A stretch of 64,000 bases of DNA from Paludibacter propionicigenes WB4 (lineage in GTDB: Bacteria; Bacteroidota; Bacteroidia; Bacteroidales; Paludibacteraceae): NCBI RefSeq assembly GCF_000183135.1, contig NC_014734.1, forward strand, positions 1,798,001 to 1,862,000, read 5' to 3'. Below the pieces are notes generated by a model. The model saw nothing but the letters and a program-made list of their open reading frames with translations, was not told the DNA's origin and did no database searches. The position numbers and the translations under genes were made by a program. Shown piece after piece: positions 1 to 64,000 of the stretch (positions within the stretch are counted from its first letter, which is position 1; each line of letters opens with the position of its first letter).

Positions 1-129
1 CAACAAGATAAGCCACCAAAAGTTACCAACCCAAACAATGAATAAAATGTAAATTAAGCTCCAAACGCTGCATTTAATCCATTGTTTCAGCGGTTGTTGA
101 AAACGCGATGTTTGTTTGTCTGCACTCAT
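1..129 (-). CDS. lepB: Signal peptidase I (LepB), N-terminal part only
   Basis: The first 43 codons of a minus-strand gene, cut by the window edge. The translation starts MSADKQTSRFQQPLKQWIKC and runs into a hydrophobic Trp-rich membrane segment, as at the N-terminus of Bacteroidetes type I signal peptidases; no catalytic motif lies inside the window. It begins 26 bases after dapB ends, and dapB-lepB adjacency is common in Bacteroidales, which is the main reason for the name. It would be the housekeeping leader peptidase; a second, unlinked signal peptidase I gene lies near 57.2-58.1 kb. Confidence 0.6.
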   Translation of the reverse strand, partial: MSADKQTSRFQQPLKQWIKCSVWSLIYILFIVWVGNFWWLILL

Positions 130-155
130 TTTCTTTGAGATTTTAAATTTATAGA

Positions 156-872
156 TTAAAATTTCAGCATGTCACCCATACCAAGTAATCCTTTTTTGCC
201 GGCTGTAAATTCAGCGGCAACTACAGCCCCTAACGCAAATCCTTCTCTGCTCTTAGCATCGTGGGTTATCTCTATTGAATCAACCTCCGACTCATAGCGA
301 ATTGTATGAATGCCCGGAACCTGTCCTTCACGAATTGATTTAATAGCCATTTCTTCCGGTTTGGTTTCCGTTTCTTTTACCCAACCGGTTTTTCTGTTCA
401 GATTCTCTAAAATACCATCGGCCAGTGTAATAGCAGTTCCACTAGGCGCATCAAGCTTTTGAGTGTGATGTACTTCAGTCATTTCTACATTATAATTCGG
501 GAACTGATTCATTATAGCTGCAAGATATTTATTCACCGCCATAAAAATATTCACCCCTAAGCTAAAGTTTGAAGACCAAAACAAAGTCTTCCCTGTTTCG
601 TCAATTTCTTTTTTAAGTGCAGGCAATTCGTCCGTCCAACCTGTAGTGCCCGACACCACCGCAACACCTGCTGCAAAAGCTCTGCGATAATTGCTTAAAG
701 CCACTTTTGGCACTGTGAATTCAATGGCAACATCGGCACTTTTAAATGCATCCGATTCAAAATCATCCAAATTATCAATATCTATGACCGACACTATCTC
801 GTGCCCACGTTCCAATGCAATTCGCTCGATGGTTTTACCCATCTTTCCATATCCAATTAATGCTATTTTCAT
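156..872 (-). CDS. dapB: 4-hydroxy-tetrahydrodipicolinate reductase (DapB)
   Basis: NAD(P)H-dependent reductase of the diaminopimelate/lysine pathway, cytoplasmic. The N-terminal Rossmann motif GYGKMG (residues 7-12) binds the nucleotide. The dimerisation/catalytic region carries EVHHTQKLDAPSGTA, with the His pair at 135-136 and Lys139 of the DapB signature. At about 239 residues it is near the usual family length. ATG at 872 is preferred over a TTG one codon upstream. It sits between a CoA-binding protein gene and lepB on the same strand, so an aroB-to-lepB transcription unit is likely. Confidence 0.95.
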   Translation of the reverse strand: MKIALIGYGKMGKTIERIALERGHEIVSVIDIDNLDDFESDAFKSADVAIEFTVPKVALSNYRRAFAAGVAVVSGTTGWTDELPALKKEIDETGKTLFWSSNFSLGVNIFMAVNKYLAAIMNQFPNYNVEMTEVHHTQKLDAPSGTAITLADGILENLNRKTGWVKETETKPEEMAIKSIREGQVPGIHTIRYESEVDSIEITHDAKSREGFALGAVVAAEFTAGKKGLLGMGDMLKF

Positions 873-955
873 CAAATTATTAGTTTCTGAAGCCTCGTCC
901 TACCATTGAGGTAGACTCAGCAAACAAGCTTTTGTTTTATTCTATTCGCCGGTTT

Positions 956-1315
956 TTAGTATTGCCCTGTTTTAAGCATCACCAATGTACAAGCTTCTTC
1001 TACATGTATATCATTCTGAATCAGTAATTCTTCGAATTCAGGATTTTCTGTTCCGGGATTAAAAATAACTCGTCTCGGATTCAAAGAAACTACATACTTG
1101 TAATACTCCGGCTGAAATTTGTCAGAAATATACAAGGTTACGGTATCAATATCTTCAAAATCCTTTTTCTGAGTTTCTATCTTTTTACCAAAAATCACAT
1201 CCGGTTTCCTGCCTATTAACTCAATTTCATGTCCGTAAGCCAGTAGTTCCTGAGCAGCAAGGTATGAATATCGCCCGGTATCGCTACTAGCTCCAATGAT
1301 CAAAGTTTTACCCAT
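956..1315 (-). CDS. Small CoA-binding-domain (Rossmann) protein
   Basis: A 119-residue protein resembling the YccU/CoA_binding_2 family: start MGKTLIIGASSDTGRYSY with a dinucleotide-like glycine loop, the motif ELIGRKP near residue 35, and NPRRVIFNPGTENPE near residue 80. Family members are cytoplasmic; their biochemical role is poorly defined. It lies 28 bases after aroB and 83 before dapB on the same strand, so it is probably co-transcribed. Nothing in the sequence shows which ligand is bound. Confidence 0.8.
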   Translation of the reverse strand: MGKTLIIGASSDTGRYSYLAAQELLAYGHEIELIGRKPDVIFGKKIETQKKDFEDIDTVTLYISDKFQPEYYKYVVSLNPRRVIFNPGTENPEFEELLIQNDIHVEEACTLVMLKTGQY

Positions 1316-1343
1316 ATCTATTTATTGTAATTCTAATCAGAGT

Positions 1344-2396
1344 TTATCCCTCTCTAAAAAAATCAAAACACTCAAATATTTCGTCCTTTGTGGCTGTCTG
1401 ATTGATTCGAATTTCACCAATATCAGCCAGCAGTGTAAAATTAATCTCTTTCGAATCGTTCTTTTTGTCGTGCGTCATCAGTTCAAAAAGCGATTCGTAG
1501 TCATTGCAACTGAATTCAAAAGTTCCATAATACTCTTTCATCAAATACTTCAGTCGAAGCAAATCCTCTTTGGGAAAATTCAGCTTGATAAAAGATAAAT
1601 AGAGTTCGCAAAGCAAGCCCCACATGATGGCATACCCGTGTAAAGCGGGTCTTTGCACCTTATACGACCAACTCTCAAAAGCATGACCAAATGTATGACC
1701 CAGATTTAATGCTTTTCGGATATTAGCCTCGTAAGGATCTTGCTCTACCACACGTTCTTTTATCCGTATGCTTCTATCCAGCAAGACCTTTAATTCGCTG
1801 AAATCAATTTTATCTAAATCATATTTCAATACATTATCCCATTCGGCACGTGTATCTATCAAAGCATGCTTCACCATTTCGGCATAGCCCGAACGCAGAT
1901 TAGCATCGTCCAATGTCCTGAAAAAATCAATATTAATCAAAACAGTTTCGGCCGGAGCAAACACGCCAATTTCATTTTTCAATCCCTGAAAATTAATTCC
2001 GGTTTTTCCACCTGTTGCTGCATCAACGGCTCCCAGCAAGGTTGTTGAAACATTGATATAGCGCATTCCGCGCTTAAAAGTCGATGCTACAAATCCACCT
2101 ATATCGGAAATTACACCTCCACCCAAATTTATAATCAGCGATTTTCGAGTAGCCCCGTTTTCGCTTAGGAACTTCCAAACAGCTACAGCTGAGTCGATAT
2201 TTTTATTTTCATCACCACTAGGTATCGTTATTATATGACAATCTTTCAACTTAGTAGAATCCAGCACTAAAGGCAAACAAAATTTACGAGTATTGTCATC
2301 TGTCAGCACAAAAATACTGTCTGCACTTTGGACACCAATGGCTTGATCCAACTCCTGAATAAAATCCTCGCATATCTTTGTTATCGAATGACTCAT
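1344..2396 (-). CDS. aroB: 3-dehydroquinate synthase (AroB)
   Basis: Converts DAHP to 3-dehydroquinate, the second step of the shikimate pathway; cytoplasmic, NAD+ and metal dependent. Diagnostic motifs are INLGGGVISDIGGFVASTFK, the following TTLLGAVDAATGGKTGIN, a metal-binding SGYAEMVKHALI, and GHTFGHAFE. Length (350 residues) is normal for the family. The reading frame extends upstream to a GTG at 2414, but a TATCTTTG -7 element occupies 2416-2423, so the transcript should start close to the ATG at 2396, which is the start chosen. First gene of the minus-strand aroB/CoA-binding/dapB/lepB group. Confidence 0.95.
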   Translation of the reverse strand: MSHSITKICEDFIQELDQAIGVQSADSIFVLTDDNTRKFCLPLVLDSTKLKDCHIITIPSGDENKNIDSAVAVWKFLSENGATRKSLIINLGGGVISDIGGFVASTFKRGMRYINVSTTLLGAVDAATGGKTGINFQGLKNEIGVFAPAETVLINIDFFRTLDDANLRSGYAEMVKHALIDTRAEWDNVLKYDLDKIDFSELKVLLDRSIRIKERVVEQDPYEANIRKALNLGHTFGHAFESWSYKVQRPALHGYAIMWGLLCELYLSFIKLNFPKEDLLRLKYLMKEYYGTFEFSCNDYESLFELMTHDKKNDSKEINFTLLADIGEIRINQTATKDEIFECFDFFREG

Positions 2397-2415
2397 CGTT
2401 TTATTTTTTAGCACA

Positions 2416-2423
2416 CAAAGATA
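2416..2423 (-). promoter_or_regulatory. -7 promoter element of aroB
   Basis: Minus-strand TATCTTTG followed by TG, an exact fit to the Bacteroidetes TAnnTTTG -7 consensus, 20 bases before the aroB ATG. I see no TTTG at the -33 spacing. Confidence 0.5.
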
Positions 2424-2528
2424 CTTTTTTCTTTAAAATTTCCCGTAAAAATCTGTTGGAAACTACAGCTTTTTTTCTTCATTTTCATTTTGAATCATTT
2501 TTATGCTAATAATTCTAAATTTATTTCT

Positions 2529-2554
2529 AATATATGAATACATGTTCATATATT
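2529..2554. promoter_or_regulatory. Palindromic operator upstream of the arsR-like gene
   Basis: A perfect inverted repeat with two 10-base arms, AATATATGAA and TTCATATATT, around the 6-base spacer TACATG. It has the size, AT-richness and ATGAA/TTCAT core of operators bound by ArsR/SmtB-family repressors. It ends 23 bases before the ATG of the adjacent ArsR-type gene, so autoregulation is the simplest reading. A longer reading frame through the palindrome exists, but the operator argues for the later start. Confidence 0.65.
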
Positions 2555-2577
2555 TGCATGAAATTATACAACAGAAT

Positions 2578-2871
2578 ATGAATTTAAATACAGAACACAT
2601 GGATCAGGCTGCCTACATGCTTAAAGCAATTTCTCAGGGCACACGTTTATGCGTTATCTCATTATTGTCGGAAAGCGAGGAATTAACCGTCAGCCAGATG
2701 GTGGAGTTATTAAGCTGCGAACAATCATTGCTATCCCACCACCTTACCGACATGCGGGCCAAAGGAATTTTAAATTGCAGGAGAGATGGTAAGAACTGTT
2801 ATTATTCGCTTAAAAACAAACAAATTGTGCAGATTATTGATTGTATTCAAACTTGCAACTGCCTTAAGTAA
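2578..2871 (+). CDS. ArsR/SmtB-family winged-helix repressor, cysteine rich
   Basis: A 97-residue regulator with the ArsR winged-helix pattern (LKAISQGTRLCVISLL, recognition-helix region CEQSLLSHHLTDMRAKGIL, wing RRDGKNCYYSL). Cysteines lie at 25, 47, 67, 74, 89, 93 and 95, with His54-His55. Cys47 is in the place of the usual ELCVC metal site, and the C-terminus ends CIQTCNCLK. The protein could sense a thiophilic metal or, as in BigR/SqrR relatives, reactive sulfur; the sequence does not decide. ATG at 2578 is chosen because the palindrome at 2529-2554 lies just upstream. It heads a plus-strand run with a DUF6132 protein and a thioredoxin. Confidence 0.85.
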   Translation: MNLNTEHMDQAAYMLKAISQGTRLCVISLLSESEELTVSQMVELLSCEQSLLSHHLTDMRAKGILNCRRDGKNCYYSLKNKQIVQIIDCIQTCNCLK

Positions 2872-2889
2872 AACCAACAACAAAAACAC

Positions 2890-3096
2890 ATGAAACACTT
2901 ACTAAAAAAGCACTTGCTCAAAATCATAGGTTTACTTGCAGGAGGAGCCGGAGGTTTTCTATACTATCACTTTGTGGGTTGTGCCAGTGGTACATGTCCG
3001 ATAACCTCAAATCCGTACATAAGCGTGATCTATGGAGCACTAATGGGCTATTTATTATTTGACATGTTTAGAAAAAAAGAGCCTAAAACAAAATAA
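2890..3096 (+). CDS. DUF6132-type small membrane protein
   Basis: A 68-residue protein with two hydrophobic segments (about 11-30 and 42-60) flanking the motif CASGTCPITSNP (Cys31, Cys36). This motif is characteristic of a Bacteroidetes family of unknown function often seen near thioredoxin and rhodanese-like genes. It begins 18 bases after the ArsR-type gene and is followed by a thioredoxin lipoprotein, so the three probably form one unit. The Cys pair sits between the membrane segments and could be a thiol or persulfide site; that is inference. Confidence 0.75.
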   Translation: MKHLLKKHLLKIIGLLAGGAGGFLYYHFVGCASGTCPITSNPYISVIYGALMGYLLFDMFRKKEPKTK

Positions 3097-3158
3097 AACT
3101 GAAATCGAACAAAAGCATTTTCAGATATCAAAAGTCCACAAATCTAAAAGAAAAAAAT

Positions 3159-3635
3159 ATGAGGAAAATTATTTATGCAAGCCTAATGTCTATGGTTATA
3201 CTCTCGTCTTGCGCACAAACAAACAAAGAAAAGAAAACAGAACAAACGAATCAATCAAAAGAAACAAAAAAAATGGGAACAATTCATCTAACCAAAGCAG
3301 AATTTTTATCTAAAGTGGTCAACTACGAAAAAAATCCAACCGAGTGGAAGTATCTGGGTGACAAGCCGTGCATAATAGACTTTTATGCATCGTGGTGCGG
3401 ACCCTGCAAAACTATCGCCCCAATTCTTGAAGATTTGGCAAAGGAGTATGATGGCCAGATTTATATTTACAAAATAAACACAGAGGAAGAACAAGAACTA
3501 GCAGCAGCTTTCGGCATAAGAAGCATACCTACGATATTATTTTGTCCTATGAAAGGCGCTCCACAGATGGCTCAGGGTGCTCTACCCAAAGAATCATTTA
3601 AGGAAGCTATCACAAAGGTTTTATTGGAAAAATAA
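3159..3635 (+). CDS. Thioredoxin-fold lipoprotein
   Basis: A 158-residue protein. An N-terminal lipoprotein signal ends at SSC (Cys18), a Lys/Thr-rich linker follows, then a thioredoxin domain (about 43-158) with DFYASWCGPCKTIAP; the redox cysteines are 80 and 83. Ile-Pro before the last strand (RSIPTI) is the expected cis-Pro. It should work in the periplasm, anchored to a membrane. It is the last gene of the ArsR/DUF6132/thioredoxin group and the probable effector, reducing or transferring sulfur from a periplasmic substrate. The 62-base gap to the previous gene holds no obvious promoter. Confidence 0.9.
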   Translation: MRKIIYASLMSMVILSSCAQTNKEKKTEQTNQSKETKKMGTIHLTKAEFLSKVVNYEKNPTEWKYLGDKPCIIDFYASWCGPCKTIAPILEDLAKEYDGQIYIYKINTEEEQELAAAFGIRSIPTILFCPMKGAPQMAQGALPKESFKEAITKVLLEK

Positions 3636-3824
3636 TATAACACTAACTCATAATAGACAGTGAATCAATCACCCTTAATGCATCATTCATATTACTTTTT
3701 TAAAAAGCTATTTTTGTTAATAAACACAAATTAGAATTGGAGAATTAAACCTATAAGAATTCCGACAGTCAAATGAGTGTATTTCAAAAAATAAAACGTA
3801 TAATATCACTTAAAAAAAAGTAAC

Positions 3825-4202
3825 ATGAAAAAGTATTTAAAATTAGCGTTAGCTTCCGTATTCTTCTTTAGTATGACAGCTATGGCACAAGGTCCACAAG
3901 GAGGCTTTGGCGGAGGCATGAGACAACAGCCACCAAAAGAAAGAGCAGAAGCAATGGCAAAAGACTTAAGTTTGACTGATGCTGAGAAAGCTAAGGTTCA
4001 GGAAGTTTTTGAAAAAAACGACGAAAAAATGACGAAGTTCAGAACTGAAGTATCTAGAGACAGTCCTGATTTCAGAGAAAAATTTCAAGCTCTCCGTGAC
4101 GCTCAAAATGCAGATTTAATTGCAGTTATTGGAAAAGAAAAATTTGAAACTTACCAAAAACTACAAGCAGAACGTCGTCAGAGAATGATGAACAATAATT
4201 AA
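3825..4202 (+). CDS. Secreted Spy/DUF4890-like protein 1
   Basis: A 125-residue exported protein with a signal peptide (MKKYLKLALASVFFFSMTAM, cleavage after AMA), a Gly/Met-rich stretch, and a charged helical domain (about 45-125) with LSLTDAEKAKVQEVF and RRQRMMNNN. This resembles the LTxxQ helical-hairpin pattern of Spy/CpxP and Bacteroidetes DUF4890 proteins, which are periplasmic chaperones or stress sensors. Two related genes follow on the same strand. The function of this branch is inferred only from that resemblance. Confidence 0.7.
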   Translation: MKKYLKLALASVFFFSMTAMAQGPQGGFGGGMRQQPPKERAEAMAKDLSLTDAEKAKVQEVFEKNDEKMTKFRTEVSRDSPDFREKFQALRDAQNADLIAVIGKEKFETYQKLQAERRQRMMNNN

Positions 4203-4218
4203 ATAGGAGGATTAAGGT

Positions 4219-4467
4219 ATGAAAAAGGTTAGTGTTTTAGTTTTAGTTATTTTATTCACAATAAGTTTATCCGGTGTAGCTCAGAACAGAATGCCTCATC
4301 TAAACTTCCGTGGAGAAAGAAAGGAATTTAAGCATGTTGTTAGATTCATGTTTAATTCTGAAAGAGCCACTAGAATGGCAAAATGGCTTGAGGAGTCTAA
4401 GTATGCAAATGCTCTTTTACAGAAAAATGAAGAGAAAATGCTCCAGGAACTTGATTTAGTGAAATAA
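4219..4467 (+). CDS. Short Spy/DUF4890-like secreted protein 2 (shortened)
   Basis: An 82-residue protein with signal peptide (MKKVSVLVLVILFTISLSGV, cleavage after VAQ) and the same RGERKEF segment as the gene downstream, but the helical domain is cut short after KNEEKMLQELDL. It starts 16 bases after the previous paralogue, with AGGAGG seven bases upstream of its ATG region, an unusually clear Shine-Dalgarno for this genome. A strong terminator follows. It looks like a shortened paralogue that may have lost most of its domain. Confidence 0.55.
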   Translation: MKKVSVLVLVILFTISLSGVAQNRMPHLNFRGERKEFKHVVRFMFNSERATRMAKWLEESKYANALLQKNEEKMLQELDLVK

Positions 4468-4490
4468 ATCAGCCAACTAAAGGCTTGTAC

Positions 4491-4531
4491 AAAAAAGAGG
4501 ATACCCAAGACAATTGAGCATCCTCTTTTTG
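4491..4531 (+). terminator. Rho-independent terminator after the first two Spy-like genes
   Basis: Stem AAAAAGAGGAT (4492-4502) pairs perfectly with ATCCTCTTTTT (4520-4530); the 3' arm ends in the T-run. It lies 24 bases after the 4467 stop. Confidence 0.8.
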
Positions 4532-4657
4532 TGTATATACCTCATTATTAGTTAATTAATCTGAAAAACACACACTGAATTTAAACCGCATTAAAGCTGT
4601 CCAGTCAAAGAAACAAGAATTAGGTACTAGTTCACAATTAATTAAAACATTACAGTT

Positions 4658-5239
4658 ATGAAAAAGTATGCAATGGTAGTTATGACTACAATGTTAATGG
4701 TTGGATTTACAACTATGGCACAAAACCGCCCTCCAGTTAAAAACATGAGAGGTGAGAGAACTGAACTAAAAACACAAAAAAGAGAAATGGCAACTCCTGA
4801 GAAACGAGCAGAGAGACTGGCCAAGGAATTGGAGTTAAACTCAACTCAGACAAGTGATCTTAAAGTGTTTTTTGAAAAGCAAGACGCAAAACGCCATGAA
4901 GAGATGGAAAATCTGAAAAAGCTAAGAGCAGAAATGAAAGCAAAAAAAGAAGCCGAGCGTAAAACAGATGATGCTGCCTTAGCTAAAATACTGGGACCAG
5001 AAAAGTTTCATCAGTTTGAGCTAAAGCGTGCCGAAAGAATTGGTGTCATGAAAGGAAGAATGATGGGAAGAATGCACGCCGGTAATGGACATATCGGTGA
5101 AGGCAGAGACAGATTTCATCGGAGTTTAGCTCCTCAGGGTAACTTTTTAAAGAGAGACTCATTAAGAAGAAATTTTTCTCCAAAAAGTCATCAAAATAAT
5201 AACGACGCCCCGAAACCACAATCGGACGAAAAGAAATAA
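4658..5239 (+). CDS. Secreted Spy/DUF4890-like protein 3
   Basis: A 193-residue protein: signal peptide (MKKYAMVVMTTMLMVGFTTM, then AQ), the RGERTELKTQKREM segment, a helical domain with ERLAKELELNSTQTSDLKVFF and ILGPEKFHQFELKRAERIG, and a basic Met/Gly/His-rich tail (MKGRMMGRMHAGNG). It is the fullest of the three adjacent paralogues. The Met/His-rich tail invites a metal-binding role but nothing shows it. It is separated from the preceding pair by a terminator, so it is probably transcribed on its own. Confidence 0.7.
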   Translation: MKKYAMVVMTTMLMVGFTTMAQNRPPVKNMRGERTELKTQKREMATPEKRAERLAKELELNSTQTSDLKVFFEKQDAKRHEEMENLKKLRAEMKAKKEAERKTDDAALAKILGPEKFHQFELKRAERIGVMKGRMMGRMHAGNGHIGEGRDRFHRSLAPQGNFLKRDSLRRNFSPKSHQNNNDAPKPQSDEKK

Positions 5240-5252
5240 TTGCAGATAAACT

Positions 5253-5294
5253 AATAAACGCCCATAAACTCAGTTGAGTTTTTGGGCGTTTATT
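5253..5294. terminator. Bidirectional terminator between convergent genes
   Basis: Perfect 12-bp stem AATAAACGCCCA (5253-5264) / TGGGCGTTTATT (5283-5294). It lies between the stop of the plus-strand Spy-like gene (5239) and the stop of the minus-strand DAHP synthase gene (5316), so it can serve both. Confidence 0.85.
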
Positions 5295-5315
5295 GTGAAA
5301 ATACGGATGTCACTC

Positions 5316-6374
5316 CTACTTCATTATTTCCTGTTGATGTCTTACCGATTCCTCGTGAATTGCAACTAAAACAGTTTTCATAAACTCACCATCCATACCC
5401 ATTTCGACAGCCTGAGAAATACGATTTTGTAATATTTCATCGTACCGTTGTGCCTGCAAAATAGGCATATTATGCTCCTTTTTATACAACCCAATTTCGT
5501 CAGACACTCTCATTCGTCTAGCCAGCAATTCGAGCAAGCTATTGTCCAATTCATCAATCTGGCGACGCAACGCTGTCAAACTTTCAGTAGATTGACTCAT
5601 ATCACGAATCACCAAAGTGTTCAGTATAAAATCAAGGACATCGGGCGTAACCTGCTGTGCGGCATCGCTCCATGCTTTGTCCGGATGACAATGTGATTCA
5701 ACGATCAAACCATCAAAATTCAAATCCATAGCCTGCTGACATAGTGGCGCTATCAACTCACGCTTTCCACCGATATGACTTGGATCGCAAACTATCGGCA
5801 AGTTAGGCAAACGACGATGTAATTCGATAGGAATATGCCATTGCGGTAAATTGCGGTAAATTTTCTTATCGTAAGTACTAAATCCGCGATGTATAGCCCC
5901 AATACGACGAATACCTGCATTATAAACACGTTCGATAGCTCCAATCCACAAATCCAAATCAGGATTAACGGGATTTTTAATCAATACAGGAATATCTATA
6001 CCTTCCAAAGCATCTGCTATTTCCTGAACAGCAAAAGGATTAGCCGATGTTCGTGCACCGATCCAGAGTATGTCAACATCGTTAGCCAAACACTCGCGCA
6101 CATGCTTAGCAGTGGCAACTTCTACAGCTGTATACATTCCAAGTTCAGATTGTACACGCTTAAGCCATGGCAGACCCTCAGCTCCTATTCCTTCAAAACC
6201 TCCCGGCTTCGTACGCGGTTTCCATATACCGGCACGAAAGATTTTGATACCGCGGGCAGATAATCCACGGGCGGTTTCCATTACTTGTTCTTCTGTTTCG
6301 GCACTACATGGTCCGGCTATAACGAGCGGACGCTTAGCATCTACTCCTGGTAATAAAATTGATTCTAATTCCAT
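5316..6374 (-). CDS. Bifunctional DAHP synthase / chorismate mutase (type II)
   Basis: A 352-residue fusion. Residues 1-255 are a DAHP synthase of the KDO8P-synthase-like class (VIAGPCSAETEEQV, FRAGIWKPRTKPGGFEG, KNPVNPDLDLW, CDPSHIGGKR); it condenses PEP and erythrose 4-phosphate. Residues 265-352 are an AroQ-type chorismate mutase helical domain (LTALRRQIDELDNSLLELLA, then RRMRVSDEIGLYKKEHNMPI). This fusion is typical of Bacteroidetes, where the mutase domain also mediates allosteric inhibition. It is the last gene of the pheA/aminotransferase/DAHP synthase operon and so falls under the attenuator at 8558-8691. A tyrA gene, often next in Bacteroidales, is absent. Confidence 0.93.
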   Translation of the reverse strand: MELESILLPGVDAKRPLVIAGPCSAETEEQVMETARGLSARGIKIFRAGIWKPRTKPGGFEGIGAEGLPWLKRVQSELGMYTAVEVATAKHVRECLANDVDILWIGARTSANPFAVQEIADALEGIDIPVLIKNPVNPDLDLWIGAIERVYNAGIRRIGAIHRGFSTYDKKIYRNLPQWHIPIELHRRLPNLPIVCDPSHIGGKRELIAPLCQQAMDLNFDGLIVESHCHPDKAWSDAAQQVTPDVLDFILNTLVIRDMSQSTESLTALRRQIDELDNSLLELLARRMRVSDEIGLYKKEHNMPILQAQRYDEILQNRISQAVEMGMDGEFMKTVLVAIHEESVRHQQEIMK

Positions 6375-6486
6375 AATTTTTCAGTAAATAGCTATCAGTG
6401 AACATCTATCGATCACAACAACCATTATTTTTATTGTTCTATATTATATTTCTGATTGAATTTTAATTATCCGCAAAGTCATCTGT

Positions 6487-7668
6487 TCATTGTTGACCGG
6501 CAATCGATAACTGCTTAATACGCTCGAGTGCATCGCCCAGCATTTTATCATTAGCACAAAGTGACAAACGCACATATCTGTTTCCTTTATCTCCAAAAAT
6601 GAATCCCGGTGTGATGAACACCTTCGATTCGTACAGCACTTTATCGGCAAGCTCGCCACTGTCTTTATACTTTGCTGGTATTTTCCCCCACAGAAACATT
6701 CCCACCTGTTTGCTATCGAATGTACACCCAAGCGTTTTCAGAATTTCTTCGGCCAACTGCCGACGGTTACTGTAAAGTTCGATATTCATTTTTGTGTGCC
6801 ACTCTTCGGAGTTATTCAAAGCCGCAACGGCTGCCACTTGCATAGGTTTAAATTGCCCGCTGTCAATATTGCTTTTCACTTTCAATACCCACTGCACAAA
6901 CTGTGGGTTTGAAGCCAGCACTCCCATACGCCAACCGGGCATATTGTGCGATTTGCTCATCGAATTCAACTCAATACAAATATCTTTGGCTCCCGGCACC
7001 TGAAGAATACTCAATCTGTTTTCATTCAGAATAAAACTGTAGGGATTATCGTTACAAATAACGATTCCATGCTTCTTACCAAATGCAACTAACTTTTCAA
7101 ATAATTCGGGCGTGGCACTTGCACCCGTAGGCATATTCGGATAATTGACCCACATAAGCTTTACGTTTGACAAGTCCATCTTTTCTAAAGCCTCAAAATC
7201 GGGTTGCCAATTATTATCTTCATCCAAATCATACGTCAACACCTTTGCCTGTACCAGGTTACTTACAGAAGAGTAAGTCGGATAGCCCGGATTAGGCACC
7301 AACACACCATCGCCGGGATTCAAGAAAGCCAATGAAATATGCAGAATACCTTCTTTTGAGCCAATAAGCGGCTGGACTTCATTTGCCGGATTTAATTCTA
7401 CCGAAAACCACTTTTTGTACCACTCGGCAAAGGCATTACGCAATTCGGGAATTCCCACATAAGGTTGATATCCGTGTGCTTTATCATCTGTAGCTGACTG
7501 GCACAAAGCTTCAATTGTTTCAGCAGATGGTGGTAAATCCGGACTACCAATTCCCAAACTAATCACATTCATGCCTTTAGCATTCATTTCGGCAATTTCC
7601 TTCAGTTTGGTTGAGAAATAGTATTCAGTTATTGAACTTAAACGTTCAGCAGGTATAATTGGTTTCAT
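6487..7668 (-). CDS. PLP-dependent class I/II aminotransferase (aromatic/aspartate type)
   Basis: A 393-residue fold-type I aminotransferase: SLGIGSPDLPPS at the N-terminus, LVPNPGYPTYSS, VNYPNMPTGA, CNDNPYS, and the PLP-lysine region ELNSMSKSHNMPGWRMG. Its place between prephenate dehydratase and DAHP synthase/chorismate mutase suggests it transaminates phenylpyruvate and hydroxyphenylpyruvate, though related enzymes make LL-diaminopimelate or aspartate, and specificity cannot be read from the sequence. It starts 19 bases after pheA ends, with 112 bases to the next gene, all on the minus strand. Confidence 0.88.
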   Translation of the reverse strand: MKPIIPAERLSSITEYYFSTKLKEIAEMNAKGMNVISLGIGSPDLPPSAETIEALCQSATDDKAHGYQPYVGIPELRNAFAEWYKKWFSVELNPANEVQPLIGSKEGILHISLAFLNPGDGVLVPNPGYPTYSSVSNLVQAKVLTYDLDEDNNWQPDFEALEKMDLSNVKLMWVNYPNMPTGASATPELFEKLVAFGKKHGIVICNDNPYSFILNENRLSILQVPGAKDICIELNSMSKSHNMPGWRMGVLASNPQFVQWVLKVKSNIDSGQFKPMQVAAVAALNNSEEWHTKMNIELYSNRRQLAEEILKTLGCTFDSKQVGMFLWGKIPAKYKDSGELADKVLYESKVFITPGFIFGDKGNRYVRLSLCANDKMLGDALERIKQLSIAGQQ

Positions 7669-7687
7669 TGTAGTGATAGTTTATTAA

Positions 7688-8533
7688 TTAAACCTCCGGT
7701 GTAATACCTTCGGGATATTCTCCTAATGTTCTTAATTCGTTTATCAAAGGCTTTATAGCTACCAAAGATTGTTTGTAGCGCTCCAGGTCATCAAACTTAA
7801 AATCTACATAAAACTGGTATTCCCATTCGCGACCGATAATCGGCAAAGACTGAATCTTTGTAAGATTAATTCCATAAAACGAGAATACTGACAAAACTTT
7901 GGCCAAGCTACCTTCGGCGTGAGGTAAGGTGAATACAATAGAAGCTTTATTTATGACTTCATCTTTTTGTATATCCTCTACTGCCCAGTCATTTCCAAAG
8001 ATAAGAAAGCGCGTAAAATTATGTTTGTTTGTTTCAATACCTTTTGCCAGAATGTTCAATCCATAAATTTCAGCTGCGCGCTCACTACAGATGGCAGCAT
8101 TCCCTATCAGATTTTTATTCTGTATATCTCTGGCGGCCAATGCTGTATCTTCGTGCTCTACCACTTTGACACCGGGCAGAGTTTCTAAAAAATTTCCGCA
8201 CTGCATTAAAGCAATAGGGTGAGATTGAACTTCTTTAATTTCATGAATAGTCTGCCCTGGCAAAGCCGCAAAACAATGAGAAATGCGTAATTTATACTCT
8301 CCTGCAATATGTAGTTTGTGCTCCTTGAGTAATTCATAGTTCTGTAGAAGACTTCCGGCAATCGTATTCTCAATAGCCATTATGCCAATAATATTTGAGT
8401 CTTTTTTGATGGCTGAAAAAATATCCCGAAAAGTGACACATGGAATTATGTCCACATCTTCGCCTGCAAAAAAGTTTTCTGCTGCAATTCCATGATACGC
8501 ACCCAGTCCACCTTGAATAGCTACTCGTTTCAT
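7688..8533 (-). CDS. pheA: Prephenate dehydratase (PheA)
   Basis: Makes phenylpyruvate from prephenate. The catalytic domain (about 1-180) starts MKRVAIQGGLGAYHGIAAEN and holds IENTIAGSLLQNYELL and the TRFLIFG end motif. A C-terminal ACT domain (about 195-280) has KASIVFTLPHAEGSLAKVL and LTKIQSLPIIGREWEYQFYV, the phenylalanine-binding feedback site. It is a stand-alone dehydratase without a mutase domain, consistent with the mutase being fused to DAHP synthase downstream. The frame extends to 8593, but that stretch is the terminator hairpin of the attenuator, so the ATG at 8533 is the start. First structural gene of the aromatic operon. Confidence 0.95.
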   Translation of the reverse strand: MKRVAIQGGLGAYHGIAAENFFAGEDVDIIPCVTFRDIFSAIKKDSNIIGIMAIENTIAGSLLQNYELLKEHKLHIAGEYKLRISHCFAALPGQTIHEIKEVQSHPIALMQCGNFLETLPGVKVVEHEDTALAARDIQNKNLIGNAAICSERAAEIYGLNILAKGIETNKHNFTRFLIFGNDWAVEDIQKDEVINKASIVFTLPHAEGSLAKVLSVFSFYGINLTKIQSLPIIGREWEYQFYVDFKFDDLERYKQSLVAIKPLINELRTLGEYPEGITPEV

Positions 8534-8557
8534 AATTGATCGTTCGTTGTTGATAAT

Positions 8558-8590
8558 AAAAAAATCCTGCTCATTATTGAGCAGGATTTT
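8558..8590 (-). terminator. Attenuator terminator upstream of pheA
   Basis: On the minus strand, AAAATCCTGCTCA (8590-8578), loop ATAA, TGAGCAGGATTTT (8573-8561), with the T-run continuing to seven T. It is a perfect 13-bp stem lying 25 bases before the pheA ATG and downstream of a Phe/Tyr leader peptide, so it should stop transcription before the operon unless the antiterminator forms. Confidence 0.88.
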
Positions 8591-8628
8591 CATGTATTCT
8601 TATTTATAGATTGTTTTTACATAATAAT

Positions 8629-8637
8629 ATCCTGCTC
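8629..8637 (-). promoter_or_regulatory. Antiterminator segment of the pheA attenuator
   Basis: Minus-strand GAGCAGGAT begins at the base right after the leader peptide stop codon. It is identical to part of the 3' arm of the terminator and so can pair with ATCCTGCTC (8587-8579), the terminator 5' arm. A ribosome waiting at the stop codon would cover it; one stalled earlier in the Phe/Tyr codons would leave it free. Confidence 0.8.
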
Positions 8638-8691
8638 TCACCTATTAAAGTAAAAGTAAAAATAAAAATATGTAAAAAATCGGTTTACCAT
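8638..8691 (-). CDS. Phe/Tyr-rich leader peptide of the aromatic operon
   Basis: A 17-residue ORF, MVNRFFTYFYFYFYFNR, stop TGA. Six Phe and four Tyr make 10 of 17 residues aromatic, in an alternating run. It begins about 30 bases after a good -7 promoter element and ends directly before the antiterminator segment, with the terminator 48 bases further on. The layout matches enterobacterial pheL-type attenuation: ribosome stalling at scarce Phe-tRNA or Tyr-tRNA would favour the antiterminator and expression of pheA, the aminotransferase and DAHP synthase/chorismate mutase. There is no clear Shine-Dalgarno, as usual in this phylum. The use of both amino acids fits an operon feeding both branches. 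Confidence 0.85.
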   Translation of the reverse strand: MVNRFFTYFYFYFYFNR

Positions 8692-8719
8692 AATGATTGT
8701 CTCTTTTTTCTTAGACGCA

Positions 8720-8751
8720 GCAAAAGTAATATTATTTTTTAATTATACAAC
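8720..8751 (-). promoter_or_regulatory. Promoter of the pheA leader and operon
   Basis: Minus-strand TACTTTTGC (8728-8720) matches the TAnnTTTGY -7 consensus, with GTTG (8751-8748) 19 bases upstream at the -33 position. Initiation near 8713 would leave a leader of about 20 bases before the leader peptide ATG. Confidence 0.75.
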
Positions 8752-8817
8752 CAAACTGTTACAAAAAAGTTCGGAAAAATTTCAATTTTGAATTCAAGAT
8801 TCTTAAAACTGGCTTTA

Positions 8818-9318
8818 TCATGATTTACTTTCCCAACTGAGCATCTCTCTCTTACATTCCAACCCCCAGCGAAAACCTCCGAGTCCGCCATCAGTACGGA
8901 TAACACGATGACAAGGAATCAGAAAAGCAATCGGATTTGCACCAATGGCAGTTCCTACCGCTCTCACAGCTTTAGGTCGTCCTATGGCTTCGGCAATCTG
9001 AGCATAGGTTCTGGTTTCTCCTTTGGGAATACGCTGCAAAGCATGCCAAATAGATAGCTGAAATTCAGTACCAATGGGGTTTAAAAGAGGACTTTCTCCC
9101 TTTTCAAATATCTGACGAACAAAGCGTGCAACTCTCTCGTCGTTTTGTTTGAAATCGGTTTGTGGAAATCGATTATCCAGATCGGCATAAGCACCTTCTC
9201 TGCTTTCGGGAAAAGTAAGGGCGCAGATTCCATCATCCGAAAATGCAATGCAACATTCGCCAAAAGGAGTATTGGCAAAACCAAAGGAAGGATTTGATTG
9301 TGGAGGTAATTGTCTCAT
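8818..9318 (-). CDS. ogt: Methylated-DNA-protein cysteine methyltransferase (Ogt type)
   Basis: A 166-residue suicide repair enzyme that transfers methyl groups from O6-methylguanine to its own cysteine. The C-terminal domain has the helix-turn-helix region YAQIAEAIGRPKAVRAVGTA, the Asn/Pro turn GANPIAFLIPCHRVI with active Cys136, and GGLGGFRWGLECKREML. The N-terminal region is short and lacks an Ada regulatory domain, so this is Ogt/MGMT rather than Ada. It is transcribed away from the 9581 gene and towards the pheA leader promoter. Confidence 0.93.
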   Translation of the reverse strand: MRQLPPQSNPSFGFANTPFGECCIAFSDDGICALTFPESREGAYADLDNRFPQTDFKQNDERVARFVRQIFEKGESPLLNPIGTEFQLSIWHALQRIPKGETRTYAQIAEAIGRPKAVRAVGTAIGANPIAFLIPCHRVIRTDGGLGGFRWGLECKREMLSWESKS

Positions 9319-9415
9319 TTGATAATGATTTTGTATAAAAAAATGAATGCAGCCACATTTAGGATAAATAATTGTAAAATACCGGATATCCGTTAATTAC
9401 TTCCAGAAAGTCAAC

Positions 9416-9423
9416 TACTTTTG
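9416..9423 (+). promoter_or_regulatory. -7 promoter element upstream of the 9581 gene
   Basis: TACTTTTG followed by TG fits the TAnnTTTG consensus; no good -33 TTTG is seen at the right spacing. It would give an untranslated leader of about 150 bases. Confidence 0.4.
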
Positions 9424-9580
9424 TGACAAAATTACGCATAAAAACGTTTTTTGGTTCCGAAAACCCCAAAAATAAATTTTGAGAGCAATATTTCTCCTGT
9501 TTCGGGAACATTCAGCATTAAAGAAAACATCATCAAGCATCTATTGTTCGCAACAATCACACCATTATTGTCAGAAGAAA

Positions 9581-10447
9581 ATGAAGAAAATATTTCAATT
9601 AATCCTAGTTGGGATTCTAAGCATACAAACAGGTGCATTTGCACAAGTGAGTTTTTCAAAATGGCAAACTCAACCTATAGTTATCGATGGTGATGGCTCG
9701 GATTGGGTAACAATTCCCCGCTTCTTTAATGCATCGTCGAATGTAAAATATGAATTCAGGAATGATGCTGAAAATCTGTATATAATTATTAGCCCTGCTG
9801 ATAGAAATACTCAGTTGCAACTCAGTGCTGCAGGTTTCAACATAAAGCTTAAACTAAGAACTTCTACACCGGAGAGATTTAGTATAATGTTTCAAGCTCC
9901 GAAAATGGGCATGATGCCACCTCCACAAATAAATCAGGATAAATTGGTTGAAAAAACGATCCTAAATTCAGAATCTATGTCGAAAGATACTGCTACCGTG
10001 GAAGGTTTCCTGTTTACTAAAGGAAAAATAGTTTCAGAAAATACAGATGAAAAAAGTATTTCATTTGCTCACAGTAAACAGGCAAGTAATTCAGGCGTTT
10101 ATGAGATCCGCATTCCACTCAGGGAAATATATGGAAACGGTTTTAAACTGGAAACAGTCAGCGCTACTCCTGTTCAGCTTCAAGTAAACATCAATGAATT
10201 ATCTCAAAAAGGGATGAAAAAAATGACAAGCAGAATGGCTGGTGGAATGCATGGTGGAGGAAGAGGAATGAGAGGCGGCGGTCGCGGAATGGGTGGTGAT
10301 AGAGAAATGGAAGGTGGAATGCATGGTGAAACAGAAGGTAGAGAAGACGAAGAACGCTCTCAGATGCAAGCACAAGGAATGGGCAATATGGCTGCTTTTG
10401 AAAAGAAATCATTTAGCATAGATTTTCAATTATCTAACGGAAAATGA
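9581..10447 (+). CDS. Secreted protein with CBM9-like N-terminus and Met/Gly-rich tail
   Basis: A 288-residue exported protein of unknown function. The signal peptide is MKKIFQLILVGILSIQTGAF with cleavage after FAQ. Residues 25-110 begin WQTQPIVIDGDGSDWV, the start of a beta-sandwich seen in DOMON/CBM9-like modules, followed by EFRNDAENLYIIISP. A Gly/Met/Arg-rich stretch near 225-265 (GGGRGMRGGGRGMGGD) precedes a last beta strand (KKSFSIDFQLSNGK). The ORF could start at 9479, but only the ATG at 9581 gives a signal peptide. Its Met/Gly-rich composition recalls the Spy-like proteins at 3.8-5.2 kb. Confidence 0.7.
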   Translation: MKKIFQLILVGILSIQTGAFAQVSFSKWQTQPIVIDGDGSDWVTIPRFFNASSNVKYEFRNDAENLYIIISPADRNTQLQLSAAGFNIKLKLRTSTPERFSIMFQAPKMGMMPPPQINQDKLVEKTILNSESMSKDTATVEGFLFTKGKIVSENTDEKSISFAHSKQASNSGVYEIRIPLREIYGNGFKLETVSATPVQLQVNINELSQKGMKKMTSRMAGGMHGGGRGMRGGGRGMGGDREMEGGMHGETEGREDEERSQMQAQGMGNMAAFEKKSFSIDFQLSNGK

Positions 10448-10461
10448 TGATTAACGGTTAA

Positions 10462-11523
10462 TCATTTACACTCATCCAGCGTTTCTTTTCGCAGCACTTT
10501 ATTGCCGGAAGAATAGACAAATCGGGGGATATAAAAGATTTGTTTGGGGAGTTCGTACTTACCAAGGAGATTTTCCAGTTGAGATTTTAATAGCTCCTCC
10601 TGCTCCGGGCTGTATGTTTCAGACTCAATGACTAAAACGACTTTATTCTCCAACACTTCGTCGGGAACAGACGAAATAAAATAACCAAAGGGAATGATCC
10701 CCTCCAGTTTTTTCTCTACTTGTTCGGGATGAATTTTAATTCCACCGGAATTAATGGCCGAATCGGCACGCCCCAACCAATGAAAAGAATCCCTGCCAAT
10801 CAGCTCCACCACATCATTGGTTTGAATCTCGTCAGTCAACAAATGGGGTGCTTTGATAACCAGACATCCCCGCTCATCTAGTCGGATGCTGATTCCGTCC
10901 AGTATAGTAAAACAATCGGATTTATCATTTCCATTAAACTGCCGCAAAGCAATGTGCGAACAGGTTTCGGTCATGCCATAGGTTTCATACAGTTCGGAAG
11001 GGATGTTTTTCGATAGCTGTTCCAACTTGCTCGTCACCGGACTACCGCCAACAATGATTTTGTGAACCGATGCTTTTCGAAGACTTTCAGCCGAATGAAA
11101 GAGCTGATAAGGCGTGATGGCGGTAAAATCAACGAAAGTACGCAGGTTTTCAAACGGATTAGCCGACGGCTCAACCGCAACCAGATTAAAACAGCCCACC
11201 ATAGCGCGTACCAACATCATTTTGCCCGCAATGTACGAAGCCGGGAGGCAAAGCAAGGCAACACACGAAGCATCCAGCCCAAAGAATTGATTGGTCATTC
11301 GGGCCGAATTCAGCATGCTTTGTTTGGGAAGTTGTATGCTTTTGGGTTTACCCGTAGAACCTGAAGTATGAGCCAGAATAAAATCGGAATCATCAAACCA
11401 GTTTTGCAGGAAATGATAAATAACATTGCGCCACGAATCTTCCGGTTCGTCGGTGAAATGAAGTTGCTCGAGATTGCTTCGGTTGTACAATGTTCCGTCC
11501 AAACGGATAGATTCGTTTCTCAT
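10462..11523 (-). CDS. menE: O-succinylbenzoate-CoA ligase (MenE)
   Basis: Adenylate-forming ligase that activates o-succinylbenzoate to its CoA thioester in menaquinone synthesis. The AMP-binding P-loop LAHTSGSTGKPKSIQLP is near residue 60; YETYGMTETCSHIAL and the hinge/lysine region INSGGIKIHPEQVEKKLE follow, ending with KVLRKETLDE. At 353 residues it is shorter than the E. coli enzyme (about 450), as is common for Bacteroidetes. The ATG at 11523 shares its A with the menC stop (TGATG), implying translational coupling; a TTG further upstream is less likely. Last gene of the men operon. Confidence 0.93.
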   Translation of the reverse strand: MRNESIRLDGTLYNRSNLEQLHFTDEPEDSWRNVIYHFLQNWFDDSDFILAHTSGSTGKPKSIQLPKQSMLNSARMTNQFFGLDASCVALLCLPASYIAGKMMLVRAMVGCFNLVAVEPSANPFENLRTFVDFTAITPYQLFHSAESLRKASVHKIIVGGSPVTSKLEQLSKNIPSELYETYGMTETCSHIALRQFNGNDKSDCFTILDGISIRLDERGCLVIKAPHLLTDEIQTNDVVELIGRDSFHWLGRADSAINSGGIKIHPEQVEKKLEGIIPFGYFISSVPDEVLENKVVLVIESETYSPEQEELLKSQLENLLGKYELPKQIFYIPRFVYSSGNKVLRKETLDECK

Positions 11524-12560
11524 CACAATAGCGGGTTTACATCCCAATCAGCCCCGGATTTATAAAACAGTTTAGCGTTTTCGATTGCCAAAGGCGAAGG
11601 GATATTATTATGATACAATTGTCCGGTTCCCAAACCTTGCGGAAGGTGCGAGTTCAGTGTATAAGTCCATTGTGCAATGGCATTCAGCCCGATATTAGCC
11701 TCCAATGCCGAAGTGATCCACCAGGCAATATTGTGCTTCTCAGCCAATCTGATCCAGTCTTCCGATTGACGGAATCCTCCAACCAGACTTGGCTTCAGGA
11801 TAATATAGGCCGGTTTTATTTTTTCTAAGATAAATTCTTTATCGGCCGGCTTTACACCAATCAATTCTTCGTCCAACACAATGGGAATGGGTGATTGCCG
11901 GCAAAGCGTAGCCATAGCTTCAAACTGCTTTTGTTTGATGGGTTGTTCGATGGAATGAATGTGAAAAGCCGCCAGTTTCTCCAGTTTTTCCAATGCATCC
12001 GTGGGTGTAAAACCACCGTTTGCATCCAATCGCAACTCAATATCTTCGGGAGAAAACTGTTGACGAATACCGGAAATGATTTCCAGTTCCGTCTCAAAGT
12101 CGAGTGCTCCCACTTTCAGTTTTATGCAATGATACCCTGCCGCAATCTTTTCGCGGATTTGCTTTTGCATAAAGTTCTTGTCGCCCATCCACACCAAACC
12201 GTTGATAGGAATACCGGTTTCTCCCTGTGTAAATGCAGAAGGAAACAAACATTTAGAACCCCTGGCTTTTAAATCCAGCAAAGCCGTTTCCAGTCCGAAA
12301 GCAATGGAAGGGTACAACGTCAAATCTAACGCACCGGGATCAACACCTTCGTTCAACAGCCGACAAACTTCTTCCAACTTTTCTGAATAGGTTTCAACAG
12401 GATCAATACTCAGATTGGGAATGGTGGAACATTCGCCAATACCTGTAAAACCATCTTTCTCCAACAGCAGAAACGAAGACGGCTTATGCAACAAAACCCC
12501 ACGGGAAGTTCCGGCGGGGAATTTAAACTGGAGATTGAGGGTGGTATGCCTAGCGAACAT
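11523..12560 (-). CDS. menC: o-Succinylbenzoate synthase (MenC)
   Basis: Enolase-superfamily dehydratase converting SHCHC to o-succinylbenzoate. The N-terminal capping region is followed by a TIM-barrel with catalytic KLKVG (about residue 145), metal-ligand strands LRLDANGGF and SIEQP, VLDEEL, and IILKPSLVGGF with the second catalytic lysine. Length (345 residues) is typical. It overlaps menE by one base. Upstream lies a 253-base gap filled by short hairpin-forming repeats that separate it from menA, otherwise in the same minus-strand operon. Confidence 0.93.
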   Translation of the reverse strand: MFARHTTLNLQFKFPAGTSRGVLLHKPSSFLLLEKDGFTGIGECSTIPNLSIDPVETYSEKLEEVCRLLNEGVDPGALDLTLYPSIAFGLETALLDLKARGSKCLFPSAFTQGETGIPINGLVWMGDKNFMQKQIREKIAAGYHCIKLKVGALDFETELEIISGIRQQFSPEDIELRLDANGGFTPTDALEKLEKLAAFHIHSIEQPIKQKQFEAMATLCRQSPIPIVLDEELIGVKPADKEFILEKIKPAYIILKPSLVGGFRQSEDWIRLAEKHNIAWWITSALEANIGLNAIAQWTYTLNSHLPQGLGTGQLYHNNIPSPLAIENAKLFYKSGADWDVNPLL

Positions 12561-12570
12561 AAGTTGAATT

Positions 12571-12807
12571 GTTATTTGGCTTCGCCGATATTAATTGTTA
12601 TTAGCCTTCGGCGATATTTAGCTTCGCTGATATTAATGGATATTAGCCTTCGGCGATATTAGTAGATATTAGCTTCGCTGATATTAGTTGTTATTTGGCT
12701 TCACGTTATTAATGGTTAGCTTCGCGATATTAATTGTTATTTGGCTTCGCCGAAGTTTAATATCGCCAAAGGCTAATATCAACGCAGTTTAATATCGTCC
12801 GAAGGAC
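12571..12807. repeat. Array of about ten short hairpin-forming repeats between menA and menC
   Basis: Eight degenerate direct copies (starting near 12579, 12604, 12620, 12647, 12671, 12698, 12718 and 12743) of a unit of the form nGC-TTC-GCn followed by GATATTAAT and a short linker, then two inverted copies (12758-12774, 12788-12807). The triplets around TTC change in a compensatory way (GGC/GCC, GCC/GGC, AGC/GCT), keeping the mini-hairpin. Spacing is irregular, about 16-27 bases. Confidence 0.75.
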
Positions 12808-12813
12808 AAATAT

Positions 12814-13710
12814 CTATAAAATTAGTCCGATTCCAAAAGTAACTGCAAACACCAGACTTGCCATAGACAAGCGAGGCAGTTCAGGATATAATTCCAGTGC
12901 ATCCTTATAAGTAAAAACTTTTTTCAGGTTCAAAAATAAGATGGGAAACGAAAGTACAAACAACCACTGCCAAGCAGAATGATAATTCAACAGGGTATAG
13001 ATCACAGCCAGTAAAGCTGCTCCAGCCACTAAAAACAAATGATAATAAGCTGCTTTCTTCACTCCCATCGCGACTACAATAGTTGTCTTTCCTGCATTTT
13101 TATCGGCTTCGTAATCGCGCATATTGTTCATGTTCAACACACCGGTACTTAAGAAACCAATGGCCGAAGCTGGCAATAAAATATCCCAACGAAACGATTG
13201 TGTATGCAAAAAATACGTCCCGATAACGCCTACCAATCCAAAGAAGATAAACACAAAGATATCCCCCAGTCCCCGATAGCCATACGGATTTTTACCAACG
13301 GTGTATTTAATGGCAGCAGCTATGGCAGCTAATCCCAATACACCAAAAATCAATAGATTCGTTATATCCATTCCGGCTGTTCCGATCAGAATAAGAGCTA
13401 AACCGGAAACCACACACAGAATGCCTATGACGATAATTCCCCGCAACATAATTTTGGGAGTTATCTCGCCCGACTGCACCATGCGTTTCGGGCCAATACG
13501 TTCGGCAGTGTCTTTACCATTGACAAAATCGCCGTAATCATTGGCCATGTTCGACATGATTTGCAACAAAACAGTTGTCAATGCCGCCAAACCAAACACC
13601 GACCAACGAAACCCATCATCGGAAGCTGCCAGGCAGGAACCGATAATAGTGTTTGCCAATGCCAATGGCAAAGTTTTTAAACGAAAAGCTTGTATCCAGG
13701 GTTTAATCAT
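12814..13710 (-). CDS. menA: 1,4-Dihydroxy-2-naphthoate polyprenyltransferase (MenA)
   Basis: Integral membrane UbiA-family prenyltransferase that attaches the isoprenoid tail to DHNA to give demethylmenaquinone. It has about eight to nine hydrophobic segments and the two Asp-rich motifs, NMANDYGDFVNGKDT (about 60-75) and NMRDYEADKNAGKTT (about 195-210). Start MIKPWIQAFRLKTLPLA at 13710 matches the family; the frame extends to 13728 but that part lies in a repeat. It is followed by the repeat array before menC and preceded by a separate inverted repeat after menB. Confidence 0.95.
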   Translation of the reverse strand: MIKPWIQAFRLKTLPLALANTIIGSCLAASDDGFRWSVFGLAALTTVLLQIMSNMANDYGDFVNGKDTAERIGPKRMVQSGEITPKIMLRGIIVIGILCVVSGLALILIGTAGMDITNLLIFGVLGLAAIAAAIKYTVGKNPYGYRGLGDIFVFIFFGLVGVIGTYFLHTQSFRWDILLPASAIGFLSTGVLNMNNMRDYEADKNAGKTTIVVAMGVKKAAYYHLFLVAGAALLAVIYTLLNYHSAWQWLFVLSFPILFLNLKKVFTYKDALELYPELPRLSMASLVFAVTFGIGLIL

Positions 13711-13723
13711 AAAAAATATATTT

Positions 13724-13817
13724 ACCACTTAGGCACTAAGAACACGGAGTTGCACTAATATATTCTTCAATTCGAAATGTTCTGTGTGACTCTTTGTGAA
13801 CTTAGTGCCTTAGTGGT
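13724..13817. repeat. Inverted repeat between menB and menA
   Basis: Left arm ACCACTTAGGCACTAAG (13724-13740) and right arm CTTAGTGCCTTAGTGGT (13801-13817) are inverted copies with one mismatch, spaced by 60 bases. The sequence resembles intergenic repeats scattered through many Bacteroidetes genomes. Confidence 0.7.
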
Positions 13818-13823
13818 TATAAA

Positions 13824-14639
13824 TTACGGCATCTTTGGGTATTTCGAGAAATCAGGTTTGCGTTTTTGCAGGAAGGCATCTTTACCTTCGTGTGCTTCCT
13901 CGGTCATGTAGTACAACATGGTGGCATTACCTGCCAATTCCTGGATTCCGGCTTGTCCATCAAGTTCTGCATTCAATCCGGCTTTGATCATACGCAATGC
14001 CAACGGGCTGTGTTGCATCATTTGTTTACACCAGGCCACTGTTTCGTCTTCCAGTTTATCAAATGGTACAACAGTGTTCACCAGTCCCAACTCCAATGCT
14101 TCGGTAGCTGAGTATTGTTTGCAAAGGAACCAGATTTCACGGGCTTTCTTTTGTCCCACAACACGAGCCAGATAAGAAGAACCAAATCCGGCATCGAAAC
14201 TTCCTACTTTCGGGCCTGTTTGTCCAAAGATGGCATTTTCGGAAGCGATTGACAAATCACAAACTACGTGTAATACATGTCCGCCACCAATAGCAAAACC
14301 ATTTACCATAGCCACAACCGGTTTAGGCAGACTGCGAATCATCTTTTGCAAGTCAAGCACATTCAAACGTGGAATACCATCTTTACCAATGTATCCGCCG
14401 ATTTGTTTTACATTAATGTCTCCCCCACTACAGAATGCCTTATCCCCTTCGCCGGTAAGAATCACAGTAGCTATGTCCTGACTATCTCGGCAAAAAACCA
14501 TCGATTCAATGATTTCTTTAATGGTATCAGGCGTAAATGCATTACGATAACGCGGACGGTTAATCGTTATTTTTGCTATTCCTTCGAAATACTCGAATTT
14601 GATCTCTTCAAATTCTTTAATGGTTGTCCAGTTTCTCAT
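13824..14639 (-). CDS. menB: 1,4-Dihydroxy-2-naphthoyl-CoA synthase (MenB)
   Basis: Crotonase-fold enzyme that closes the second ring of the naphthoquinone. Family motifs: [39 protein letters not shown], oxyanion-hole region [20 protein letters not shown], and [20 protein letters not shown], the last being specific to MenB among crotonases. The 271-residue length and C-terminus RKPDFSKYP are typical. It is in the minus-strand men operon between menD and menA; repeats lie on both sides. Confidence 0.96.
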
Positions 14640-14642
14640 ATG

Positions 14643-14843
14643 ACCCCAAACCCCTAAAGGGGCTAATTTATTAGTTAGTAATTTTATTTTTATGTACCCC
14701 TAACCCCTAAAGGGGAATAAGAGTAGTTAATATTGCGCTTTTAACCCCAAACCCCTAAAGAAGCTTTAAGACCTTTATAAATCCACCAATGTGACTTTCT
14801 AAAACAAAAGTAATCCAGTTCCCCTTTAGGGGTTAGGGGTCAT
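14643..14843. repeat. Cluster of CCCCTAACCCCTAAAGGGG repeats between menB and menD
   Basis: Copies at 14643-14662, 14696-14716, 14743-14762 (decayed at the right end) and an inverted copy at 14819-14843; a further inverted copy is at 16557-16580. The core CCCCTAAAGGGG is palindromic. The inverted copies overlap the 3' ends of menD and menF and supply their stop codons. The class is a common intergenic repeat type in Bacteroidetes. Confidence 0.85.
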
Positions 14844-16517
14844 CCTTATTATGTTCTTAAAATATCCTTTATAATTCTCTGTATTTAAATCGGCATCTGT
14901 AAAAATCTCAAGTACCGTTGCTTTATCTGCACTAAAAAGATTCTTCAGGCTTTCTTCCAAGTCCTCCGTTTTGTCACAACATCTATAATCCAATCCATAT
15001 GCCTCAACCAACGATTTTATTTTCACCTGATGCGGCGTGGTGAAAAAGTCAAGACTTTTTTCCATCAATTGCTTGTCACCGATAAAGCGGAATATATTGC
15101 CACCGTTATTATTCATCACAATGATTTTGAAATTATCGCCGATATAATTATTCCACAGACCGTTAGAATCGTAAATAAACGACAGGTCACCGGTAAGGAA
15201 AACAGTTGGTTGCTTGGAAGCATAAGCATACCCAGCTGCAGTTGATAAACTGCCATCAATGCCTGAAGTTCCACGATTACATAAATAAGTCAAGTCGCTA
15301 CGAGTTGGGAAAAGTTGCGTCCACCGAACCGAAGTACTGTTTGCCAAATGTAATACAGATCCGGCCGGTGTTTGTTTCAATAATTCAATCGTCACGGCCA
15401 TATCCGACAAAGTCGCATCTTTTACAAACTCTTCGTGAAGCTTCTTTACCTGTTGCATTTCTGTTCGGTAAATGCCGCTGAAATTACTTGCTGTTTCTCC
15501 CAAGGGCAAAGCTGATAAAATATTCAAGGCTTTTCCGGGAATTATCGAAGTCAGGCTTTTGTAGGTATCAACATAAGGCATGGACGATTCTAGCTGCCAT
15601 TGTTCCGCCGGCTGATGGGCACGAAGATATAGTTTCAACTGTTTGCAAATAACAGAATGACCAATAGTTATCAACAAATCAGGTGCAAACAGGTCTGTAT
15701 TTTCTTTCGAATTTATTCTGGAAAATAAAGATTCCGGCTGCGTTATAATGTTATCACCACTAATGTTTGATAAATTTTCGCACAAAACCACCACATCCGG
15801 TTCATCTGCCAATTTGCGGGCAAGCGCGTTTAGCGTTTCATCTTTCGGAAAAACACCGAATACCACCAGCTTGCGTTTGTGGCTCAACCAACCAGCGCGT
15901 AAAGCCTGTACACTTTTATCGTTCAACAAAGTATCCGAAGCAAGCGTTTTGATGACTTTAGGCAGGCTATGTGTCTCTGGCAAAGCTGTGTAAATGGGTT
16001 CACGCAATGGCACATTAATCTGAACGGGACCTTGCGGATATAAAACCGCTGTATCAATTGCCTGTGAAACCTGACGATCAGAGAATTCTAAATCGGCCGA
16101 AACGATGGTTTCAACCGGCAAGTCAAAACTAGCTTTGATGTAATTGGCGTAGATATTGGTTTGTCTGATAGTTTGTCCATCGGCCTGATCAATCATTTCG
16201 GCAGGACGATCGGCAGTAAAAACAAGTAACGGTAGATTCTGATAATACGCCTCGGCAATGGCGGGTGCAAAGTTCAATACAGCCGTGCCCGAAGTACAAA
16301 CCAAGGCTACAGCTTCGCCACTTTGTTGAGCGATTCCCAACGCAAAGTAAGCAGCCGAACGTTCGTCGGTTATGCTCAGACATTCCAGCTCCTGTTGAGC
16401 AGTAAACGCAAATATCAACGGAGCATTTCGCGATCCCGGTGCAATAATTACTTTCTTCACACCGTGACGTGCACAGATTTCCGGTATATTTTTAATTCCT
16501 TGTCTAAAATGAATCAT
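14826..16517 (-). CDS. menD: SEPHCHC synthase (MenD)
   Basis: Thiamine-diphosphate enzyme joining isochorismate and 2-oxoglutarate, the first committed step of menaquinone synthesis. The N-terminal domain has VIIAPGSRNAPL and the ThDP-activating Glu in SITDERSAAYFALG. The C-terminal ThDP-binding domain has GTSGIDGSLSTAAGYA and FLTGDLSFIYDSNGLWNN, followed by NNNGGNIF. At 563 residues it is full length. The ATG at 16517 is preferred to a TTG two codons upstream. The last residues, MTPNP, are encoded by an intergenic repeat that also carries the stop. Confidence 0.96.
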   Translation of the reverse strand: MIHFRQGIKNIPEICARHGVKKVIIAPGSRNAPLIFAFTAQQELECLSITDERSAAYFALGIAQQSGEAVALVCTSGTAVLNFAPAIAEAYYQNLPLLVFTADRPAEMIDQADGQTIRQTNIYANYIKASFDLPVETIVSADLEFSDRQVSQAIDTAVLYPQGPVQINVPLREPIYTALPETHSLPKVIKTLASDTLLNDKSVQALRAGWLSHKRKLVVFGVFPKDETLNALARKLADEPDVVVLCENLSNISGDNIITQPESLFSRINSKENTDLFAPDLLITIGHSVICKQLKLYLRAHQPAEQWQLESSMPYVDTYKSLTSIIPGKALNILSALPLGETASNFSGIYRTEMQQVKKLHEEFVKDATLSDMAVTIELLKQTPAGSVLHLANSTSVRWTQLFPTRSDLTYLCNRGTSGIDGSLSTAAGYAYASKQPTVFLTGDLSFIYDSNGLWNNYIGDNFKIIVMNNNGGNIFRFIGDKQLMEKSLDFFTTPHQVKIKSLVEAYGLDYRCCDKTEDLEESLKNLFSADKATVLEIFTDADLNTENYKGYFKNIIRMTPNP

Positions 16518-16556
16518 TATCAATTCTACTATTTAGTCATTTACTACGAATGAAAG

Positions 16557-16580
16557 TTCCCCTTTAGGGGTTAGGGGTCT
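16557..16580. repeat. CCCCTAAAGGGG-type repeat at the 3' end of menF
   Basis: TTCCCCTTTAGGGGTTAGGGG on the plus strand, the same element as at 14819-14843. Its core contains the menF stop codon (16564-16566). Confidence 0.85.
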
Positions 16581-17706
16581 TCATCACATTCATCATCGTC
16601 ATCATTTTATTATCAGTTTCCTCCCATTCTTTTTCGGCAACAGACGAAGTTGTAATACCTGCACCACTATAAAGAACAAACTGTTTTTCGAATAACTGCA
16701 AACAACGTAAGTTTACAAACACATGGCTTTTGTTCTCAATATTAATCGGACCCAGAAAGCCTGTATAATAACTGCGGTCGTGTTTTTCGTTAGCCAAAAT
16801 AAACTCACGAGCCTCCGCTTTGGGTAAACCACCTACTGAAGGAGTTGGATGCAGTGCCTTCAGAAAATCACCTAAGCGGTTTTTCAAATCAGCGGTTGGA
16901 AATTCAAAAGCAGTTTTTAAATGAATCAGATTGGCTGCCTGATAATTCGTTGGCCCCGTCTTATCATAATTTCTTATATCAAGCGATTTGAGTGTCTGTT
17001 CCACAAAATTAGTCACAATGCCTTGCTCTTCCTTTTCTTTGTTGCTCCAACCGTACGATTCTATTTCTGCATCAGTAGACATTTGCGTTCCTGCAAGCGA
17101 TACGGTTTTAACGCAATCGTTTTCAATAACCACCAATGGTTCCGGCGTTGCTCCTATCCAACTGCCGACCTCCGGAAGCTGAATCATATACACAAAAGCA
17201 TGCGGATACTTGTCGCATAACTTCAGGAAAAAATCAGCCGCAATAAATTTGTCGTCCAACTTTTCCAATCGGATTTTGGATAATACCACTTTGTGAAATC
17301 TTCCTTCAGTCATTGCAGTTTTGGCCGCATTGACATTATTGATATATTCTGACGGAGCAGTGGTTTGAATATCTTTTTCTTTAAGTTTTTCAATTGACAA
17401 GAACCGGTTATTTTCCGATAGCTTTTGAATGTAAACAGCTTCAATCTGATCTGAAAAGAAAACACAATCGGGTTTAAGAAAATAGGTTCCATGTTTTGCA
17501 GTTTCATCAAATGGCGCCACGACAAAACCAATCTTTTTATCTAGATCTTGTGTGGAACTCAATTTCTCAGGGAAAGAATGATGCTGAACCAACGTTATTA
17601 TTTCGTTGTCGAGTGGTAAACGATAAGAAGCAAAAGGAATATTTTGTTTCAAACAAACCGTTTGTAATTTACCAAGTGATTGATATGATGAGTTTTCAAA
17701 AGCCAT
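16564..17706 (-). CDS. menF: Isochorismate synthase (MenF)
   Basis: Chorismate-utilising enzyme that isomerises chorismate to isochorismate for menaquinone. The C-terminal chorismate-binding domain contains FHKVVLSKIR, IGATPEPLV, SLAGTQ, ALHPTPSVGGLPKAEARE, HDRSYYTGFLGPI and LYSGAGITTSSVAEKEWEET. At 380 residues it is slightly short, mainly in the N-terminal half. No salicylate or anthranilate partner gene is nearby and menD is next, which fits MenF. It starts one base after the thioesterase gene ends. Its last residues, TPNP, come from the repeat at 16557-16580. Confidence 0.94.
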   Translation of the reverse strand: MAFENSSYQSLGKLQTVCLKQNIPFASYRLPLDNEIITLVQHHSFPEKLSSTQDLDKKIGFVVAPFDETAKHGTYFLKPDCVFFSDQIEAVYIQKLSENNRFLSIEKLKEKDIQTTAPSEYINNVNAAKTAMTEGRFHKVVLSKIRLEKLDDKFIAADFFLKLCDKYPHAFVYMIQLPEVGSWIGATPEPLVVIENDCVKTVSLAGTQMSTDAEIESYGWSNKEKEEQGIVTNFVEQTLKSLDIRNYDKTGPTNYQAANLIHLKTAFEFPTADLKNRLGDFLKALHPTPSVGGLPKAEAREFILANEKHDRSYYTGFLGPINIENKSHVFVNLRCLQLFEKQFVLYSGAGITTSSVAEKEWEETDNKMMTMMNVMKTPNP

Positions 17707-17707
17707 T

Positions 17708-18142
17708 CTATTTTTCAGACTTAATTGGAATAATACGGTTGGTAAGGCGGCAGATAGAAATCAACTTGCCATTTTTGTCTTCAACCCGAATTTCCCATAC
17801 GTGCGAGGTTTTCCCCTGATGCTGTATTGTTCCTGTTGCAATGACAAAGTCTCCCGAAGTAGCGCCAACATGACTTCCACTTATCTCAACGCCTAATACC
17901 GCATATTTTGTAGGATCGACCAAAGTCAGTGAACCGGCACTGCCAACAGACTCTGCCAAAGCCATAGTTGCGCCTCCGTGTAAACGTTTCATGGGTTGAA
18001 TAGTTCGCTCGTCAATAGGCATTTTTGCCACAAGTCTACCTTCCGATACTTCGGTAAATTCAATTCCCAAATGCTCCATCATTGTGTTTTTACACATCTT
18101 ATTGAGCTTTTCTAAATTAAAAGACTGTGGCATAGCTGACAT
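17708..18142 (-). CDS. Hotdog-fold thioesterase, probable DHNA-CoA thioesterase (MenI-like)
   Basis: A 144-residue PaaI/YdiI-type hotdog protein. The active-site region LHGGATMALAESVGSAGSL has the catalytic Glu in the same place as E. coli YdiI/MenI (HGGASVVLAESIGS), and GVEISGSHVGATSGDFVIATG and VWEIRVEDKNGKLISICRLT follow the same pattern. As first gene of the men operon, one base from menF, it most likely hydrolyses DHNA-CoA before prenylation. Hotdog thioesterases are promiscuous, so context carries much of this call. Confidence 0.85.
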   Translation of the reverse strand: MSAMPQSFNLEKLNKMCKNTMMEHLGIEFTEVSEGRLVAKMPIDERTIQPMKRLHGGATMALAESVGSAGSLTLVDPTKYAVLGVEISGSHVGATSGDFVIATGTIQHQGKTSHVWEIRVEDKNGKLISICRLTNRIIPIKSEK

Positions 18143-18173
18143 TTTACAAGTAGGAATCCATTGATACAGGCAT

Positions 18174-18182
18174 GCAAAGATA
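18174..18182 (-). promoter_or_regulatory. -7 promoter element of the men operon
   Basis: Minus-strand TATCTTTGC matches TAnnTTTGY, 31 bases upstream of the menI-like ATG; the -33 region is not well matched. Confidence 0.5.
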
Positions 18183-18346
18183 AGAAATTATCTAAACAAC
18201 CAGTATTAAACCTGAATGGGAACTAAGGGATTTTTTCTTTTGCAGATTCTATTCAGAAATGGATATTCAGAAAATAACCTGGTTCTAATTATTTATACAA
18301 GGGGTGGAAAAGAGATGAGCTGTAAACTACCTTTATAATTGCGAAA

Positions 18347-19345
18347 TCAATAATTCCTTATTTTCACACGTTCTTTGAGGAATACTGATGACAACTCCGA
18401 AATTCCCATATATTTACGGGTAAATTCTTTGTATACCTGACTTCCCAAAATGAAGAAAACTACGGATGTAGCCAAACCAGCCACAACGTCAATAAGGTAA
18501 TGAGCCTGAATATAAACTGTTGCAGCAACCAAGGCCATATAAATTGGGAATAAGATAGAGAACAATAAATATCGACGATTTTTGAGAATCAATATCAGCA
18601 CCAGAGTCGATATACCAACATGAGAGCTGGGGAAAGCAGCGGTTGGTCGTTCACCTACCTGCTGTGTATTCTGAACCAAATGAGAAAAGAAACCGGGATT
18701 CGTATTTTGGGATAATAATTCCTGATGTCTGTCGAAATAAAAGCCTACATGAGGAAAAACTCCAGATTGAGCCTGATCGAAACCTATTGCCTGAAAATAA
18801 TACTGTGGTCCGGCAGTTGGAAACAAAATGTAGATGGTATAATAACAAAGAAAAGAAAAAAGCACTGTAAAAAAGAAGTATTCAAAATATTTTCTATCTT
18901 TGATATACAGATACATACTAGTACCAATAATTAAAGGATAATACGCAAAATAGCCCATATTTAGAAGCTCACAGAACCACCGCTGAGGATATAGCTGACT
19001 GAAAGCAATAGCAGGTTGAAATCCAAATATCTTTTGTTCAAGTCCGGCCAACAGATGATCGTAGTTAGGAATCATTCTGTTTATATCAAATGTTTCGGGA
19101 TACCAATAAACAAGCAGTCCGCCCACAAATGCAAAACGAGAGAATCTTATGACCCACCAATTTTTTATTGAGTTGAGATAGGCTAATCCGAAAATAGCAA
19201 AAATCATTAAAACCCTAACACTTAAAAGTTTTCGGGCTACACTTAGTTCCGGCCTCAAAAAGAGAATTATCAGTGTAGTTATCAGTATATAAATAAACGT
19301 CAATTTTTCTACTGAAAAAAAACGTATTGAACGGCTATTAATCAT
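18347..19345 (-). CDS. PAP2-superfamily membrane protein (inositolphosphorylceramide-synthase-like)
   Basis: A 332-residue polytopic protein with about eight hydrophobic segments. Signature residues are LFPTAGPQYYF, then GERPTAAFPSSHVGIS (SSH catalytic His, about residue 240) and YIQAHYLIDVVAG (second His and Asp), the last two PAP2 motifs; the first, lysine-bearing motif is poorly conserved. This pattern and the long N-terminal membrane part resemble AUR1-like lipid headgroup transferases. A role in sphingolipid or phospholipid headgroup exchange is inferred. It is separated by 204 bases from the men operon and faces away from the glycosyltransferase pair. Confidence 0.75.
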   Translation of the reverse strand: MINSRSIRFFSVEKLTFIYILITTLIILFLRPELSVARKLLSVRVLMIFAIFGLAYLNSIKNWWVIRFSRFAFVGGLLVYWYPETFDINRMIPNYDHLLAGLEQKIFGFQPAIAFSQLYPQRWFCELLNMGYFAYYPLIIGTSMYLYIKDRKYFEYFFFTVLFSFLCYYTIYILFPTAGPQYYFQAIGFDQAQSGVFPHVGFYFDRHQELLSQNTNPGFFSHLVQNTQQVGERPTAAFPSSHVGISTLVLILILKNRRYLLFSILFPIYMALVAATVYIQAHYLIDVVAGLATSVVFFILGSQVYKEFTRKYMGISELSSVFLKERVKIRNY

Positions 19346-19756
19346 TATTTATCAAACACTTATAGTATATTTGTGAAGTTAACTCAATATCAGATACTCT
19401 ATTACCTCAAAGTCGTGGAAATCAGAGATTCCGCCAATCAAATACAATTAATCAACTAAAAAAACAACCTATTACACTAGCAATATGAAAGCTTTTTTAC
19501 AGAAAATGATATTTCTTTAGCCTACAAAGATACGGCTTTTTTAATAATAATGGCAATAAAAACTGATTTTCAGCTTAATTTACATTAAGATTGTATTAAA
19601 TATCTGTTATTATTACATTAAAATCTTCCGACAAAAGCAAAAGTTAATAGCTGTTTTACAACACTATTGTCTACAAATACAAACAGTTGAAACTACTCCT
19701 GTTGTAAATAAAGCACATCATATCTGTATTACAAAAAGCACGTAAAGTAGCTAAAG
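19346..19756. other. AT-rich intergenic region, no gene seen
   Basis: About 410 bases between the divergent PAP2 and glycosyltransferase genes, very AT-rich with scattered ATTAAA/ATTACATTAA runs. I find no convincing ORF, RNA gene or strong repeat; it probably holds the two promoters. Confidence 0.5.
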
Positions 19757-19789
19757 TGTGGAGATATGAAAAGATTATTATAAATTTGC
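19757..19789 (+). promoter_or_regulatory. Promoter of the glycosyltransferase/flippase pair
   Basis: TAAATTTGC (19781-19789) matches the -7 consensus, with TGTG (19757-19760) exactly 20 bases upstream at the -33 position. Confidence 0.6.
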
Positions 19790-19876
19790 GCTTTAGCGTG
19801 GTACTCCATTATTCATTCGGATTCTGCTCTTTACATAGAAAAACAAAATTACATGACTAAAACTGTTGGCGATGTT

Positions 19877-21034
19877 ATGAAAACTATTGGAATCTTTAAC
19901 GATAGTTTTCCTCCAATTATGGATGGTGTTTCACTAGCAACCCAAAATTATGCTTATTGGCTAAATCAAAAAAAACAACCTGTATGCGTTATTACTCCTA
20001 AGTCGCCTAATTACTCTGACAACGAGCCATATCCAATTTATCGTTATACTTCTATACCGATATTGGGCAGAAGCCCTTATCGCATAGGATTACCGGAGAT
20101 AGATCCCGCTTTCCAAATGGCTATTGAAAATATTTCTTTTGGCTTAGTACATGCTCACTGCCCATTCAGTTCGGGGAGACTCGCGTTGAATATTGCCCGG
20201 AAACAAAAAGTACCTTTCGTAGCTACTTTTCATTCGAAATACCGCGATGATTTTGAACATTCTGTCCACAATAAATTCATTGCCAAACTGATGACAGACG
20301 GAATTATCAGATTTTTCGAAAAAGCTGATGAAGTATGGATTCCGCAAGCATCGGTTGAAGAAACCATTCGGGAATATGGCTTTAAAGGCAAAGTAGAGGT
20401 AGTAGATAATGGAAATGATTTTGCTACCAATCTTCCGGTTGCGCCAATCAAAATGGCTGCGCGAAAAAAGCTGGGGATAGCTGATAATGAATTAATGTTT
20501 CTCTTTGTCGGACAACATATCTGGGAGAAAAACACCCGATTGATTGTTGAAACACTGGGCGAGATTAAAGATTTGCCCTTCAAAATGTTTTTTATCGGCA
20601 CCGGCTATGCTAAAGCCGAATTGCAAGAACTGGTTGACAAACTGGATTTAAGCTCTAAGGTCAGCTTTGTAGGCGTTATTACCGAGCGCGATACGTTGAA
20701 AGAGTATTACGCAGCAGCAGATTTATTTCTTTTTCCTTCGATTTATGATAATGCACCTCTGGTGGTTCGTGAAGCCGGAGCAATGCAGACTCCGTCAGTG
20801 TTGGTAAAAGGCTCATCCTCTGCAGAAAATATAGTTGACTATTACAATGGATTTCTGATTGAAGAGTCCAGCCGGGCTTTTGCAGAAAAATTACGAGAGC
20901 TTTTCAAATCTCCTGAAAAGATCAGAGAAGCAGGGATTAATGCTTCCCAGAGTATAGCCAGATCGTGGGAAAGCATTGCTGAAGAAGTACTTGACAGATA
21001 CAGAAAACTAATAGAACGAAAATGGAAACGATAA
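19877..21034 (+). CDS. Glycosyltransferase family 4 protein
   Basis: A 385-residue GT-B glycosyltransferase. The N-terminal half has MKTIGIFNDSFPPIMDGVSL and VHAHCPFSSGRLALNIARKQ; the C-terminal half has LFVGQHIWEKN, DLFLFPSIYDNAPLVVREAG and the nucleotide-sugar-binding E-x7-E pattern. It most resembles enzymes that glucosylate diacylglycerol, a link supported by the overlapping membrane-protein gene. ATG at 19877 fits the family N-terminus better than the ATG at 19853. The end overlaps the next gene by 13 bases. Substrate not determined. Confidence 0.88.
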   Translation: MKTIGIFNDSFPPIMDGVSLATQNYAYWLNQKKQPVCVITPKSPNYSDNEPYPIYRYTSIPILGRSPYRIGLPEIDPAFQMAIENISFGLVHAHCPFSSGRLALNIARKQKVPFVATFHSKYRDDFEHSVHNKFIAKLMTDGIIRFFEKADEVWIPQASVEETIREYGFKGKVEVVDNGNDFATNLPVAPIKMAARKKLGIADNELMFLFVGQHIWEKNTRLIVETLGEIKDLPFKMFFIGTGYAKAELQELVDKLDLSSKVSFVGVITERDTLKEYYAAADLFLFPSIYDNAPLVVREAGAMQTPSVLVKGSSSAENIVDYYNGFLIEESSRAFAEKLRELFKSPEKIREAGINASQSIARSWESIAEEVLDRYRKLIERKWKR

Positions 21035-22092
21035 CTCAGACTGGGGCGAAAAACCCAACTAGGCCATTTCAAATTTACCAGGTTCTGGTTCCGATTTTAT
21101 TGGGACTGGTGGTTATCGGGTGGCTATTTCTAAGCGAGTTTGATCCTGCTGTATTCTTTTCCTTCGATTTCAATGTACTAAGCATTCTGTTCATTCTGTT
21201 GGCGTTTATTTTAATGCTCATGCGCGATTTTGGAATGATGTGGCGCTTCAGATTACTTACCGAAAAAGATCTAAGCTGGCGACAAGCCTTTCATATTAAT
21301 ATTCTGAGCGAATTTACATCGGCCGTAACTCCTGCTGCCGTGGGTGGATCAAGTCTTGTTGTCATTTTCCTGATTAAAGAAGGAATAAACGCAGGCAGAA
21401 GCACAACTATCATGTTTGTCAATCTGTTTTTGGATGAATTGTTCTTCTTAATAGTTTCCCCTATCGTTTTCCTATTCATTCCTCTTAATCAGCTATTCAA
21501 TTCATCATCAGTCATAGTATCGACATTTTTTATTGTATTTACCGGGTTGTACATCATGCGTTTAATCTGGACCGGAATTTTATTTATCGGCATATTCAAA
21601 CGACCGGTGTGGATAAAAAACATGTTACTCACACTTTTCAAACTGCCCGTTTTACGTCGCTGGTACAGTAACGTAGAACTTTTAACTAACAACTTGATAC
21701 AGGCTTCTATCGATATTGGCAAACATCCATTCAATTTTTGGGTAAAAGCTTTTGGAATGACTTTACTTACATGGTCTGCCCGTTTCTTAGTGGTCAATGC
21801 TGTATTTATGGCTTTTAAACCTGTGCATATTAATCATTTGGTGGTTTTTGCACGCCAGCTAATTTTATGGGTATTCATGGTGGTAAGTCCTACTCCCGGT
21901 GGCAGTGGAGTAAGCGAATATGCTTTTAAAGAATACTACAGCGATATTTTCTCATCGGCAAGTGCTATTATCTTCGTTACGTTGGTATGGCGGCTTATCA
22001 GTTACTACCTGTATCTTTTGCTCGGAATATTGATTATACCTAACTGGATCAAAAAATCCTTCTCAAAAAGCAACAGAAACCAGCACTTTTAA
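21022..22092 (+). CDS. Flippase-like / LPG-synthase-type membrane protein (UPF0104)
   Basis: A 356-residue membrane protein with about eight hydrophobic segments and the UPF0104/YbhN pattern: MLMRDFGMMWRFRLLTEKDL, then SEFTSAVTPAAVGGSSLVVIFLI and VVSPTPGGSGVSEYAF. This is the membrane half of lysylphosphatidylglycerol synthases without the aminoacyl-transferase domain. It overlaps the upstream GT4 gene, so the pair may make and translocate a glycolipid. The actual transported lipid is unknown. Confidence 0.85.
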   Translation: METITQTGAKNPTRPFQIYQVLVPILLGLVVIGWLFLSEFDPAVFFSFDFNVLSILFILLAFILMLMRDFGMMWRFRLLTEKDLSWRQAFHINILSEFTSAVTPAAVGGSSLVVIFLIKEGINAGRSTTIMFVNLFLDELFFLIVSPIVFLFIPLNQLFNSSSVIVSTFFIVFTGLYIMRLIWTGILFIGIFKRPVWIKNMLLTLFKLPVLRRWYSNVELLTNNLIQASIDIGKHPFNFWVKAFGMTLLTWSARFLVVNAVFMAFKPVHINHLVVFARQLILWVFMVVSPTPGGSGVSEYAFKEYYSDIFSSASAIIFVTLVWRLISYYLYLLLGILIIPNWIKKSFSKSNRNQHF

Positions 22093-22157
22093 TGTCTTTT
22101 GACCTTTACATCCAGACTTTTGACTTTTGGTTCTTTTTTTATTTAGGTTTTATGTTT

Positions 22158-22165
22158 TATCTTTG
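22158..22165 (+). promoter_or_regulatory. -7 promoter element of the C69 peptidase gene
   Basis: TATCTTTG followed by CG fits TAnnTTTG, 29 bases before the ATG; the nearest upstream TTTTGG is too far for a normal -33. Confidence 0.45.
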
Positions 22166-22194
22166 CGACCATCATAAGAAAAAACAAGAAAACA

Positions 22195-23841
22195 ATGATA
22201 AAAAAAACTCTCCTTTTATTTGCTTTTATAGCAACTTTCAACTACGTTTCAGCGTGTACAAATTTTTTAGTAGGAAAAGCCGCAACGCTGGATGGTTCTA
22301 CGCTTATTTCATATAATGCCGATTCATATTTTCTGTTCGGAGCTTTATATCATTATCCTGCAGCCACATATCCTGCGGGCAGTATGCTCGAAATTCACGA
22401 CTGGGATACAGGAAAATACCTCGGAAAAATAAAACAGGTAGAAAGCACGTATTCTGTCATTGGGAATATGAATGAACATCAATTGAGTATCGGAGAAACT
22501 ACTTTTGGTGGACGTGAAGAATTGGTTGATACCACCGGCGTTATTGATTACGGTAGCCTTATTTACATTGCACTTCAGCGTGCCAGAACTGCGCGAGAAG
22601 CAATAAAGGTTATGACCGATCTTGTGGCCGAATACGGATATTACAGCGAAGGTGAGTCTTTCTCTATTGCCGATCCGAACGAAGTATGGATTATGGAAAT
22701 GATTGGAAAAGGAGCGCATAACAAAGGTGCGGTTTGGGTTGCTCAACGTATTCCCGACGACTGTGTGTCGGCTCATGCCAATCAGGCTCGTATCACAACT
22801 TTCCCTTATGACGATAAAAATAATTGCATGTATTCAGAAGATGTAATTGCTTTTGCCCGAGAGAAAGGTTATTTTAAAGGCAAAAACAAAGATTTCAGTT
22901 TTTCTGATACTTATGCTCCACTTGATTATGTAGCGCTACGTGCCTGTGAAGCCCGCGTATGGTCATTCTTCCGAAAAATTGATCCTGCAATGGATAAATA
23001 CCTATCATACATAAAGGGTGAAACTGCAGAACGTATGCCGCTGTGGATTAAACCAACCGTAAAACTTACAGCGCAAAAAATAAAGGACTACATGCGCGAT
23101 CAGTACGAAGGAACCGAGCTGGATATGACAAAAGGATTAGCAGCAGGACCTTTTAAAACCAAATTGCGCTACAGCCCGTTAACTTTTAAAGTTGACAGCG
23201 TGGAATATGTTCACGAACGCCCAACAGCAACACAACAAACAGGATTTACCTTTGTGGCTCAGATGCGCAGCTGGCTCCCCGATTACATTGGTGGTATTTT
23301 ATGGTTTGGTGTAGATGATGCAGCCACATCACTCTATGTTCCAATGTATTGCGGAATTACTAAAGTGCCTGAATGTTATCGTGCTGATAATGGAAGTCTA
23401 TTAGAGTATTCACCTACATCTGCTTTCTGGATTTACAACTCGGTGGCAAACTATGCCTATAGCAAATATTCATTTATGTTTCCCGACATAAAAAAGGTTC
23501 AGGCTCAATGGGAAACAGATTTCAACGCATTGGTTCCTGCTATGGATAAAGTAGCTGTAGGAATGACTGAAGCAGATGCACGTATTTTCCTTACAAATTT
23601 CAGCAATTCACAAGCCGAAAACTCTACAGCTTCTTGGAAAAAACTTGGCGAATATCTGTTGGTTAAGTATATGGATGGAAATATAAAAGCTGAGAAAAAC
23701 GGAAAGTTTGTACAAAACGACCATAAAATTCCGCCAACAATAATTCGTGCCGGGTATCCTGAAGAGTTTCTTCGCCAGATGGTAAAAGAAAATCCGGGCT
23801 TGCGTGTGAAAACTGCCGAAGAAATGAAAAACAGAAAATAA
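22195..23841 (+). CDS. C69-family dipeptidase (secreted)
   Basis: A 548-residue Ntn-hydrolase dipeptidase. A signal peptide (MIKKTLLLFAFIATFNYVSA) ends directly before Cys21 in CTNFLVGKAATLDGS, so signal cleavage would expose the catalytic N-terminal cysteine. Further family motifs are QLSIGETTFGGREEL and WIMEMIGKGAHNKGAVWVA. It should act in the periplasm or outside the cell on small peptides. It is preceded by its own -7 element and followed by a strong terminator, so it is probably monocistronic. Confidence 0.9.
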   Translation: MIKKTLLLFAFIATFNYVSACTNFLVGKAATLDGSTLISYNADSYFLFGALYHYPAATYPAGSMLEIHDWDTGKYLGKIKQVESTYSVIGNMNEHQLSIGETTFGGREELVDTTGVIDYGSLIYIALQRARTAREAIKVMTDLVAEYGYYSEGESFSIADPNEVWIMEMIGKGAHNKGAVWVAQRIPDDCVSAHANQARITTFPYDDKNNCMYSEDVIAFAREKGYFKGKNKDFSFSDTYAPLDYVALRACEARVWSFFRKIDPAMDKYLSYIKGETAERMPLWIKPTVKLTAQKIKDYMRDQYEGTELDMTKGLAAGPFKTKLRYSPLTFKVDSVEYVHERPTATQQTGFTFVAQMRSWLPDYIGGILWFGVDDAATSLYVPMYCGITKVPECYRADNGSLLEYSPTSAFWIYNSVANYAYSKYSFMFPDIKKVQAQWETDFNALVPAMDKVAVGMTEADARIFLTNFSNSQAENSTASWKKLGEYLLVKYMDGNIKAEKNGKFVQNDHKIPPTIIRAGYPEEFLRQMVKENPGLRVKTAEEMKNRK

Positions 23842-23861
23842 GAAATACTTCTTTGACTTTT

Positions 23862-23900
23862 AAAAAATAGAGAATCATAACTGTAGATTCTCTATTTTTA
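23862..23900 (+). terminator. Terminator after the C69 peptidase gene
   Basis: Stem AAAAATAGAGAATC (23863-23876) / GATTCTCTATTTTT (23886-23899), perfect, ending in a T-run, 21 bases after the stop. Confidence 0.85.
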
Positions 23901-24012
23901 TATCCTCAAATTATTGATTGTAATTGCCAAAAGAGTATGAAAAATCTGGTTCAAGATCACCCTACCGAAGCTGGTTGTTAAGTATTTCGGAAGAAAACAA
24001 TGGAATAAAATT

Positions 24013-24573
24013 ATGACAGAGAATAAAATTTTCGAACGACTTGACTTCTCACAAAAAAAGTTTCCTTGTGAGGTTTACGACAACTGCAGATTTCTCAATT
24101 GCAATTTTTACAGCTCCAATCTGGTAGATGTTAGCTTTCGCGATTGCACTTTCGAAAGTTGTGATTTTAGCCTTGCCAGTTTAAAAAACACCGCCCTGAG
24201 CGATATTCAGTTTATTGGTTGTAAATTAGTCGGAGTTCAGTTTGATGAGTGTAATCCATTCTTATTTTCGGTAAGGTTTGAAAACTGCGTGCTTAAACTA
24301 GCCGTATTTCAGAAAGTAAAACTAAAGAAAACCCGGTTCATAAACTGCAATCTGGAAGAAACAGACTTTACCGAAGCAGACATGTCGTCCGGGGTTTTAG
24401 ACAACTGCAATTTAAATCGGGCTATATTTCACAAAACGAACCTCGAAAAGGCTGATTTCAGAACTGCATTTAATTATTCTATCGACCCTGAAGCTAACAA
24501 GATAAAGAAAGCCCGGTTTTCTAAAATGGGGCTAGAAGGATTATTGGACAAATACCAGATTGAAATAGATTAG
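24013..24573 (+). CDS. Pentapeptide-repeat protein
   Basis: A 186-residue protein built of A(D/N)LxX-like pentapeptide repeats across most of its length: DNCRFLNCNFYSSNLVDVSF, DCTFESCDFSLASLKNTAL, RFINCNLEETDFTEADM, DNCNLNRAIFHKTNLEKADF. It should fold as a right-handed quadrilateral beta-helix. It is cytoplasmic, as there is no signal. Relatives include Qnr/McbG gyrase-protecting proteins and many of unknown role; nothing here points to one. The C-terminal segment KKARFSKMGLEGLLDKYQIE is non-repeat and probably a helical dimerisation or capping element. Confidence 0.9.
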   Translation: MTENKIFERLDFSQKKFPCEVYDNCRFLNCNFYSSNLVDVSFRDCTFESCDFSLASLKNTALSDIQFIGCKLVGVQFDECNPFLFSVRFENCVLKLAVFQKVKLKKTRFINCNLEETDFTEADMSSGVLDNCNLNRAIFHKTNLEKADFRTAFNYSIDPEANKIKKARFSKMGLEGLLDKYQIEID

Positions 24574-24764
24574 ATTTGAATGCTCAATAATTTCAACTCG
24601 TAGTAAAACTAATAACTGCTTTTATATCCGTCCAGCCTTTTTGTCTTTACGAACTCTCGAAAGGAACTGAAAATATATACTGCGAACAAGAAATTATTTG
24701 TATTTTTGGCATCTGAATTTTAACCAACCAAAATCATTCAGAATATACGGTAATACGACGAAAG

Positions 24765-25640
24765 ATGAATAAACTTGTTTACAACTGGCTCAACAGAAAG
24801 TATCCACAGAATTTTATTATAAAACATGAATTCCTTGGGTCTGCACTTAATGCAATATTCTGTCTTGTGTTTTTACTTATATACAAACCTTTAGGAGTTC
24901 GTGAATCTCTACTTCTGAACTACCCGGCCACAATGGCTATTTATTGTTCCAGTGCTGCCATATCCATCATTATAATGTTGAAAATACTGAGATCGATAAA
25001 CTATTTCTCGGATAAACATGAGTGGACAGTATTGAAAGAATTCTTATCCATCCTTTTCGCTTTATCCGGCATGGGTATTTTTATCTATTTTACAGCGTTC
25101 TGGGTTGAAGTATCGTCGGATCGCTGGAACTTACCTACTTTTTTGGATTCATGTAAATATGCATTTCTTATCGGGGTTATTCCATTCTTGTTTTTTACGC
25201 TCATGAATTCCCGCTACTTTTATGTATACAACATACGCACAGAAGCTGAAAACGAACCAAGCTCAACACCACAATCCGGGCAACCTGAAGAAATCATACA
25301 AATAGATTCAAAACTAAAGAAAGAGAAACTTAACTTCTACCCCGACCAGTTTCTTTATGCTACATCCGATGGAAATTATGTTGTATTCTATCTCTACCGC
25401 AACAACAAGGTTGAAAAAGAAATAATCCGAAACTCAATCAGTAATATCGAAGAGCAATTATCGCATTTCCCCGCACTTGTTAGAACACACAGAGCCTTTA
25501 TAGTGAATATAAAGAAAGTGTACCTAAAAAAAGGAAATGCACTGGGCTATCAGCTAAAACTATCCCATATCGACCATGAAATCCCTGTTTCCCGACAAAA
25601 TATAAAAACATTTGATCGACAATTTGATCAGCTCAGTTAA
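24765..25640 (+). CDS. LytTR DNA-binding regulator with membrane N-terminus
   Basis: A 291-residue protein. Residues 25-155 contain four hydrophobic segments; after a Ser/Pro/Gln-rich linker (about 165-180), residues 190-290 form a LytTR domain with FLYATSDGNYVVFYL, FPALVRTHRAFIVNIKKVYL and IPVSRQNIKTF. It lacks a receiver or kinase domain, so the membrane part may itself be the sensor. It lies upstream of an outer-membrane beta-barrel gene on the same strand, with a 628-base gap holding that gene's promoter and repeated motifs, which makes it a candidate regulator of that gene. Confidence 0.88.
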   Translation: MNKLVYNWLNRKYPQNFIIKHEFLGSALNAIFCLVFLLIYKPLGVRESLLLNYPATMAIYCSSAAISIIIMLKILRSINYFSDKHEWTVLKEFLSILFALSGMGIFIYFTAFWVEVSSDRWNLPTFLDSCKYAFLIGVIPFLFFTLMNSRYFYVYNIRTEAENEPSSTPQSGQPEEIIQIDSKLKKEKLNFYPDQFLYATSDGNYVVFYLYRNNKVEKEIIRNSISNIEEQLSHFPALVRTHRAFIVNIKKVYLKKGNALGYQLKLSHIDHEIPVSRQNIKTFDRQFDQLS

Positions 25641-26020
25641 TTACTTCGTCCCAAAAACCAGCTCTTTATCCCAAAAGTTACCTCATCTTCCTACTTCTAC
25701 TTTCTATTGGTAACAAAACCTTGCTTTGCATCCCACTTATTTGCTGCGCAGTATCTTTTTTATTCAATTTGCATCCAAAATCAAGGCGAATTAAAATGAG
25801 ATATTACTCTTCTTTCAACCAATCGAGCAAAAAATCAACGCAGAAAAAAGAATAGATTTCTACGCTTAGCCAAAAAGAATGACTCATTACTGCTATACTA
25901 AACACAATAAGTCTATTTATTAAACCAGATTTACAGTACTCAATTTCAGTAAATTACGGCAAGCAAGAAATGCGTCTCAAAAAAACTTTTAGCAGATTAA
26001 CATCTTTTAATAGAAAATAG
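25641..26020. other. Intergenic region upstream of the OMP gene; no ORF seen
   Basis: No gene or RNA recognised. A separated inverted pair GTTACC (25677-25682) and GGTAAC (25709-25714) lies 37 bases after the LytTR stop; its meaning is unclear. Confidence 0.4.
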
Positions 26021-26052
26021 TTTGGTAGTATCAAAATACGAAATACTTTTGC
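26021..26052 (+). promoter_or_regulatory. Promoter of the outer-membrane beta-barrel gene
   Basis: TTTG (26021-26024), 19 bases, TACTTTTGC (26044-26052): a perfect match to the Bacteroidetes -33/-7 consensus. The transcript would have an unusually long leader of about 210 bases. Confidence 0.8.
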
Positions 26053-26119
26053 AGTGTACTATTTCACTACTACACTGGTATTCAAAAACAGAAAAATAGT
26101 TAAATAGATTACACTGGTA
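26052..26119 (+). repeat. TACACTG motif repeats in the OMP leader
   Basis: TACACTGGTA occurs at 26071-26080 and 26110-26119 (39 bases apart), and the inverse CAGTGTA at 26052-26058, forming an inverted repeat with the first copy. They overlap and follow the promoter start region, so could be an operator or leader RNA structure. Confidence 0.5.
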
Positions 26120-26268
26120 AATCCAAACAAGTAGTTGATTACGTCTAATAACAAAAAAATATCGATAATCGATGTAATAAATTTCTCTTGTTGGAGTCAA
26201 TACTAGTAAAGCTTACAATAAGCAGACAATTTATTCCTTTGAAATTCTAAAAAAATAATTCAAATTAT

Positions 26269-28695
26269 ATGAAATCAAAAAGAAATTTACACACAAGCAG
26301 AATGTTTGTTATCGCCTGTCTGACATTCTTTTCACATTTACTTTATGCTGAAACTTCGGGCACCATAAAAGGGCGCGTAACTGACAGTAAAAACAATCCG
26401 GTCGAATTTGCAACAGCCTCACTGGTGAACTCTGCAACGAAAAAACTGGTTAAAGGCGAAATTTGCAATAACAAAGGAGAGTTTATCATTGATAAAATTA
26501 AACCCGGAGAATATATCCTTGCTGTAAGCATGATTGGATTTGCCAAAACAGAATCAGAAAAGCTGGTTATAGACTCGAAAGCGAATAAAGTTATTGAAAA
26601 AAACATTGTGCTATCGGAAACAAGTCAGCAACTGGGAAGCGTAGAAGTGGTAGCTACTAAAAAGTTTATCGAACAAACCGTAGACAAAATGGTGATAAAC
26701 CCCGAAGCATCAATCACCACCTCATCGGAAAATGTATACGAAATCCTGAAAAAGCTACCCGGCATTTCCATTGATAACAGCGACAACATTAGCATGAAAG
26801 GAAAACAAAATGTGAAAGTGTTGATCGATGAAAAGCCAACTTATGTCTCCGCAAATCAACTGGCAGCCATGCTAAAAGGCATGCAGGGAAAAAATGTGGA
26901 TCGGATTGAAATTATAGAAAACCCATCTGCGCGTTACGATGCTGAAGGTAATTCGGGAATTATCAACATAAAAACTAAGCACATTAAGACTCCCGGATTC
27001 AACGGCAGTACTTTTGCCGGAGCCGAAATAGCCAGTAAATTTGGATGGAACGGAGGTTTAGACCTTAATATGAACTATGGTAAATTCAATGTGTATGGTA
27101 ATTACTCGCTTTACAATTGGGCAGGGCCTAATGGAATGGACGCAACCCGAAGATTCACAAGCGACGCTCTCAATGGAGCTTATCAATTAATCTACACCAG
27201 GGGGCAATATGATGGTCAATCTCATAATTATAAAATTGGTGCCGACTATTTTATCCGCAAGAATCATGTAGTAAGTGTTATGTTGCGCGGAAGCAATGGA
27301 CACAGCGATAATAATGATCAGAGCAAAACCACATTTGCCGACAAATTTATGCACGTTGATTCGACACTGATATCGAAATCGAACTCCAATGAGAGATGGA
27401 AAAACCAAACCATTAATGCAAACTATAAATGGGATATCGATAGCATTGGTCAGTCGTTGTCTGCCGATTTTGACTACGCCTGGTTCAATTACAGCAGCCC
27501 GAACAAACAAGACGGTGTATATTATAACTCGGCTGGCAACAACCAGAACCACGATATCAACGTAAGCACCAAACAAGGCAACGATATTAGTATCTACACC
27601 GCCAAACTTGATTACGTTTTACCATTAGGAAAGAGTTTCAATTTCGAAGCCGGTGCAAAAGCCAGTTTTGTAAACACCGACAGTAAAATAAATATGCAAG
27701 GATATCTGGTACAGGATGATCACTTTATCTATTCGGAGGATATTCAGGCGGCTTATATTAACGCTCGGGGACAGTTCAATAAAACCACTTTCCAATTAGG
27801 ACTAAGATTAGAAAATACCATTTCAAAAGGAACATCGGTGGTAACAAATCAGGTAAACGACACCAGCTATCTGAAAATTTTCCCTTCGTTTTTCGCACAA
27901 CAAGCTATAAATAAAGACAATAATATAAACTTTAAATACAGCTACCGTATAGGCAGACCGGACTATGATATGCTAAATCCGTTCAGATGGATGGTTGACC
28001 CTTACACCTATAATGTAGGAAATCCAAACCTGAAGCCACAGTTTACGCATTCACTTGGATTGAGCCATAGTTTCAAAAATGCACTTATTACCAGCGTGGG
28101 CTATAATTATTCAAGCGGTGTATTTACCCAAATAATCCGACAAGATGATGCTACAAAATCCATTTACCAAACAAATGAAAACTTAAGCAGCTCTGTTGAC
28201 ATGAATATATCTGAAACAATTCAACTACAACCCACCAAATGGTGGAGACTAAACGGAACTATAACCGGCATGTTCAAAGAAATTAAGTTCAATTCGGGAA
28301 TGGATTCAAAAATAAACCGCTGGAGCTACAACGGAAATATCAGCAACAATTTCACACTGCCTTACAAAATCGGATTTGAATTAAGCGGTCGCTATAGCTC
28401 GAGTCAGTTAATCAGCAATATCATTACTCGTCCTCGCTACTCGATAGACTTTGGTATTCAACGAAAAGTATTAAAAGATAAGGGAAATATAAAACTAGCT
28501 ATAAACGATATTTTTGATACCGGAAGAGGTAGTGCCTATGCAAAATACGGCAATGTTGACATTGAAGTAATAAACCATTATGACTCACGTCGCCTACAAA
28601 TTTCCTTCAATTACAATTTTGGAAAAGCTGAATTTAAAACCCGATCAAACCGATCAACTGCTTCGAGCGAAGAACAAAGCCGGAGTTCAAAATAA
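26269..28695 (+). CDS. Outer-membrane beta-barrel protein (TonB-dependent-receptor family)
   Basis: An 808-residue outer-membrane protein. After a signal peptide (MKSKRNLHTSRMFVIACLTF, cleavage near YAE) comes a CarboxypepD_reg-like domain (about 30-115: IKGRVTDSKNNPVEFATASL), a plug domain (about 120-230: SSENVYEILKKLPGISIDNS, DRIEIIENPSARYDAEGNSG) and a long beta-barrel ending NYNFG. It resembles the outer_membrane_beta-barrel family that takes up or senses unknown ligands; there is no SusD partner, so a glycan-uptake locus is not indicated. The neighbouring LytTR gene may control it. Confidence 0.88.
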   Translation: MKSKRNLHTSRMFVIACLTFFSHLLYAETSGTIKGRVTDSKNNPVEFATASLVNSATKKLVKGEICNNKGEFIIDKIKPGEYILAVSMIGFAKTESEKLVIDSKANKVIEKNIVLSETSQQLGSVEVVATKKFIEQTVDKMVINPEASITTSSENVYEILKKLPGISIDNSDNISMKGKQNVKVLIDEKPTYVSANQLAAMLKGMQGKNVDRIEIIENPSARYDAEGNSGIINIKTKHIKTPGFNGSTFAGAEIASKFGWNGGLDLNMNYGKFNVYGNYSLYNWAGPNGMDATRRFTSDALNGAYQLIYTRGQYDGQSHNYKIGADYFIRKNHVVSVMLRGSNGHSDNNDQSKTTFADKFMHVDSTLISKSNSNERWKNQTINANYKWDIDSIGQSLSADFDYAWFNYSSPNKQDGVYYNSAGNNQNHDINVSTKQGNDISIYTAKLDYVLPLGKSFNFEAGAKASFVNTDSKINMQGYLVQDDHFIYSEDIQAAYINARGQFNKTTFQLGLRLENTISKGTSVVTNQVNDTSYLKIFPSFFAQQAINKDNNINFKYSYRIGRPDYDMLNPFRWMVDPYTYNVGNPNLKPQFTHSLGLSHSFKNALITSVGYNYSSGVFTQIIRQDDATKSIYQTNENLSSSVDMNISETIQLQPTKWWRLNGTITGMFKEIKFNSGMDSKINRWSYNGNISNNFTLPYKIGFELSGRYSSSQLISNIITRPRYSIDFGIQRKVLKDKGNIKLAINDIFDTGRGSAYAKYGNVDIEVINHYDSRRLQISFNYNFGKAEFKTRSNRSTASSEEQSRSSK

Positions 28696-28738
28696 AAATA
28701 AACCATTACTCATTACTAACAAACAAAAATAACATCTT

Positions 28739-29146
28739 ATGAAAACAAATCTGGTAAAAAAAATCTCAATTATCTGTGTCTCAATATTAATGGGAAGTCA
28801 ACTATTTGCACAAGACACATTTGAAATCAAAGTGAAGCTATTAAAAAGCACAAACCCTGAAATGAAGCATGTAACAGCTGTATTGCGCGATTCAAAAACA
28901 AATGAAATAGTTGCCGAAAATGAAAAGAGCAACAACAATGAATTCGTGTTCAGCGAGGTGAAGAAAGGCGAGTATATACTCGAAGTACAAAAACCGGGAG
29001 ATACAAAGGCAGACACGCGTTACATTATTATCGATGAGAAAATCAGTATAATGAATAATACAGCAAATCAAATTACCGATTTGCCTGCAAAAACAAAAGA
29101 AACGCTACCTGCGAAAAATAATTCACAAAGCTTAGCAAGTTTCTAA
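28739..29146 (+). CDS. Small secreted protein of unknown function
   Basis: A 135-residue protein with a signal peptide (MKTNLVKKISIICVSILMGS, cleavage after LFA) and one beta-rich domain with FEIKVKLLKSTNPEMKHVTA and EVKKGEYILEVQKPG, the latter resembling a carboxypeptidase-regulatory-like beta sandwich. The tail is Thr/Asn/Lys-rich. It starts 43 bases after the beta-barrel gene and is probably co-transcribed with it, perhaps as a periplasmic partner. I do not recognise the family. Confidence 0.65.
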   Translation: MKTNLVKKISIICVSILMGSQLFAQDTFEIKVKLLKSTNPEMKHVTAVLRDSKTNEIVAENEKSNNNEFVFSEVKKGEYILEVQKPGDTKADTRYIIIDEKISIMNNTANQITDLPAKTKETLPAKNNSQSLASF

Positions 29147-29289
29147 TTCCGAATTTCTTCGAAAAATTTATCTGTATCACTATATAAAAAGAGGACAAAA
29201 AGGCTTTTTCTATGCAAAAATGATTTCTGTTGATGTTTTGTTTATAATTTTTCTTTTACTTTGTATAATAATTATTTCAAGAAGAATTT

Positions 29290-30570
29290 ATGCCGAAACC
29301 AATAGCCTTTTTGCTCCTCTTTTTACTTTGCTCCACCAGCTTGTTTTCTCAACAATTTTCGGAATTTTTTACCGAGAAAGCCTGCCGAATTGATTTTCAA
29401 TTAAGTGGAAACAATAAAAATACCAGTGCTTACTTATCTAAAATTGTTCAGGAGCCCTTTTGGGGAGGTCGCAGAGCTCACCTGGCCGATGATATGAATT
29501 TAGGGGAATACCGCTTCATGGTATTGGATAGTGTGAGCAATAAGCTGATATATATAGACGATTTCAGCACCCTTTACTTTGAATGGCAATCGACCCCCGA
29601 AGCCTCTCTTGTTAATAAGAGCTTTGAGCAGTCCATACAGTTCCCTTACCCACAAAAATCCGTCAAGGTTGTGATTGAACGCCGACTGGATTTCGACAAA
29701 TGGGAAAAAATGATTCAGTTTGGTTTCTCACCTGATGATAAATTAATCCGCAAAACAAAAGTTGCTGAAGTTCCTGTAAAAACAATCTGCAAAACAGCTT
29801 CACCGGAGAAAGCCATTGACATAGCAGTGATTGCCGAAGGATATACCGCCAAACAACGAGCTAAATTTTATAAAGATGCCCAACAACTGGCTGATAACCT
29901 TTTTAGTCATGAGCCTTTCCTGAAATATAAATCCAGAATTAATATTTACGCCATTGCCGCCTTATCTGTTGATACCGGAATTACCAAACCTCAGGCTGCC
30001 AATTGGAGGAACACAGCGCTCGGATCACATTACTACACTTTTTACTCCGACAGATACCTTACGACTCCCAATGTGTTTACTGTAAGAGATTATGCATCAT
30101 TGGTTCCGTACGATGCTATCTACATTCTGGCCAATACGAAAGCGTATGGCGGAGGAGGAATTTACAACTTTTACACCCTGGCATCGGCGGACAGTAAACG
30201 TGCACAGGCAGAAGTTACTGTACATGAGTTCGGACACTCATTTGCTGGTCTGGCCGACGAATATTTCTACGATAATGATGCTCTGAATGGTATGTATAAT
30301 TTGAAAAACGAGCCATGGGAACCTAACATTACTACTCTGGTACAGTTTGGTGCAAAATGGAAAAAAGACCTGCCGCAGGGAACTCCCATTCCTACTCCAC
30401 CGACAGAAGAGAACAAAGCAAAAATAGGAGTTTTCGAGGGTGGAGGCTACTTATCTAAAGGAATCTATCGCCCGTACTTCGATTGCCGGATGCGGACAAA
30501 CACTGCAAAAGGATTCTGCCCTGTTTGCCTGAAAGCAGTGGAAGACCGAATTTTGTTTTTGACGGAGTGA
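29290..30570 (+). CDS. M64-family metallopeptidase (secreted)
   Basis: A 426-residue exported protein. The signal peptide ends near LFSQ. An N-terminal beta domain (about 25-160) resembles the M64 N-terminal module, and the catalytic domain holds VHEFGHSFAGLADEYFY (about 310-326) with the zinc ligands His-Glu-x2-His and a downstream Asp, plus PVKTICKTASPEKAIDIAVI at its start. M64 peptidases include the Clostridium ramosum IgA protease, but this is a family resemblance, not evidence of IgA cleavage. Confidence 0.88.
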   Translation: MPKPIAFLLLFLLCSTSLFSQQFSEFFTEKACRIDFQLSGNNKNTSAYLSKIVQEPFWGGRRAHLADDMNLGEYRFMVLDSVSNKLIYIDDFSTLYFEWQSTPEASLVNKSFEQSIQFPYPQKSVKVVIERRLDFDKWEKMIQFGFSPDDKLIRKTKVAEVPVKTICKTASPEKAIDIAVIAEGYTAKQRAKFYKDAQQLADNLFSHEPFLKYKSRINIYAIAALSVDTGITKPQAANWRNTALGSHYYTFYSDRYLTTPNVFTVRDYASLVPYDAIYILANTKAYGGGGIYNFYTLASADSKRAQAEVTVHEFGHSFAGLADEYFYDNDALNGMYNLKNEPWEPNITTLVQFGAKWKKDLPQGTPIPTPPTEENKAKIGVFEGGGYLSKGIYRPYFDCRMRTNTAKGFCPVCLKAVEDRILFLTE

Positions 30571-30674
30571 AAGAGTTGATTGGTTGAATGGTTTAATAAG
30601 TTGACTGTTTGGCAAGCATTCTACATAGCCTAATAAACTCAATCAACCAATCGACCAATTAGCAAATTAACCAA

Positions 30675-31745
30675 TTACTTAATAGTAACCATAGTAGCTC
30701 CAAAACCATATTCGCGGAATGAGGCATCCTGAAAATAATAAGCTTTATAACGGGTTTTGAGTAGTTTCTCTATTTCTTTACGGAGTACACCCTCGCCTTT
30801 ACCGTGGATAAATACGATCTTTTGTCCCTTGCGCTTCTTATTCTCTTCCAGCACTTCGTGAAATTTATCCAACTGGCACTGAAGCATAGCAGCATTCGAC
30901 AAGCCGGCTGTCGTATCAAGCAGTTCATTGATATGTAAATCCACCTCAATGATTTCAGAATTTTGGGTATGTTTAATGACTTTGGGGCGATCGGTTTCCC
31001 CTTTTGTGAACATAGCCTGCTTTATATCCTCGGGCGATATATCAGCCATCTTTTTATTTTCAATTTCCTTTTCTTTTTCCGAATTGATGTCTACAATAAG
31101 TGCCGGCTCATCAAAATACTCACTAGCCGTAAAACTATGAAGTTTGTAAAACTTTACTGCATTGATCTTCATATTTACATCTACGACCGACTGCGGAGTA
31201 TAATTTTTGCCTTGCTTGAATGGTAGTAGCTGAACACGAATTTTCTCCCACGAGCTGAGCTGATCTTTGCTTATTTCTGTTAGCAGTTCCTGCATATTTG
31301 GTTCTATCAATCCGCTGGCAGCACTTGCCCAGACATCATTCTCACCATTTATCACATTGTAATATAGATAATAGTTGCTATCGTTCACCAGATAACATTC
31401 GTACGAAGTGGTTTGCAGCTGTTTTATATCCACCGGAAAAAACGCCAGCAAAGCTTTAAGCGTATCTCCTTCGGGAGTTTCAAAAACCGGTTCGGGTTTG
31501 CGTTCCGGAATTACCACCTCGGAAGGTTTGGGTATAATCGGTTCAACCTTTGTTTTAAAATCTTTTATCGGGAAATTGGTTTTCTCATTTACGGCAGCTA
31601 TTACCACACACTCACGTTCGAGTGCAGGGATTTCAAAACCATCGGCATCTTCAACAAACACCATTTTCTTCAATTCATCTACGCGACTTACAATTCCTCC
31701 TCCTACTGCGTTCAGAAAACGCACTGTATCACCTTTTTTTATCAT
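30675..31745 (-). CDS. DUF2027 / Smr-domain protein
   Basis: A 356-residue cytoplasmic protein. The N-terminus (MIKKGDTVRFLNAVGGGIVS, about 1-60) is an SH3-like DUF2027 start, followed by a beta-rich middle (LLAFFPVDIKQLQTTSYECY). The C-terminus (about 265-356) is an Smr domain: EVDLHINELLDTTAGLSN, IVFIHGKGEGVLRKEIEKLL, FREYGFGATMVTIK. Smr domains bind or nick nucleic acid, as in MutS2, but there is no MutS2 ATPase part. This architecture is typical of Bacteroidales and its role is not known to me. Confidence 0.88.
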   Translation of the reverse strand: MIKKGDTVRFLNAVGGGIVSRVDELKKMVFVEDADGFEIPALERECVVIAAVNEKTNFPIKDFKTKVEPIIPKPSEVVIPERKPEPVFETPEGDTLKALLAFFPVDIKQLQTTSYECYLVNDSNYYLYYNVINGENDVWASAASGLIEPNMQELLTEISKDQLSSWEKIRVQLLPFKQGKNYTPQSVVDVNMKINAVKFYKLHSFTASEYFDEPALIVDINSEKEKEIENKKMADISPEDIKQAMFTKGETDRPKVIKHTQNSEIIEVDLHINELLDTTAGLSNAAMLQCQLDKFHEVLEENKKRKGQKIVFIHGKGEGVLRKEIEKLLKTRYKAYYFQDASFREYGFGATMVTIK

Positions 31746-31778
31746 TGGTTTATTGATTTCTTATTGTTTCTAATAATC

Positions 31779-31787
31779 GCAAAGATA
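31779..31787 (-). promoter_or_regulatory. -7 promoter element of the DUF2027/Smr gene
   Basis: Minus-strand TATCTTTGC, an exact TAnnTTTGY match, 33 bases upstream of the ATG. Confidence 0.5.
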
Positions 31788-31829
31788 CTAAAAACACATA
31801 GAATATCATTCGGAAGCATCCAAAACAAG

Positions 31830-31860
31830 AAAGAGAAACGCCCTTCGACATTTCTCTTTT
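31830..31860 (-). terminator. Terminator after the KdpE-like gene
   Basis: Stem AAAGAGAAA (31830-31838) / TTTCTCTTT (31851-31859) located 29 bases beyond the stop of the minus-strand regulator gene. The T-rich arm works on either strand. Confidence 0.6.
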
Positions 31861-31888
31861 ATTCATTCAATGCATACCATATCCAATT

Positions 31889-32584
31889 TTACTCCTCCCC
31901 TTTGGTACAAAAGCGATAGCCTATACCGGATTCTGTGAGAATAAATTTAGGATTATTCGGATTCGGTTCAATTTTCTTGCGTAATTGCCCCACAAAAACA
32001 CGCAGATATTGCGATTGTTGTGTGTAACCGGGGCCCCAGATTTGCTTAAGGATATATTGGTGAGTCAGCACTTTACCATCATTCTTTGCCAGTAAAGTCA
32101 GTAATGAATATTCAGTGGCTGTCAATTTCAATGACTCATTATCGAGAGTTACCGTCCGTGAAGTAAGGTCGATACTCAGATTATCAAATTCCAGTTTTTG
32201 AACTGTTGGGTTTAATTGAGTCTGACGCAAAGCTGTGCGGATTCGCGCCAGCAACTCGCCTGTGCGAAACGGCTTTGTCAGATAATCGTTTGCGCCATTG
32301 TCCAATGCCCGGATAATATCCTCTTCCGAACTGCGAACAGAAAGAATAATGATAGCACCCAAATACCACTCGCGCAGCTTAATCAACACACTTTGCCCAT
32401 CTTCGTCCGGCAGCCCCAAATCCAGCACTATTAAATCAGGCGGATGAATTACGGCAGTGGAAATACCTTCCTTAGCAGTGGAAGCTATCAGGGTATGATA
32501 ATCATTATTATTCAGCGTAATTTCGAGCAATTTTTGAATTTGCACTTCATCGTCAATGATTAAAATATTCATTTTAGAACTCAT
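31889..32584 (-). CDS. KdpE-like OmpR-family response regulator
   Basis: A 231-residue regulator: receiver domain (about 5-120) with IDDE, phospho-acceptor Asp55 in LIVLDLGLPDEDGQS, and the switch region KPFRTGELLARIRTAL; winged-helix output domain (about 130-230) with LTATEYSLLTLLAKNDGKVL and YLRVFVGQLRKKIEPNPNNP. Both halves follow E. coli KdpE closely (LDLGLPDGDG, LSKPFGIGEL). It starts 35 bases after the kinase gene, which follows a KimA-like transporter. There are no kdpFABC genes in the window, so it may control the transporter instead. ATG at 32572 is an alternative start. Confidence 0.88.
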   Translation of the reverse strand: MSSKMNILIIDDEVQIQKLLEITLNNNDYHTLIASTAKEGISTAVIHPPDLIVLDLGLPDEDGQSVLIKLREWYLGAIIILSVRSSEEDIIRALDNGANDYLTKPFRTGELLARIRTALRQTQLNPTVQKLEFDNLSIDLTSRTVTLDNESLKLTATEYSLLTLLAKNDGKVLTHQYILKQIWGPGYTQQSQYLRVFVGQLRKKIEPNPNNPKFILTESGIGYRFCTKGEE

Positions 32585-32619
32585 ACCCTTAGAAGATTAT
32601 GGTTTAATGAAAATTACAA

Positions 32620-33807
32620 TCACTCTTCGGAATTATCTGTTGTTGAATCTTTTGTTTTTCCAAATTGCTTTGGTCTGTAAGTTTCAGTCAGTGTTTCGTA
32701 TTGAGCATTCATTTTCACTGCAATATTACTAAAATCCATGTAATCTTGCAACATCAATGTTTCAACCGGAATAACAATTGTAAATTTTGCTCCATTTGGC
32801 GTATTGTTTTCAACTTTCACAGTTCCATTATGAGCTTCTACAAACCCTTTTACAATGGATAAACCCAAACCTGTTCCACCCGTTTTATTGACCGATATAC
32901 GATAGAACTTCGTAAATAATAATTTAAGTTCCTCTTCCGAAAAACCTTTTCCATTATCTGCAATGGTTATTATCAGATTCTTTCCATCATAACTCGCATT
33001 AATACTTATTGTCGAATCCGGCTGAGTATAAAGTACCTCATTATGCAATAAATTAAATACGGATTGTTCGATCAAACCAAAATCAATCCTGACAATAGGC
33101 ATCTCCGGTTGAATATTGACTTCAACATTATGACCAACAAGTTCGTTTTTCAATCGGTTGACAGGACTATTAATCAACTCACTAACTTCGCACCAATCCG
33201 GTTTTATTTCAAGCATCCCTGATTCGACGCGTTGCATATTCAAAAGGTTATCTATCAATCGGTTCAGTCTGAATGCAGCAACTGAAATCTGATCAACCAA
33301 TTCCAATTTATCTTTTTCTGCAATTTTCACATCATTTTGCAATAAGTTATCCGAAGCACCTACAATCGTTGCAATAGGAGTTCGTAGCTCATGTGAAATT
33401 GAGTCGAAAAGTGTTTTATAGAGTCTTAGCGTGTGACTTCGCTCCTCTTTCAGAAATTCTTGTTTTTCAAGTTCTCTTACTTTGGATGTTAAAATCCCGC
33501 TCGTCAACGCAATGACAAAATACATTAAAAGCAATAATGCATCTTCAGAATTAGTAATATGCAATGTAAAATGAGGTGGTATAAAGAAAAAGTCCCATAT
33601 TATTGCACTCATTGCTGCTGCAGATAGTACAGGATAAATAGTAAAGAATATACTTAATACAGATACAGTTGCCAACAATAATAAAGCAACACTATGATAA
33701 CCTATGTAGTTGAGACTAGCATAACAAATCAGTGCCACTAAAACAACAGATAAATTGCTTATGACAACTTGTTTAAACATACTTTGATGAAAATAATTGA
33801 GTTTCAT
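32620..33807 (-). CDS. KdpD-like sensor kinase lacking the N-terminal KdpD/Usp domains
   Basis: A 395-residue membrane histidine kinase. Residues 15-108 are the four-helix DUF4118 membrane domain of KdpD (WDFFFIPPHFTLHITNSEDA). The HisKA box FDSISHELRTPIATIVGASD has acceptor His139; the ATPase domain has N-box LLHNEVLYTQPDST, G1 DNGKGFSEEE and G2 GTGLGLSIV. The large cytosolic N-terminal half of E. coli KdpD, which binds c-di-AMP in some species, is missing with no trace upstream. It lies between the transporter and regulator genes on one strand. It probably senses K+ or envelope state through the membrane domain. Confidence 0.88.
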   Translation of the reverse strand: MKLNYFHQSMFKQVVISNLSVVLVALICYASLNYIGYHSVALLLLATVSVLSIFFTIYPVLSAAAMSAIIWDFFFIPPHFTLHITNSEDALLLLMYFVIALTSGILTSKVRELEKQEFLKEERSHTLRLYKTLFDSISHELRTPIATIVGASDNLLQNDVKIAEKDKLELVDQISVAAFRLNRLIDNLLNMQRVESGMLEIKPDWCEVSELINSPVNRLKNELVGHNVEVNIQPEMPIVRIDFGLIEQSVFNLLHNEVLYTQPDSTISINASYDGKNLIITIADNGKGFSEEELKLLFTKFYRISVNKTGGTGLGLSIVKGFVEAHNGTVKVENNTPNGAKFTIVIPVETLMLQDYMDFSNIAVKMNAQYETLTETYRPKQFGKTKDSTTDNSEE

Positions 33808-33929
33808 AATGGCGTCTTTTTTGATAATAATTTTACTTTAGAATCTTTTGCAACTAATCATCACAACAATCATATATCAATCATTGTCAATGAAATTATA
33901 GAATATACTTACTCTTCTGTTTTACAAAA

Positions 33930-35948
33930 TTATTTATAATGATTGACCTGCAATGCTTTTCTCAAAGAAATAGGAATTATAATTGTTGTCAGACCCAATT
34001 TATACAACCTACGTTGAATTGAAAAAATAGTATAGTTATGAAGTAACCTGGATGCGCGATACGTTCCGCTAAACACCAATTGCCCACCAATGAAAGTGGT
34101 GTTGTGATATTTCTCCGTAATTTCAGGAACAATCTTAAGTACTTCTTCTGCCACATCAGTTCCAATAGCGTATCTATATTCAGCATTATAGCCCAACTGG
34201 TTGATCAGATAAACATATTTACCTAAATCTTGCTGAATTTTTTCAGTAATTGTGTCTACTACAGCATCCTGATGAAAACTATCAGCATCTACAATTCCAA
34301 CCTGAATAAATACGAAGTTTTTATAAACATCTTTGAACTTGCTCAGAATCTTGAATAACGAATATAATCCTACGCCTGTATAACCATTAACCAGAATTAC
34401 AGCCGTCATGTCAGTATAATCAATCTTAGTTGTCGGTGCTTTACGCTTCAGGTTATTATTGAGTTCTGCAATGGTTTCAGGCATTTTTTCATTCATAATC
34501 TTCTGAATACGACCAATTTCTTCACCAATTTTATTATAATGTCCTTTGATATAAAGAGCCAATCCAACTAATGCGCCTGTTATCAAAATGGTGATCCAAC
34601 CGCCTTCGTCGAATTTCATAACAATTACTGTTAAGAGAATAAAAGTTGTAAGCAAGAAACCCGTTCCATTAATCAGCAATTTACTCAACCATTTCTTATC
34701 TTGCTTGCGTACCTGAAACCAGTGTTTTACCATCCCAAACTGAGACAATGAGAAAGTAATGAACACATTAATACTATAAAGCACCACCAAAAATGCAACC
34801 GATGCCTTCGACATCCAGATTACAAAGTAAGCAGCAATACCCATAATTAAGATACCGTTTTGCGAAACCAACCGGTCGCTTAACATACTGAAACTACGAG
34901 GCAACCAGGAATCGTGAGCCATATTCGACATTACACGAGGTCCATCCAAAAAACCTGTTTGGGCTGCAACAAAAAGTAAAGCAGCTTCCGAAATAAGCGT
35001 AACATACAAGAAGGTTTGACCAAAAATAGGATTCCAATTAGCAATGGCAGTAGAAATCAACACTGCATTCATTGTTTTACCGGGTTGCATATGTACATTG
35101 AAAAGGAAGTAAGAAATGATCAAACCCAAAACAGCAGCCGACAATGATATTGCTAATAATCGCATGGTTTTGATAGCAGTCTTAACACGAGGTTCGCGCA
35201 AGTTTGGAATTCCGTTACTTACAGCTTCAATACCTGTATACGTTCCGGCACCCATACTGTAGGCTTTCATTATAAGGAAAATTGTTCCGTATATGCCCAG
35301 TTGATGAACAGTGCCTGTCAATTCAGTTCCTGTTTTCACCGCAACCGATTGTAATTGAGAACCGTGTGTTGTAAAAGCGTAAATAATAAGAAAAATATGC
35401 GAAATGAGGAAAATGACAAAAATAGGAGTTAGAGCAGTTACTGATTCTTTTACTCCACGAAGATTCAAAATTGTGAGTATACCTAAAATAGATAATGCAA
35501 ATGCAACCTTGTAACTTTGATACTCATAGGGTAAAAAACTAAAAATAGCATCAGCACCACTAGATACAGAAATGGAAATTGTTAGCACATAGTCGATAAG
35601 CAAGGCTGAACCTGAAATCATACCAACGTTTGGCGAAATCAAGCGAGTAGCCACCAAGTAACCACCACCACCGTGAGGGAATAATTTAATGATTTGAGAG
35701 TAACTGGTACTGATAATAAATATGGTAACCATAGTTATCAATCCAACTATTATCGACAAGTTTACGTGAACACCCAGTGTTTTGTAAATTTCTTCCGGCC
35801 CATAACATGAAGAAGAAAGCGCATCCGATCCAAGTCCTACCCAAGCAAAAAATACGATAAGTGAAATGTGTCTAAACGTTGAGCTATCCTTTAAATCCAG
35901 TGGATTTCCAAGAACTGTTTTCTTTACTTTTTTAATTACATCAGTCAT
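33930..35948 (-). CDS. KimA/YdaO-like APC-superfamily potassium transporter
   Basis: A 672-residue transporter with 12 hydrophobic segments (about 25-480) and a C-terminal cytosolic domain of about 190 residues. Segments match B. subtilis KimA: GSDALSSSCYGPEEIY, YSQIIKLFPHGGGGYLVATR, GSALLIDYVLTISISVSSGADAI, NLRGVKESVT, YTGIEAVSNGIPNLREP. KimA is a high-affinity K+/H+ symporter. It is first in a minus-strand group with a KdpD-like kinase and KdpE-like regulator, which supports K+ as substrate; an amino-acid permease is the alternative. The C-terminal domain is longer than in KimA and starts with an amphipathic stretch (IGRIQKIMNEKMPETIAELN). Confidence 0.8.
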   Translation of the reverse strand: MTDVIKKVKKTVLGNPLDLKDSSTFRHISLIVFFAWVGLGSDALSSSCYGPEEIYKTLGVHVNLSIIVGLITMVTIFIISTSYSQIIKLFPHGGGGYLVATRLISPNVGMISGSALLIDYVLTISISVSSGADAIFSFLPYEYQSYKVAFALSILGILTILNLRGVKESVTALTPIFVIFLISHIFLIIYAFTTHGSQLQSVAVKTGTELTGTVHQLGIYGTIFLIMKAYSMGAGTYTGIEAVSNGIPNLREPRVKTAIKTMRLLAISLSAAVLGLIISYFLFNVHMQPGKTMNAVLISTAIANWNPIFGQTFLYVTLISEAALLFVAAQTGFLDGPRVMSNMAHDSWLPRSFSMLSDRLVSQNGILIMGIAAYFVIWMSKASVAFLVVLYSINVFITFSLSQFGMVKHWFQVRKQDKKWLSKLLINGTGFLLTTFILLTVIVMKFDEGGWITILITGALVGLALYIKGHYNKIGEEIGRIQKIMNEKMPETIAELNNNLKRKAPTTKIDYTDMTAVILVNGYTGVGLYSLFKILSKFKDVYKNFVFIQVGIVDADSFHQDAVVDTITEKIQQDLGKYVYLINQLGYNAEYRYAIGTDVAEEVLKIVPEITEKYHNTTFIGGQLVFSGTYRASRLLHNYTIFSIQRRLYKLGLTTIIIPISLRKALQVNHYK

Positions 35949-35985
35949 TTTTTAAACCTTTAAATTGAACATAAAAAAACACGAT

Positions 35986-36058
35986 GCAAAGTTCAGACTT
36001 ATTTTATAAATCTGACGTAAAGATATTGGAGACATGTATAAAGATTTTATAAAGATTT
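35986..36058 (-). promoter_or_regulatory. Promoter/operator region of the KimA-like gene with phased TAAAGAT repeats
   Basis: Plus-strand TAAAGAT occurs at 36018-36024, 36039-36045 and 36050-36056, spaced 21 and 11 bases, about two and one helical turns; the last two belong to a perfect tandem 11-mer TATAAAGATTT (36037-36058). A -7-like GAACTTTGC lies at 35994-35986 on the minus strand with a poor -33, as expected of an activated promoter. Direct repeats at this spacing suit an OmpR-family regulator. Confidence 0.5.
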
Positions 36059-36133
36059 ATGCTATAAAACATGTTTTTAGTCTAAAATCAACGACTTGGG
36101 TTGAACCTTCTATATTAAGAAGCTATTTTTTTG

Positions 36134-36142
36134 TAATTTTGC
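36134..36142 (+). promoter_or_regulatory. -7 promoter element of queA
   Basis: TAATTTTGC matches TAnnTTTGY, 26 bases upstream of the GTG start. Confidence 0.5.
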
Positions 36143-36168
36143 ATCCCTTTTAAAGCATTGATTTCAAC

Positions 36169-37401
36169 GTGAACAAAACTACACAAAACGCACCTATTTA
36201 TATTGACGAATACGATTATTCGTTACCCGACGAGCGTATAGCTAAATATCCTTTAGCCCAACGCGACAGTTCTAAACTGCTTCTTTATAAAAATGGAAAT
36301 ATTGGTGAAAGTCAGTTTTCAAAAATCGCCGACTTTTTGCCGGAAAATGCATTATTGGTGTATAACAACACCCGCGTAATTCAGGCGCGCCTCATTTTCC
36401 ACAAAAACACCGGTGCCCGTATAGAGGTATTTTGTCTGGAACCGCTTAACCCTGCCGACTATGCACAATCGCTGGGTGCTACGTCGGAATGTGTTTGGAA
36501 ATGCATGGTGGGTAATCTGAAGAAATGGAAAGAAGGACTACTGAGTAAAACAATTGCTTTTGACGGAAAAACCTGCACCTTCGAAGCCGAATTGTTGCAC
36601 ACCGAAGGCAACACACACAGCATTCATTTCAGATGGGATAATGCCGATATTCATTTTGCCGATATACTGGAAAAAGCGGGCGAACTACCCATCCCACCCT
36701 ACCTCCACCGCAAAACTGAAGAAAGTGACCTGACAAGCTATCAAACAGTGTATTCAAAAATAAAGGGTTCAGTAGCTGCTCCCACAGCAGGTTTACATTT
36801 CACCCCCGAAGTGTTCGAAAGCCTCAAACCAAAGCTTATCGAAACCGAAGAGCTCACGCTGCATGTCGGAGCCGGAACGTTTCAACCTGTGAAAACACGC
36901 GACATTGCCGAACATCACATGCACACCGAAATTATCTCGGTAAAACGTAGCACCATCGTACACTTACAACAAAAGCTGGGAAACATTATTGCCGTGGGAA
37001 CCACTTCGGTACGAACTCTGGAAAGTTTATATTTTATCGGTGCAATGTTACAACAGGATGCCGTTTCCGAAATTGCTGAAAAGGGTTTTCATGTACCTCA
37101 ATGGGCACCTTACGAAGGAAAAATGGAAATATCAACCTATGATGCTCTGCAAAACATTCTGGATTATCTGGATAAAAACAAGTTGACAACACTGCATGCC
37201 GACACGCAGATTATGATTAAACCCGGCTATGAGTTTCATCTTATCGACGGCATGGTAACCAACTTTCACCAGCCTAAAAGCACCTTGCTCCTGCTTGTTT
37301 CGGCATTTGTAAATGGGAACTGGAGAGAAATTTACCATTATGCGTTGTCCAACAACTTCCGGTTTCTGAGTTATGGGGATAGTTCGTTGTTGATGAAGTA
37401 G
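36169..37401 (+). CDS. queA: S-adenosylmethionine:tRNA ribosyltransferase-isomerase (QueA)
   Basis: Transfers and isomerises the ribosyl part of SAM onto preQ1 in tRNA, making epoxyqueuosine. Recognised by YDYSLPDERIAKYPLAQRDS, NNTRVIQARL, GELPIPPYLHR, YQTVYSKIKGSVAAPTAGLH, LHVGAGTFQPV, GTTSVRTLES and MVTNFHQPKSTLLLLVSAF. At 410 residues it is somewhat longer than the usual ~350 because of insertions in the middle (about 85-160), a Bacteroidetes trait. The start is GTG at 36169; no in-frame ATG fits better. It appears monocistronic. Confidence 0.95.
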   Translation: MNKTTQNAPIYIDEYDYSLPDERIAKYPLAQRDSSKLLLYKNGNIGESQFSKIADFLPENALLVYNNTRVIQARLIFHKNTGARIEVFCLEPLNPADYAQSLGATSECVWKCMVGNLKKWKEGLLSKTIAFDGKTCTFEAELLHTEGNTHSIHFRWDNADIHFADILEKAGELPIPPYLHRKTEESDLTSYQTVYSKIKGSVAAPTAGLHFTPEVFESLKPKLIETEELTLHVGAGTFQPVKTRDIAEHHMHTEIISVKRSTIVHLQQKLGNIIAVGTTSVRTLESLYFIGAMLQQDAVSEIAEKGFHVPQWAPYEGKMEISTYDALQNILDYLDKNKLTTLHADTQIMIKPGYEFHLIDGMVTNFHQPKSTLLLLVSAFVNGNWREIYHYALSNNFRFLSYGDSSLLMK

Positions 37402-37417
37402 TGGGTTAGAAGTCCGA

Positions 37418-39190
37418 TCAGTTTAGATTTGGTCTATCAAAGGACATTACTTGCTGAGAACCATCTTGTATGGTACGACTATCGTAGGGTATTGAAATTT
37501 TAATCGTGGTTCCTTCTCCGGGGGCGGTTTTCAGCTCAAACTGTCCTTCCAGCAGTAAAACACTTTCTCTCATCAGCATCAAACCGGTAGATTTTATCTC
37601 AACCAGGTCAGCAAAGTTAAAACCGATACCATCATCCGTAATTTCGAATAAAAGCTTGCTACCAACAACTTGTAAACTCAGGCTTACTTCAGTAGCTTTT
37701 GAATGTTGCGCAATGTTTGCCATAGCACTCTGAAACACCTTAAATAAAACGGTAGACTCATTTTGTTGTAATTGCACATCCGGTTCGGGACTATTAAACT
37801 CACATTGAATTTGATTGTTCAATTCAAATTCTGAAATAAACAATTTTACAGCCTCAGTGAATCCCATAAGGTGAAGCACTTCATGCCGGAGCCCACTCAT
37901 GAGTTTTACCGAGTTGGCCAGCGATTCTCCTGCAATATCATAAGCACGATCTAATTTTTGAAACAAATCATCCGATATCAATTGAAAATCTTTATCAACC
38001 ACTTTCTTTTTCAATAAGCCAATATCCATTTTCAAAGCTGCCAGAGTTTGGTTTAATTCATTATCAATCCGATCAGCTAAGAGGACTTTCTCTTCTTCTC
38101 CTACATTTTGCAAGTGCGAAGCAAACCGTCTCAACAATCCCTGAGATTCCACCAGTTTTCGCTCAGCTATTTTCTTATCGGTGATATCATTGATCACTGT
38201 CAGCGTACATTGCTCATTGTTTACGTTTATGATTTCGCCCGATATCTCACCCATAATTCTTTCCCCCGACTTCTTTTGAAACGAAAATTCAACGTTGCTT
38301 GCAGCCCCCGTTTCATTTAGCAGCTCAATAAAATGAGCACGATCGGCAATATTTGCCCATATATGCAATCCTTCCGTTGTTTTTCCAGTAGCTTCCATTG
38401 CATTATAGCCTAATATTCGTTTAAAACCATCGTTCACCTCTACAATTTTACCATCCGACAATCGCGCTAACAGAATTGCATAAGGAGCTGAATGAAATGC
38501 TTTCGAGAATTTTTCTTCCTGCGTACTGATATCAGTCAGCAATCGCTTATTGACCATAAGGGTTAGAAAAAACACAAGTAGAAGAAACAGGGTTTGATAA
38601 GATATAACCACAAACATATCAAATCCTCTGCCATGAAAATAATCTAAAGAAAGATTGTCGCTAAAAAAGAAATAACAGATTCGGGCAATATTGACTATCG
38701 AGAATAAGACAAATATTACACCCACATGAAAATAGATACGGGAAAATATGCTGGTCAACCTTCGCAGTAATAGCCAGGCACATTGCGAGCAAATAATCAA
38801 GTAAACTATCGCCGAATTTAGGTTCCGGATAGCCAGATTTGAATTCACATAGGTAAAGTAAGTGTGAACAACAAAAAAGACAACGATTAGTATTATATTG
38901 TACAACTGATTACTTTTCTTATCTGCAAAATATTCGAGCCCAATAAAACCCAATAAAGCTCCGGTTACCCCAAAGGTATTCGCCACATCAATCGAAATAA
39001 ACTTAGAGATATAACCTCTTAAAAATATCAGCCCTACACACAGAACCTGAAAAAACATATCCAAAACTAAATATTCTATTCCTTTAAAGCGATTACGAGC
39101 CTGATACCAAAGAAAGAACACTACTGTAAGACATACAAAAGAAGTCAGCAGAAAATTAAAGAAAACCGTTCTTAAATCTAATTCAATCAT
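37418..39190 (-). CDS. PAS sensor protein with HisKA_3-like domain lacking the phospho-acceptor His
   Basis: A 590-residue membrane protein. Residues 5-215 contain seven hydrophobic segments, followed by a PAS domain (about 225-345), a dimerisation helix pair (about 350-460) and an HATPase_c domain (about 475-575). The H-box region reads EEEKVLLADRIDNELNQTL: aligned with the usual REEERxRIAREIHDELGQ, the acceptor His is Asp376 and the next Asp is Asn377. ATP-site motifs (ANIAQHSKA, DDGIGFNFADL, GEGTTIKI) look intact. It may therefore be a pseudokinase or act through a partner. No response regulator adjoins it; guaA is divergent. Confidence 0.85.
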   Translation of the reverse strand: MIELDLRTVFFNFLLTSFVCLTVVFFLWYQARNRFKGIEYLVLDMFFQVLCVGLIFLRGYISKFISIDVANTFGVTGALLGFIGLEYFADKKSNQLYNIILIVVFFVVHTYFTYVNSNLAIRNLNSAIVYLIICSQCAWLLLRRLTSIFSRIYFHVGVIFVLFSIVNIARICYFFFSDNLSLDYFHGRGFDMFVVISYQTLFLLLVFFLTLMVNKRLLTDISTQEEKFSKAFHSAPYAILLARLSDGKIVEVNDGFKRILGYNAMEATGKTTEGLHIWANIADRAHFIELLNETGAASNVEFSFQKKSGERIMGEISGEIINVNNEQCTLTVINDITDKKIAERKLVESQGLLRRFASHLQNVGEEEKVLLADRIDNELNQTLAALKMDIGLLKKKVVDKDFQLISDDLFQKLDRAYDIAGESLANSVKLMSGLRHEVLHLMGFTEAVKLFISEFELNNQIQCEFNSPEPDVQLQQNESTVLFKVFQSAMANIAQHSKATEVSLSLQVVGSKLLFEITDDGIGFNFADLVEIKSTGLMLMRESVLLLEGQFELKTAPGEGTTIKISIPYDSRTIQDGSQQVMSFDRPNLN

Positions 39191-39441
39191 AAAATCAGGA
39201 TTTTAACCTACTCGTCTGGTAAAAAATAAGCATTGGAAAATTTCTATTGATTACAAAAATAATTCAGAGTGCAAACGTACAAAATAATAGTAGACGGACA
39301 AACTTTTATAAGAATTTGTGACATAAGAAAACGAATTAAAAACAACTCGGATTATCTGCATAAACTCACATTATGAATATAGAATTCGTCGATATTATTC
39401 ACCTGATCACTGCTAGATTAATATTAAAACCATTTATAGTC

Positions 39442-39473
39442 CTTGCACAACCTTCACATTTTTCGTATTTTTG
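39442..39473 (+). promoter_or_regulatory. Promoter of guaA
   Basis: CTTG (39442-39445), 20 bases, TATTTTTG (39466-39473): both elements at consensus spacing. The predicted start leaves a leader of about 40 bases before ATG 39521. The rest of the 330-base gap upstream (39191-39441) shows no gene. Confidence 0.75.
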
Positions 39474-39520
39474 TGCCACTTTTCAGTTCAATACTCCAAC
39501 AGCTCAACGATAACAACTTT

Positions 39521-41038
39521 ATGGAAAAAATAATCATCCTCGATTTCGGATCACAAACAACACAATTAATTGCGCGTCGCTTACGCGAACTCAATGAATA
39601 TTGCGAAATTTTGCCATACAACAAGTTTCCAACACAAACTGATGACATCAAGGGAGTTATTCTTTCCGGAAGTCCGTTTTCGGTATATGATCCTACCGCC
39701 TTTAAAACTGACTTAAGTTCCATCAGGGGAAATTTTCCGGTTTTAGGCATCTGCTATGGTGCTCAATTCATGGCTTTTACTTCAGGAGGAAATGTAGAAT
39801 CTGCTGGAACAAGAGAATACGGTCGTGCCAATCTTTCATTTATCGACCCTAATGATGCTTTACTAAAAGGTATTGAAGCCGGGTCACAAATTTGGATGTC
39901 GCACGGCGATTCCATAACTAAGATTCCTGCCACTTTCAAAAAAATAGCTAGCACTGATGACGTAGAACTGGCTGCCTTCCATATTGAAGGTGAACAAACC
40001 TGGGGCGTGCAGTTTCACCCGGAAGTATTTCATACCATCGATGGTACAACTATACTGGACAACTTCCTCAGTATTTGTGGATGCTCTAAGGAATGGTCAC
40101 CCGCTTCGTTTGTTGAAAGCACGGTAGCTGAGCTCAAAAAGCAGTTGGGCGACGACAAAGTAGTACTGGCTCTCTCTGGTGGCGTTGATTCGTCTGTAGC
40201 TGCTGTATTGCTCAACAAAGCTATTGGCAAAAACCTCACCTGCGTTTTTGTCGATCATGGTTTACTCCGAAAAAACGAATTCGAAAACGTAATGAGAGAT
40301 TACGAGCACCTCGGCTTGAATGTTATTGGTGTAAACGTAAAAGAACGTTTTTACAAAGCACTTGCAGGAGTTTCGGATCCTGAGCAAAAACGTAAAATTA
40401 TTGGTAGTGGCTTTATCGACGTATTTGACGAAGAAGCTCACAAAATAAAAGATGTAAAATGGCTTGCTCAAGGCACCATTTATCCTGATATTATTGAATC
40501 GCTTTCTATTACCGGAACGGTGATTAAATCGCACCACAATGTGGGTGGACTTCCTGAAAAGATGAACCTGAAATTGTGCGAACCGCTTCGCTTATTATTC
40601 AAAGATGAAGTTCGCAAGGTAGGAACTCAACTTGGCATGATGCATCACCTTATCAAACGTCAACCATTCCCCGGACCCGGATTAGCCGTTCGTATTCTCG
40701 GTGATATTACTGCCGAGAAAGTACGCATATTGCAAGAAGCCGATGATATCTTTATTAATGGTCTTCGCGAATGGAACCTATACGACATGGTTTGGCAAGC
40801 AGGCGTAATTTTACTTCCTGTACAATCGGTTGGTGTAATGGGCGATGAACGTACTTACGAAAATGCTGTTGCGCTGCGCGCTGTAACTTCGACCGATGCT
40901 ATGACGGCCGACTGGGCACAATTGCCTTACGAATTTCTGGCTAAAATGTCCAACGAAATTATCAATAAAGTGAAAGGTGTAAACCGGGTAGTATATGATA
41001 TTAGCTCTAAACCACCGGCAACTATTGAGTGGGAATAA
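39521..41038 (+). CDS. guaA: GMP synthase, glutamine-hydrolysing (GuaA)
   Basis: Converts XMP to GMP with glutamine as nitrogen donor. The class I amidotransferase domain (about 1-190) has [19 protein letters not shown], the nucleophile Cys in [11 protein letters not shown] and GVQFHPE; the ATP-pyrophosphatase domain (about 200-390) has [18 protein letters not shown]; the C-terminal dimerisation domain (about 390-505) ends [18 protein letters not shown]. Length 505 residues. The frame reaches back to a TTG at 39443, but that codon lies in the -33 element, so the ATG at 39521 is the start. Confidence 0.97.
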
Positions 41039-41063
41039 CTTGAATTTACGATTTTAAAATTTG

Positions 41064-41107
41064 GATTTACGATTGCACATGGATCAATTAATGTGTAATC
41101 GTAAATT
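41064..41107 (+). terminator. Hairpin between guaA and the TatD gene
   Basis: GATTTACGATTGCACAT (41064-41080) pairs with ATGTGTAATCGTAAATT (41091-41107), a stem of about 16 bp with one G-T step, loop of ten bases. There is no long T-run, so it may terminate inefficiently or stabilise the guaA end. Confidence 0.5.
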
Positions 41108-41166
41108 TCTTAATATACATTTGCTCCAATAAGTCCAATCGAAAATATAAAATCTACATTCTAAAA

Positions 41167-41940
41167 TTGATTGACACCCATTCCCATATTTATTCCGAGG
41201 ACTTTGATGCAGACCGTGCCGAAACGGTTCAACGTGCCAAAGAGGTTGGTATAAGTCATATCATTCTACCTAATTGCGATAGTTCTACCTTAGCACCGAT
41301 GCTAGCTTTAGAAGCCGAATATCCGGATTTTTGCCACGCAGCCATTGGGCTTCATCCAACAAGTGTGAAGGAAGATTATGAGAATGAACTTGATTTGGTG
41401 AAATCCGAATTGGAACGCAGGGATTGGATTGCTGTAGGCGAGATAGGTATCGATTTATACTGGGATAAGACTTTCTTACGTGAACAAATAAAAGCTTTCC
41501 AACTACAGCTGGATTGGGCGTTGTACTATAAACTACCGGTTATTATCCATGTTCGCGATTCCTTCCGCGAAACAATGGAAGCACTAGCACCCTACAAAGA
41601 CAAAGGTCTGACGGGAGTATTTCACAGTTTTACCGGTACAGTTGAAGAAGCACTGCAGATCATTGATTTTGGCGGATTTAAACTGGGAATAAACGGGATT
41701 GTGACTTTTAAAAACTCAGGACTGGCAGCTGTAGTAGAACAAATATCGCTGGAACACATCTTGCTGGAAACCGATTCTCCGTATCTCACTCCTACTCCGC
41801 ACAGAGGCAAACGAAACGAAAGTGCCTATGTAAGTCTCGTGTGTAAAAAACTCGCCGAAATTTATCGTTGCTCAGAAGAAGAAATAAGTATTCAGACAAC
41901 CCTGAATGCTAAATCTTTATTTAAAGGACTCGACAATTAA
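41167..41940 (+). CDS. TatD-family metal-dependent hydrolase
   Basis: A 257-residue TIM-barrel hydrolase with the metal ligands of the TatD family: IDTHSHIYSEDF at the N-terminus, AAIGLHPTSV, AVGEIGIDLYWD, VIIHVRDSF, GVFHSFTGT and LLETDSPYLTP. TatD proteins are 3'-5' DNases or D-aminoacyl hydrolases. No in-frame ATG exists at the N-terminus; the TTG at 41167 places the start directly before the conserved IDTHSH, so it is the likely initiator. It lies 128 bases after guaA beyond a hairpin. Confidence 0.92.
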   Translation: MIDTHSHIYSEDFDADRAETVQRAKEVGISHIILPNCDSSTLAPMLALEAEYPDFCHAAIGLHPTSVKEDYENELDLVKSELERRDWIAVGEIGIDLYWDKTFLREQIKAFQLQLDWALYYKLPVIIHVRDSFRETMEALAPYKDKGLTGVFHSFTGTVEEALQIIDFGGFKLGINGIVTFKNSGLAAVVEQISLEHILLETDSPYLTPTPHRGKRNESAYVSLVCKKLAEIYRCSEEEISIQTTLNAKSLFKGLDN

Positions 41941-42007
41941 TCTGTCCGATACAGGATTCACCCCATTTGTTTAGTCTTTTTCATTTTCATATCTCGGTTT
42001 CTTTTCA

Positions 42008-42016
42008 TACATTTGC
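42008..42016 (+). promoter_or_regulatory. -7 promoter element of tRNA-Ser
   Basis: TACATTTGC, matching TAnnTTTGY, ends 15 bases before the mature tRNA 5' end. Confidence 0.5.
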
Positions 42017-42031
42017 GCTTCCAAAAAATAC

Positions 42032-42119
42032 GGAGAGGTGCTCGAGTGGTTGAAGAGGCACGCCTGGAAAGCGTGTATACCCCTAAAGGGTATCGAGAGT
42101 TCGAATCTCTTCCTCTCCG
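42032..42119 (+). tRNA. tRNA-Ser (anticodon GGA)
   Basis: An 88-nucleotide class II tRNA. The acceptor stem GGAGAGG pairs with CCTCTCC (42112-42118), discriminator G. The anticodon stem CACGC/GCGTG encloses the loop CTGGAAA with anticodon GGA at 42066-42068, reading UCC and UCU. The long variable arm TATACCCCTAAAGGGTAT is typical of serine tRNAs, and the T-loop GTTCGAATC is intact. The CCA end is not encoded. Confidence 0.97.
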
Positions 42120-42161
42120 CAAATGTTATTTATAATCAATATATTACAAACAACTAGGACT

Positions 42162-42194
42162 AAAAAAGGGACTAATATGTATTAGTCCCTTTTT
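42162..42194 (+). terminator. Terminator after tRNA-Ser
   Basis: Perfect 14-bp stem AAAAAGGGACTAAT (42163-42176) / ATTAGTCCCTTTTT (42181-42194) with loop ATGT and a terminal T-run. Confidence 0.9.
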
Positions 42195-42869
42195 CTGTTA
42201 ATTCAAATAACTAAGAAGTACCTTGTCAATGTATAACAAATTAATTTCTTTGTGTGATACATTAAGGTTTTCCTGTATTAGCGGTCTGTGTATTGCATCT
42301 TGATTGCATACTTAATAGCATCACAGCCTACAATCACAGAAGAGTTCAACACGCAATGCAAATTCAATTAAATTTTTTAATATTTCTCCATAGTGTGTTG
42401 GCGAAAAAGGTATAATATTATTGGCGAAAGTTTTCAACTGAATTATTTATTTTAGTTTACTTATTTTAGTCTTTGCAATAGTCAGATATAATTCCGTTTT
42501 AAGAAGCAAAGATTAGGTATAAATACATCAAGATTTCCACCTGCTAATTTATGGACATATCTCTCAATAGTTTGGGCTGGTTACATTAACGTTAGTTTAT
42601 CATCAAACTTTCACCGCTAAACCAAGAAAGACAACACCTTAGTTCCCCTGAAGAAAAAAAATATATTCGTTATCTATATTTCCATAATATTATAAATTAA
42701 TTGGTACATCTCATGACATAAAAGCTCTACCGCTTTTATGAGGTATATAAAAGTGGATAATAAACAAGCTGCAAATAGATTAAAAGAATTAAGAAATAAA
42801 CCAAATAAAGAGTCAAACCCAAGTTGAGGAAGCTATAACTCTTGAATTTAGACTGTAAACGACAAATAA
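42195..42869. other. Gene-poor stretch with possible coding remnants
   Basis: No intact gene. On the minus strand 42482-42580 translates as a 30-codon stop-bounded piece beginning PAQTIERYVHKLAGGNLDVF, which looks protein-like but lacks a start. On the plus strand a 29-codon ORF (42738-42827) is Lys/Asn-rich. Both may be debris of an element that once entered next to the tRNA gene. I did not find a repeat of the tRNA 3' end. Confidence 0.35.
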
Positions 42870-45800
42870 TTATTTTCGTGACACATTAAGAAAAATCGGA
42901 AGAAATATTATTATACCAATAATTGAGAATAATAAACCACCCATTGTACCTGCTGCCAGAGGATACCAAAATGCTTCTTTCGTAGAACCAATTATAAACG
43001 GGCTAAATCCCAGCACCGTTGATGTAATGGTTAGCATGATAGGTCGCATTTTATAGCTCCATGCTTTCACATACGCTCGTAATTTTGATACTCTTTTTTG
43101 CTTTACTATTCTATTAAATTCATCGATAATGTAAATATTAGCATTAACAGTTAATCCGCTAAGAAGTATGAAAGATGCAAAACCTCCCTGATCAAAGTTC
43201 AGTTTAAAAAGGTAAAATGTCAGAAATATGCCTATAAATGAGAAGGGAATAACAAATAATATTGCAAAAGGCTGTTTTAGTGAATTAAAGAGGATACTTG
43301 ACAGAAAGAAAATGATAATCAGGATTAAGAATAACAGTCCGTATTGTTTGCCTGTATCATTACCCCAATTGTAATTCCTACCGCTTTTATTTTCTATTGT
43401 ATACCCCATTGGTAGTTGCTTTTTAAAGCTATTAACAGCTTTTTCAAGTACTTTTTGTCCTTGTTCGGATGCCCCTATATATTCATATTGAACGCATAAA
43501 CGGTATTGCTGATTTTCTTTATATATGTTCTGTGGTGATTGTCCCTTTTCTATTTGGGCAACCTGGGATAGTTTCACTTCTTTTTCACCGATATTCATCG
43601 GAGTATGAATTAAATTCCATATATCATAATTTGCAGACTGTTTTGCATCCAAATATATTTGCTCTTGTCCGCTATTTGATGATACCTCACCGGCATAAAC
43701 AGACTTGCCCATTGAGTTATTTAAAGAGCCGAATAATTGAATAGGAGAAATTCCGGTTTCGGTCAATATCTTTTTATCAAGATTGAATTCAAATTCCTGA
43801 TAGTCGTCTTTATACCAACTAAATTCGGAGTTAATAGACACTTCTTTAATTCTTCTATAGTTGAGTAGTTTGGCTTTAAACTTTTTTGCCCATGCGTTTA
43901 ATTCATCGTAATTATAACCATATAATTCAGCCTGATACGAACCTGCATTTTCGCTCACATCATTGCTGAATCCATCTCCTAGCCCATAAACCCCCCAACT
44001 TCCGCCGCCCATTTCTAATGCTTTTGTAATTAAGTTCGATTTCAGCGAGTTCGGAAACCCGGAATATTGATCTTCTTTATTAAACAGGATGGTTATATTA
44101 GCTCTTCGTGCACTTTCTATTGTGGTTTGAAATTGCTTGATTTGTTTAAACTGGCTCAAATAAGCTTCCATTTGTTGAATAAGATAGTTCATTTGCACAA
44201 TAGTGGAACCATTAGGTAAGGTCGCTGTTACATAAAGACTTGTTTCTTGTCTATCTGTAAAATAAGAACCTTCATATACTTTCTGAACAAATAGACGTAA
44301 AGTTCCACCTAATACGTTATCGGCAATTGGCTTAATGGTTTCTTTATAGAATTCAGATCCAAACGTTTTATTATAGGTTTCTTTCCATTTCTCATTACCT
44401 TCAAGCTTGTCGGGAAGCATAAATACAGGAAGCCCAAAACTCAATATCAACAACGTTATCAGAATATATTTCCAACGACATGCAAATTGGCAATATTTTG
44501 CGTAAAACCGATTTATCCAGATTGAAACTCTATTCCAACGTATTCTTTTAAATAAACCAATCTTTCTTCGAGGTCTATTTAAATCATTTATTTTAAACAG
44601 ATCAAGTAATACGGGAACTACAAATAATACAACAAATAAGGAAATTATCAAATTAGTGATTAGAGCAAATGCAAAATCCTGCAAATTAAGTTTTATTTTA
44701 TCATCCATTAAAAATATCATCGACAATGAGCCGATTGTAGTAAGTGTTCCGGCCACAATAGCAAGGAAAACATACATATTTTTTCGCCTCATTATTTGAT
44801 CCGACATTATAATGACATTATCAATAATTAAAGTCATAGAAATAGTAATACCGGCTAATGAATAGAGATGAATTTCCAGCTTTAAAAGATAATAGACAAT
44901 TACTGCAATGGACAGATTTATTATTAGCGATGATACTATGAGCAACAGGTATTTGAGATTCCGATATACCAGCAAAACAAATAGCAATAATATAAATACG
45001 GTAAGTCCCGAACGAAAATATATTTTAGAAAGCTCTTCTCTGATATATTCTGTTGCATCGTAACTAACATGTATTTCGTACCCTTTGGGTAATACAGATT
45101 GAATCTTATTTATTTGCTGCTTTATAGTTTCACTTAAAGACAGCTGGTTAGCCGTTGGTTTTGCAACAATAGAAAGATAAATAGAATTCAAACCATTAAT
45201 TCTATATATGTACTGCGATTCTGCCTGTTGGTAGTTTATCTTCACAATTCGACTCAAGTTTATTAATCCTCCGGATTGTGTTTTGACAGTTATTCCTGAG
45301 CAGTTAAACCGAGGCTTATTGTCCTCATTATTTGTCATAAGAAGAACACGAATTAATGCCTTTTGTCCGGTAACTTGTTCTACAGACCCATTACCTAGGA
45401 ATTCTTTCGATAAATAGTTGTTGATTGATTGTTTAATGTTACTTATAGTTATCCCTAATGCTTCTAATTGTTTTGCATCATATTCCAATCGATATTCCAT
45501 TGGAGTTGATCCGGAAATATCTATCCGGTCAATACCTTTAATGTTAGCCAATTTGGGTTTGATTAATTTGTCAGTCAGTGCATAAATATGAGTAAGATTT
45601 TCAGGAGCATTGATTGTATAGCTTATAAATGGACGATCGGAATTTTCATCTGATTTACTGACAGAGATATTGGGGTAGCTTGTTTGAGGAGGTAAAGAAG
45701 GCCTTGTCTGACGAATTATAGTTGCAACCTCGAATCTGGCAACATTTATATCAACATGTTTATCCAGATTAATCGTAATTCTACCCCAACCATTTCCTGA

Positions 45801-46043
45801 TGTAGAACTAATATCCTGAATACCCTCAAGACGGCTCAGCATTGCTTCCAATTTAGACGTAACTTCGGTTTCAACAACTTTGGATGATTGTCCTGCAAGA
45901 GAAAAACTTATCGATATAGATGGTAAAGCTTTAGATGGCGATAATTTTACGGGTAGGTAAGGCATTAACGCCATACCAACGATGGTAAGACAAACGAATA
46001 CCAAAATTGTTGAAAACGAGGAAATCGGTAATTTGCGGTTCAT
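42870..46043 (-). CDS. RND-family efflux permease 2
   Basis: A 1057-residue inner-membrane RND transporter with the AcrB-type duplicated layout (12 hydrophobic segments, two large periplasmic loops). TM4 holds LIIDNVIIMSDQ: the first proton-relay Asp is present but the second is Asn. TM10 reads SGLTVNANIYIIDEFN, without the Lys found in AcrB. It is distant from its neighbour RND permease 1 and is the last gene of the operon, its ATG overlapping the TolC stop by four bases. It probably shares the single adaptor and outer-membrane channel. Substrate unknown. Confidence 0.88.
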   Translation of the reverse strand: MNRKLPISSFSTILVFVCLTIVGMALMPYLPVKLSPSKALPSISISFSLAGQSSKVVETEVTSKLEAMLSRLEGIQDISSTSGNGWGRITINLDKHVDINVARFEVATIIRQTRPSLPPQTSYPNISVSKSDENSDRPFISYTINAPENLTHIYALTDKLIKPKLANIKGIDRIDISGSTPMEYRLEYDAKQLEALGITISNIKQSINNYLSKEFLGNGSVEQVTGQKALIRVLLMTNNEDNKPRFNCSGITVKTQSGGLINLSRIVKINYQQAESQYIYRINGLNSIYLSIVAKPTANQLSLSETIKQQINKIQSVLPKGYEIHVSYDATEYIREELSKIYFRSGLTVFILLLFVLLVYRNLKYLLLIVSSLIINLSIAVIVYYLLKLEIHLYSLAGITISMTLIIDNVIIMSDQIMRRKNMYVFLAIVAGTLTTIGSLSMIFLMDDKIKLNLQDFAFALITNLIISLFVVLFVVPVLLDLFKINDLNRPRRKIGLFKRIRWNRVSIWINRFYAKYCQFACRWKYILITLLILSFGLPVFMLPDKLEGNEKWKETYNKTFGSEFYKETIKPIADNVLGGTLRLFVQKVYEGSYFTDRQETSLYVTATLPNGSTIVQMNYLIQQMEAYLSQFKQIKQFQTTIESARRANITILFNKEDQYSGFPNSLKSNLITKALEMGGGSWGVYGLGDGFSNDVSENAGSYQAELYGYNYDELNAWAKKFKAKLLNYRRIKEVSINSEFSWYKDDYQEFEFNLDKKILTETGISPIQLFGSLNNSMGKSVYAGEVSSNSGQEQIYLDAKQSANYDIWNLIHTPMNIGEKEVKLSQVAQIEKGQSPQNIYKENQQYRLCVQYEYIGASEQGQKVLEKAVNSFKKQLPMGYTIENKSGRNYNWGNDTGKQYGLLFLILIIIFFLSSILFNSLKQPFAILFVIPFSFIGIFLTFYLFKLNFDQGGFASFILLSGLTVNANIYIIDEFNRIVKQKRVSKLRAYVKAWSYKMRPIMLTITSTVLGFSPFIIGSTKEAFWYPLAAGTMGGLLFSIIGIIIFLPIFLNVSRK

Positions 46044-47524
46044 CGGCGAACTTTCATTAAGCGGTCAAACGATAAAAGTAAAGATGTTTGCTTTTCAAAA
46101 TCATAAAGAGTGAGTTTTCTGATTTTGTAATAACTTAACCAATAGTTTTTGAGTGCTTCAATATAATTTCGTCTAGCTTCCGTTTGACGGTTGAGGGATA
46201 AAGTTAGCGCACTTATATCATTTTCACCAATTATAAACCGTTCTCTCGTAGCCTGGTAAGCTAAATCAGCAATTTTAGTTGCTTCTTCAGCGCTCTTTAT
46301 TACTTCTTGCTGAATGCTAAAATTCTGAACAGTATTGACTACATCCTGCTCTAAAGCTATTTCTTCTTGCTTGTTCGAGATTTTAATCACATTCAGGTTG
46401 TTTTTTGCAACATTCAATCTTCCTTTTTTTACACCCCAGTCAAGAATAGGAATATTTAAACCCACCGAAATAATGTCTTGCCTTAATGTGTTTTGATAAG
46501 CAAGCTTCAATTTTTCAGCCACATTGTTATATCCGACACTGGCATAAACAGAGGCATCAAAACGCAATTCCTTAGAGGTTTTTTCCACTAGTTTTTCGGC
46601 ATCCATAATTCCTGTTTTGTTTTCTAAATAGGTAGGGTTATTAGTCATGGACTGTTGCAAAGCAAAGTCGGCAGAAACTTGGAAGATGCTTTGTTTTTCC
46701 GGCAAAAGAAGTTTTATTTCTGTTCCTTTTTCTAAATTAAGAAATGTTACTAATGCCGACATTGCCTTATTAAGGCTCGTTTGAGCATTTATCAAACTAT
46801 TTCGGGCATTTAGAGCATCTAATTTAAGTGTCAATAATTCTGCTTTTGAAATAGCTGCAATCTCAGAACGTTTTTGTCCAATTTGATATAAAGTATCGGC
46901 AGAAGTAAGGTTTTCGATAGCTCGTAAATGTTCAACTTGTGCACTCGCCAAATCGAAGAAGTACTGAACACAGGTTATTGAAATTTCTTCTGTCTTATAC
47001 AAAAAATTTCGTTTAGCAGTTTCATATTTGAGTGGTTCTATTTTTTTGTCCCACTTAAAACTATTATAACCAAACAAAGCCTGTTGGTAAGTTATACTTA
47101 TTGGAATAGCTGAAAACTGTTTGTAATTTGACTCTCCATAGTTTTTCATAAATCCAAGCTGAGAATTTACCGAAAAAGTGCCACCGGTCAGATCTATATT
47201 TTGACTTAATGCTAAATTTCCAGAGGAATATAAAGATTTTTGCTGACGGTAGACATCAATATTTTGTTCTGAATCATACCGCTTTATGAAATTATTACTA
47301 TACGAAATTGGTGTAGTAATAAGCGAAAGCGATGGTAGTCTGGCTGCTTGATAAGATTTATATTGCCAGTAGCTTGCCAGGTATAGATTTTTAGCTACAA
47401 AGGCTTGCAATGAACTGTCACTTGCAATGGCAATAGTTTGCTCAAGAGTAAAAACTTTTGTCTGCGCTAAAATACTGAATGTTGATATCGCAATAATATT
47501 GAGAATTACAATTACTTTCTTCAT
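46040..47524 (-). CDS. TolC-family outer-membrane efflux protein
   Basis: A 494-residue exported protein: signal peptide MKKVIVILNIIAISTFSILA with cleavage before QTKVFTLEQTIAIASDSSLQ, which is the typical TolC N-terminus. Two long helical repeats follow (SEIAAISKAELLTLKLDALN near 235; RFIGENDISALTLSLNRQTE-like region near 440), with the second-half motif LNIPILDWGVKKGRLNVAKN. It should form the outer-membrane channel for the two RND permeases flanking it. It starts 16 bases after RND permease 1. Confidence 0.9.
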   Translation of the reverse strand: MKKVIVILNIIAISTFSILAQTKVFTLEQTIAIASDSSLQAFVAKNLYLASYWQYKSYQAARLPSLSLITTPISYSNNFIKRYDSEQNIDVYRQQKSLYSSGNLALSQNIDLTGGTFSVNSQLGFMKNYGESNYKQFSAIPISITYQQALFGYNSFKWDKKIEPLKYETAKRNFLYKTEEISITCVQYFFDLASAQVEHLRAIENLTSADTLYQIGQKRSEIAAISKAELLTLKLDALNARNSLINAQTSLNKAMSALVTFLNLEKGTEIKLLLPEKQSIFQVSADFALQQSMTNNPTYLENKTGIMDAEKLVEKTSKELRFDASVYASVGYNNVAEKLKLAYQNTLRQDIISVGLNIPILDWGVKKGRLNVAKNNLNVIKISNKQEEIALEQDVVNTVQNFSIQQEVIKSAEEATKIADLAYQATRERFIIGENDISALTLSLNRQTEARRNYIEALKNYWLSYYKIRKLTLYDFEKQTSLLLSFDRLMKVRR

Positions 47525-47540
47525 TTCTTTAAATTGAGAA

Positions 47541-50500
47541 TTATGCTTTGACTTTCACTTCTTTTTTCCTATATATCAACCAATAGACTAATGGAACTAC
47601 AAATAAGCTTACTGGCGTTCCTATTACCATTCCACCTATGATACCAAGAGCCAATGGTGTTTCTAGCTGGGAGCCAATATCGTTACCAAATAATAGGGGA
47701 GACATACAAACGATTGATGTAAATGTGGTCATTAATATAGCTTTCAATCTTCGTCTTCCTGACTCGTGTATAGCATCCATTAAAGGTATCCCGGTTTTTC
47801 GTAGTTGATTCATCATATCCACTTTCAATATACTATCATTGATAATAATTCCGGCACTAACTACTATCCCGATTGCAGACATTAAATTAAGCGAATGCCC
47901 TAAAACAATGAGTAACCCCAATGAGGCAGTAATATCAATTGGAATCTCAAGTAATACAATTAATGGTAAAACGAAATTCTCAAATTGTGCCGCCAGAATA
48001 AAATACATTAGCGAAATAGATATCAACAGAATAACGATTAATTCATTAATCATTTTTTTATTGGAGAAGAATGAACCTGAAAAGTCAATATTCCAATTAT
48101 TACTAACCGAAGCATCCGATTTCACTTTTTCAATTATTTTATCAGGATGTTTCGTGTCATAAAATTGCAACGGAACATATTCACCTTGTTTTCCGGCAAT
48201 GATTGATTTCAAATCTTCCGAATAGGTAACTGTTAAGAAATTGCTCAACGGGATAGCCGAAAATCTGCCCTGTTCGAATGAAGATGTTTTTACCAATGTA
48301 TTCGTAATAATTTCATTTACTGTTCTTTCTTCGCCACTCAGTACAATAGGTAAATATTGTTGATATGAACGTAAAACAGCAACTTCATTTTCTTTAAATG
48401 CAGTTTTAAGAACATTATAGACTTCTTCATAAGAGACATTGTACAGCAGAAGTTTCTCTCTGTCTATTTTCAAATTCATTTGTAAAAGAAACGGCGTTGC
48501 CGTTGGCTTTTTGTGAGTTTCTTTTAGTATTTTTTGCTCTATCTTATTAATACCATCACGCGATATCGGGCTATTTCCGTTTTTGGGATACAATTCAACA
48601 CATAAATCGGGTTCGCCGGTTTCAAAAATCCGTTCAAATATATTCCCTACAGGAAATATAGTTATAGCAGCAAAAGGATAGTTTTTGGCTAAATAATTAG
48701 TTACGTTTCGTTTTAAATTGGGAATATCTTCAACATGAAGTGCTTTCATGTATATTTCAGCTTCAGATGTGGTTTGTTCTTTTTCCTTGTTCAGTAAAAA
48801 CTGTTGTTGCCCTAAATAGACAGCATGTTCGGGCAATGCACCATTCAGACTCTTTATTAATGTTTCCACCCTATCCTTATTTTCAGACAAATGAATGTTG
48901 TCGTTCCAATCAATTTTCACTATCATTTCGTTCTGAGTGATATAAGGCATTTTTTCTTTCGGAATAATCCAAAAGAGAAACGAACATAATGGAAAGATAC
49001 ATACCATCACAATCATTGTAAGTGCTTTATGACTAAAGGTCCAACGCGTTCCCCAATCATATATTTTATCAAAGATTGTATCCTTAACAGGTCTGGTTAA
49101 TCTTTCATTTTCCTTTTTCAGCCAATTTTCAGGTAATTTAACAGAATAAACCAGCTTGTAGCATATCGGAAGGAAAATAATCCCCGAAAGATATGAAACA
49201 AACAATCCTACGCTTACAGAAAATGCCTGATCGAAAAAAAGTGCACCAGCCATTCCACTTAAAAAAATTAACGGAACAAAAACGGAAGTGGTAGTAAACG
49301 ATGAAGTTAGCATAGGTGCAATAACTTCATTGGTTCCTTTAATACAAGAGTTTTGTATTGAAAAGCGTTTACGGCGGTACTGGCTAATGTTATCGGTAAC
49401 TATTATCGAATTGTCAATCATCATCCCCGAAGCCAGAACCAATCCGGTTAAAGAGATCATATTCAATGATACACCGAATAAATAGAAGAACAAGAAACAG
49501 ATAACAAGAGACACAACCATGTTGAGACTTATGATAATCGATGTGCGAATATCTTTTAGAAAAATGGCAGAAACAAAACAGACAAAAATAAAAGCAATAT
49601 ATAAGTTTTGTTCCAAGTTCGAAATGGTATAATCCAGCAATACAGTTTGGTTTTGTGACACTGTAAAATCTATATTGGGATATTTCCTTTTAAAATCATC
49701 AGTAAGTCTTGCTATTTCAGATTTCAGGCTACTTATTTTTTCGTTATTCTGTTTTATAACCTGCATTACAACAGCTCTTTTCCCGTTATAAAACGCCATT
49801 CCGGTTTCTTTCTCAGGAACTATTTTTACACTTGCAAGGTCTTTCAGGCGATAGATTTTATCGTTTTTTCGAATAAAAATATTTTCAATATCTTCAACGG
49901 AGCGTACTATTGTTGAAAACTTGATATTGTATTCGTAGTAACCATCCCGAACGGTCATGCTTCCCGGATCAATATTGTTATTGGCTAATGCCGATTCAAT
50001 ATCATTGTTTGTAATACCTGAAATTTCGAGCAAGTTATGATTTGGCACCAGAATCACTTGCTTTTTAATCTCTCCGGTCACATCTACCATGGCAACTTGC
50101 GGTAGTTGTTCTATGCGGCGCTTAATTACATTTTCTGAAAATTCGCATAGATTAATAAACTCGGTTTGATCCGTTTTATCGAGTGTCTTTTCATTTTTTA
50201 GGGTTAAGTTTAGATTAAAAACAGGGATGTCGGTGGCACTAGCTTTTACTACCCGCGGACGATCAATCGTTTTGGGTATAAAATTCATAGCAAGGTCTAT
50301 TTTCTCGTTGACCTCAATGAATGCTAAATCGGTATTTGCACCATATTCAAATTTCAGGCGTACAATGGCATTTCCATCCTGAGTTTCGGTGTGAATATCA
50401 CGTAAATTCCCTATTTGCAATAACTGAAGACGGATAGGTTTTACTACGGTATTTTCCAGTTCGCGGGCAGAAGTGTTCTTCCCTGAAATTTTTACTGTTA

Positions 50501-50627
50501 TCTCGGGTATGGCAATATCCGGCAACAATGAAATAGGGATATTCATGTAGGTCACCAGACCCAGAATAAAAAATGCCGTAAAAACCATAAAAACGGCAAT
50601 TGGTCGGTTCAGAAGGTACTTTATCAT
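47541..50627 (-). CDS. RND-family efflux permease 1
   Basis: A 1028-residue RND permease starting MIKYLLNRPIAVFMVFTAFF, the usual N-terminal helix. TM4 reads ASGMMIDNSIIVTDN (Asp-Asn where AcrB has Asp-Asp), and TM10 reads VSAGIIINDSILKVDMMNQ, again without the AcrB Lys. It ends with basic residues RKKEVKVKA. It overlaps the adaptor gene by four bases (ATGA) and precedes tolC, so it is the main partner of that adaptor. Drugs, metals, lipids or peptides are all possible substrates; proximity to peptide genes is discussed in the findings. Confidence 0.9.
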   Translation of the reverse strand: MIKYLLNRPIAVFMVFTAFFILGLVTYMNIPISLLPDIAIPEITVKISGKNTSARELENTVVKPIRLQLLQIGNLRDIHTETQDGNAIVRLKFEYGANTDLAFIEVNEKIDLAMNFIPKTIDRPRVVKASATDIPVFNLNLTLKNEKTLDKTDQTEFINLCEFSENVIKRRIEQLPQVAMVDVTGEIKKQVILVPNHNLLEISGITNNDIESALANNNIDPGSMTVRDGYYEYNIKFSTIVRSVEDIENIFIRKNDKIYRLKDLASVKIVPEKETGMAFYNGKRAVVMQVIKQNNEKISSLKSEIARLTDDFKRKYPNIDFTVSQNQTVLLDYTISNLEQNLYIAFIFVCFVSAIFLKDIRTSIIISLNMVVSLVICFLFFYLFGVSLNMISLTGLVLASGMMIDNSIIVTDNISQYRRKRFSIQNSCIKGTNEVIAPMLTSSFTTTSVFVPLIFLSGMAGALFFDQAFSVSVGLFVSYLSGIIFLPICYKLVYSVKLPENWLKKENERLTRPVKDTIFDKIYDWGTRWTFSHKALTMIVMVCIFPLCSFLFWIIPKEKMPYITQNEMIVKIDWNDNIHLSENKDRVETLIKSLNGALPEHAVYLGQQQFLLNKEKEQTTSEAEIYMKALHVEDIPNLKRNVTNYLAKNYPFAAITIFPVGNIFERIFETGEPDLCVELYPKNGNSPISRDGINKIEQKILKETHKKPTATPFLLQMNLKIDREKLLLYNVSYEEVYNVLKTAFKENEVAVLRSYQQYLPIVLSGEERTVNEIITNTLVKTSSFEQGRFSAIPLSNFLTVTYSEDLKSIIAGKQGEYVPLQFYDTKHPDKIIEKVKSDASVSNNWNIDFSGSFFSNKKMINELIVILLISISLMYFILAAQFENFVLPLIVLLEIPIDITASLGLLIVLGHSLNLMSAIGIVVSAGIIINDSILKVDMMNQLRKTGIPLMDAIHESGRRRLKAILMTTFTSIVCMSPLLFGNDIGSQLETPLALGIIGGMVIGTPVSLFVVPLVYWLIYRKKEVKVKA

Positions 50628-51688
50628 TTTATTACAGATACCGGAGCTTCATGAGCCAGATTGATATTTCCATCGTAAATCACACTATCACCTTCGTTCA
50701 GTCCTTCTGTAACAATAAATCCGGTAGCATTCTCCAGTCCTGTTTTCACATAATTCCACATGGACTTGCCGGCATGAAGCGTAAAGACAACTTGTCGGTT
50801 TGTTCGTAGTACCAGCGCTTTTTTGGGAATAACCAATTGATTCGGGAGTGTTTTTTGTACCCGTACATTCACATTCATACCATCAAATAATTTGGTTGAA
50901 GCTTGTATAGTGGCTTTCACCCTGACCATTCCGTTTTTATCCACTACAGGGTTTATTTCTACAATCCTACCTGGCCCATTATAATTGGCAACCGAAAAGG
51001 GTGAAACTACTACTCTATCCCCTACTGAAATCATGGGTAGTTCGTTTTCCAACACCTGAAAAATTACTTCGGGAGAAGCATTGTCTACTATAGTGCAAAA
51101 TGGCTGACCGCTGGTTGGCTGGTTATGTTCTTTACTAAGCAGATTAGCCACAACACCATTAAATGGTGCGTAAAGGACTGCATTTTTCAGGTTGTAGGCC
51201 GATAGTTCATGCTGTATACGATTCTGCTCATAGTTACTTCGGGTTTTGGCTATCCGCATAACCTCCTTCGGTATCTTTGTTGAATCTTTAACCGAATAGC
51301 CCTGACCAATTAATACATTTTGAAGTTCCAGTTTACTTTTCTCCCAATTATCACTAGCCTGCTGCAAGGCATTGTTGAGTTTAAACAAATCGAGCGAAGC
51401 TATTTTCTGGCCCTTAAGCACTCTATCGCCATTTTTTACAAATATGCGTGTAACTACTTCGTTGGTCTGAAAATACAAATCAGCTTTACGAACAGCTGCA
51501 ACAGTTCCGTTGGCCAGAATTTCGCGAGCAAAAGCCGTTTTTACTAATTTCATTGCTTTTACTTGCGTTTGCTCTTCGGCTAACTTTGTTTTTACTTGTT
51601 CTGCTTTTGCTTCTTTGGGTTTGGAGGAGCAAGCTCCTCCAAGCACCAGTAAACCGATTAAAAATAAAGGAATGGTGAAATTTTTCAT
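50624..51688 (-). CDS. RND periplasmic adaptor (membrane fusion) lipoprotein
   Basis: A 354-residue HlyD/AcrA-type adaptor. The lipoprotein signal ends LGGACSS with Cys20. A barrel-sandwich/lipoyl half (AVRKADLYFQTNEVVTRIFV, then GDRVLKGQKIASLD), a coiled-coil hairpin (about 105-160), the second lipoyl half (NAVLYAPFNGVVANLLSKEH) and beta-barrel domains (GMVRVKATIQASTKLFDGMN) follow in normal order. It links the RND permeases to TolC. It heads the four-gene operon, 125 bases after the beta-propeller lipoprotein gene upstream on the same strand. Confidence 0.92.
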   Translation of the reverse strand: MKNFTIPLFLIGLLVLGGACSSKPKEAKAEQVKTKLAEEQTQVKAMKLVKTAFAREILANGTVAAVRKADLYFQTNEVVTRIFVKNGDRVLKGQKIASLDLFKLNNALQQASDNWEKSKLELQNVLIGQGYSVKDSTKIPKEVMRIAKTRSNYEQNRIQHELSAYNLKNAVLYAPFNGVVANLLSKEHNQPTSGQPFCTIVDNASPEVIFQVLENELPMISVGDRVVVSPFSVANYNGPGRIVEINPVVDKNGMVRVKATIQASTKLFDGMNVNVRVQKTLPNQLVIPKKALVLRTNRQVVFTLHAGKSMWNYVKTGLENATGFIVTEGLNEGDSVIYDGNINLAHEAPVSVIK

Positions 51689-51813
51689 ATATGATATTTA
51701 TTATTTAAAACTCACTAATTCAATTTTTAGAATTTATCAATTTAGTCAATTCACCTAAATGCCAAGTATATTGATTATATGACGAATAAGTTTGTCTGTT
51801 TTGAATCAATCCA

Positions 51814-52911
51814 TCAAAAAAAAACATCTTTTCTTATTTTTGCAATAATTGGATTTAAATCTTCATTTCGCTCTTCGAAATTATTATTCTTTAGAAAGAA
51901 ATATATAAATTCTTCATCAACATAATTAGGCCAAACATAAATCTCTTTAGATTTTAAATTTAACGGAAATCCATACTCAAATTTATTCTTTGCTATGTTT
52001 CTATAAAGAAGTTTTGATGTTTTTATATCCCATATATCGCTAATTATTTCATTTTGAAAGTAATATGCCAAGAAATAATAATTATTCACAATTTGACCAT
52101 ACTCTCCAAATATATATTTTTTTCTTTCTTGTCTTTTTGAGAAATCAGCTGCAATAGTCTTTGCTATTTTGTATTTTCCTTTTGATATTGTTAAAATAGG
52201 AGTTGCAATATGATTCTTAATTGCATATAGAGTATCTGAGAACTCATCTTTAAAATATGTTTTATCTCCAATTGTCTTTATAGGGTTAAAAAAAACAAAA
52301 CCTTTGTTTAATACGCCTTTCTCATTTTTTGAATCAAATAGGTTAATAATATTTCTCCATGTTTTGTCGTAAAATCCAACAAGATTCTTGTTGTTTCTCA
52401 CTGGATTGAAAGAAACTACAAAATCATTGTTTGCAGTATGGTTAAATGAACCTACAAAGTTAATATCTAGCGACTTTATAAACTCTCCTTTGAAGGAATA
52501 TATAATAATTTTTCCTTTATCTGAGTCATTTATATAAAGTGAGGATTCATTACTATCAACAACGACATCCATTATGCTAGAGTACTCTTCAGGCCCACCC
52601 CCTTTTCTGTCGATCTTTTGTTCCAAACGTCCGTTTTTTGCATTAAATATGTATATAATGCTTCGATCTTCAACAACAATGATACTTTTTGTAACATCAA
52701 TAATACGAGGAGATACTAATAAACATGAGTCAGAGGTTTCAAGCTGAATGGATTCAACATTTTTTGAAATCTTATCCCAATCCATTTTATTGAAGTTCCT
52801 AACAGCAATTGAACCCTCTAAATCAATTATTGGAAACTCTGAATTATTATTCTTACAAGATGAAAAAAAGAATGAAAAATAAATAAGTAAACATATAAAA
52901 ATAAATTTCAT
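51814..52911 (-). CDS. 6-bladed beta-propeller lipoprotein (module A)
   Basis: A 365-residue lipoprotein: signal MKFIFICLLIYFSFFFSSC with lipid Cys19, then repeated propeller-blade segments such as IIVVEDRSIIYIFNAKNGRL, QKIDRKGGGPEEYSSIMDVV and SLYINDSDKGKIIIYSFKGE. The RKGGGPxEY motif is typical of Bacteroidetes 6-bladed beta-propeller (NHL/BF3164-like) lipoproteins. It is likely anchored to a membrane and involved in protein or ligand binding; no enzymatic residues are evident. It overlaps the CGGC gene by four bases and is the last gene of module A before the RND operon. Confidence 0.85.
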   Translation of the reverse strand: MKFIFICLLIYFSFFFSSCKNNNSEFPIIDLEGSIAVRNFNKMDWDKISKNVESIQLETSDSCLLVSPRIIDVTKSIIVVEDRSIIYIFNAKNGRLEQKIDRKGGGPEEYSSIMDVVVDSNESSLYINDSDKGKIIIYSFKGEFIKSLDINFVGSFNHTANNDFVVSFNPVRNNKNLVGFYDKTWRNIINLFDSKNEKGVLNKGFVFFNPIKTIGDKTYFKDEFSDTLYAIKNHIATPILTISKGKYKIAKTIAADFSKRQERKKYIFGEYGQIVNNYYFLAYYFQNEIISDIWDIKTSKLLYRNIAKNKFEYGFPLNLKSKEIYVWPNYVDEEFIYFFLKNNNFEERNEDLNPIIAKIRKDVFF

Positions 52912-53354
52912 AGTAACGATTTTTTTATTTTACCAAATGCATCGCTTTCAGGAGATTGAAAATAAATGGCAGTAATTTTTAGATTCTTCAACTTTAGAAC
53001 TACAGGATATATTTGCTTTTCTACTGGATACGCAGTTAAGAAAATATTGTCTTTATCAAGAAAAACAGAATGAGGATCAATATTAATCTTCTGTTTCAAA
53101 GTTTTCATTGATATAATGTTTGTGAAAATGAATTTTATTTTTCTATTTTTTCTATTTTCCATATAGTAATTCTCTGCACCTGTTATGCAACCGCCACAAC
53201 CTTGGCTCGGTATTATCACTAGATAGTCAATATTATTTAAATCTACGTCAGAAAATACTTCTCTCACTGCATATTGAAATTTTATTTTATCGTTCACACC
53301 GATGCTACAGCTAATTTGCAGAATAGCTATTATTATACATATAAAATACTTCAT
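52908..53354 (-). CDS. Thioredoxin-like lipoprotein with CGGC motif (module A)
   Basis: A 148-residue lipoprotein: signal MKYFICIIIAILQISC with Cys16, then a fold starting VIIPSQGCGGCITGAENYY (Cys53 and Cys56), HSVFLDKDNIFLTAYPVEKQ and a strand VVLKLKNLKITAIYF, resembling a divergent thioredoxin or peroxiredoxin domain. A CxxC at the end of the first strand suits a thiol oxidoreductase. ATGA overlaps join it to both neighbours, so it is translationally coupled within module A. Its partner could be the Cys-rich NVEALA peptide. Confidence 0.65.
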   Translation of the reverse strand: MKYFICIIIAILQISCSIGVNDKIKFQYAVREVFSDVDLNNIDYLVIIPSQGCGGCITGAENYYMENRKNRKIKFIFTNIISMKTLKQKINIDPHSVFLDKDNIFLTAYPVEKQIYPVVLKLKNLKITAIYFQSPESDAFGKIKKSLL

Positions 53355-54493
53355 CTTTTCTTTATTTTTTTTGTTAGTTTGTAAATATCAAAAAACATAA
53401 AATTTTCATCTTTCTTATTAGACTGCAAATGCAATCCATGCTTATTGACAAATAGTGAATAATTATTAGTCCCATGTACTTTTCCAATTAAAGTCTCACC
53501 GACGATTTGAAAGTTTGCATTTAATATAATGATAGAGATTTCTTTCTTCCAACCTGGCATTCCATTATATTTAGTTTTTAGCTCAGCAATCCTATAGTAG
53601 ACCTTATTATACTTGTCATACAAGATATTTGCATAGCTATTACTTTCTGCAAAATATTTTGTCGCTTCATCAGTGTTAAAGAAAACTGCTTTGCTGCGAT
53701 TATAAGATGGTATTTTATCAAAATATTTACTTCCTGCATAGTGAGGTTTCAGTTTATTATTGCCAATTAGATTTTCGTAAATAAAGTGGTCGGCAGGGAA
53801 ACTAAATAGCATGACATTTTCCTTTGGGGATTCCGTTGAATAAACCCATCTCAATAGACCCGAACCCCAATTATGTGAATAATATAAAGAAGAATAAGGT
53901 GCTGTAGAAACTGTTTTGTTAGATTTAATATTGTATATATAACTAACCTTTCTATCGTTCTCATTATCATTTATAGTTTCACCATAAAGACTTCCAGATA
54001 TTATAATATTATCGCCCCTAACGAGCATTGGAGCAACACCGGTTAATGGAGATGGAAAGGATTTGATGTCAGATTTTACATGAAATGTTTTTATTATATC
54101 TCCATGATAGTTGATTAACGAAATTGAATGTGACTTACCATTATAAACATATATTGTGTCATTATTCTTAATTAAAAACTCTGTTCCTCCGTTGATTTTA
54201 TGTAAATCTACTTTATATATTAGTTTTTTATCTTTGTAACTATATGAGCAGATTGTATTGTTCTGACTCAAAAATGAATAGGTTTCCATATCATCATTGT
54301 ATTGGGAAGCTGTTGTGAAGACTGTTGTAATGGAGTCAAGAGGAAATTTTATAGAATCGTTTTTTTCAAGCTGTAATTCATCAGTACGGGCATGTTCATG
54401 TATCGGGTTATTATTTTCTAATCTTGCAGAACAACAAATAAATATCAAAGATGACGTAAAAACTAATAGCGATTTTAAAAAAATTTTTTTCAT
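53351..54493 (-). CDS. DUF4221-family lipoprotein (module A)
   Basis: A 380-residue lipoprotein with signal MKKIFLKSLLVFTSSLIFIC (Cys20 or Cys21), then a beta-rich body with blade-like repeats (ENNTICSYS-like, SISLINYHGDIIKTFHVKSD, KVYYRIAELKTKYNGMPGWK). The sequence pattern RIAELKTKYxGMPG followed by EISIIILNANFQIVGE is what I associate with DUF4221, often found beside NVEALA genes in Bacteroides. Function unknown. It is the first gene after the peptide gene, separated by an 11-bp hairpin, and overlaps the next gene by four bases. Confidence 0.7.
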   Translation of the reverse strand: MKKIFLKSLLVFTSSLIFICCSARLENNNPIHEHARTDELQLEKNDSIKFPLDSITTVFTTASQYNDDMETYSFLSQNNTICSYSYKDKKLIYKVDLHKINGGTEFLIKNNDTIYVYNGKSHSISLINYHGDIIKTFHVKSDIKSFPSPLTGVAPMLVRGDNIIISGSLYGETINDNENDRKVSYIYNIKSNKTVSTAPYSSLYYSHNWGSGLLRWVYSTESPKENVMLFSFPADHFIYENLIGNNKLKPHYAGSKYFDKIPSYNRSKAVFFNTDEATKYFAESNSYANILYDKYNKVYYRIAELKTKYNGMPGWKKEISIIILNANFQIVGETLIGKVHGTNNYSLFVNKHGLHLQSNKKDENFMFFDIYKLTKKIKKR

Positions 54494-54509
54494 TTTTTTT
54501 ATATATTGT

Positions 54510-54549
54510 GTGAGGCAGCGATTTAGATTAAAATTTCACGCTGCCTCAC
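54510..54549 (-). repeat. Hairpin directly after the NVEALA gene of module A
   Basis: GTGAGGCAGCG (54510-54520) and CGCTGCCTCAC (54539-54549) pair perfectly (11 bp, 18-base loop). It lies between the peptide stop (54560) and the DUF4221 start (54493). There is no U-run on the minus strand, so it may be a partial terminator or an RNA-processing/stability element. Confidence 0.75.
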
Positions 54550-54559
54550 TAATTAACTA

Positions 54560-54808
54560 TTAATATTTACAGTCATCCGGTAAAAGTAATAGTGGCTCTG
54601 CACAGAAATAAAGTGTTCCATTTGACACACAATTTCCGTTATCATTCCACCAACCAACTGAATTACAACCTCTTTCGCCATCGGCCAATGCTTCCACTTC
54701 CGCCAATGCAAGGTTGCCCTTATTACTAGTTTTATTTAAATTCACATTCATCATTGCACCTACAGCGATAGCTACTACCAACAAGGCACCAAAAAAATTC
54801 TTTTTCAT
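54560..54808 (-). CDS. NVEALA-type peptide precursor 1 (module A)
   Basis: An 82-residue precursor. A Lys-containing start and hydrophobic core (MKKNFFGALLVVAIAVGAMM) lead into an Asn/Lys-rich spacer and the conserved segment EVEALADGE (37-45). The remaining 37 residues hold four Cys (48, 60, 69, 80) and end PDDCKY. ALA before Asp43 is an A-x-A site for signal peptidase I, though unusually far from the hydrophobic core. The NVEALA family is widespread in Bacteroidales without a known function. It leads module A and has a hairpin just downstream and a conserved structured element about 145 bases upstream. Confidence 0.85.
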   Translation of the reverse strand: MKKNFFGALLVVAIAVGAMMNVNLNKTSNKGNLALAEVEALADGERGCNSVGWWNDNGNCVSNGTLYFCAEPLLLLPDDCKY

Positions 54809-54913
54809 AAATTTTGTATTGATTTTTTATAAATGATTTAGTTTTTTCTTGACTGTATGTATCCTTTCAACAGTCTGAAGCCACAAACTTCATGTTATTT
54901 CATCTATTTTCCG

Positions 54914-55005
54914 TACTTTTGTTCTCCTTTCCTTTGTTAGGGTGGAAGCCGGGGCGGAAGTCGTTGTCAGTAACCTTACGAAAGTGTAGACATTTTTTCC
55001 GCCCC
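54914..55005. ncRNA. Structured element upstream of NVEALA gene 1 (possible divergent small RNA)
   Basis: TACTTTTG (54914-54921) is a plus-strand -7 element; 29 bases later GGGGCGGAA (54951-54959) pairs with TTCCGCCCC (54997-55005). The 37-base loop is almost identical to the copy at 60858-60948 (shared GTCGTTGT and TAACCTTACGA, AGTGTAGACA). It may be a small RNA divergent from the peptide gene, or a DNA or leader element on the minus strand. Confidence 0.5.
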
Positions 55006-55219
55006 ATTTTCCCTGTTGTTAATAATTAAGTAACGATATAGACAGATTTTGGTGAATCCATAAATATCACTGTCGACATAAGTCACCATCTTACTTAGCA
55101 GCCTATTTCAGGCTTTCAGGTTAATAATATAATAGGCACTAAACAATTATAGAATTTACTGGAACAAAACTATCTAAACTTTAGCATATAATTGAGTTAA
55201 TATACCTTTCAATTCTGAC
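55006..55219. other. Intergenic remainder upstream of NVEALA gene 1
   Basis: No ORF. Its left part starts CATTTTCCCT as in the second copy; the middle differs; the right part (about 55155-55235, into the end of the O-antigen-ligase gene) again matches 61105-61185. The block is thus a diverged duplicate of the one upstream of NVEALA gene 2. Confidence 0.6.
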
Positions 55220-57121
55220 TCAATTCTGATTTTCCTTTTCCTTTTCCTTTTTCTTTATCAACACCCGCATCTTCTCACGCATTTCATTGATAGCAGTAGA
55301 CTGTACCTTCGGTTCTTTTGTGAGCACTATTTGCGCCATTTGTAGTGCTTGTTGGGTATTTCCACCTTCAGCGTACAGATTAGCCAACAGGTAATAAGGA
55401 TAAATACGGCTGGGAACAATATGTGATGCAAGTAAGAAATTTTGCTCTGCTAGCCGATAGTTTTTAAGAGCCTGATAATTCTTTCCCAATATGTTATAAA
55501 GCATGGGATCGCAACTGATCTTTATGGCTTGCTCTAAAACCCAATTGCTTTCAGCATATTCTCCCGCTTTGTTCATGCATTGGGCATATTCAAAGAGAAA
55601 CGGTGTTTGATCGGACAGATAAGGATAAAGTTTTTCGTAGTCGGTTTTCATTTCGGGATAAGCATCTGCACTTCCCATCATTTTCAAGTTATTCCACTCC
55701 TTGTAGGCATTGTAGGTTGGGTATCGTTGATACAAAGCGGCAAAAAGGATCATTCCGGCAACCGCCAATACCATCATCACTGCTTTCCAACGCAATTCGA
55801 CACTTCTTTCTGTAAAGCCTTTTATTCTTACTGCTTGCCGTTGAGTAAGTATTAATGACATTAGAAAGACCAATACAATGAGAAAGGGAAGTAAATTGAA
55901 GGGGTAAGACATGGATGCAAACACCAATAACGAAATCAATCCTCCAGTTTCTGCAATTGCTTTACGCTTGACACCGATATAGATAAGAGCGATAAAAGCC
56001 GTAAACAAAACCAAGGCTGCCACCACGCCAAACTCAGCAATGATTTGCAAGTATTCATTAAATGCATACTCGGGATTTCCGGCTACTAATTCTTCCTGAT
56101 TGCTGTATTTCCCGGCGGCAAAATAAGCAGCCTGCTCCTTACCATAAGCACCAGAGAAGTGCCCCAATCCTACACCATTAGGTTGTTTCACAATCAGATG
56201 AAGCGTGGTTTTCCATATCAGGGCACGTCCATCAGCCGAGTTCTTTTTTAGCTGATAGATACCGACAGCACCACAAGCCAACAATACAACTCCAGTACAC
56301 AGAAATAGAAATATCCTCTTTCGCTGCAGGATTAAATAATTCTTGATCTGCTTTTTCTGTAAATAATACAACGATACCACAAAACTACAACCGACCACTG
56401 CTGCTATCCATGCAGCACGGCTCATGGTAGCTGGAAGTACCAAAACAGCCCCGGTAAAAGCCAGCAAGGAAACAGTGAAGCGGATATAATGCGGTAAAAA
56501 GCCGATAAAGAACTTACGCTTGAAAACCACTACATCTTTTAGCATGGCGTAAAGTGCCAACGGTGCTACCAACGCTATATAACCGGAGTAAGGACCGGAA
56601 TTAAAAAACGAGCCGGTAAGTTTAAACAACGCATGGTTAGAAGGTATAAACCCATACAGCTGCCTTAAGCCCCATACGGCTTCCAACAACCCGGTAAAGA
56701 TAAAGAAAACGGTAAGATAAAAACGCAGGGTCTTATTTTGCAGTGCGACTCTAAAATAAAAGAACAGTAACAAGAGCTGCACCAGCAGTATCCATTTAGT
56801 AGAAACTATATTGCCGGAATTGAAATAGTTCACAACCAATATAAAACCGGAGAATAATAATAGTAAAAAATCAACCGGATAAAACTTACAGGCAGTTCTT
56901 CTTAAACCATACACCAACAATGAAACCAGAGCGGTAACACCCATTGCCCCATAAAACCAGAAATACTTTGCGGACACAACACCATTCGCCAACTTTTCGT
57001 CCACTACAAAAACGGTGGATAAAACCAGACAAAAAGACAGCCCCCTCAATCCCCCGAAGGGGGACTTAAATATCAGATTTCTATGATTTGCAGATAAAAA
57101 GTTTAGTTTCATTTTAATCAT
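55220..57121 (-). CDS. O-antigen-ligase-like membrane protein with C-terminal TPR repeats (module B)
   Basis: About 633 residues. Residues 20-440 contain some ten to twelve hydrophobic segments with the Wzy_C/WaaL-type loop TTLHLIVKQPNGVGLGHFSG and PEYAFNEYLQIIAEFGVVAA; residues 470-610 form TPR-like helices (LFEYAQCMNKAGEYAESNWV, NYRLAEQNFLLASHIVPSRI). Proteins of this layout ligate glycans to lipids or proteins. ATG at 57121 or 57112 is likely; the first ~35 residues include KSPFGGLRGLS encoded by a palindromic intergenic repeat, so the native start may be just after it. Last gene of module B. Confidence 0.8.
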   Translation of the reverse strand: MIKMKLNFLSANHRNLIFKSPFGGLRGLSFCLVLSTVFVVDEKLANGVVSAKYFWFYGAMGVTALVSLLVYGLRRTACKFYPVDFLLLLFSGFILVVNYFNSGNIVSTKWILLVQLLLLFFYFRVALQNKTLRFYLTVFFIFTGLLEAVWGLRQLYGFIPSNHALFKLTGSFFNSGPYSGYIALVAPLALYAMLKDVVVFKRKFFIGFLPHYIRFTVSLLAFTGAVLVLPATMSRAAWIAAVVGCSFVVSLYYLQKKQIKNYLILQRKRIFLFLCTGVVLLACGAVGIYQLKKNSADGRALIWKTTLHLIVKQPNGVGLGHFSGAYGKEQAAYFAAGKYSNQEELVAGNPEYAFNEYLQIIAEFGVVAALVLFTAFIALIYIGVKRKAIAETGGLISLLVFASMSYPFNLLPFLIVLVFLMSLILTQRQAVRIKGFTERSVELRWKAVMMVLAVAGMILFAALYQRYPTYNAYKEWNNLKMMGSADAYPEMKTDYEKLYPYLSDQTPFLFEYAQCMNKAGEYAESNWVLEQAIKISCDPMLYNILGKNYQALKNYRLAEQNFLLASHIVPSRIYPYYLLANLYAEGGNTQQALQMAQIVLTKEPKVQSTAINEMREKMRVLIKKKEKEKENQN

Positions 57122-57195
57122 TAAGGGAAGATTCGTTTGATACAAAAAAATCAATTCAACGTCTTAAAGTCCCCCTTCGGGGGATTGAGGGGGCT
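57039..57195. repeat. Inverted pair of a 28-base palindromic repeat around the ligase start
   Basis: AGCCCCCTCAATCCCCCGAA plus GGGGGACT (57039-57066) and its exact inverse (57168-57195), 101 bases apart. The element is a common Bacteroidetes intergenic repeat type. One copy lies inside the N-terminal codons of the O-antigen-ligase-like gene, and the enclosed segment contains that gene's ATG codons. Confidence 0.85.
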
Positions 57196-57208
57196 AGATT
57201 TAGGGGCT

Positions 57209-58090
57209 TCACACCCCTTTAAAAAACCGCTCCCACCTGTACTTACCTGTATTTTCATCTTCCGATTTCCAGATAAAAGACACCTTACCTATAATATGAT
57301 CTTCGGGTAAGAGACCCCAGTAGCGTGAATCCTTGGAGTCCATAACATAATCGCCGGCCATAAAATAATAGTTCATTTTAAAAACATACGCTGTAAGTGG
57401 TTTACCTCCCAGCGTAACGATATCGTGGTTCACGTCTACGTTCTTACCTGTTTCGTAAACAATCATCTTTCTATACAATTCAATGTTTTTAGAATCAATC
57501 TGTATTTTATCCTTAGCTTTTGGGATATAGAGTGGTCCGAAGTTTTTCATTGTCCAATGATGGAGATCATCAAAAGGAAAGCAATTAAAAACAATCTTAT
57601 TCAAAGTAGAATCATTCCTGGCGAATAAAGCCTGTTGATTACCATACGCTCCTAAGGTATCATTACAACCTTTTACTTTATAAAAACCATCCTCAATATA
57701 GAAAGTATCGCCGGGAATGCCCACACAACGCTTTACATAATGCGCGTTAAAATCCATCTCTATCTTACTCCAATTGTCATTCGTGATTGGGAAATTAAAT
57801 ACCAATATCTCATTCCGTCTGATAGCACGCATGCCTTTCAATCTTTTCATTTTCCAGTTGCCACTTGCCCAGAATTTCCAATCTTTAAATATGCGAGGTC
57901 CCAATATCATTTTATTTACCATAATATAATCGCCTGTTTTCAAAGTGGGTTCCATCGAACCCGATGGAACCTTGAAAGATGCAAAACAAAACACTTTGAG
58001 GACAATAGTCAGGATAACACTTACAAGAATCAAAACCAATACCTGTAGCGCTATCTTCCAGAATTTTTGTAAACGATATTTTATTTTCAT
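57209..58090 (-). CDS. Signal peptidase I (second copy, module B)
   Basis: A 293-residue S26A peptidase: one N-terminal membrane helix (about 12-35), nucleophile Ser45 in FKVPSGSMEPTL, TGDYIMVNKM, and the general base Lys120 in HYVKRCVGIPGD; C-terminal motif GDYVMDSKDSRYWGLLPEDH. It is distinct from the housekeeping lepB beside dapB at the window start. Being inside a peptide module, it may process the NVEALA precursors, whose conserved EALA-DGE contains an A-x-A site. ATG at 58090 is preferred over a GTG at 58111. Confidence 0.92.
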   Translation of the reverse strand: MKIKYRLQKFWKIALQVLVLILVSVILTIVLKVFCFASFKVPSGSMEPTLKTGDYIMVNKMILGPRIFKDWKFWASGNWKMKRLKGMRAIRRNEILVFNFPITNDNWSKIEMDFNAHYVKRCVGIPGDTFYIEDGFYKVKGCNDTLGAYGNQQALFARNDSTLNKIVFNCFPFDDLHHWTMKNFGPLYIPKAKDKIQIDSKNIELYRKMIVYETGKNVDVNHDIVTLGGKPLTAYVFKMNYYFMAGDYVMDSKDSRYWGLLPEDHIIGKVSFIWKSEDENTGKYRWERFFKGV

Positions 58091-58211
58091 AGATTGTTTA
58101 TCACTGTGCACTTAAATGTCAACTTATGTCGGAAAGATAGTTCAGAAATTCGATTGAACCAATCAAACTCCTTAACTATCACTTGTCAACTATCAACTGT
58201 CAACTAATCAT

Positions 58212-59120
58212 TTATTTCTCCACCACTTCCCCACTAATCTTGAGCCTCACAAGCCCATTGGGTACATTACACATCACATCGGCTGTTTTACTAAAGTAAC
58301 CCAACGAGTTAGGTCTATACTCAAGTACCACAGTAGTCGTCTCTCCTTGGGGAATAGGTTTTTTATCATATTTGGCTAAAGTACAACCACAGGATGTATT
58401 CACAGTGTTAATTAGAAGTGGATTATTTCCAACATTTCTTATTTTAAAAATCAAATGTTTAGACGTCTTAAAAGAAAATTTGCCAAGATTTATCGAATCT
58501 TTATCTAGATTTACAGTTGTCTCTTTTAAATAATAAGTCTCTATATTTCTAAAACGAACTTCATTAAAATCACCATTACTTATTACTTTGTAAAACAATT
58601 GTTTCATCTTATGACTTCTAACTGGCGATCCAATTAATACAACTCTATGTCTTCTATCCAACAATAAAGTTCTGAACTCCTCTTCCTTTGGAAAGCTATT
58701 AATTCTATCAAAGTCGCCCTTATAATCATAAATAATTGGATAAGTAAAATCATCAAGAAGTAGTTTGTTCTCAAGATCTTTGTAGTTTGTAGATTGAACC
58801 ACAAACAAGAAACCAACATCATAAGACATCTTTTGGCATGTTTCGATAAATGCTTTCCATTCGGCCAATCTTAACTTACAGGCAGCACAACCCAAAGAAT
58901 CAATATAAACTAAAACGATATTTCGATGCTTCATTATTCGTGAACAAACAGTGTCTCTTCCAACACTTTTAAATGTTATATTTCCAGGAATTTGAATTTC
59001 TTTTTGAATCCATTTTTTTACAACTAATTCTGCTCGATTCTTCTTATTATCGCATGATTGTATGCATAATACTAATAAAAGCATTATGATGCATCTCACT
59101 CTGTTACCAATTGTTCTCAT
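58212..59120 (-). CDS. Redoxin-like/DUF1573 lipoprotein (module B)
   Basis: A 302-residue lipoprotein: signal ending CIQSC (Cys23), a thioredoxin-like region (about 50-190) with VYIDSLGCAACKLRLAEWKA (Cys78, Cys81) and PIIYDYKGDFDRINSF, then a DUF1573 immunoglobulin-like domain (about 205-302) with INTVNTSCGCTLAKYDKKPI and VVLEYRPNSLGYFSKTADV. The CGC pair (TSCGCT) is usual for DUF1573. Redox activity is inferred from CAAC. Upstream is the beta-propeller gene and downstream the signal peptidase, all minus strand. Confidence 0.85.
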   Translation of the reverse strand: MRTIGNRVRCIIMLLLVLCIQSCDNKKNRAELVVKKWIQKEIQIPGNITFKSVGRDTVCSRIMKHRNIVLVYIDSLGCAACKLRLAEWKAFIETCQKMSYDVGFLFVVQSTNYKDLENKLLLDDFTYPIIYDYKGDFDRINSFPKEEEFRTLLLDRRHRVVLIGSPVRSHKMKQLFYKVISNGDFNEVRFRNIETYYLKETTVNLDKDSINLGKFSFKTSKHLIFKIRNVGNNPLLINTVNTSCGCTLAKYDKKPIPQGETTTVVLEYRPNSLGYFSKTADVMCNVPNGLVRLKISGEVVEK

Positions 59121-59272
59121 TTTGTCAATAGATTTATGATTTAAGCTGACGCTAATTTATTTTTTTCTAATCAAAAGATTATAGCCTTTTTCTTTTTATA
59201 ATATTAATTTCACTGATAATAAATATCCGTATCATATCATTGTCAAACTATTGAATATTAAAAATATAACTA

Positions 59273-60457
59273 TTATCTACTGACCCTCCCTAATTTACTA
59301 TTTATTGAGTATATCATCAATATTGGATTGGTATCCTCACTTGAAACCTTAACAATAGCCTTTAGTTTTTCATCTTTCAATGCATCTTTGTGTATATCAG
59401 AATAATTTATTTGTGCTATAAATCGATTTCCGTATCTACCCTTTGGAAGAGGAAATACACCACCAATACCTATATCATCAGTAACTGTTGAACATTTAAA
59501 ATTGACTACTTCTTGACTGATCTTATTATAAATTCCCATATAAAAGTCTTTCTTAATATAGTACTTAACAACTAAGTTTGTATCATTTTCATATACGTAC
59601 AGAAGACGAATCCAATTATCATCACCCATAATTATTTCTTTCATGAAATCTCGATCATTTTTATATTTTAAAAAAAGTTCTTCGTCAACCATTTTATTGT
59701 CTCCAAACAAAAGTTCATATTTACATTGCACAGTATCTTTTTTTACTAAATATATCTTATTTGAAAAATATGGATAGAAATAACTGTCTCCTGAAAATGA
59801 ATAAAAATCTGTTTCACTTCCGTGAAATATATTCTCAGAAGGCGTAGTTTTTAAAAACTGCTTATGAACTTTCCCTTTCTTATCTGAAACAATTAAGATA
59901 TTTGTTTCTTTGAAATCTCTATTACCCTTATCACCATAATACAAGTACAAATCATCACTTGGCAAAACATAGAATGATTTCGCCGACCGAAATGGCATTT
60001 TAACCTCTTCTATGAATTTTAAGCTATTTGAATCATACTTTAGCAAACGACTTAATTGCATATCATATAATAACAAATAGCCATTTTTATCAATATAAAA
60101 GGAATAAGGTGAGATAAATTCTCCTGGTCCATTTCCTCGATGTGTCAGTTTAGCTAAAAATTTTCCAGTAATTGAAAAAACAAACAAACCTTGTGATGCA
60201 TAATTATCCAATATATATATTTTATCATTTACTATTTCTATTTGATTAACAGTTCCTATTAATGACTCTTCAGTCGTTTCTAATCGAATGAATGAATAAT
60301 TAGAAATAACTTCAGAATTATTGATTTTGATCAACTTGCCAAAATTAACTCTACGTTCACTTACATTATTATCAACTTTCTTTGTTGTTGAAGTACATTG
60401 AACAAAAAAGACTAATCCGACTAAAATCACTACAGATTTAAACCTAATTTTAAACAT
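59273..60457 (-). CDS. 6-bladed beta-propeller lipoprotein (module B)
   Basis: A 394-residue lipoprotein with lipid Cys21 (LVFFVQCTS) and propeller-blade repeats: IEIVNDKIYILDNYASQGLF, THRGNGPGEFISPYSFYIDK and YLLLYDMQLSRLLKYDSNSL. RGNGPGEF corresponds to RKGGGPEEY in the module A protein, marking them as paralogues. It lies 70 bases after NVEALA gene 2, beyond a hairpin. Role unknown; surface or periplasmic binding is likely. Confidence 0.87.
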   Translation of the reverse strand: MFKIRFKSVVILVGLVFFVQCTSTTKKVDNNVSERRVNFGKLIKINNSEVISNYSFIRLETTEESLIGTVNQIEIVNDKIYILDNYASQGLFVFSITGKFLAKLTHRGNGPGEFISPYSFYIDKNGYLLLYDMQLSRLLKYDSNSLKFIEEVKMPFRSAKSFYVLPSDDLYLYYGDKGNRDFKETNILIVSDKKGKVHKQFLKTTPSENIFHGSETDFYSFSGDSYFYPYFSNKIYLVKKDTVQCKYELLFGDNKMVDEELFLKYKNDRDFMKEIIMGDDNWIRLLYVYENDTNLVVKYYIKKDFYMGIYNKISQEVVNFKCSTVTDDIGIGGVFPLPKGRYGNRFIAQINYSDIHKDALKDEKLKAIVKVSSEDTNPILMIYSINSKLGRVSR

Positions 60458-60490
60458 GTCTAACTTATTTAATTTATTATAGTAATGTGA

Positions 60491-60514
60491 AAACTGGGAC
60501 TTTCATCCCAGTTT
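60491..60514 (-). terminator. Hairpin after the NVEALA gene of module B
   Basis: AAACTGGGA (60491-60499) pairs with TCCCAGTTT (60506-60514), loop of six bases; on the minus strand the 3' arm is CAGTTTTC, a short T-run. It lies between the peptide stop (60528) and the propeller start (60457), as in module A. Confidence 0.65.
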
Positions 60515-60527
60515 AAAATTTATTGAA

Positions 60528-60749
60528 TCAAAAGCAAATCTTCTCTCCCCACTTATAGCAGTTATAACCAGTACCATCAGGCCTATTGTATATATTCCAT
60601 ACAGGTTGTGAATATTCACCATCAGCCAATGCTTCCACATTAGACATTGCCAAATCAGCTTTAGCATTCGATTTATTTAAGTTGAGATTGAATGCAGCTA
60701 CTACTGCAATAGCAACAACGAATGTTGCACCTATAATTTTCTTTTTCAT
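60528..60749 (-). CDS. NVEALA-type peptide precursor 2 (module B)
   Basis: A 73-residue precursor: hydrophobic core in MKKKIIGATFVVAIAVVAAF, spacer NLNLNKSNAKADLAMS, then NVEALADGE (37-45) and a 28-residue aromatic-rich tail with two Cys (64, 72) ending EKICF. The first 45 residues align without gaps to precursor 1, while the tails differ in length and sequence, as for leader/core peptide pairs. It shares the same upstream element and downstream hairpin as precursor 1. Confidence 0.85.
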   Translation of the reverse strand: MKKKIIGATFVVAIAVVAAFNLNLNKSNAKADLAMSNVEALADGEYSQPVWNIYNRPDGTGYNCYKWGEKICF

Positions 60750-60857
60750 ATTCTTTTTTATTAAATTTTTTATTGATAATAAGTTCTAATTATGGCTATA
60801 TATATCCTTTCAATAGCACCAAAACGAATTGTTTGGATATTTTTTAGTGTTTTTTTG

Positions 60858-60948
60858 TACCTTTGTGCCTCCTTTCTTTAGTTAGGTGGGAGTTGGGGCG
60901 GAGGTCGTTGTTATTAACCTTACGAGAGTGTAGACAATTATCCGCCCC
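60858..60948. ncRNA. Structured element upstream of NVEALA gene 2 (possible divergent small RNA)
   Basis: Second copy of the element at 54914-55005: plus-strand -7 element TACCTTTG (60858-60865), 29 bases to GGGGCGGA (60895-60902), pairing with TCCGCCCC (60941-60948). The outermost stem differs by one pair, while loop bases are strongly conserved. TTGG at 60833-60836 could serve as -33. Confidence 0.5.
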
Positions 60949-61301
60949 ATTTTCCCTATTATTAGCATTTGTTTAACGTTATAGCCGGTTATTTTCCATT
61001 TTATATAAATCAATACATTCCGATATCAACATTAATTCATATTTTACTTTAGAGTAAACTTCATTCCTAAGGGTAAAATGTAATAAAAGCAACACACTGA
61101 GATTATTAACTGGAACAAAACTATTAAAACTTTAGCACATAATTGGGTTAATAAATCTTTCAATTCTGGCTCAATTCTGATTTCCCTTTCTTATTCACCC
61201 CACTGCGTATGTATAGAGGCATTCAGCAGGAAATACTTCATAAAGATTAGTCCTTTTAATCTGACAAACCAACAATCGTTATAACTAGAAATCTAAATCA
61301 G
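60949..61301. other. Intergenic remainder upstream of NVEALA gene 2
   Basis: No ORF. Bases near 61105-61185 match the end of the O-antigen-ligase gene and its flank at 55155-55235 (shared CTGGAACAAAACTAT, ACTTTAGCA, CAGAATTGA on the minus strand), so the ancestral copy may have followed a second ligase gene now lost. Confidence 0.5.
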
Positions 61302-61807
61302 TTACTTTATCACTGCCTTTTTGGTTGAAGCAGTAGTCTGTTTAAAGAGTTTACCCAGTTCGTCATCAATGACCTGCACAACTGGTTCTTTCATTTTAAG
61401 TGCAATTTTAGATTTCATACACATAAAACGCGAGATCTTATAAGTATCACCACCTACCAATAACTTGGTGTTATACACCATTTCAAGCAGTTAACACACA
61501 TCCTCTTTGTTTACAGAAAGTCCTGAACATAGCTGTAAATCATACTCACAGGCAATCAACAATACATAATCCGAAATAATTATTGTATCTCATTTCATGA
61601 AGCCTATTTGTATGTCTTATCGGAAAACGATTTGCTCTCATTGTCGAGCAACTGCAATGATTTTCTGTCGGATTCCGATAATTTAATCAGAAATGCCATG
61701 AGTGCTCTTAATCCTAAAATCCCCCCTATAAATTTAATTTTTTGATTCTTCGTTGAATTCAACATCAATACGATTTTCCAAACTTGTTTTTTAAAATTAG
61801 ACAACAT
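61302..61807 (-). pseudogene. Degraded coding remnants between module B and the transglutaminase-like gene
   Basis: Minus-strand 61302-61589 reads as continuous protein-like sequence (LLIACEYDLQLCSGLSVNKE, then after an in-frame TAA at 61491-61493, KLLVGGDTYKISRFMCMKSK and VVQVIDDELGKLFKQTTAST), ending TAA at 61302. A second minus-strand piece, 61604-61807, encodes a 67-residue ORF ending LIKLSESDRKSLQLLDNESK plus SFSDKTYK. Both look like pieces of broken genes, possibly one. I do not recognise the family. Confidence 0.45.
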
Positions 61808-61884
61808 AGTTGATTTAGCTCAAACTTTCATCAATCAGAAAAAAATAAATACCAATTCAAAACTATCCACCTATCAACTTCTCT

Positions 61885-64000
61885 TTACCACCACACCTGT
61901 TTTCCTTTTTCATACGTAAAAATTCTTTCTTCCGTTCCCTTTGTTCTGTTATGCAAAAGATATAAAGTTCCACTTGGAACATTATTATAAACCAACGAAT
62001 CAGCTATTGCTTTTTTCTCTCCAAGTGACTTCCAACCATTATTCCAATACACTAATTCATAATTATCTCCCGGCTCTATAATATTACCATCAGTACGTGG
62101 CATAAAACGGATCTTACTTACTCTCACTGCTTTTGGCAATTTCAACCCAACCCATCCTCCATTGGGCAAAGGAGCATCAAATCCGGTCAATATATTCTTG
62201 TCAAATACTTTTTCTTTAGTAGATCCGTTGTCATTGCAACTACCTTCTGTTCCTATCACACTTCCAATTATTTCTTTTCCATTTTCATCATAGAACATAA
62301 GTTCATTAATGTTACTGTGTGTGCCATCAGCCCCTATATATCTTAGAAACTTAAATGTTCTCTTTTCATTAATCTTTAAATTACAATAACTTGCATTTGT
62401 CTCACTGTTAAACGTAAATAGATTTACGGCATTCACAAAGTCAGGATTGTTTGATCCCTGAAATCGCCCACCTATCATTTTATTGTTTGGGTTATAATAA
62501 AATATATAGGTATGCTTACGATACAAAACCATTTTCTGTAAGTTCTTGATATCTGGCTTTAGCGCCTTTATTTTTCCTGCTGCGCTTAGCAAAAATGGAT
62601 TACCGGCAGGTATATTTCCTGTGCTGCTATAATAGATGGGCAAATAAGCTATATCTCTTCCCATTTTATCAAATACTACACTATTTGATTGTATCTTGCC
62701 CCAAAAAATAGGCACCCAATCTTTATTATCAAATACAGACAAATAGGCAAAATGTCTATTCTTAGCCTTTTGGGGGTCAAGAATAACTTTCACATCAGAT
62801 GTCTTTAAATATTCTTGTGTTACATCAACAAAATGCATGTTCTTAAACAATTTTGGAATATCTTCTTCATTGTTATTTATAAAACCTAAACTCCGTTTAT
62901 TAATGGTGAAAGTGTTTCTAAAAACTTTGCTTTTAGGAATAGAGTCAAATATTGTGTATGCTCCGGGCTTATTTCTAAAATAATTCCTGACCATTTTACC
63001 CTTCTCATCAATCAATACGTTCCAATAGTGAGACAAGGCTCGCTTTGGCCATTGAGGTATAAAATCATTCGCAATGGGTATTCCCAAGCCACGCGAAATA
63101 TATGTTAGATACTGTGCTTCTTCATGGCAACTCCCTATTTTTGTATGAATTAGATCTATTGCATTGATTGACGGCATAGCTCCACTAAGTTGATATATCT
63201 GAAAATCAAGCGTCTCGTAGAAAATTCGGGTAGATGCTTCCCTGAAAGTTCCGGGCTTCAGTTCTGTCAAAGTATCTTTCAACGGTGCTTTTTCTAGCAT
63301 CTCAAATTTCCACAATTGGTTGTCACCGCCATTATATTCGCTCTGAACCACCTTATTTCTTCCTTTTGATGACTTAGTATCTATTTCCAAACATTTTCTG
63401 CTATTTCTATTCACAATTCTAAAGTATCCAATATCTTTAGTAGGAAGTATTGCCCATAGTTTACTATAACTAGTAAAACCGGTGGAAAATTCATGCCTAG
63501 TTCCATTATCTTTTGATAAATAAGGCATGTTTAATACGACTTTATGGTTATCCCGTTCTTTAATCTTATAGAACCCATAATCGGTATAAGACATGATAAA
63601 CTTCTGATTATTCATATCCTTAAACTCTGAAGTAAAAGTCTTTGAAGCTGATTTTGTAGAGTCATTATCAATTGTAAGGCTTGCTGAATTTCGTTTATTT
63701 GTTATTTTGTATGTAGCACCCGATATAATCCCAGACTGTTTAACCAATTTGAAATCCAATACAGGCACCAGCTCAACGTAATCTATGGAAATTTTTTCGG
63801 ATTTACTTTCTAAACAAATTTTGTTGACAGTTTTATTGACTTTGATAGGTACCTTTACTACACTAAATGCAGGTTTAGACCAACCTCCTGTATATTTTAA
63901 AACAGCTTGAACTGTATCAAAATCATTTACTATTACATTAATTTTAGCATTTCTTCCCCCATTATAATGCTGTATTAATAATATCTTTTCTCCTGGTTCA
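61885..64000 (-). CDS. Multidomain transglutaminase-like secreted protein, N-terminus outside the window
   Basis: At least 705 residues; the frame is open to the window edge, so the apparent GTG start at 63768 is internal. Domains in order: the end of a CBM6/35-like beta sandwich (GGWSKPAFSVVKVPIKVN, SIDYVELVPVLDF); a ricin-B-like lectin region (RIVNRNSRKCLEIDTKSSKG, NGGDNQLWKFEML); a transglutaminase-like domain with Cys in HTKIGSCHEEAQYLT and His in RALSHYWNVLIDEKG; a beta-rich linker; and a discoidin-like C-terminus (INELMFYDENGKEI, WVGLKLPKAVRVSKIRFMPR). Probably an exported carbohydrate-binding protein; whether it is a protease, peptide-N-glycanase-like or cross-linking enzyme is not clear. 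Confidence 0.8.
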   Translation of the reverse strand, partial: EPGEKILLIQHYNGGRNAKINVIVNDFDTVQAVLKYTGGWSKPAFSVVKVPIKVNKTVNKICLESKSEKISIDYVELVPVLDFKLVKQSGIISGATYKITNKRNSASLTIDNDSTKSASKTFTSEFKDMNNQKFIMSYTDYGFYKIKERDNHKVVLNMPYLSKDNGTRHEFSTGFTSYSKLWAILPTKDIGYFRIVNRNSRKCLEIDTKSSKGRNKVVQSEYNGGDNQLWKFEMLEKAPLKDTLTELKPGTFREASTRIFYETLDFQIYQLSGAMPSINAIDLIHTKIGSCHEEAQYLTYISRGLGIPIANDFIPQWPKRALSHYWNVLIDEKGKMVRNYFRNKPGAYTIFDSIPKSKVFRNTFTINKRSLGFINNNEEDIPKLFKNMHFVDVTQEYLKTSDVKVILDPQKAKNRHFAYLSVFDNKDWVPIFWGKIQSNSVVFDKMGRDIAYLPIYYSSTGNIPAGNPFLLSAAGKIKALKPDIKNLQKMVLYRKHTYIFYYNPNNKMIGGRFQGSNNPDFVNAVNLFTFNSETNASYCNLKINEKRTFKFLRYIGADGTHSNINELMFYDENGKEIIGSVIGTEGSCNDNGSTKEKVFDKNILTGFDAPLPNGGWVGLKLPKAVRVSKIRFMPRTDGNIIEPGDNYELVYWNNGWKSLGEKKAIADSLVYNNVPSGTLYLLHNRTKGTEERIFTYEKGKQVWW

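Follow-up and report, generated by a model that had tools for sequence, protein, structure and literature searches.

What controls the operon that begins with pheA in Paludibacter propionicigenes WB4? The question is posed by a short region ahead of this gene in the window, by which we mean the whole 64,000-nucleotide stretch of DNA that was analysed, taken from a genome of 3.69 Mb in a single contig. The initial annotation had placed on the minus strand of this region a promoter element, a leader open reading frame (ORF), an antiterminator strand A, a terminator with its T tract and the start of pheA, and all of these coordinates held on re-examination. From 5' to 3' the features are as follows.

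8748..8750, minus strand: possible -33 TTG, read from the sequence, 19 nt 5' of the -7 element; TTG is the consensus at this position
8721..8728, minus strand: -7 element TACTTTTG, a motif match that fits TAnnTTTG
8638..8691, minus strand: leader ORF MVNRFFTYFYFYFYFNR, 17 codons with 6 Phe and 4 Tyr, then TGA; read from the sequence and kept in relatives
8669..8678, minus strand: protector 5' strand TTTTTACATA, codons FFTY, pairing with 8623-8614
8629..8637, minus strand: antiterminator strand A GAGCAGGAT, directly 3' of the stop; from sequence, covariation and constrained folds
8614..8623, minus strand: TATGTAAAAA, protector partner of the leader codons; from pairing prediction and constrained folds
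8624-8618, minus strand: extended antiterminator, able to pair with 8596-8590; from constrained folds
8590..8596, minus strand: TACATGA, partner of 8624-8618 in the antiterminator fold; from constrained folds
8579..8587, minus strand: shared strand B ATCCTGCTC, core of the terminator 5' arm; from pairing, covariation and constrained folds
8564..8572, minus strand: strand C GAGCAGGAT, core of the terminator 3' arm; from pairing, covariation and constrained folds
8558..8564, minus strand: T tract, where the attenuated RNA is predicted to end; read from the sequence
7688..8533, minus strand: pheA, prephenate dehydratase (domain match, PF00800)
6487..7668, minus strand: class I/II aminotransferase (domain match, PF00155)
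5316..6374, minus strand: DAHP synthase/chorismate mutase fusion (domain match, PF00793 and PF01817)

Re-reading bore out the earlier description of a 17-codon ORF with ten aromatic residues, its TGA touching the antiterminator strand, and of a 13-bp terminator followed by seven T (8564-8558). The helix has 13 perfect pairs at 8590-8561, or 14 if a G-T pair at 8591-8560 is included, and the terminator lies 24 nt before the start of pheA at 8533. Domain matches show that the proposed gene order, pheA, aminotransferase and DAHP synthase/chorismate mutase, was right. An alternative pheA start at the in-frame ATG 8593-8591 was rejected; because its frame crosses the terminator, and because the open frames of full-length relatives span 281 to 330 amino acids, we prefer the start at 8533. 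The 143-nt leader and the 53-nt terminator piece both fold better than shuffles (z = -6.6 and -6.7), and a truncated antiterminator piece, folded by itself, gains nothing over its shuffles (z = -0.5).

Judged from its sequence, the element is very probably a ribosome-mediated transcription attenuator, with charged tRNA-Phe and tRNA-Tyr as the signals that it reads. It has a run of codons for the end products (10 of 17 codons are Phe or Tyr, and such leaders form 150 clusters), an intrinsic terminator that lies between the ORF and the first gene and shows covariation, and an antiterminator predicted to exclude the terminator through a shared strand; as a prediction only, leader codons also pair with the antiterminator region (the protector, 1:2). 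Transcription would start near 8715. When Phe or Tyr is short, a ribosome would stall in the run of aromatic codons and mask the leader codons of the protector stem; A would then pair with B, no terminator would form, and transcription would read through into pheA, the aminotransferase and the DAHP synthase/chorismate mutase gene. With both amino acids plentiful, the ribosome would reach the stop at 8638 and cover A, B:C would form and transcription would end at about 8558. In the absence of a ribosome, the leader codons would pair with the A region and the terminator would form. The initial annotation had proposed folding both alternative states as a check. When the window leader is folded under constraint with a ribosome footprint of -15 to +12 nt, A and B form 9 pairs for a stall at codon 6, 9 or 12 and 8 for a stall at codon 15; a ribosome at the stop leaves no A:B pair.

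The leader is a class-wide element found in most of the sampled Bacteroidia and not a local oddity. Counting loci with at least 200 nt upstream and scoring a leader as present when it has at least six aromatic residues in ten, we found it before pheA in 42 of 43 relatives, in 75 of the 78 named Bacteroidales loci, in 29 of 30 loci from the phylum, own genome included, and in 26 of 60 further phylum regions. These 30 loci and 60 chosen regions make up the 90 examined out of 258 phylum genomes with pheA; a search for relatives retained the best 80 out of 588. When the 60 regions are divided by the kinship assignment of each PheA match, the leader is present in 24 of 28 from the same class and in 2 of 32 from other classes, and the 30 other-class regions without it serve as a negative control for the leader scan. 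The presence counts leave out L083 (less than 200 nt upstream) and L003, L041 and L072 (less than 120 nt upstream), and the cluster counts leave out the duplicates L047, L049, L096 and L128. One locus scored as a miss, L033, has an upstream stretch that stops at a contig edge, and its kin L034 and L038 have the leader further upstream. The four in-class misses among the 28 regions (L171 and L189-L191) all belong to family f34; L246 and L247 are further loci without a leader. In the leaderless lineages G135 and G332, a DAHP synthase gene was not found in the stretch after pheA.

Outside the class, leaders stand in G215, G125, G073 and G342, whose PheA scores (E 1e-101 or better) are like those of the class itself; at loci L131, L147, L180 and L183, which belong to other classes, a leader likewise precedes a class-like pheA. 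Because the PheA of these leader bearers scores like the class's own, the pattern suggests that the operon or gene and its attenuator were transferred together. A leader was not found in two other-class genomes with a high-scoring PheA, G334 and G314, in a comparison that leaves out G192.

The competing helices are conserved along with the leader. An A strand and a terminator that share arm B occur in 131 of the 150 leader clusters, against 1.1 expected from dinucleotide shuffles; the strict finder reports no A/B/C triple in the other 19, several of which miss by one mismatch. For covariation we aligned 48 rows, picked for diversity from 94 eligible references and all having the triple, a choice that favours the percentage of paired cells. 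This percentage is 97.4% in the terminator helix and 91.1% in the antiterminator helix; slid controls drop to 30-54%. Double-change cells number 59 in the terminator helix against 9.5 in shuffles, and 40 in the antiterminator helix against 14.2. Covariation is seen at the shared strand itself, where column 116 varies with column 137 (UA, CG, UG) and with column 42 (AU, GC, GU). Two other measures, pair count and pair type, are weak for the antiterminator, being equalled by 53 and by 404 of 500 shuffles. Matching the A cores of some loci with the B cores of others is a weak test, since the same cores recur within lineages and 2883 of 10162 such combinations pair fully. Leaders and covarying stems upstream of pheA in other Bacteroidales had been named at the outset as a check; leaders occur at 75 of the 78 named loci, and both helices of the 48 aligned leaders covary. 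In 122 of 148 clusters the promoter motif TAnnTTTG lies between -80 and +30 relative to the leader ATG, against 9% in mononucleotide shuffles.

The geometry refines the part first assigned to the stop codon. Across the class, the conserved spacing is measured between the antiterminator and the last aromatic codon, and the stop codon does not set it: in the leader clusters, 5-18 nt separate A from the last aromatic codon (median 10, sd 2.2), and the ORF ends anywhere from -5 to +45 nt relative to the start of A (sd 12.7). The stop codon directly precedes A in some lineages only, and many others, such as Bacteroides and Flavobacterium-like leaders, have A inside the ORF. The initial claim that a ribosome at the stop codon blocks the antiterminator therefore fits the window leader, with its lack of A:B pairs in that state, and fails as a class-wide rule.

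Which amino acids are sensed can be considered in relation to the genes behind the leader. Of the 69 named loci that have 4.6 kb or more of downstream sequence, 57 hold pheA, aminotransferase, DAHP synthase/chorismate mutase and tyrA in this order, and the window operon is a reduced form of this four-gene operon with tyrA. The window genome has its tyrA at another place, where inspection by eye showed no leader upstream, and 19 of 21 other genomes of the genus with a tyrA match have tyrA and pheA on different contigs. Leaders of the genus retain Tyr codons where read, and DAHP synthase, needed for both products, remains in the operon of the window genome. Among 68 named loci (L083 left out), leader and DAHP synthase are both present at 65 and both absent at two; one has only the leader, and none has only DAHP synthase (Fisher p 0.0013). 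Some loci run counter to the pattern: L053 has a leader with Tyr before pheA and the aminotransferase, with DAHP synthase and tyrA not found nearby; L146/L243 has DAHP synthase and no leader; and at L116 pheA stands alone with no leader at all. Mixed Phe/Tyr control is probably ancestral to the four-gene operon with tyrA.

The most telling evidence comes from operons that have split, where nature itself has varied the codons along with the genes. An RNA model derived from the leader alignment matched 40 of 42 genomes, a match by construction for the many leaders that are in the alignment. At E up to 1e-4 it gave 37 hits, one per genome, of which 36 lie before pheA. The single other hit, in G053, precedes tyrA and DAHP synthase with the leader MNNTFGYYAFYYYFFYNN (six Tyr, four Phe). 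The pheA leader of the same genome, MTRFFTHFFFFFTQQ, has no Tyr in its codon run, and none of the other three genes was found in the 8-kb stretch around that pheA. A second split, in G377, came from a search of 79 relatives of G053. Here pheA, with none of the other pathway genes in its 7.4-kb stretch, follows the leader MRRNSFRFFFFFAFFFCNGRNGVSYLY, whose two Tyr lie only beyond the codon run, and a second leader, MIKNISVFAYFYYYFYFSKK, precedes the aminotransferase, DAHP synthase and tyrA. In three further operons pheA is missing from the sequence covered, and the leaders are MSENTRTYYYNYYRLKPGGGVLC in G389, MTNHSRTYYYYYFGKWPCGKTMV in G048 (a genome 79% complete, in which pheA was not found) and MKLSTLYYWFYFYLDITAGMEKNCN in G405. 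Second leaders, MINIHKYHTYWYYYRYR in G389 (L314) and MNDNIHTYRFFYYYYYVYYE in G048 (L315), stand upstream of aminotransferase-tyrA-DAHP synthase. Since each of the four Tyr-rich leaders of these two genomes has the A/B/C triple, we read them as two attenuator units in tandem per operon; the strict finder calls no triple at the G405 leader. Twelve model hits outside the leaders (E 7e-5 to 1e-2) were set aside, none having an aromatic leader before pathway genes (L255-L261, L293, L294, L306, L310 and L311; L290, L303, L304 and L308 are not among them).

The codon run lacks Tyr in both pheA-alone leaders (G053 and G377), compared with 0 of 149 other pheA leaders. As a share of Phe plus Tyr, Tyr makes up 0.56-1.0 in the five operons without pheA, against a mean of 0.41 (0.20-0.67) in the 149 pheA leaders (Mann-Whitney p about 1e-4, in a test that ignores shared descent), a comparison made after the fact on few genomes and with some overlap, as 4 and 11 of the 149 mixed leaders reach the values of G053 and G377. 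G387, at first left out because its operon is cut by a contig end, was then added back. Its leader MAPVHTYYAWSFFFFYFQNKRGHAV (L317, G387:C51) has the full triple and precedes tyrA near the contig end with no pheA between; its Tyr share is 0.375, and with it included p = 0.001. We consider it likely, with some reserve, that the leader is an ancient, class-wide, either-or sensor of Phe and Tyr whose codons were rewritten when the operon was rearranged, becoming Phe-only after pheA split off (G053 and G377) and Tyr-rich or Tyr-only with tyrA and DAHP synthase but no pheA (G389, G048 and G405). If this is true, sequence alone shows which amino acids a control element answers to in the course of its operon's evolution.

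Could the Tyr codons instead be there for the RNA, in a leader that senses Phe only? Codons near the start of the aromatic run pair with a strand shortly 3' of A, as in the window (TTTTTACATA/TATGTAAAAA), L117 (CAATTCATAT/ATATGAATTG) and L031 (ACACAC/GTGTGT). In a cross-locus test of this protector pairing the own partner was better in 95 of 131 leaders; as this was only moderately decisive, a synonymous-codon test was added. The ensemble energy of leader plus antiterminator region lies below that of synonymous recodings in 128 of 131, the helix from leader to the strand after A is better in 104 of 131, and the probability that A pairs with the leader is 0.72 versus 0.59 for the recodings (higher in 115 of 131), all by sign tests that ignore shared descent. 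Synonymous codon choice thus appears to favour a third pairing, the protector, which was absent from the first reading. Such RNA-level selection on codon choice, and the frequency with which [T/A]Y-type leader codons build the protector stem, are what a Phe-only sensor would have in its favour, its Tyr codons being present because TAY suits RNA pairing. We nevertheless regard it as improbable: at least two Tyr occur in 149 of 150 clusters, Tyr is gone from the codon run of the two pheA-alone leaders and prevalent in the five operons without pheA, and the Tyr-less leader of L031 keeps its protector-like pairing. Because leader codons tend to match the genes behind them, the leader very probably senses shortage of both Phe and Tyr.

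Genes of this kind are under other sensors in other phyla, and a ligand-binding riboswitch, a T-box or an RNA-binding protein might likewise run the terminator here, with the ORF incidental. We hold this to be very unlikely, since no Rfam family scores above its gathering threshold at the leader, and conservation falls on the ORF, on its aromatic content and on its distance from A, with codons that track gene content. The T-box model is in Rfam, and it matched neither the window nor the 11 pheA-upstream loci. The sole Rfam match in the window at gathering scores is a tRNA gene at 42032-42119 on the plus strand.

The aromatic run by itself is not rare, as seven consecutive aromatic codons match four times in the window genome, leader included, and a backward control of the pattern eight times; the other three runs were not leader-like by eye. 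Short ORFs and terminators are common as well, yet an ordinary terminator beside a chance ORF, or an unregulated standing brake, is scarcely credible given that both helices covary, that conservation is class-wide and that 148 of 150 leader clusters have at least seven aromatic residues in ten. The attenuator first proposed, in which stalling at Phe or Tyr codons would free the antiterminator, thus appears the best reading on the strength of conservation, covariation at the shared strand, selection on pairing at the codon level and codons that follow operon content.

Leader-peptide attenuation is a textbook mechanism, and Vitreschak (2004) is said to have named some Bacteroidetes attenuators. 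Beyond the pheA leader, the window genome has a leader MTSQRLYTILVLVVLLLVNNQR with a stop before ilvD (L232, G000:C1 from about 159570), with GGTGAGA and, in the terminator, TCTCACC seen by eye; it is likely a branched-chain amino-acid attenuator of similar layout, although the strict triple finder did not call it. No His leader before hisG and no Thr leader before the aspartokinase/homoserine dehydrogenase gene was seen by eye in this genome. Rfam holds a Bacteroidete tryptophan peptide leader, RF01692 (Bacteroid-trp), which shares phylum and logic with the window leader and differs in its Trp codons, its genes and its sequence. A scan of 14 loci with RF01692 matched only the trp leader at L229 and none of the 11 pheA-upstream loci. 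This trp leader of the window genome, MNSILTVNKFWWWHLRIS, lies before trp genes at L229 474-611 (G000:C1:3448473-3448610) and scores 62.5 bits.

Naville and Gautheret (2010) state that, to their knowledge, Proteobacteria and Actinobacteria were the only phyla in which leader-peptide systems had been shown, ermC excepted, until they added a case in Firmicutes. In Flavobacterium psychrophilum and further Flavobacteriaceae, Guerin et al. (2021; PMC9723704) describe a structured 5' element ahead of pheA that is unexplained, and they report clues to leader-peptide attenuation before amino-acid operons. Gene and phylum are common to that element and ours; the portions of their paper available to us give no leader sequence, Phe/Tyr content or spread past Flavobacteriaceae. 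A study of five bacterial genomes (PMC6429828) lists, in the sections seen, two candidate uORFs that contain Phe and Tyr and lie close to shikimate genes, and so resemble our leaders as short Phe/Tyr ORFs before genes of this pathway; those sections do not name the species and mention Bacteroidetes once, as a symbiont's partner. A class-wide mixed Phe/Tyr leader with re-tuned codons is undescribed in the open papers searched and would be a widespread new case of ribosome-mediated attenuation. It concerns an entire class, with members in gut, soil and water, on whose amino-acid control we found little in print, and the element could become an Rfam family.

The enterobacterial pheA attenuator, with its leader peptide PheL and regulatory Phe codons, shares with the element described here a leader of cognate codons, a strand shared between antiterminator and terminator, and a position before the prephenate dehydratase gene. 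The two belong to phyla far apart, and the leader here has no Rfam match. The regulatory codons of PheL are Phe, whereas those here are mixed Phe and Tyr, and the operon here includes DAHP synthase and usually tyrA. One predicted attenuator would thereby govern the first step of Phe and Tyr synthesis and, where the operon has its usual four genes, the two terminal branches as well.
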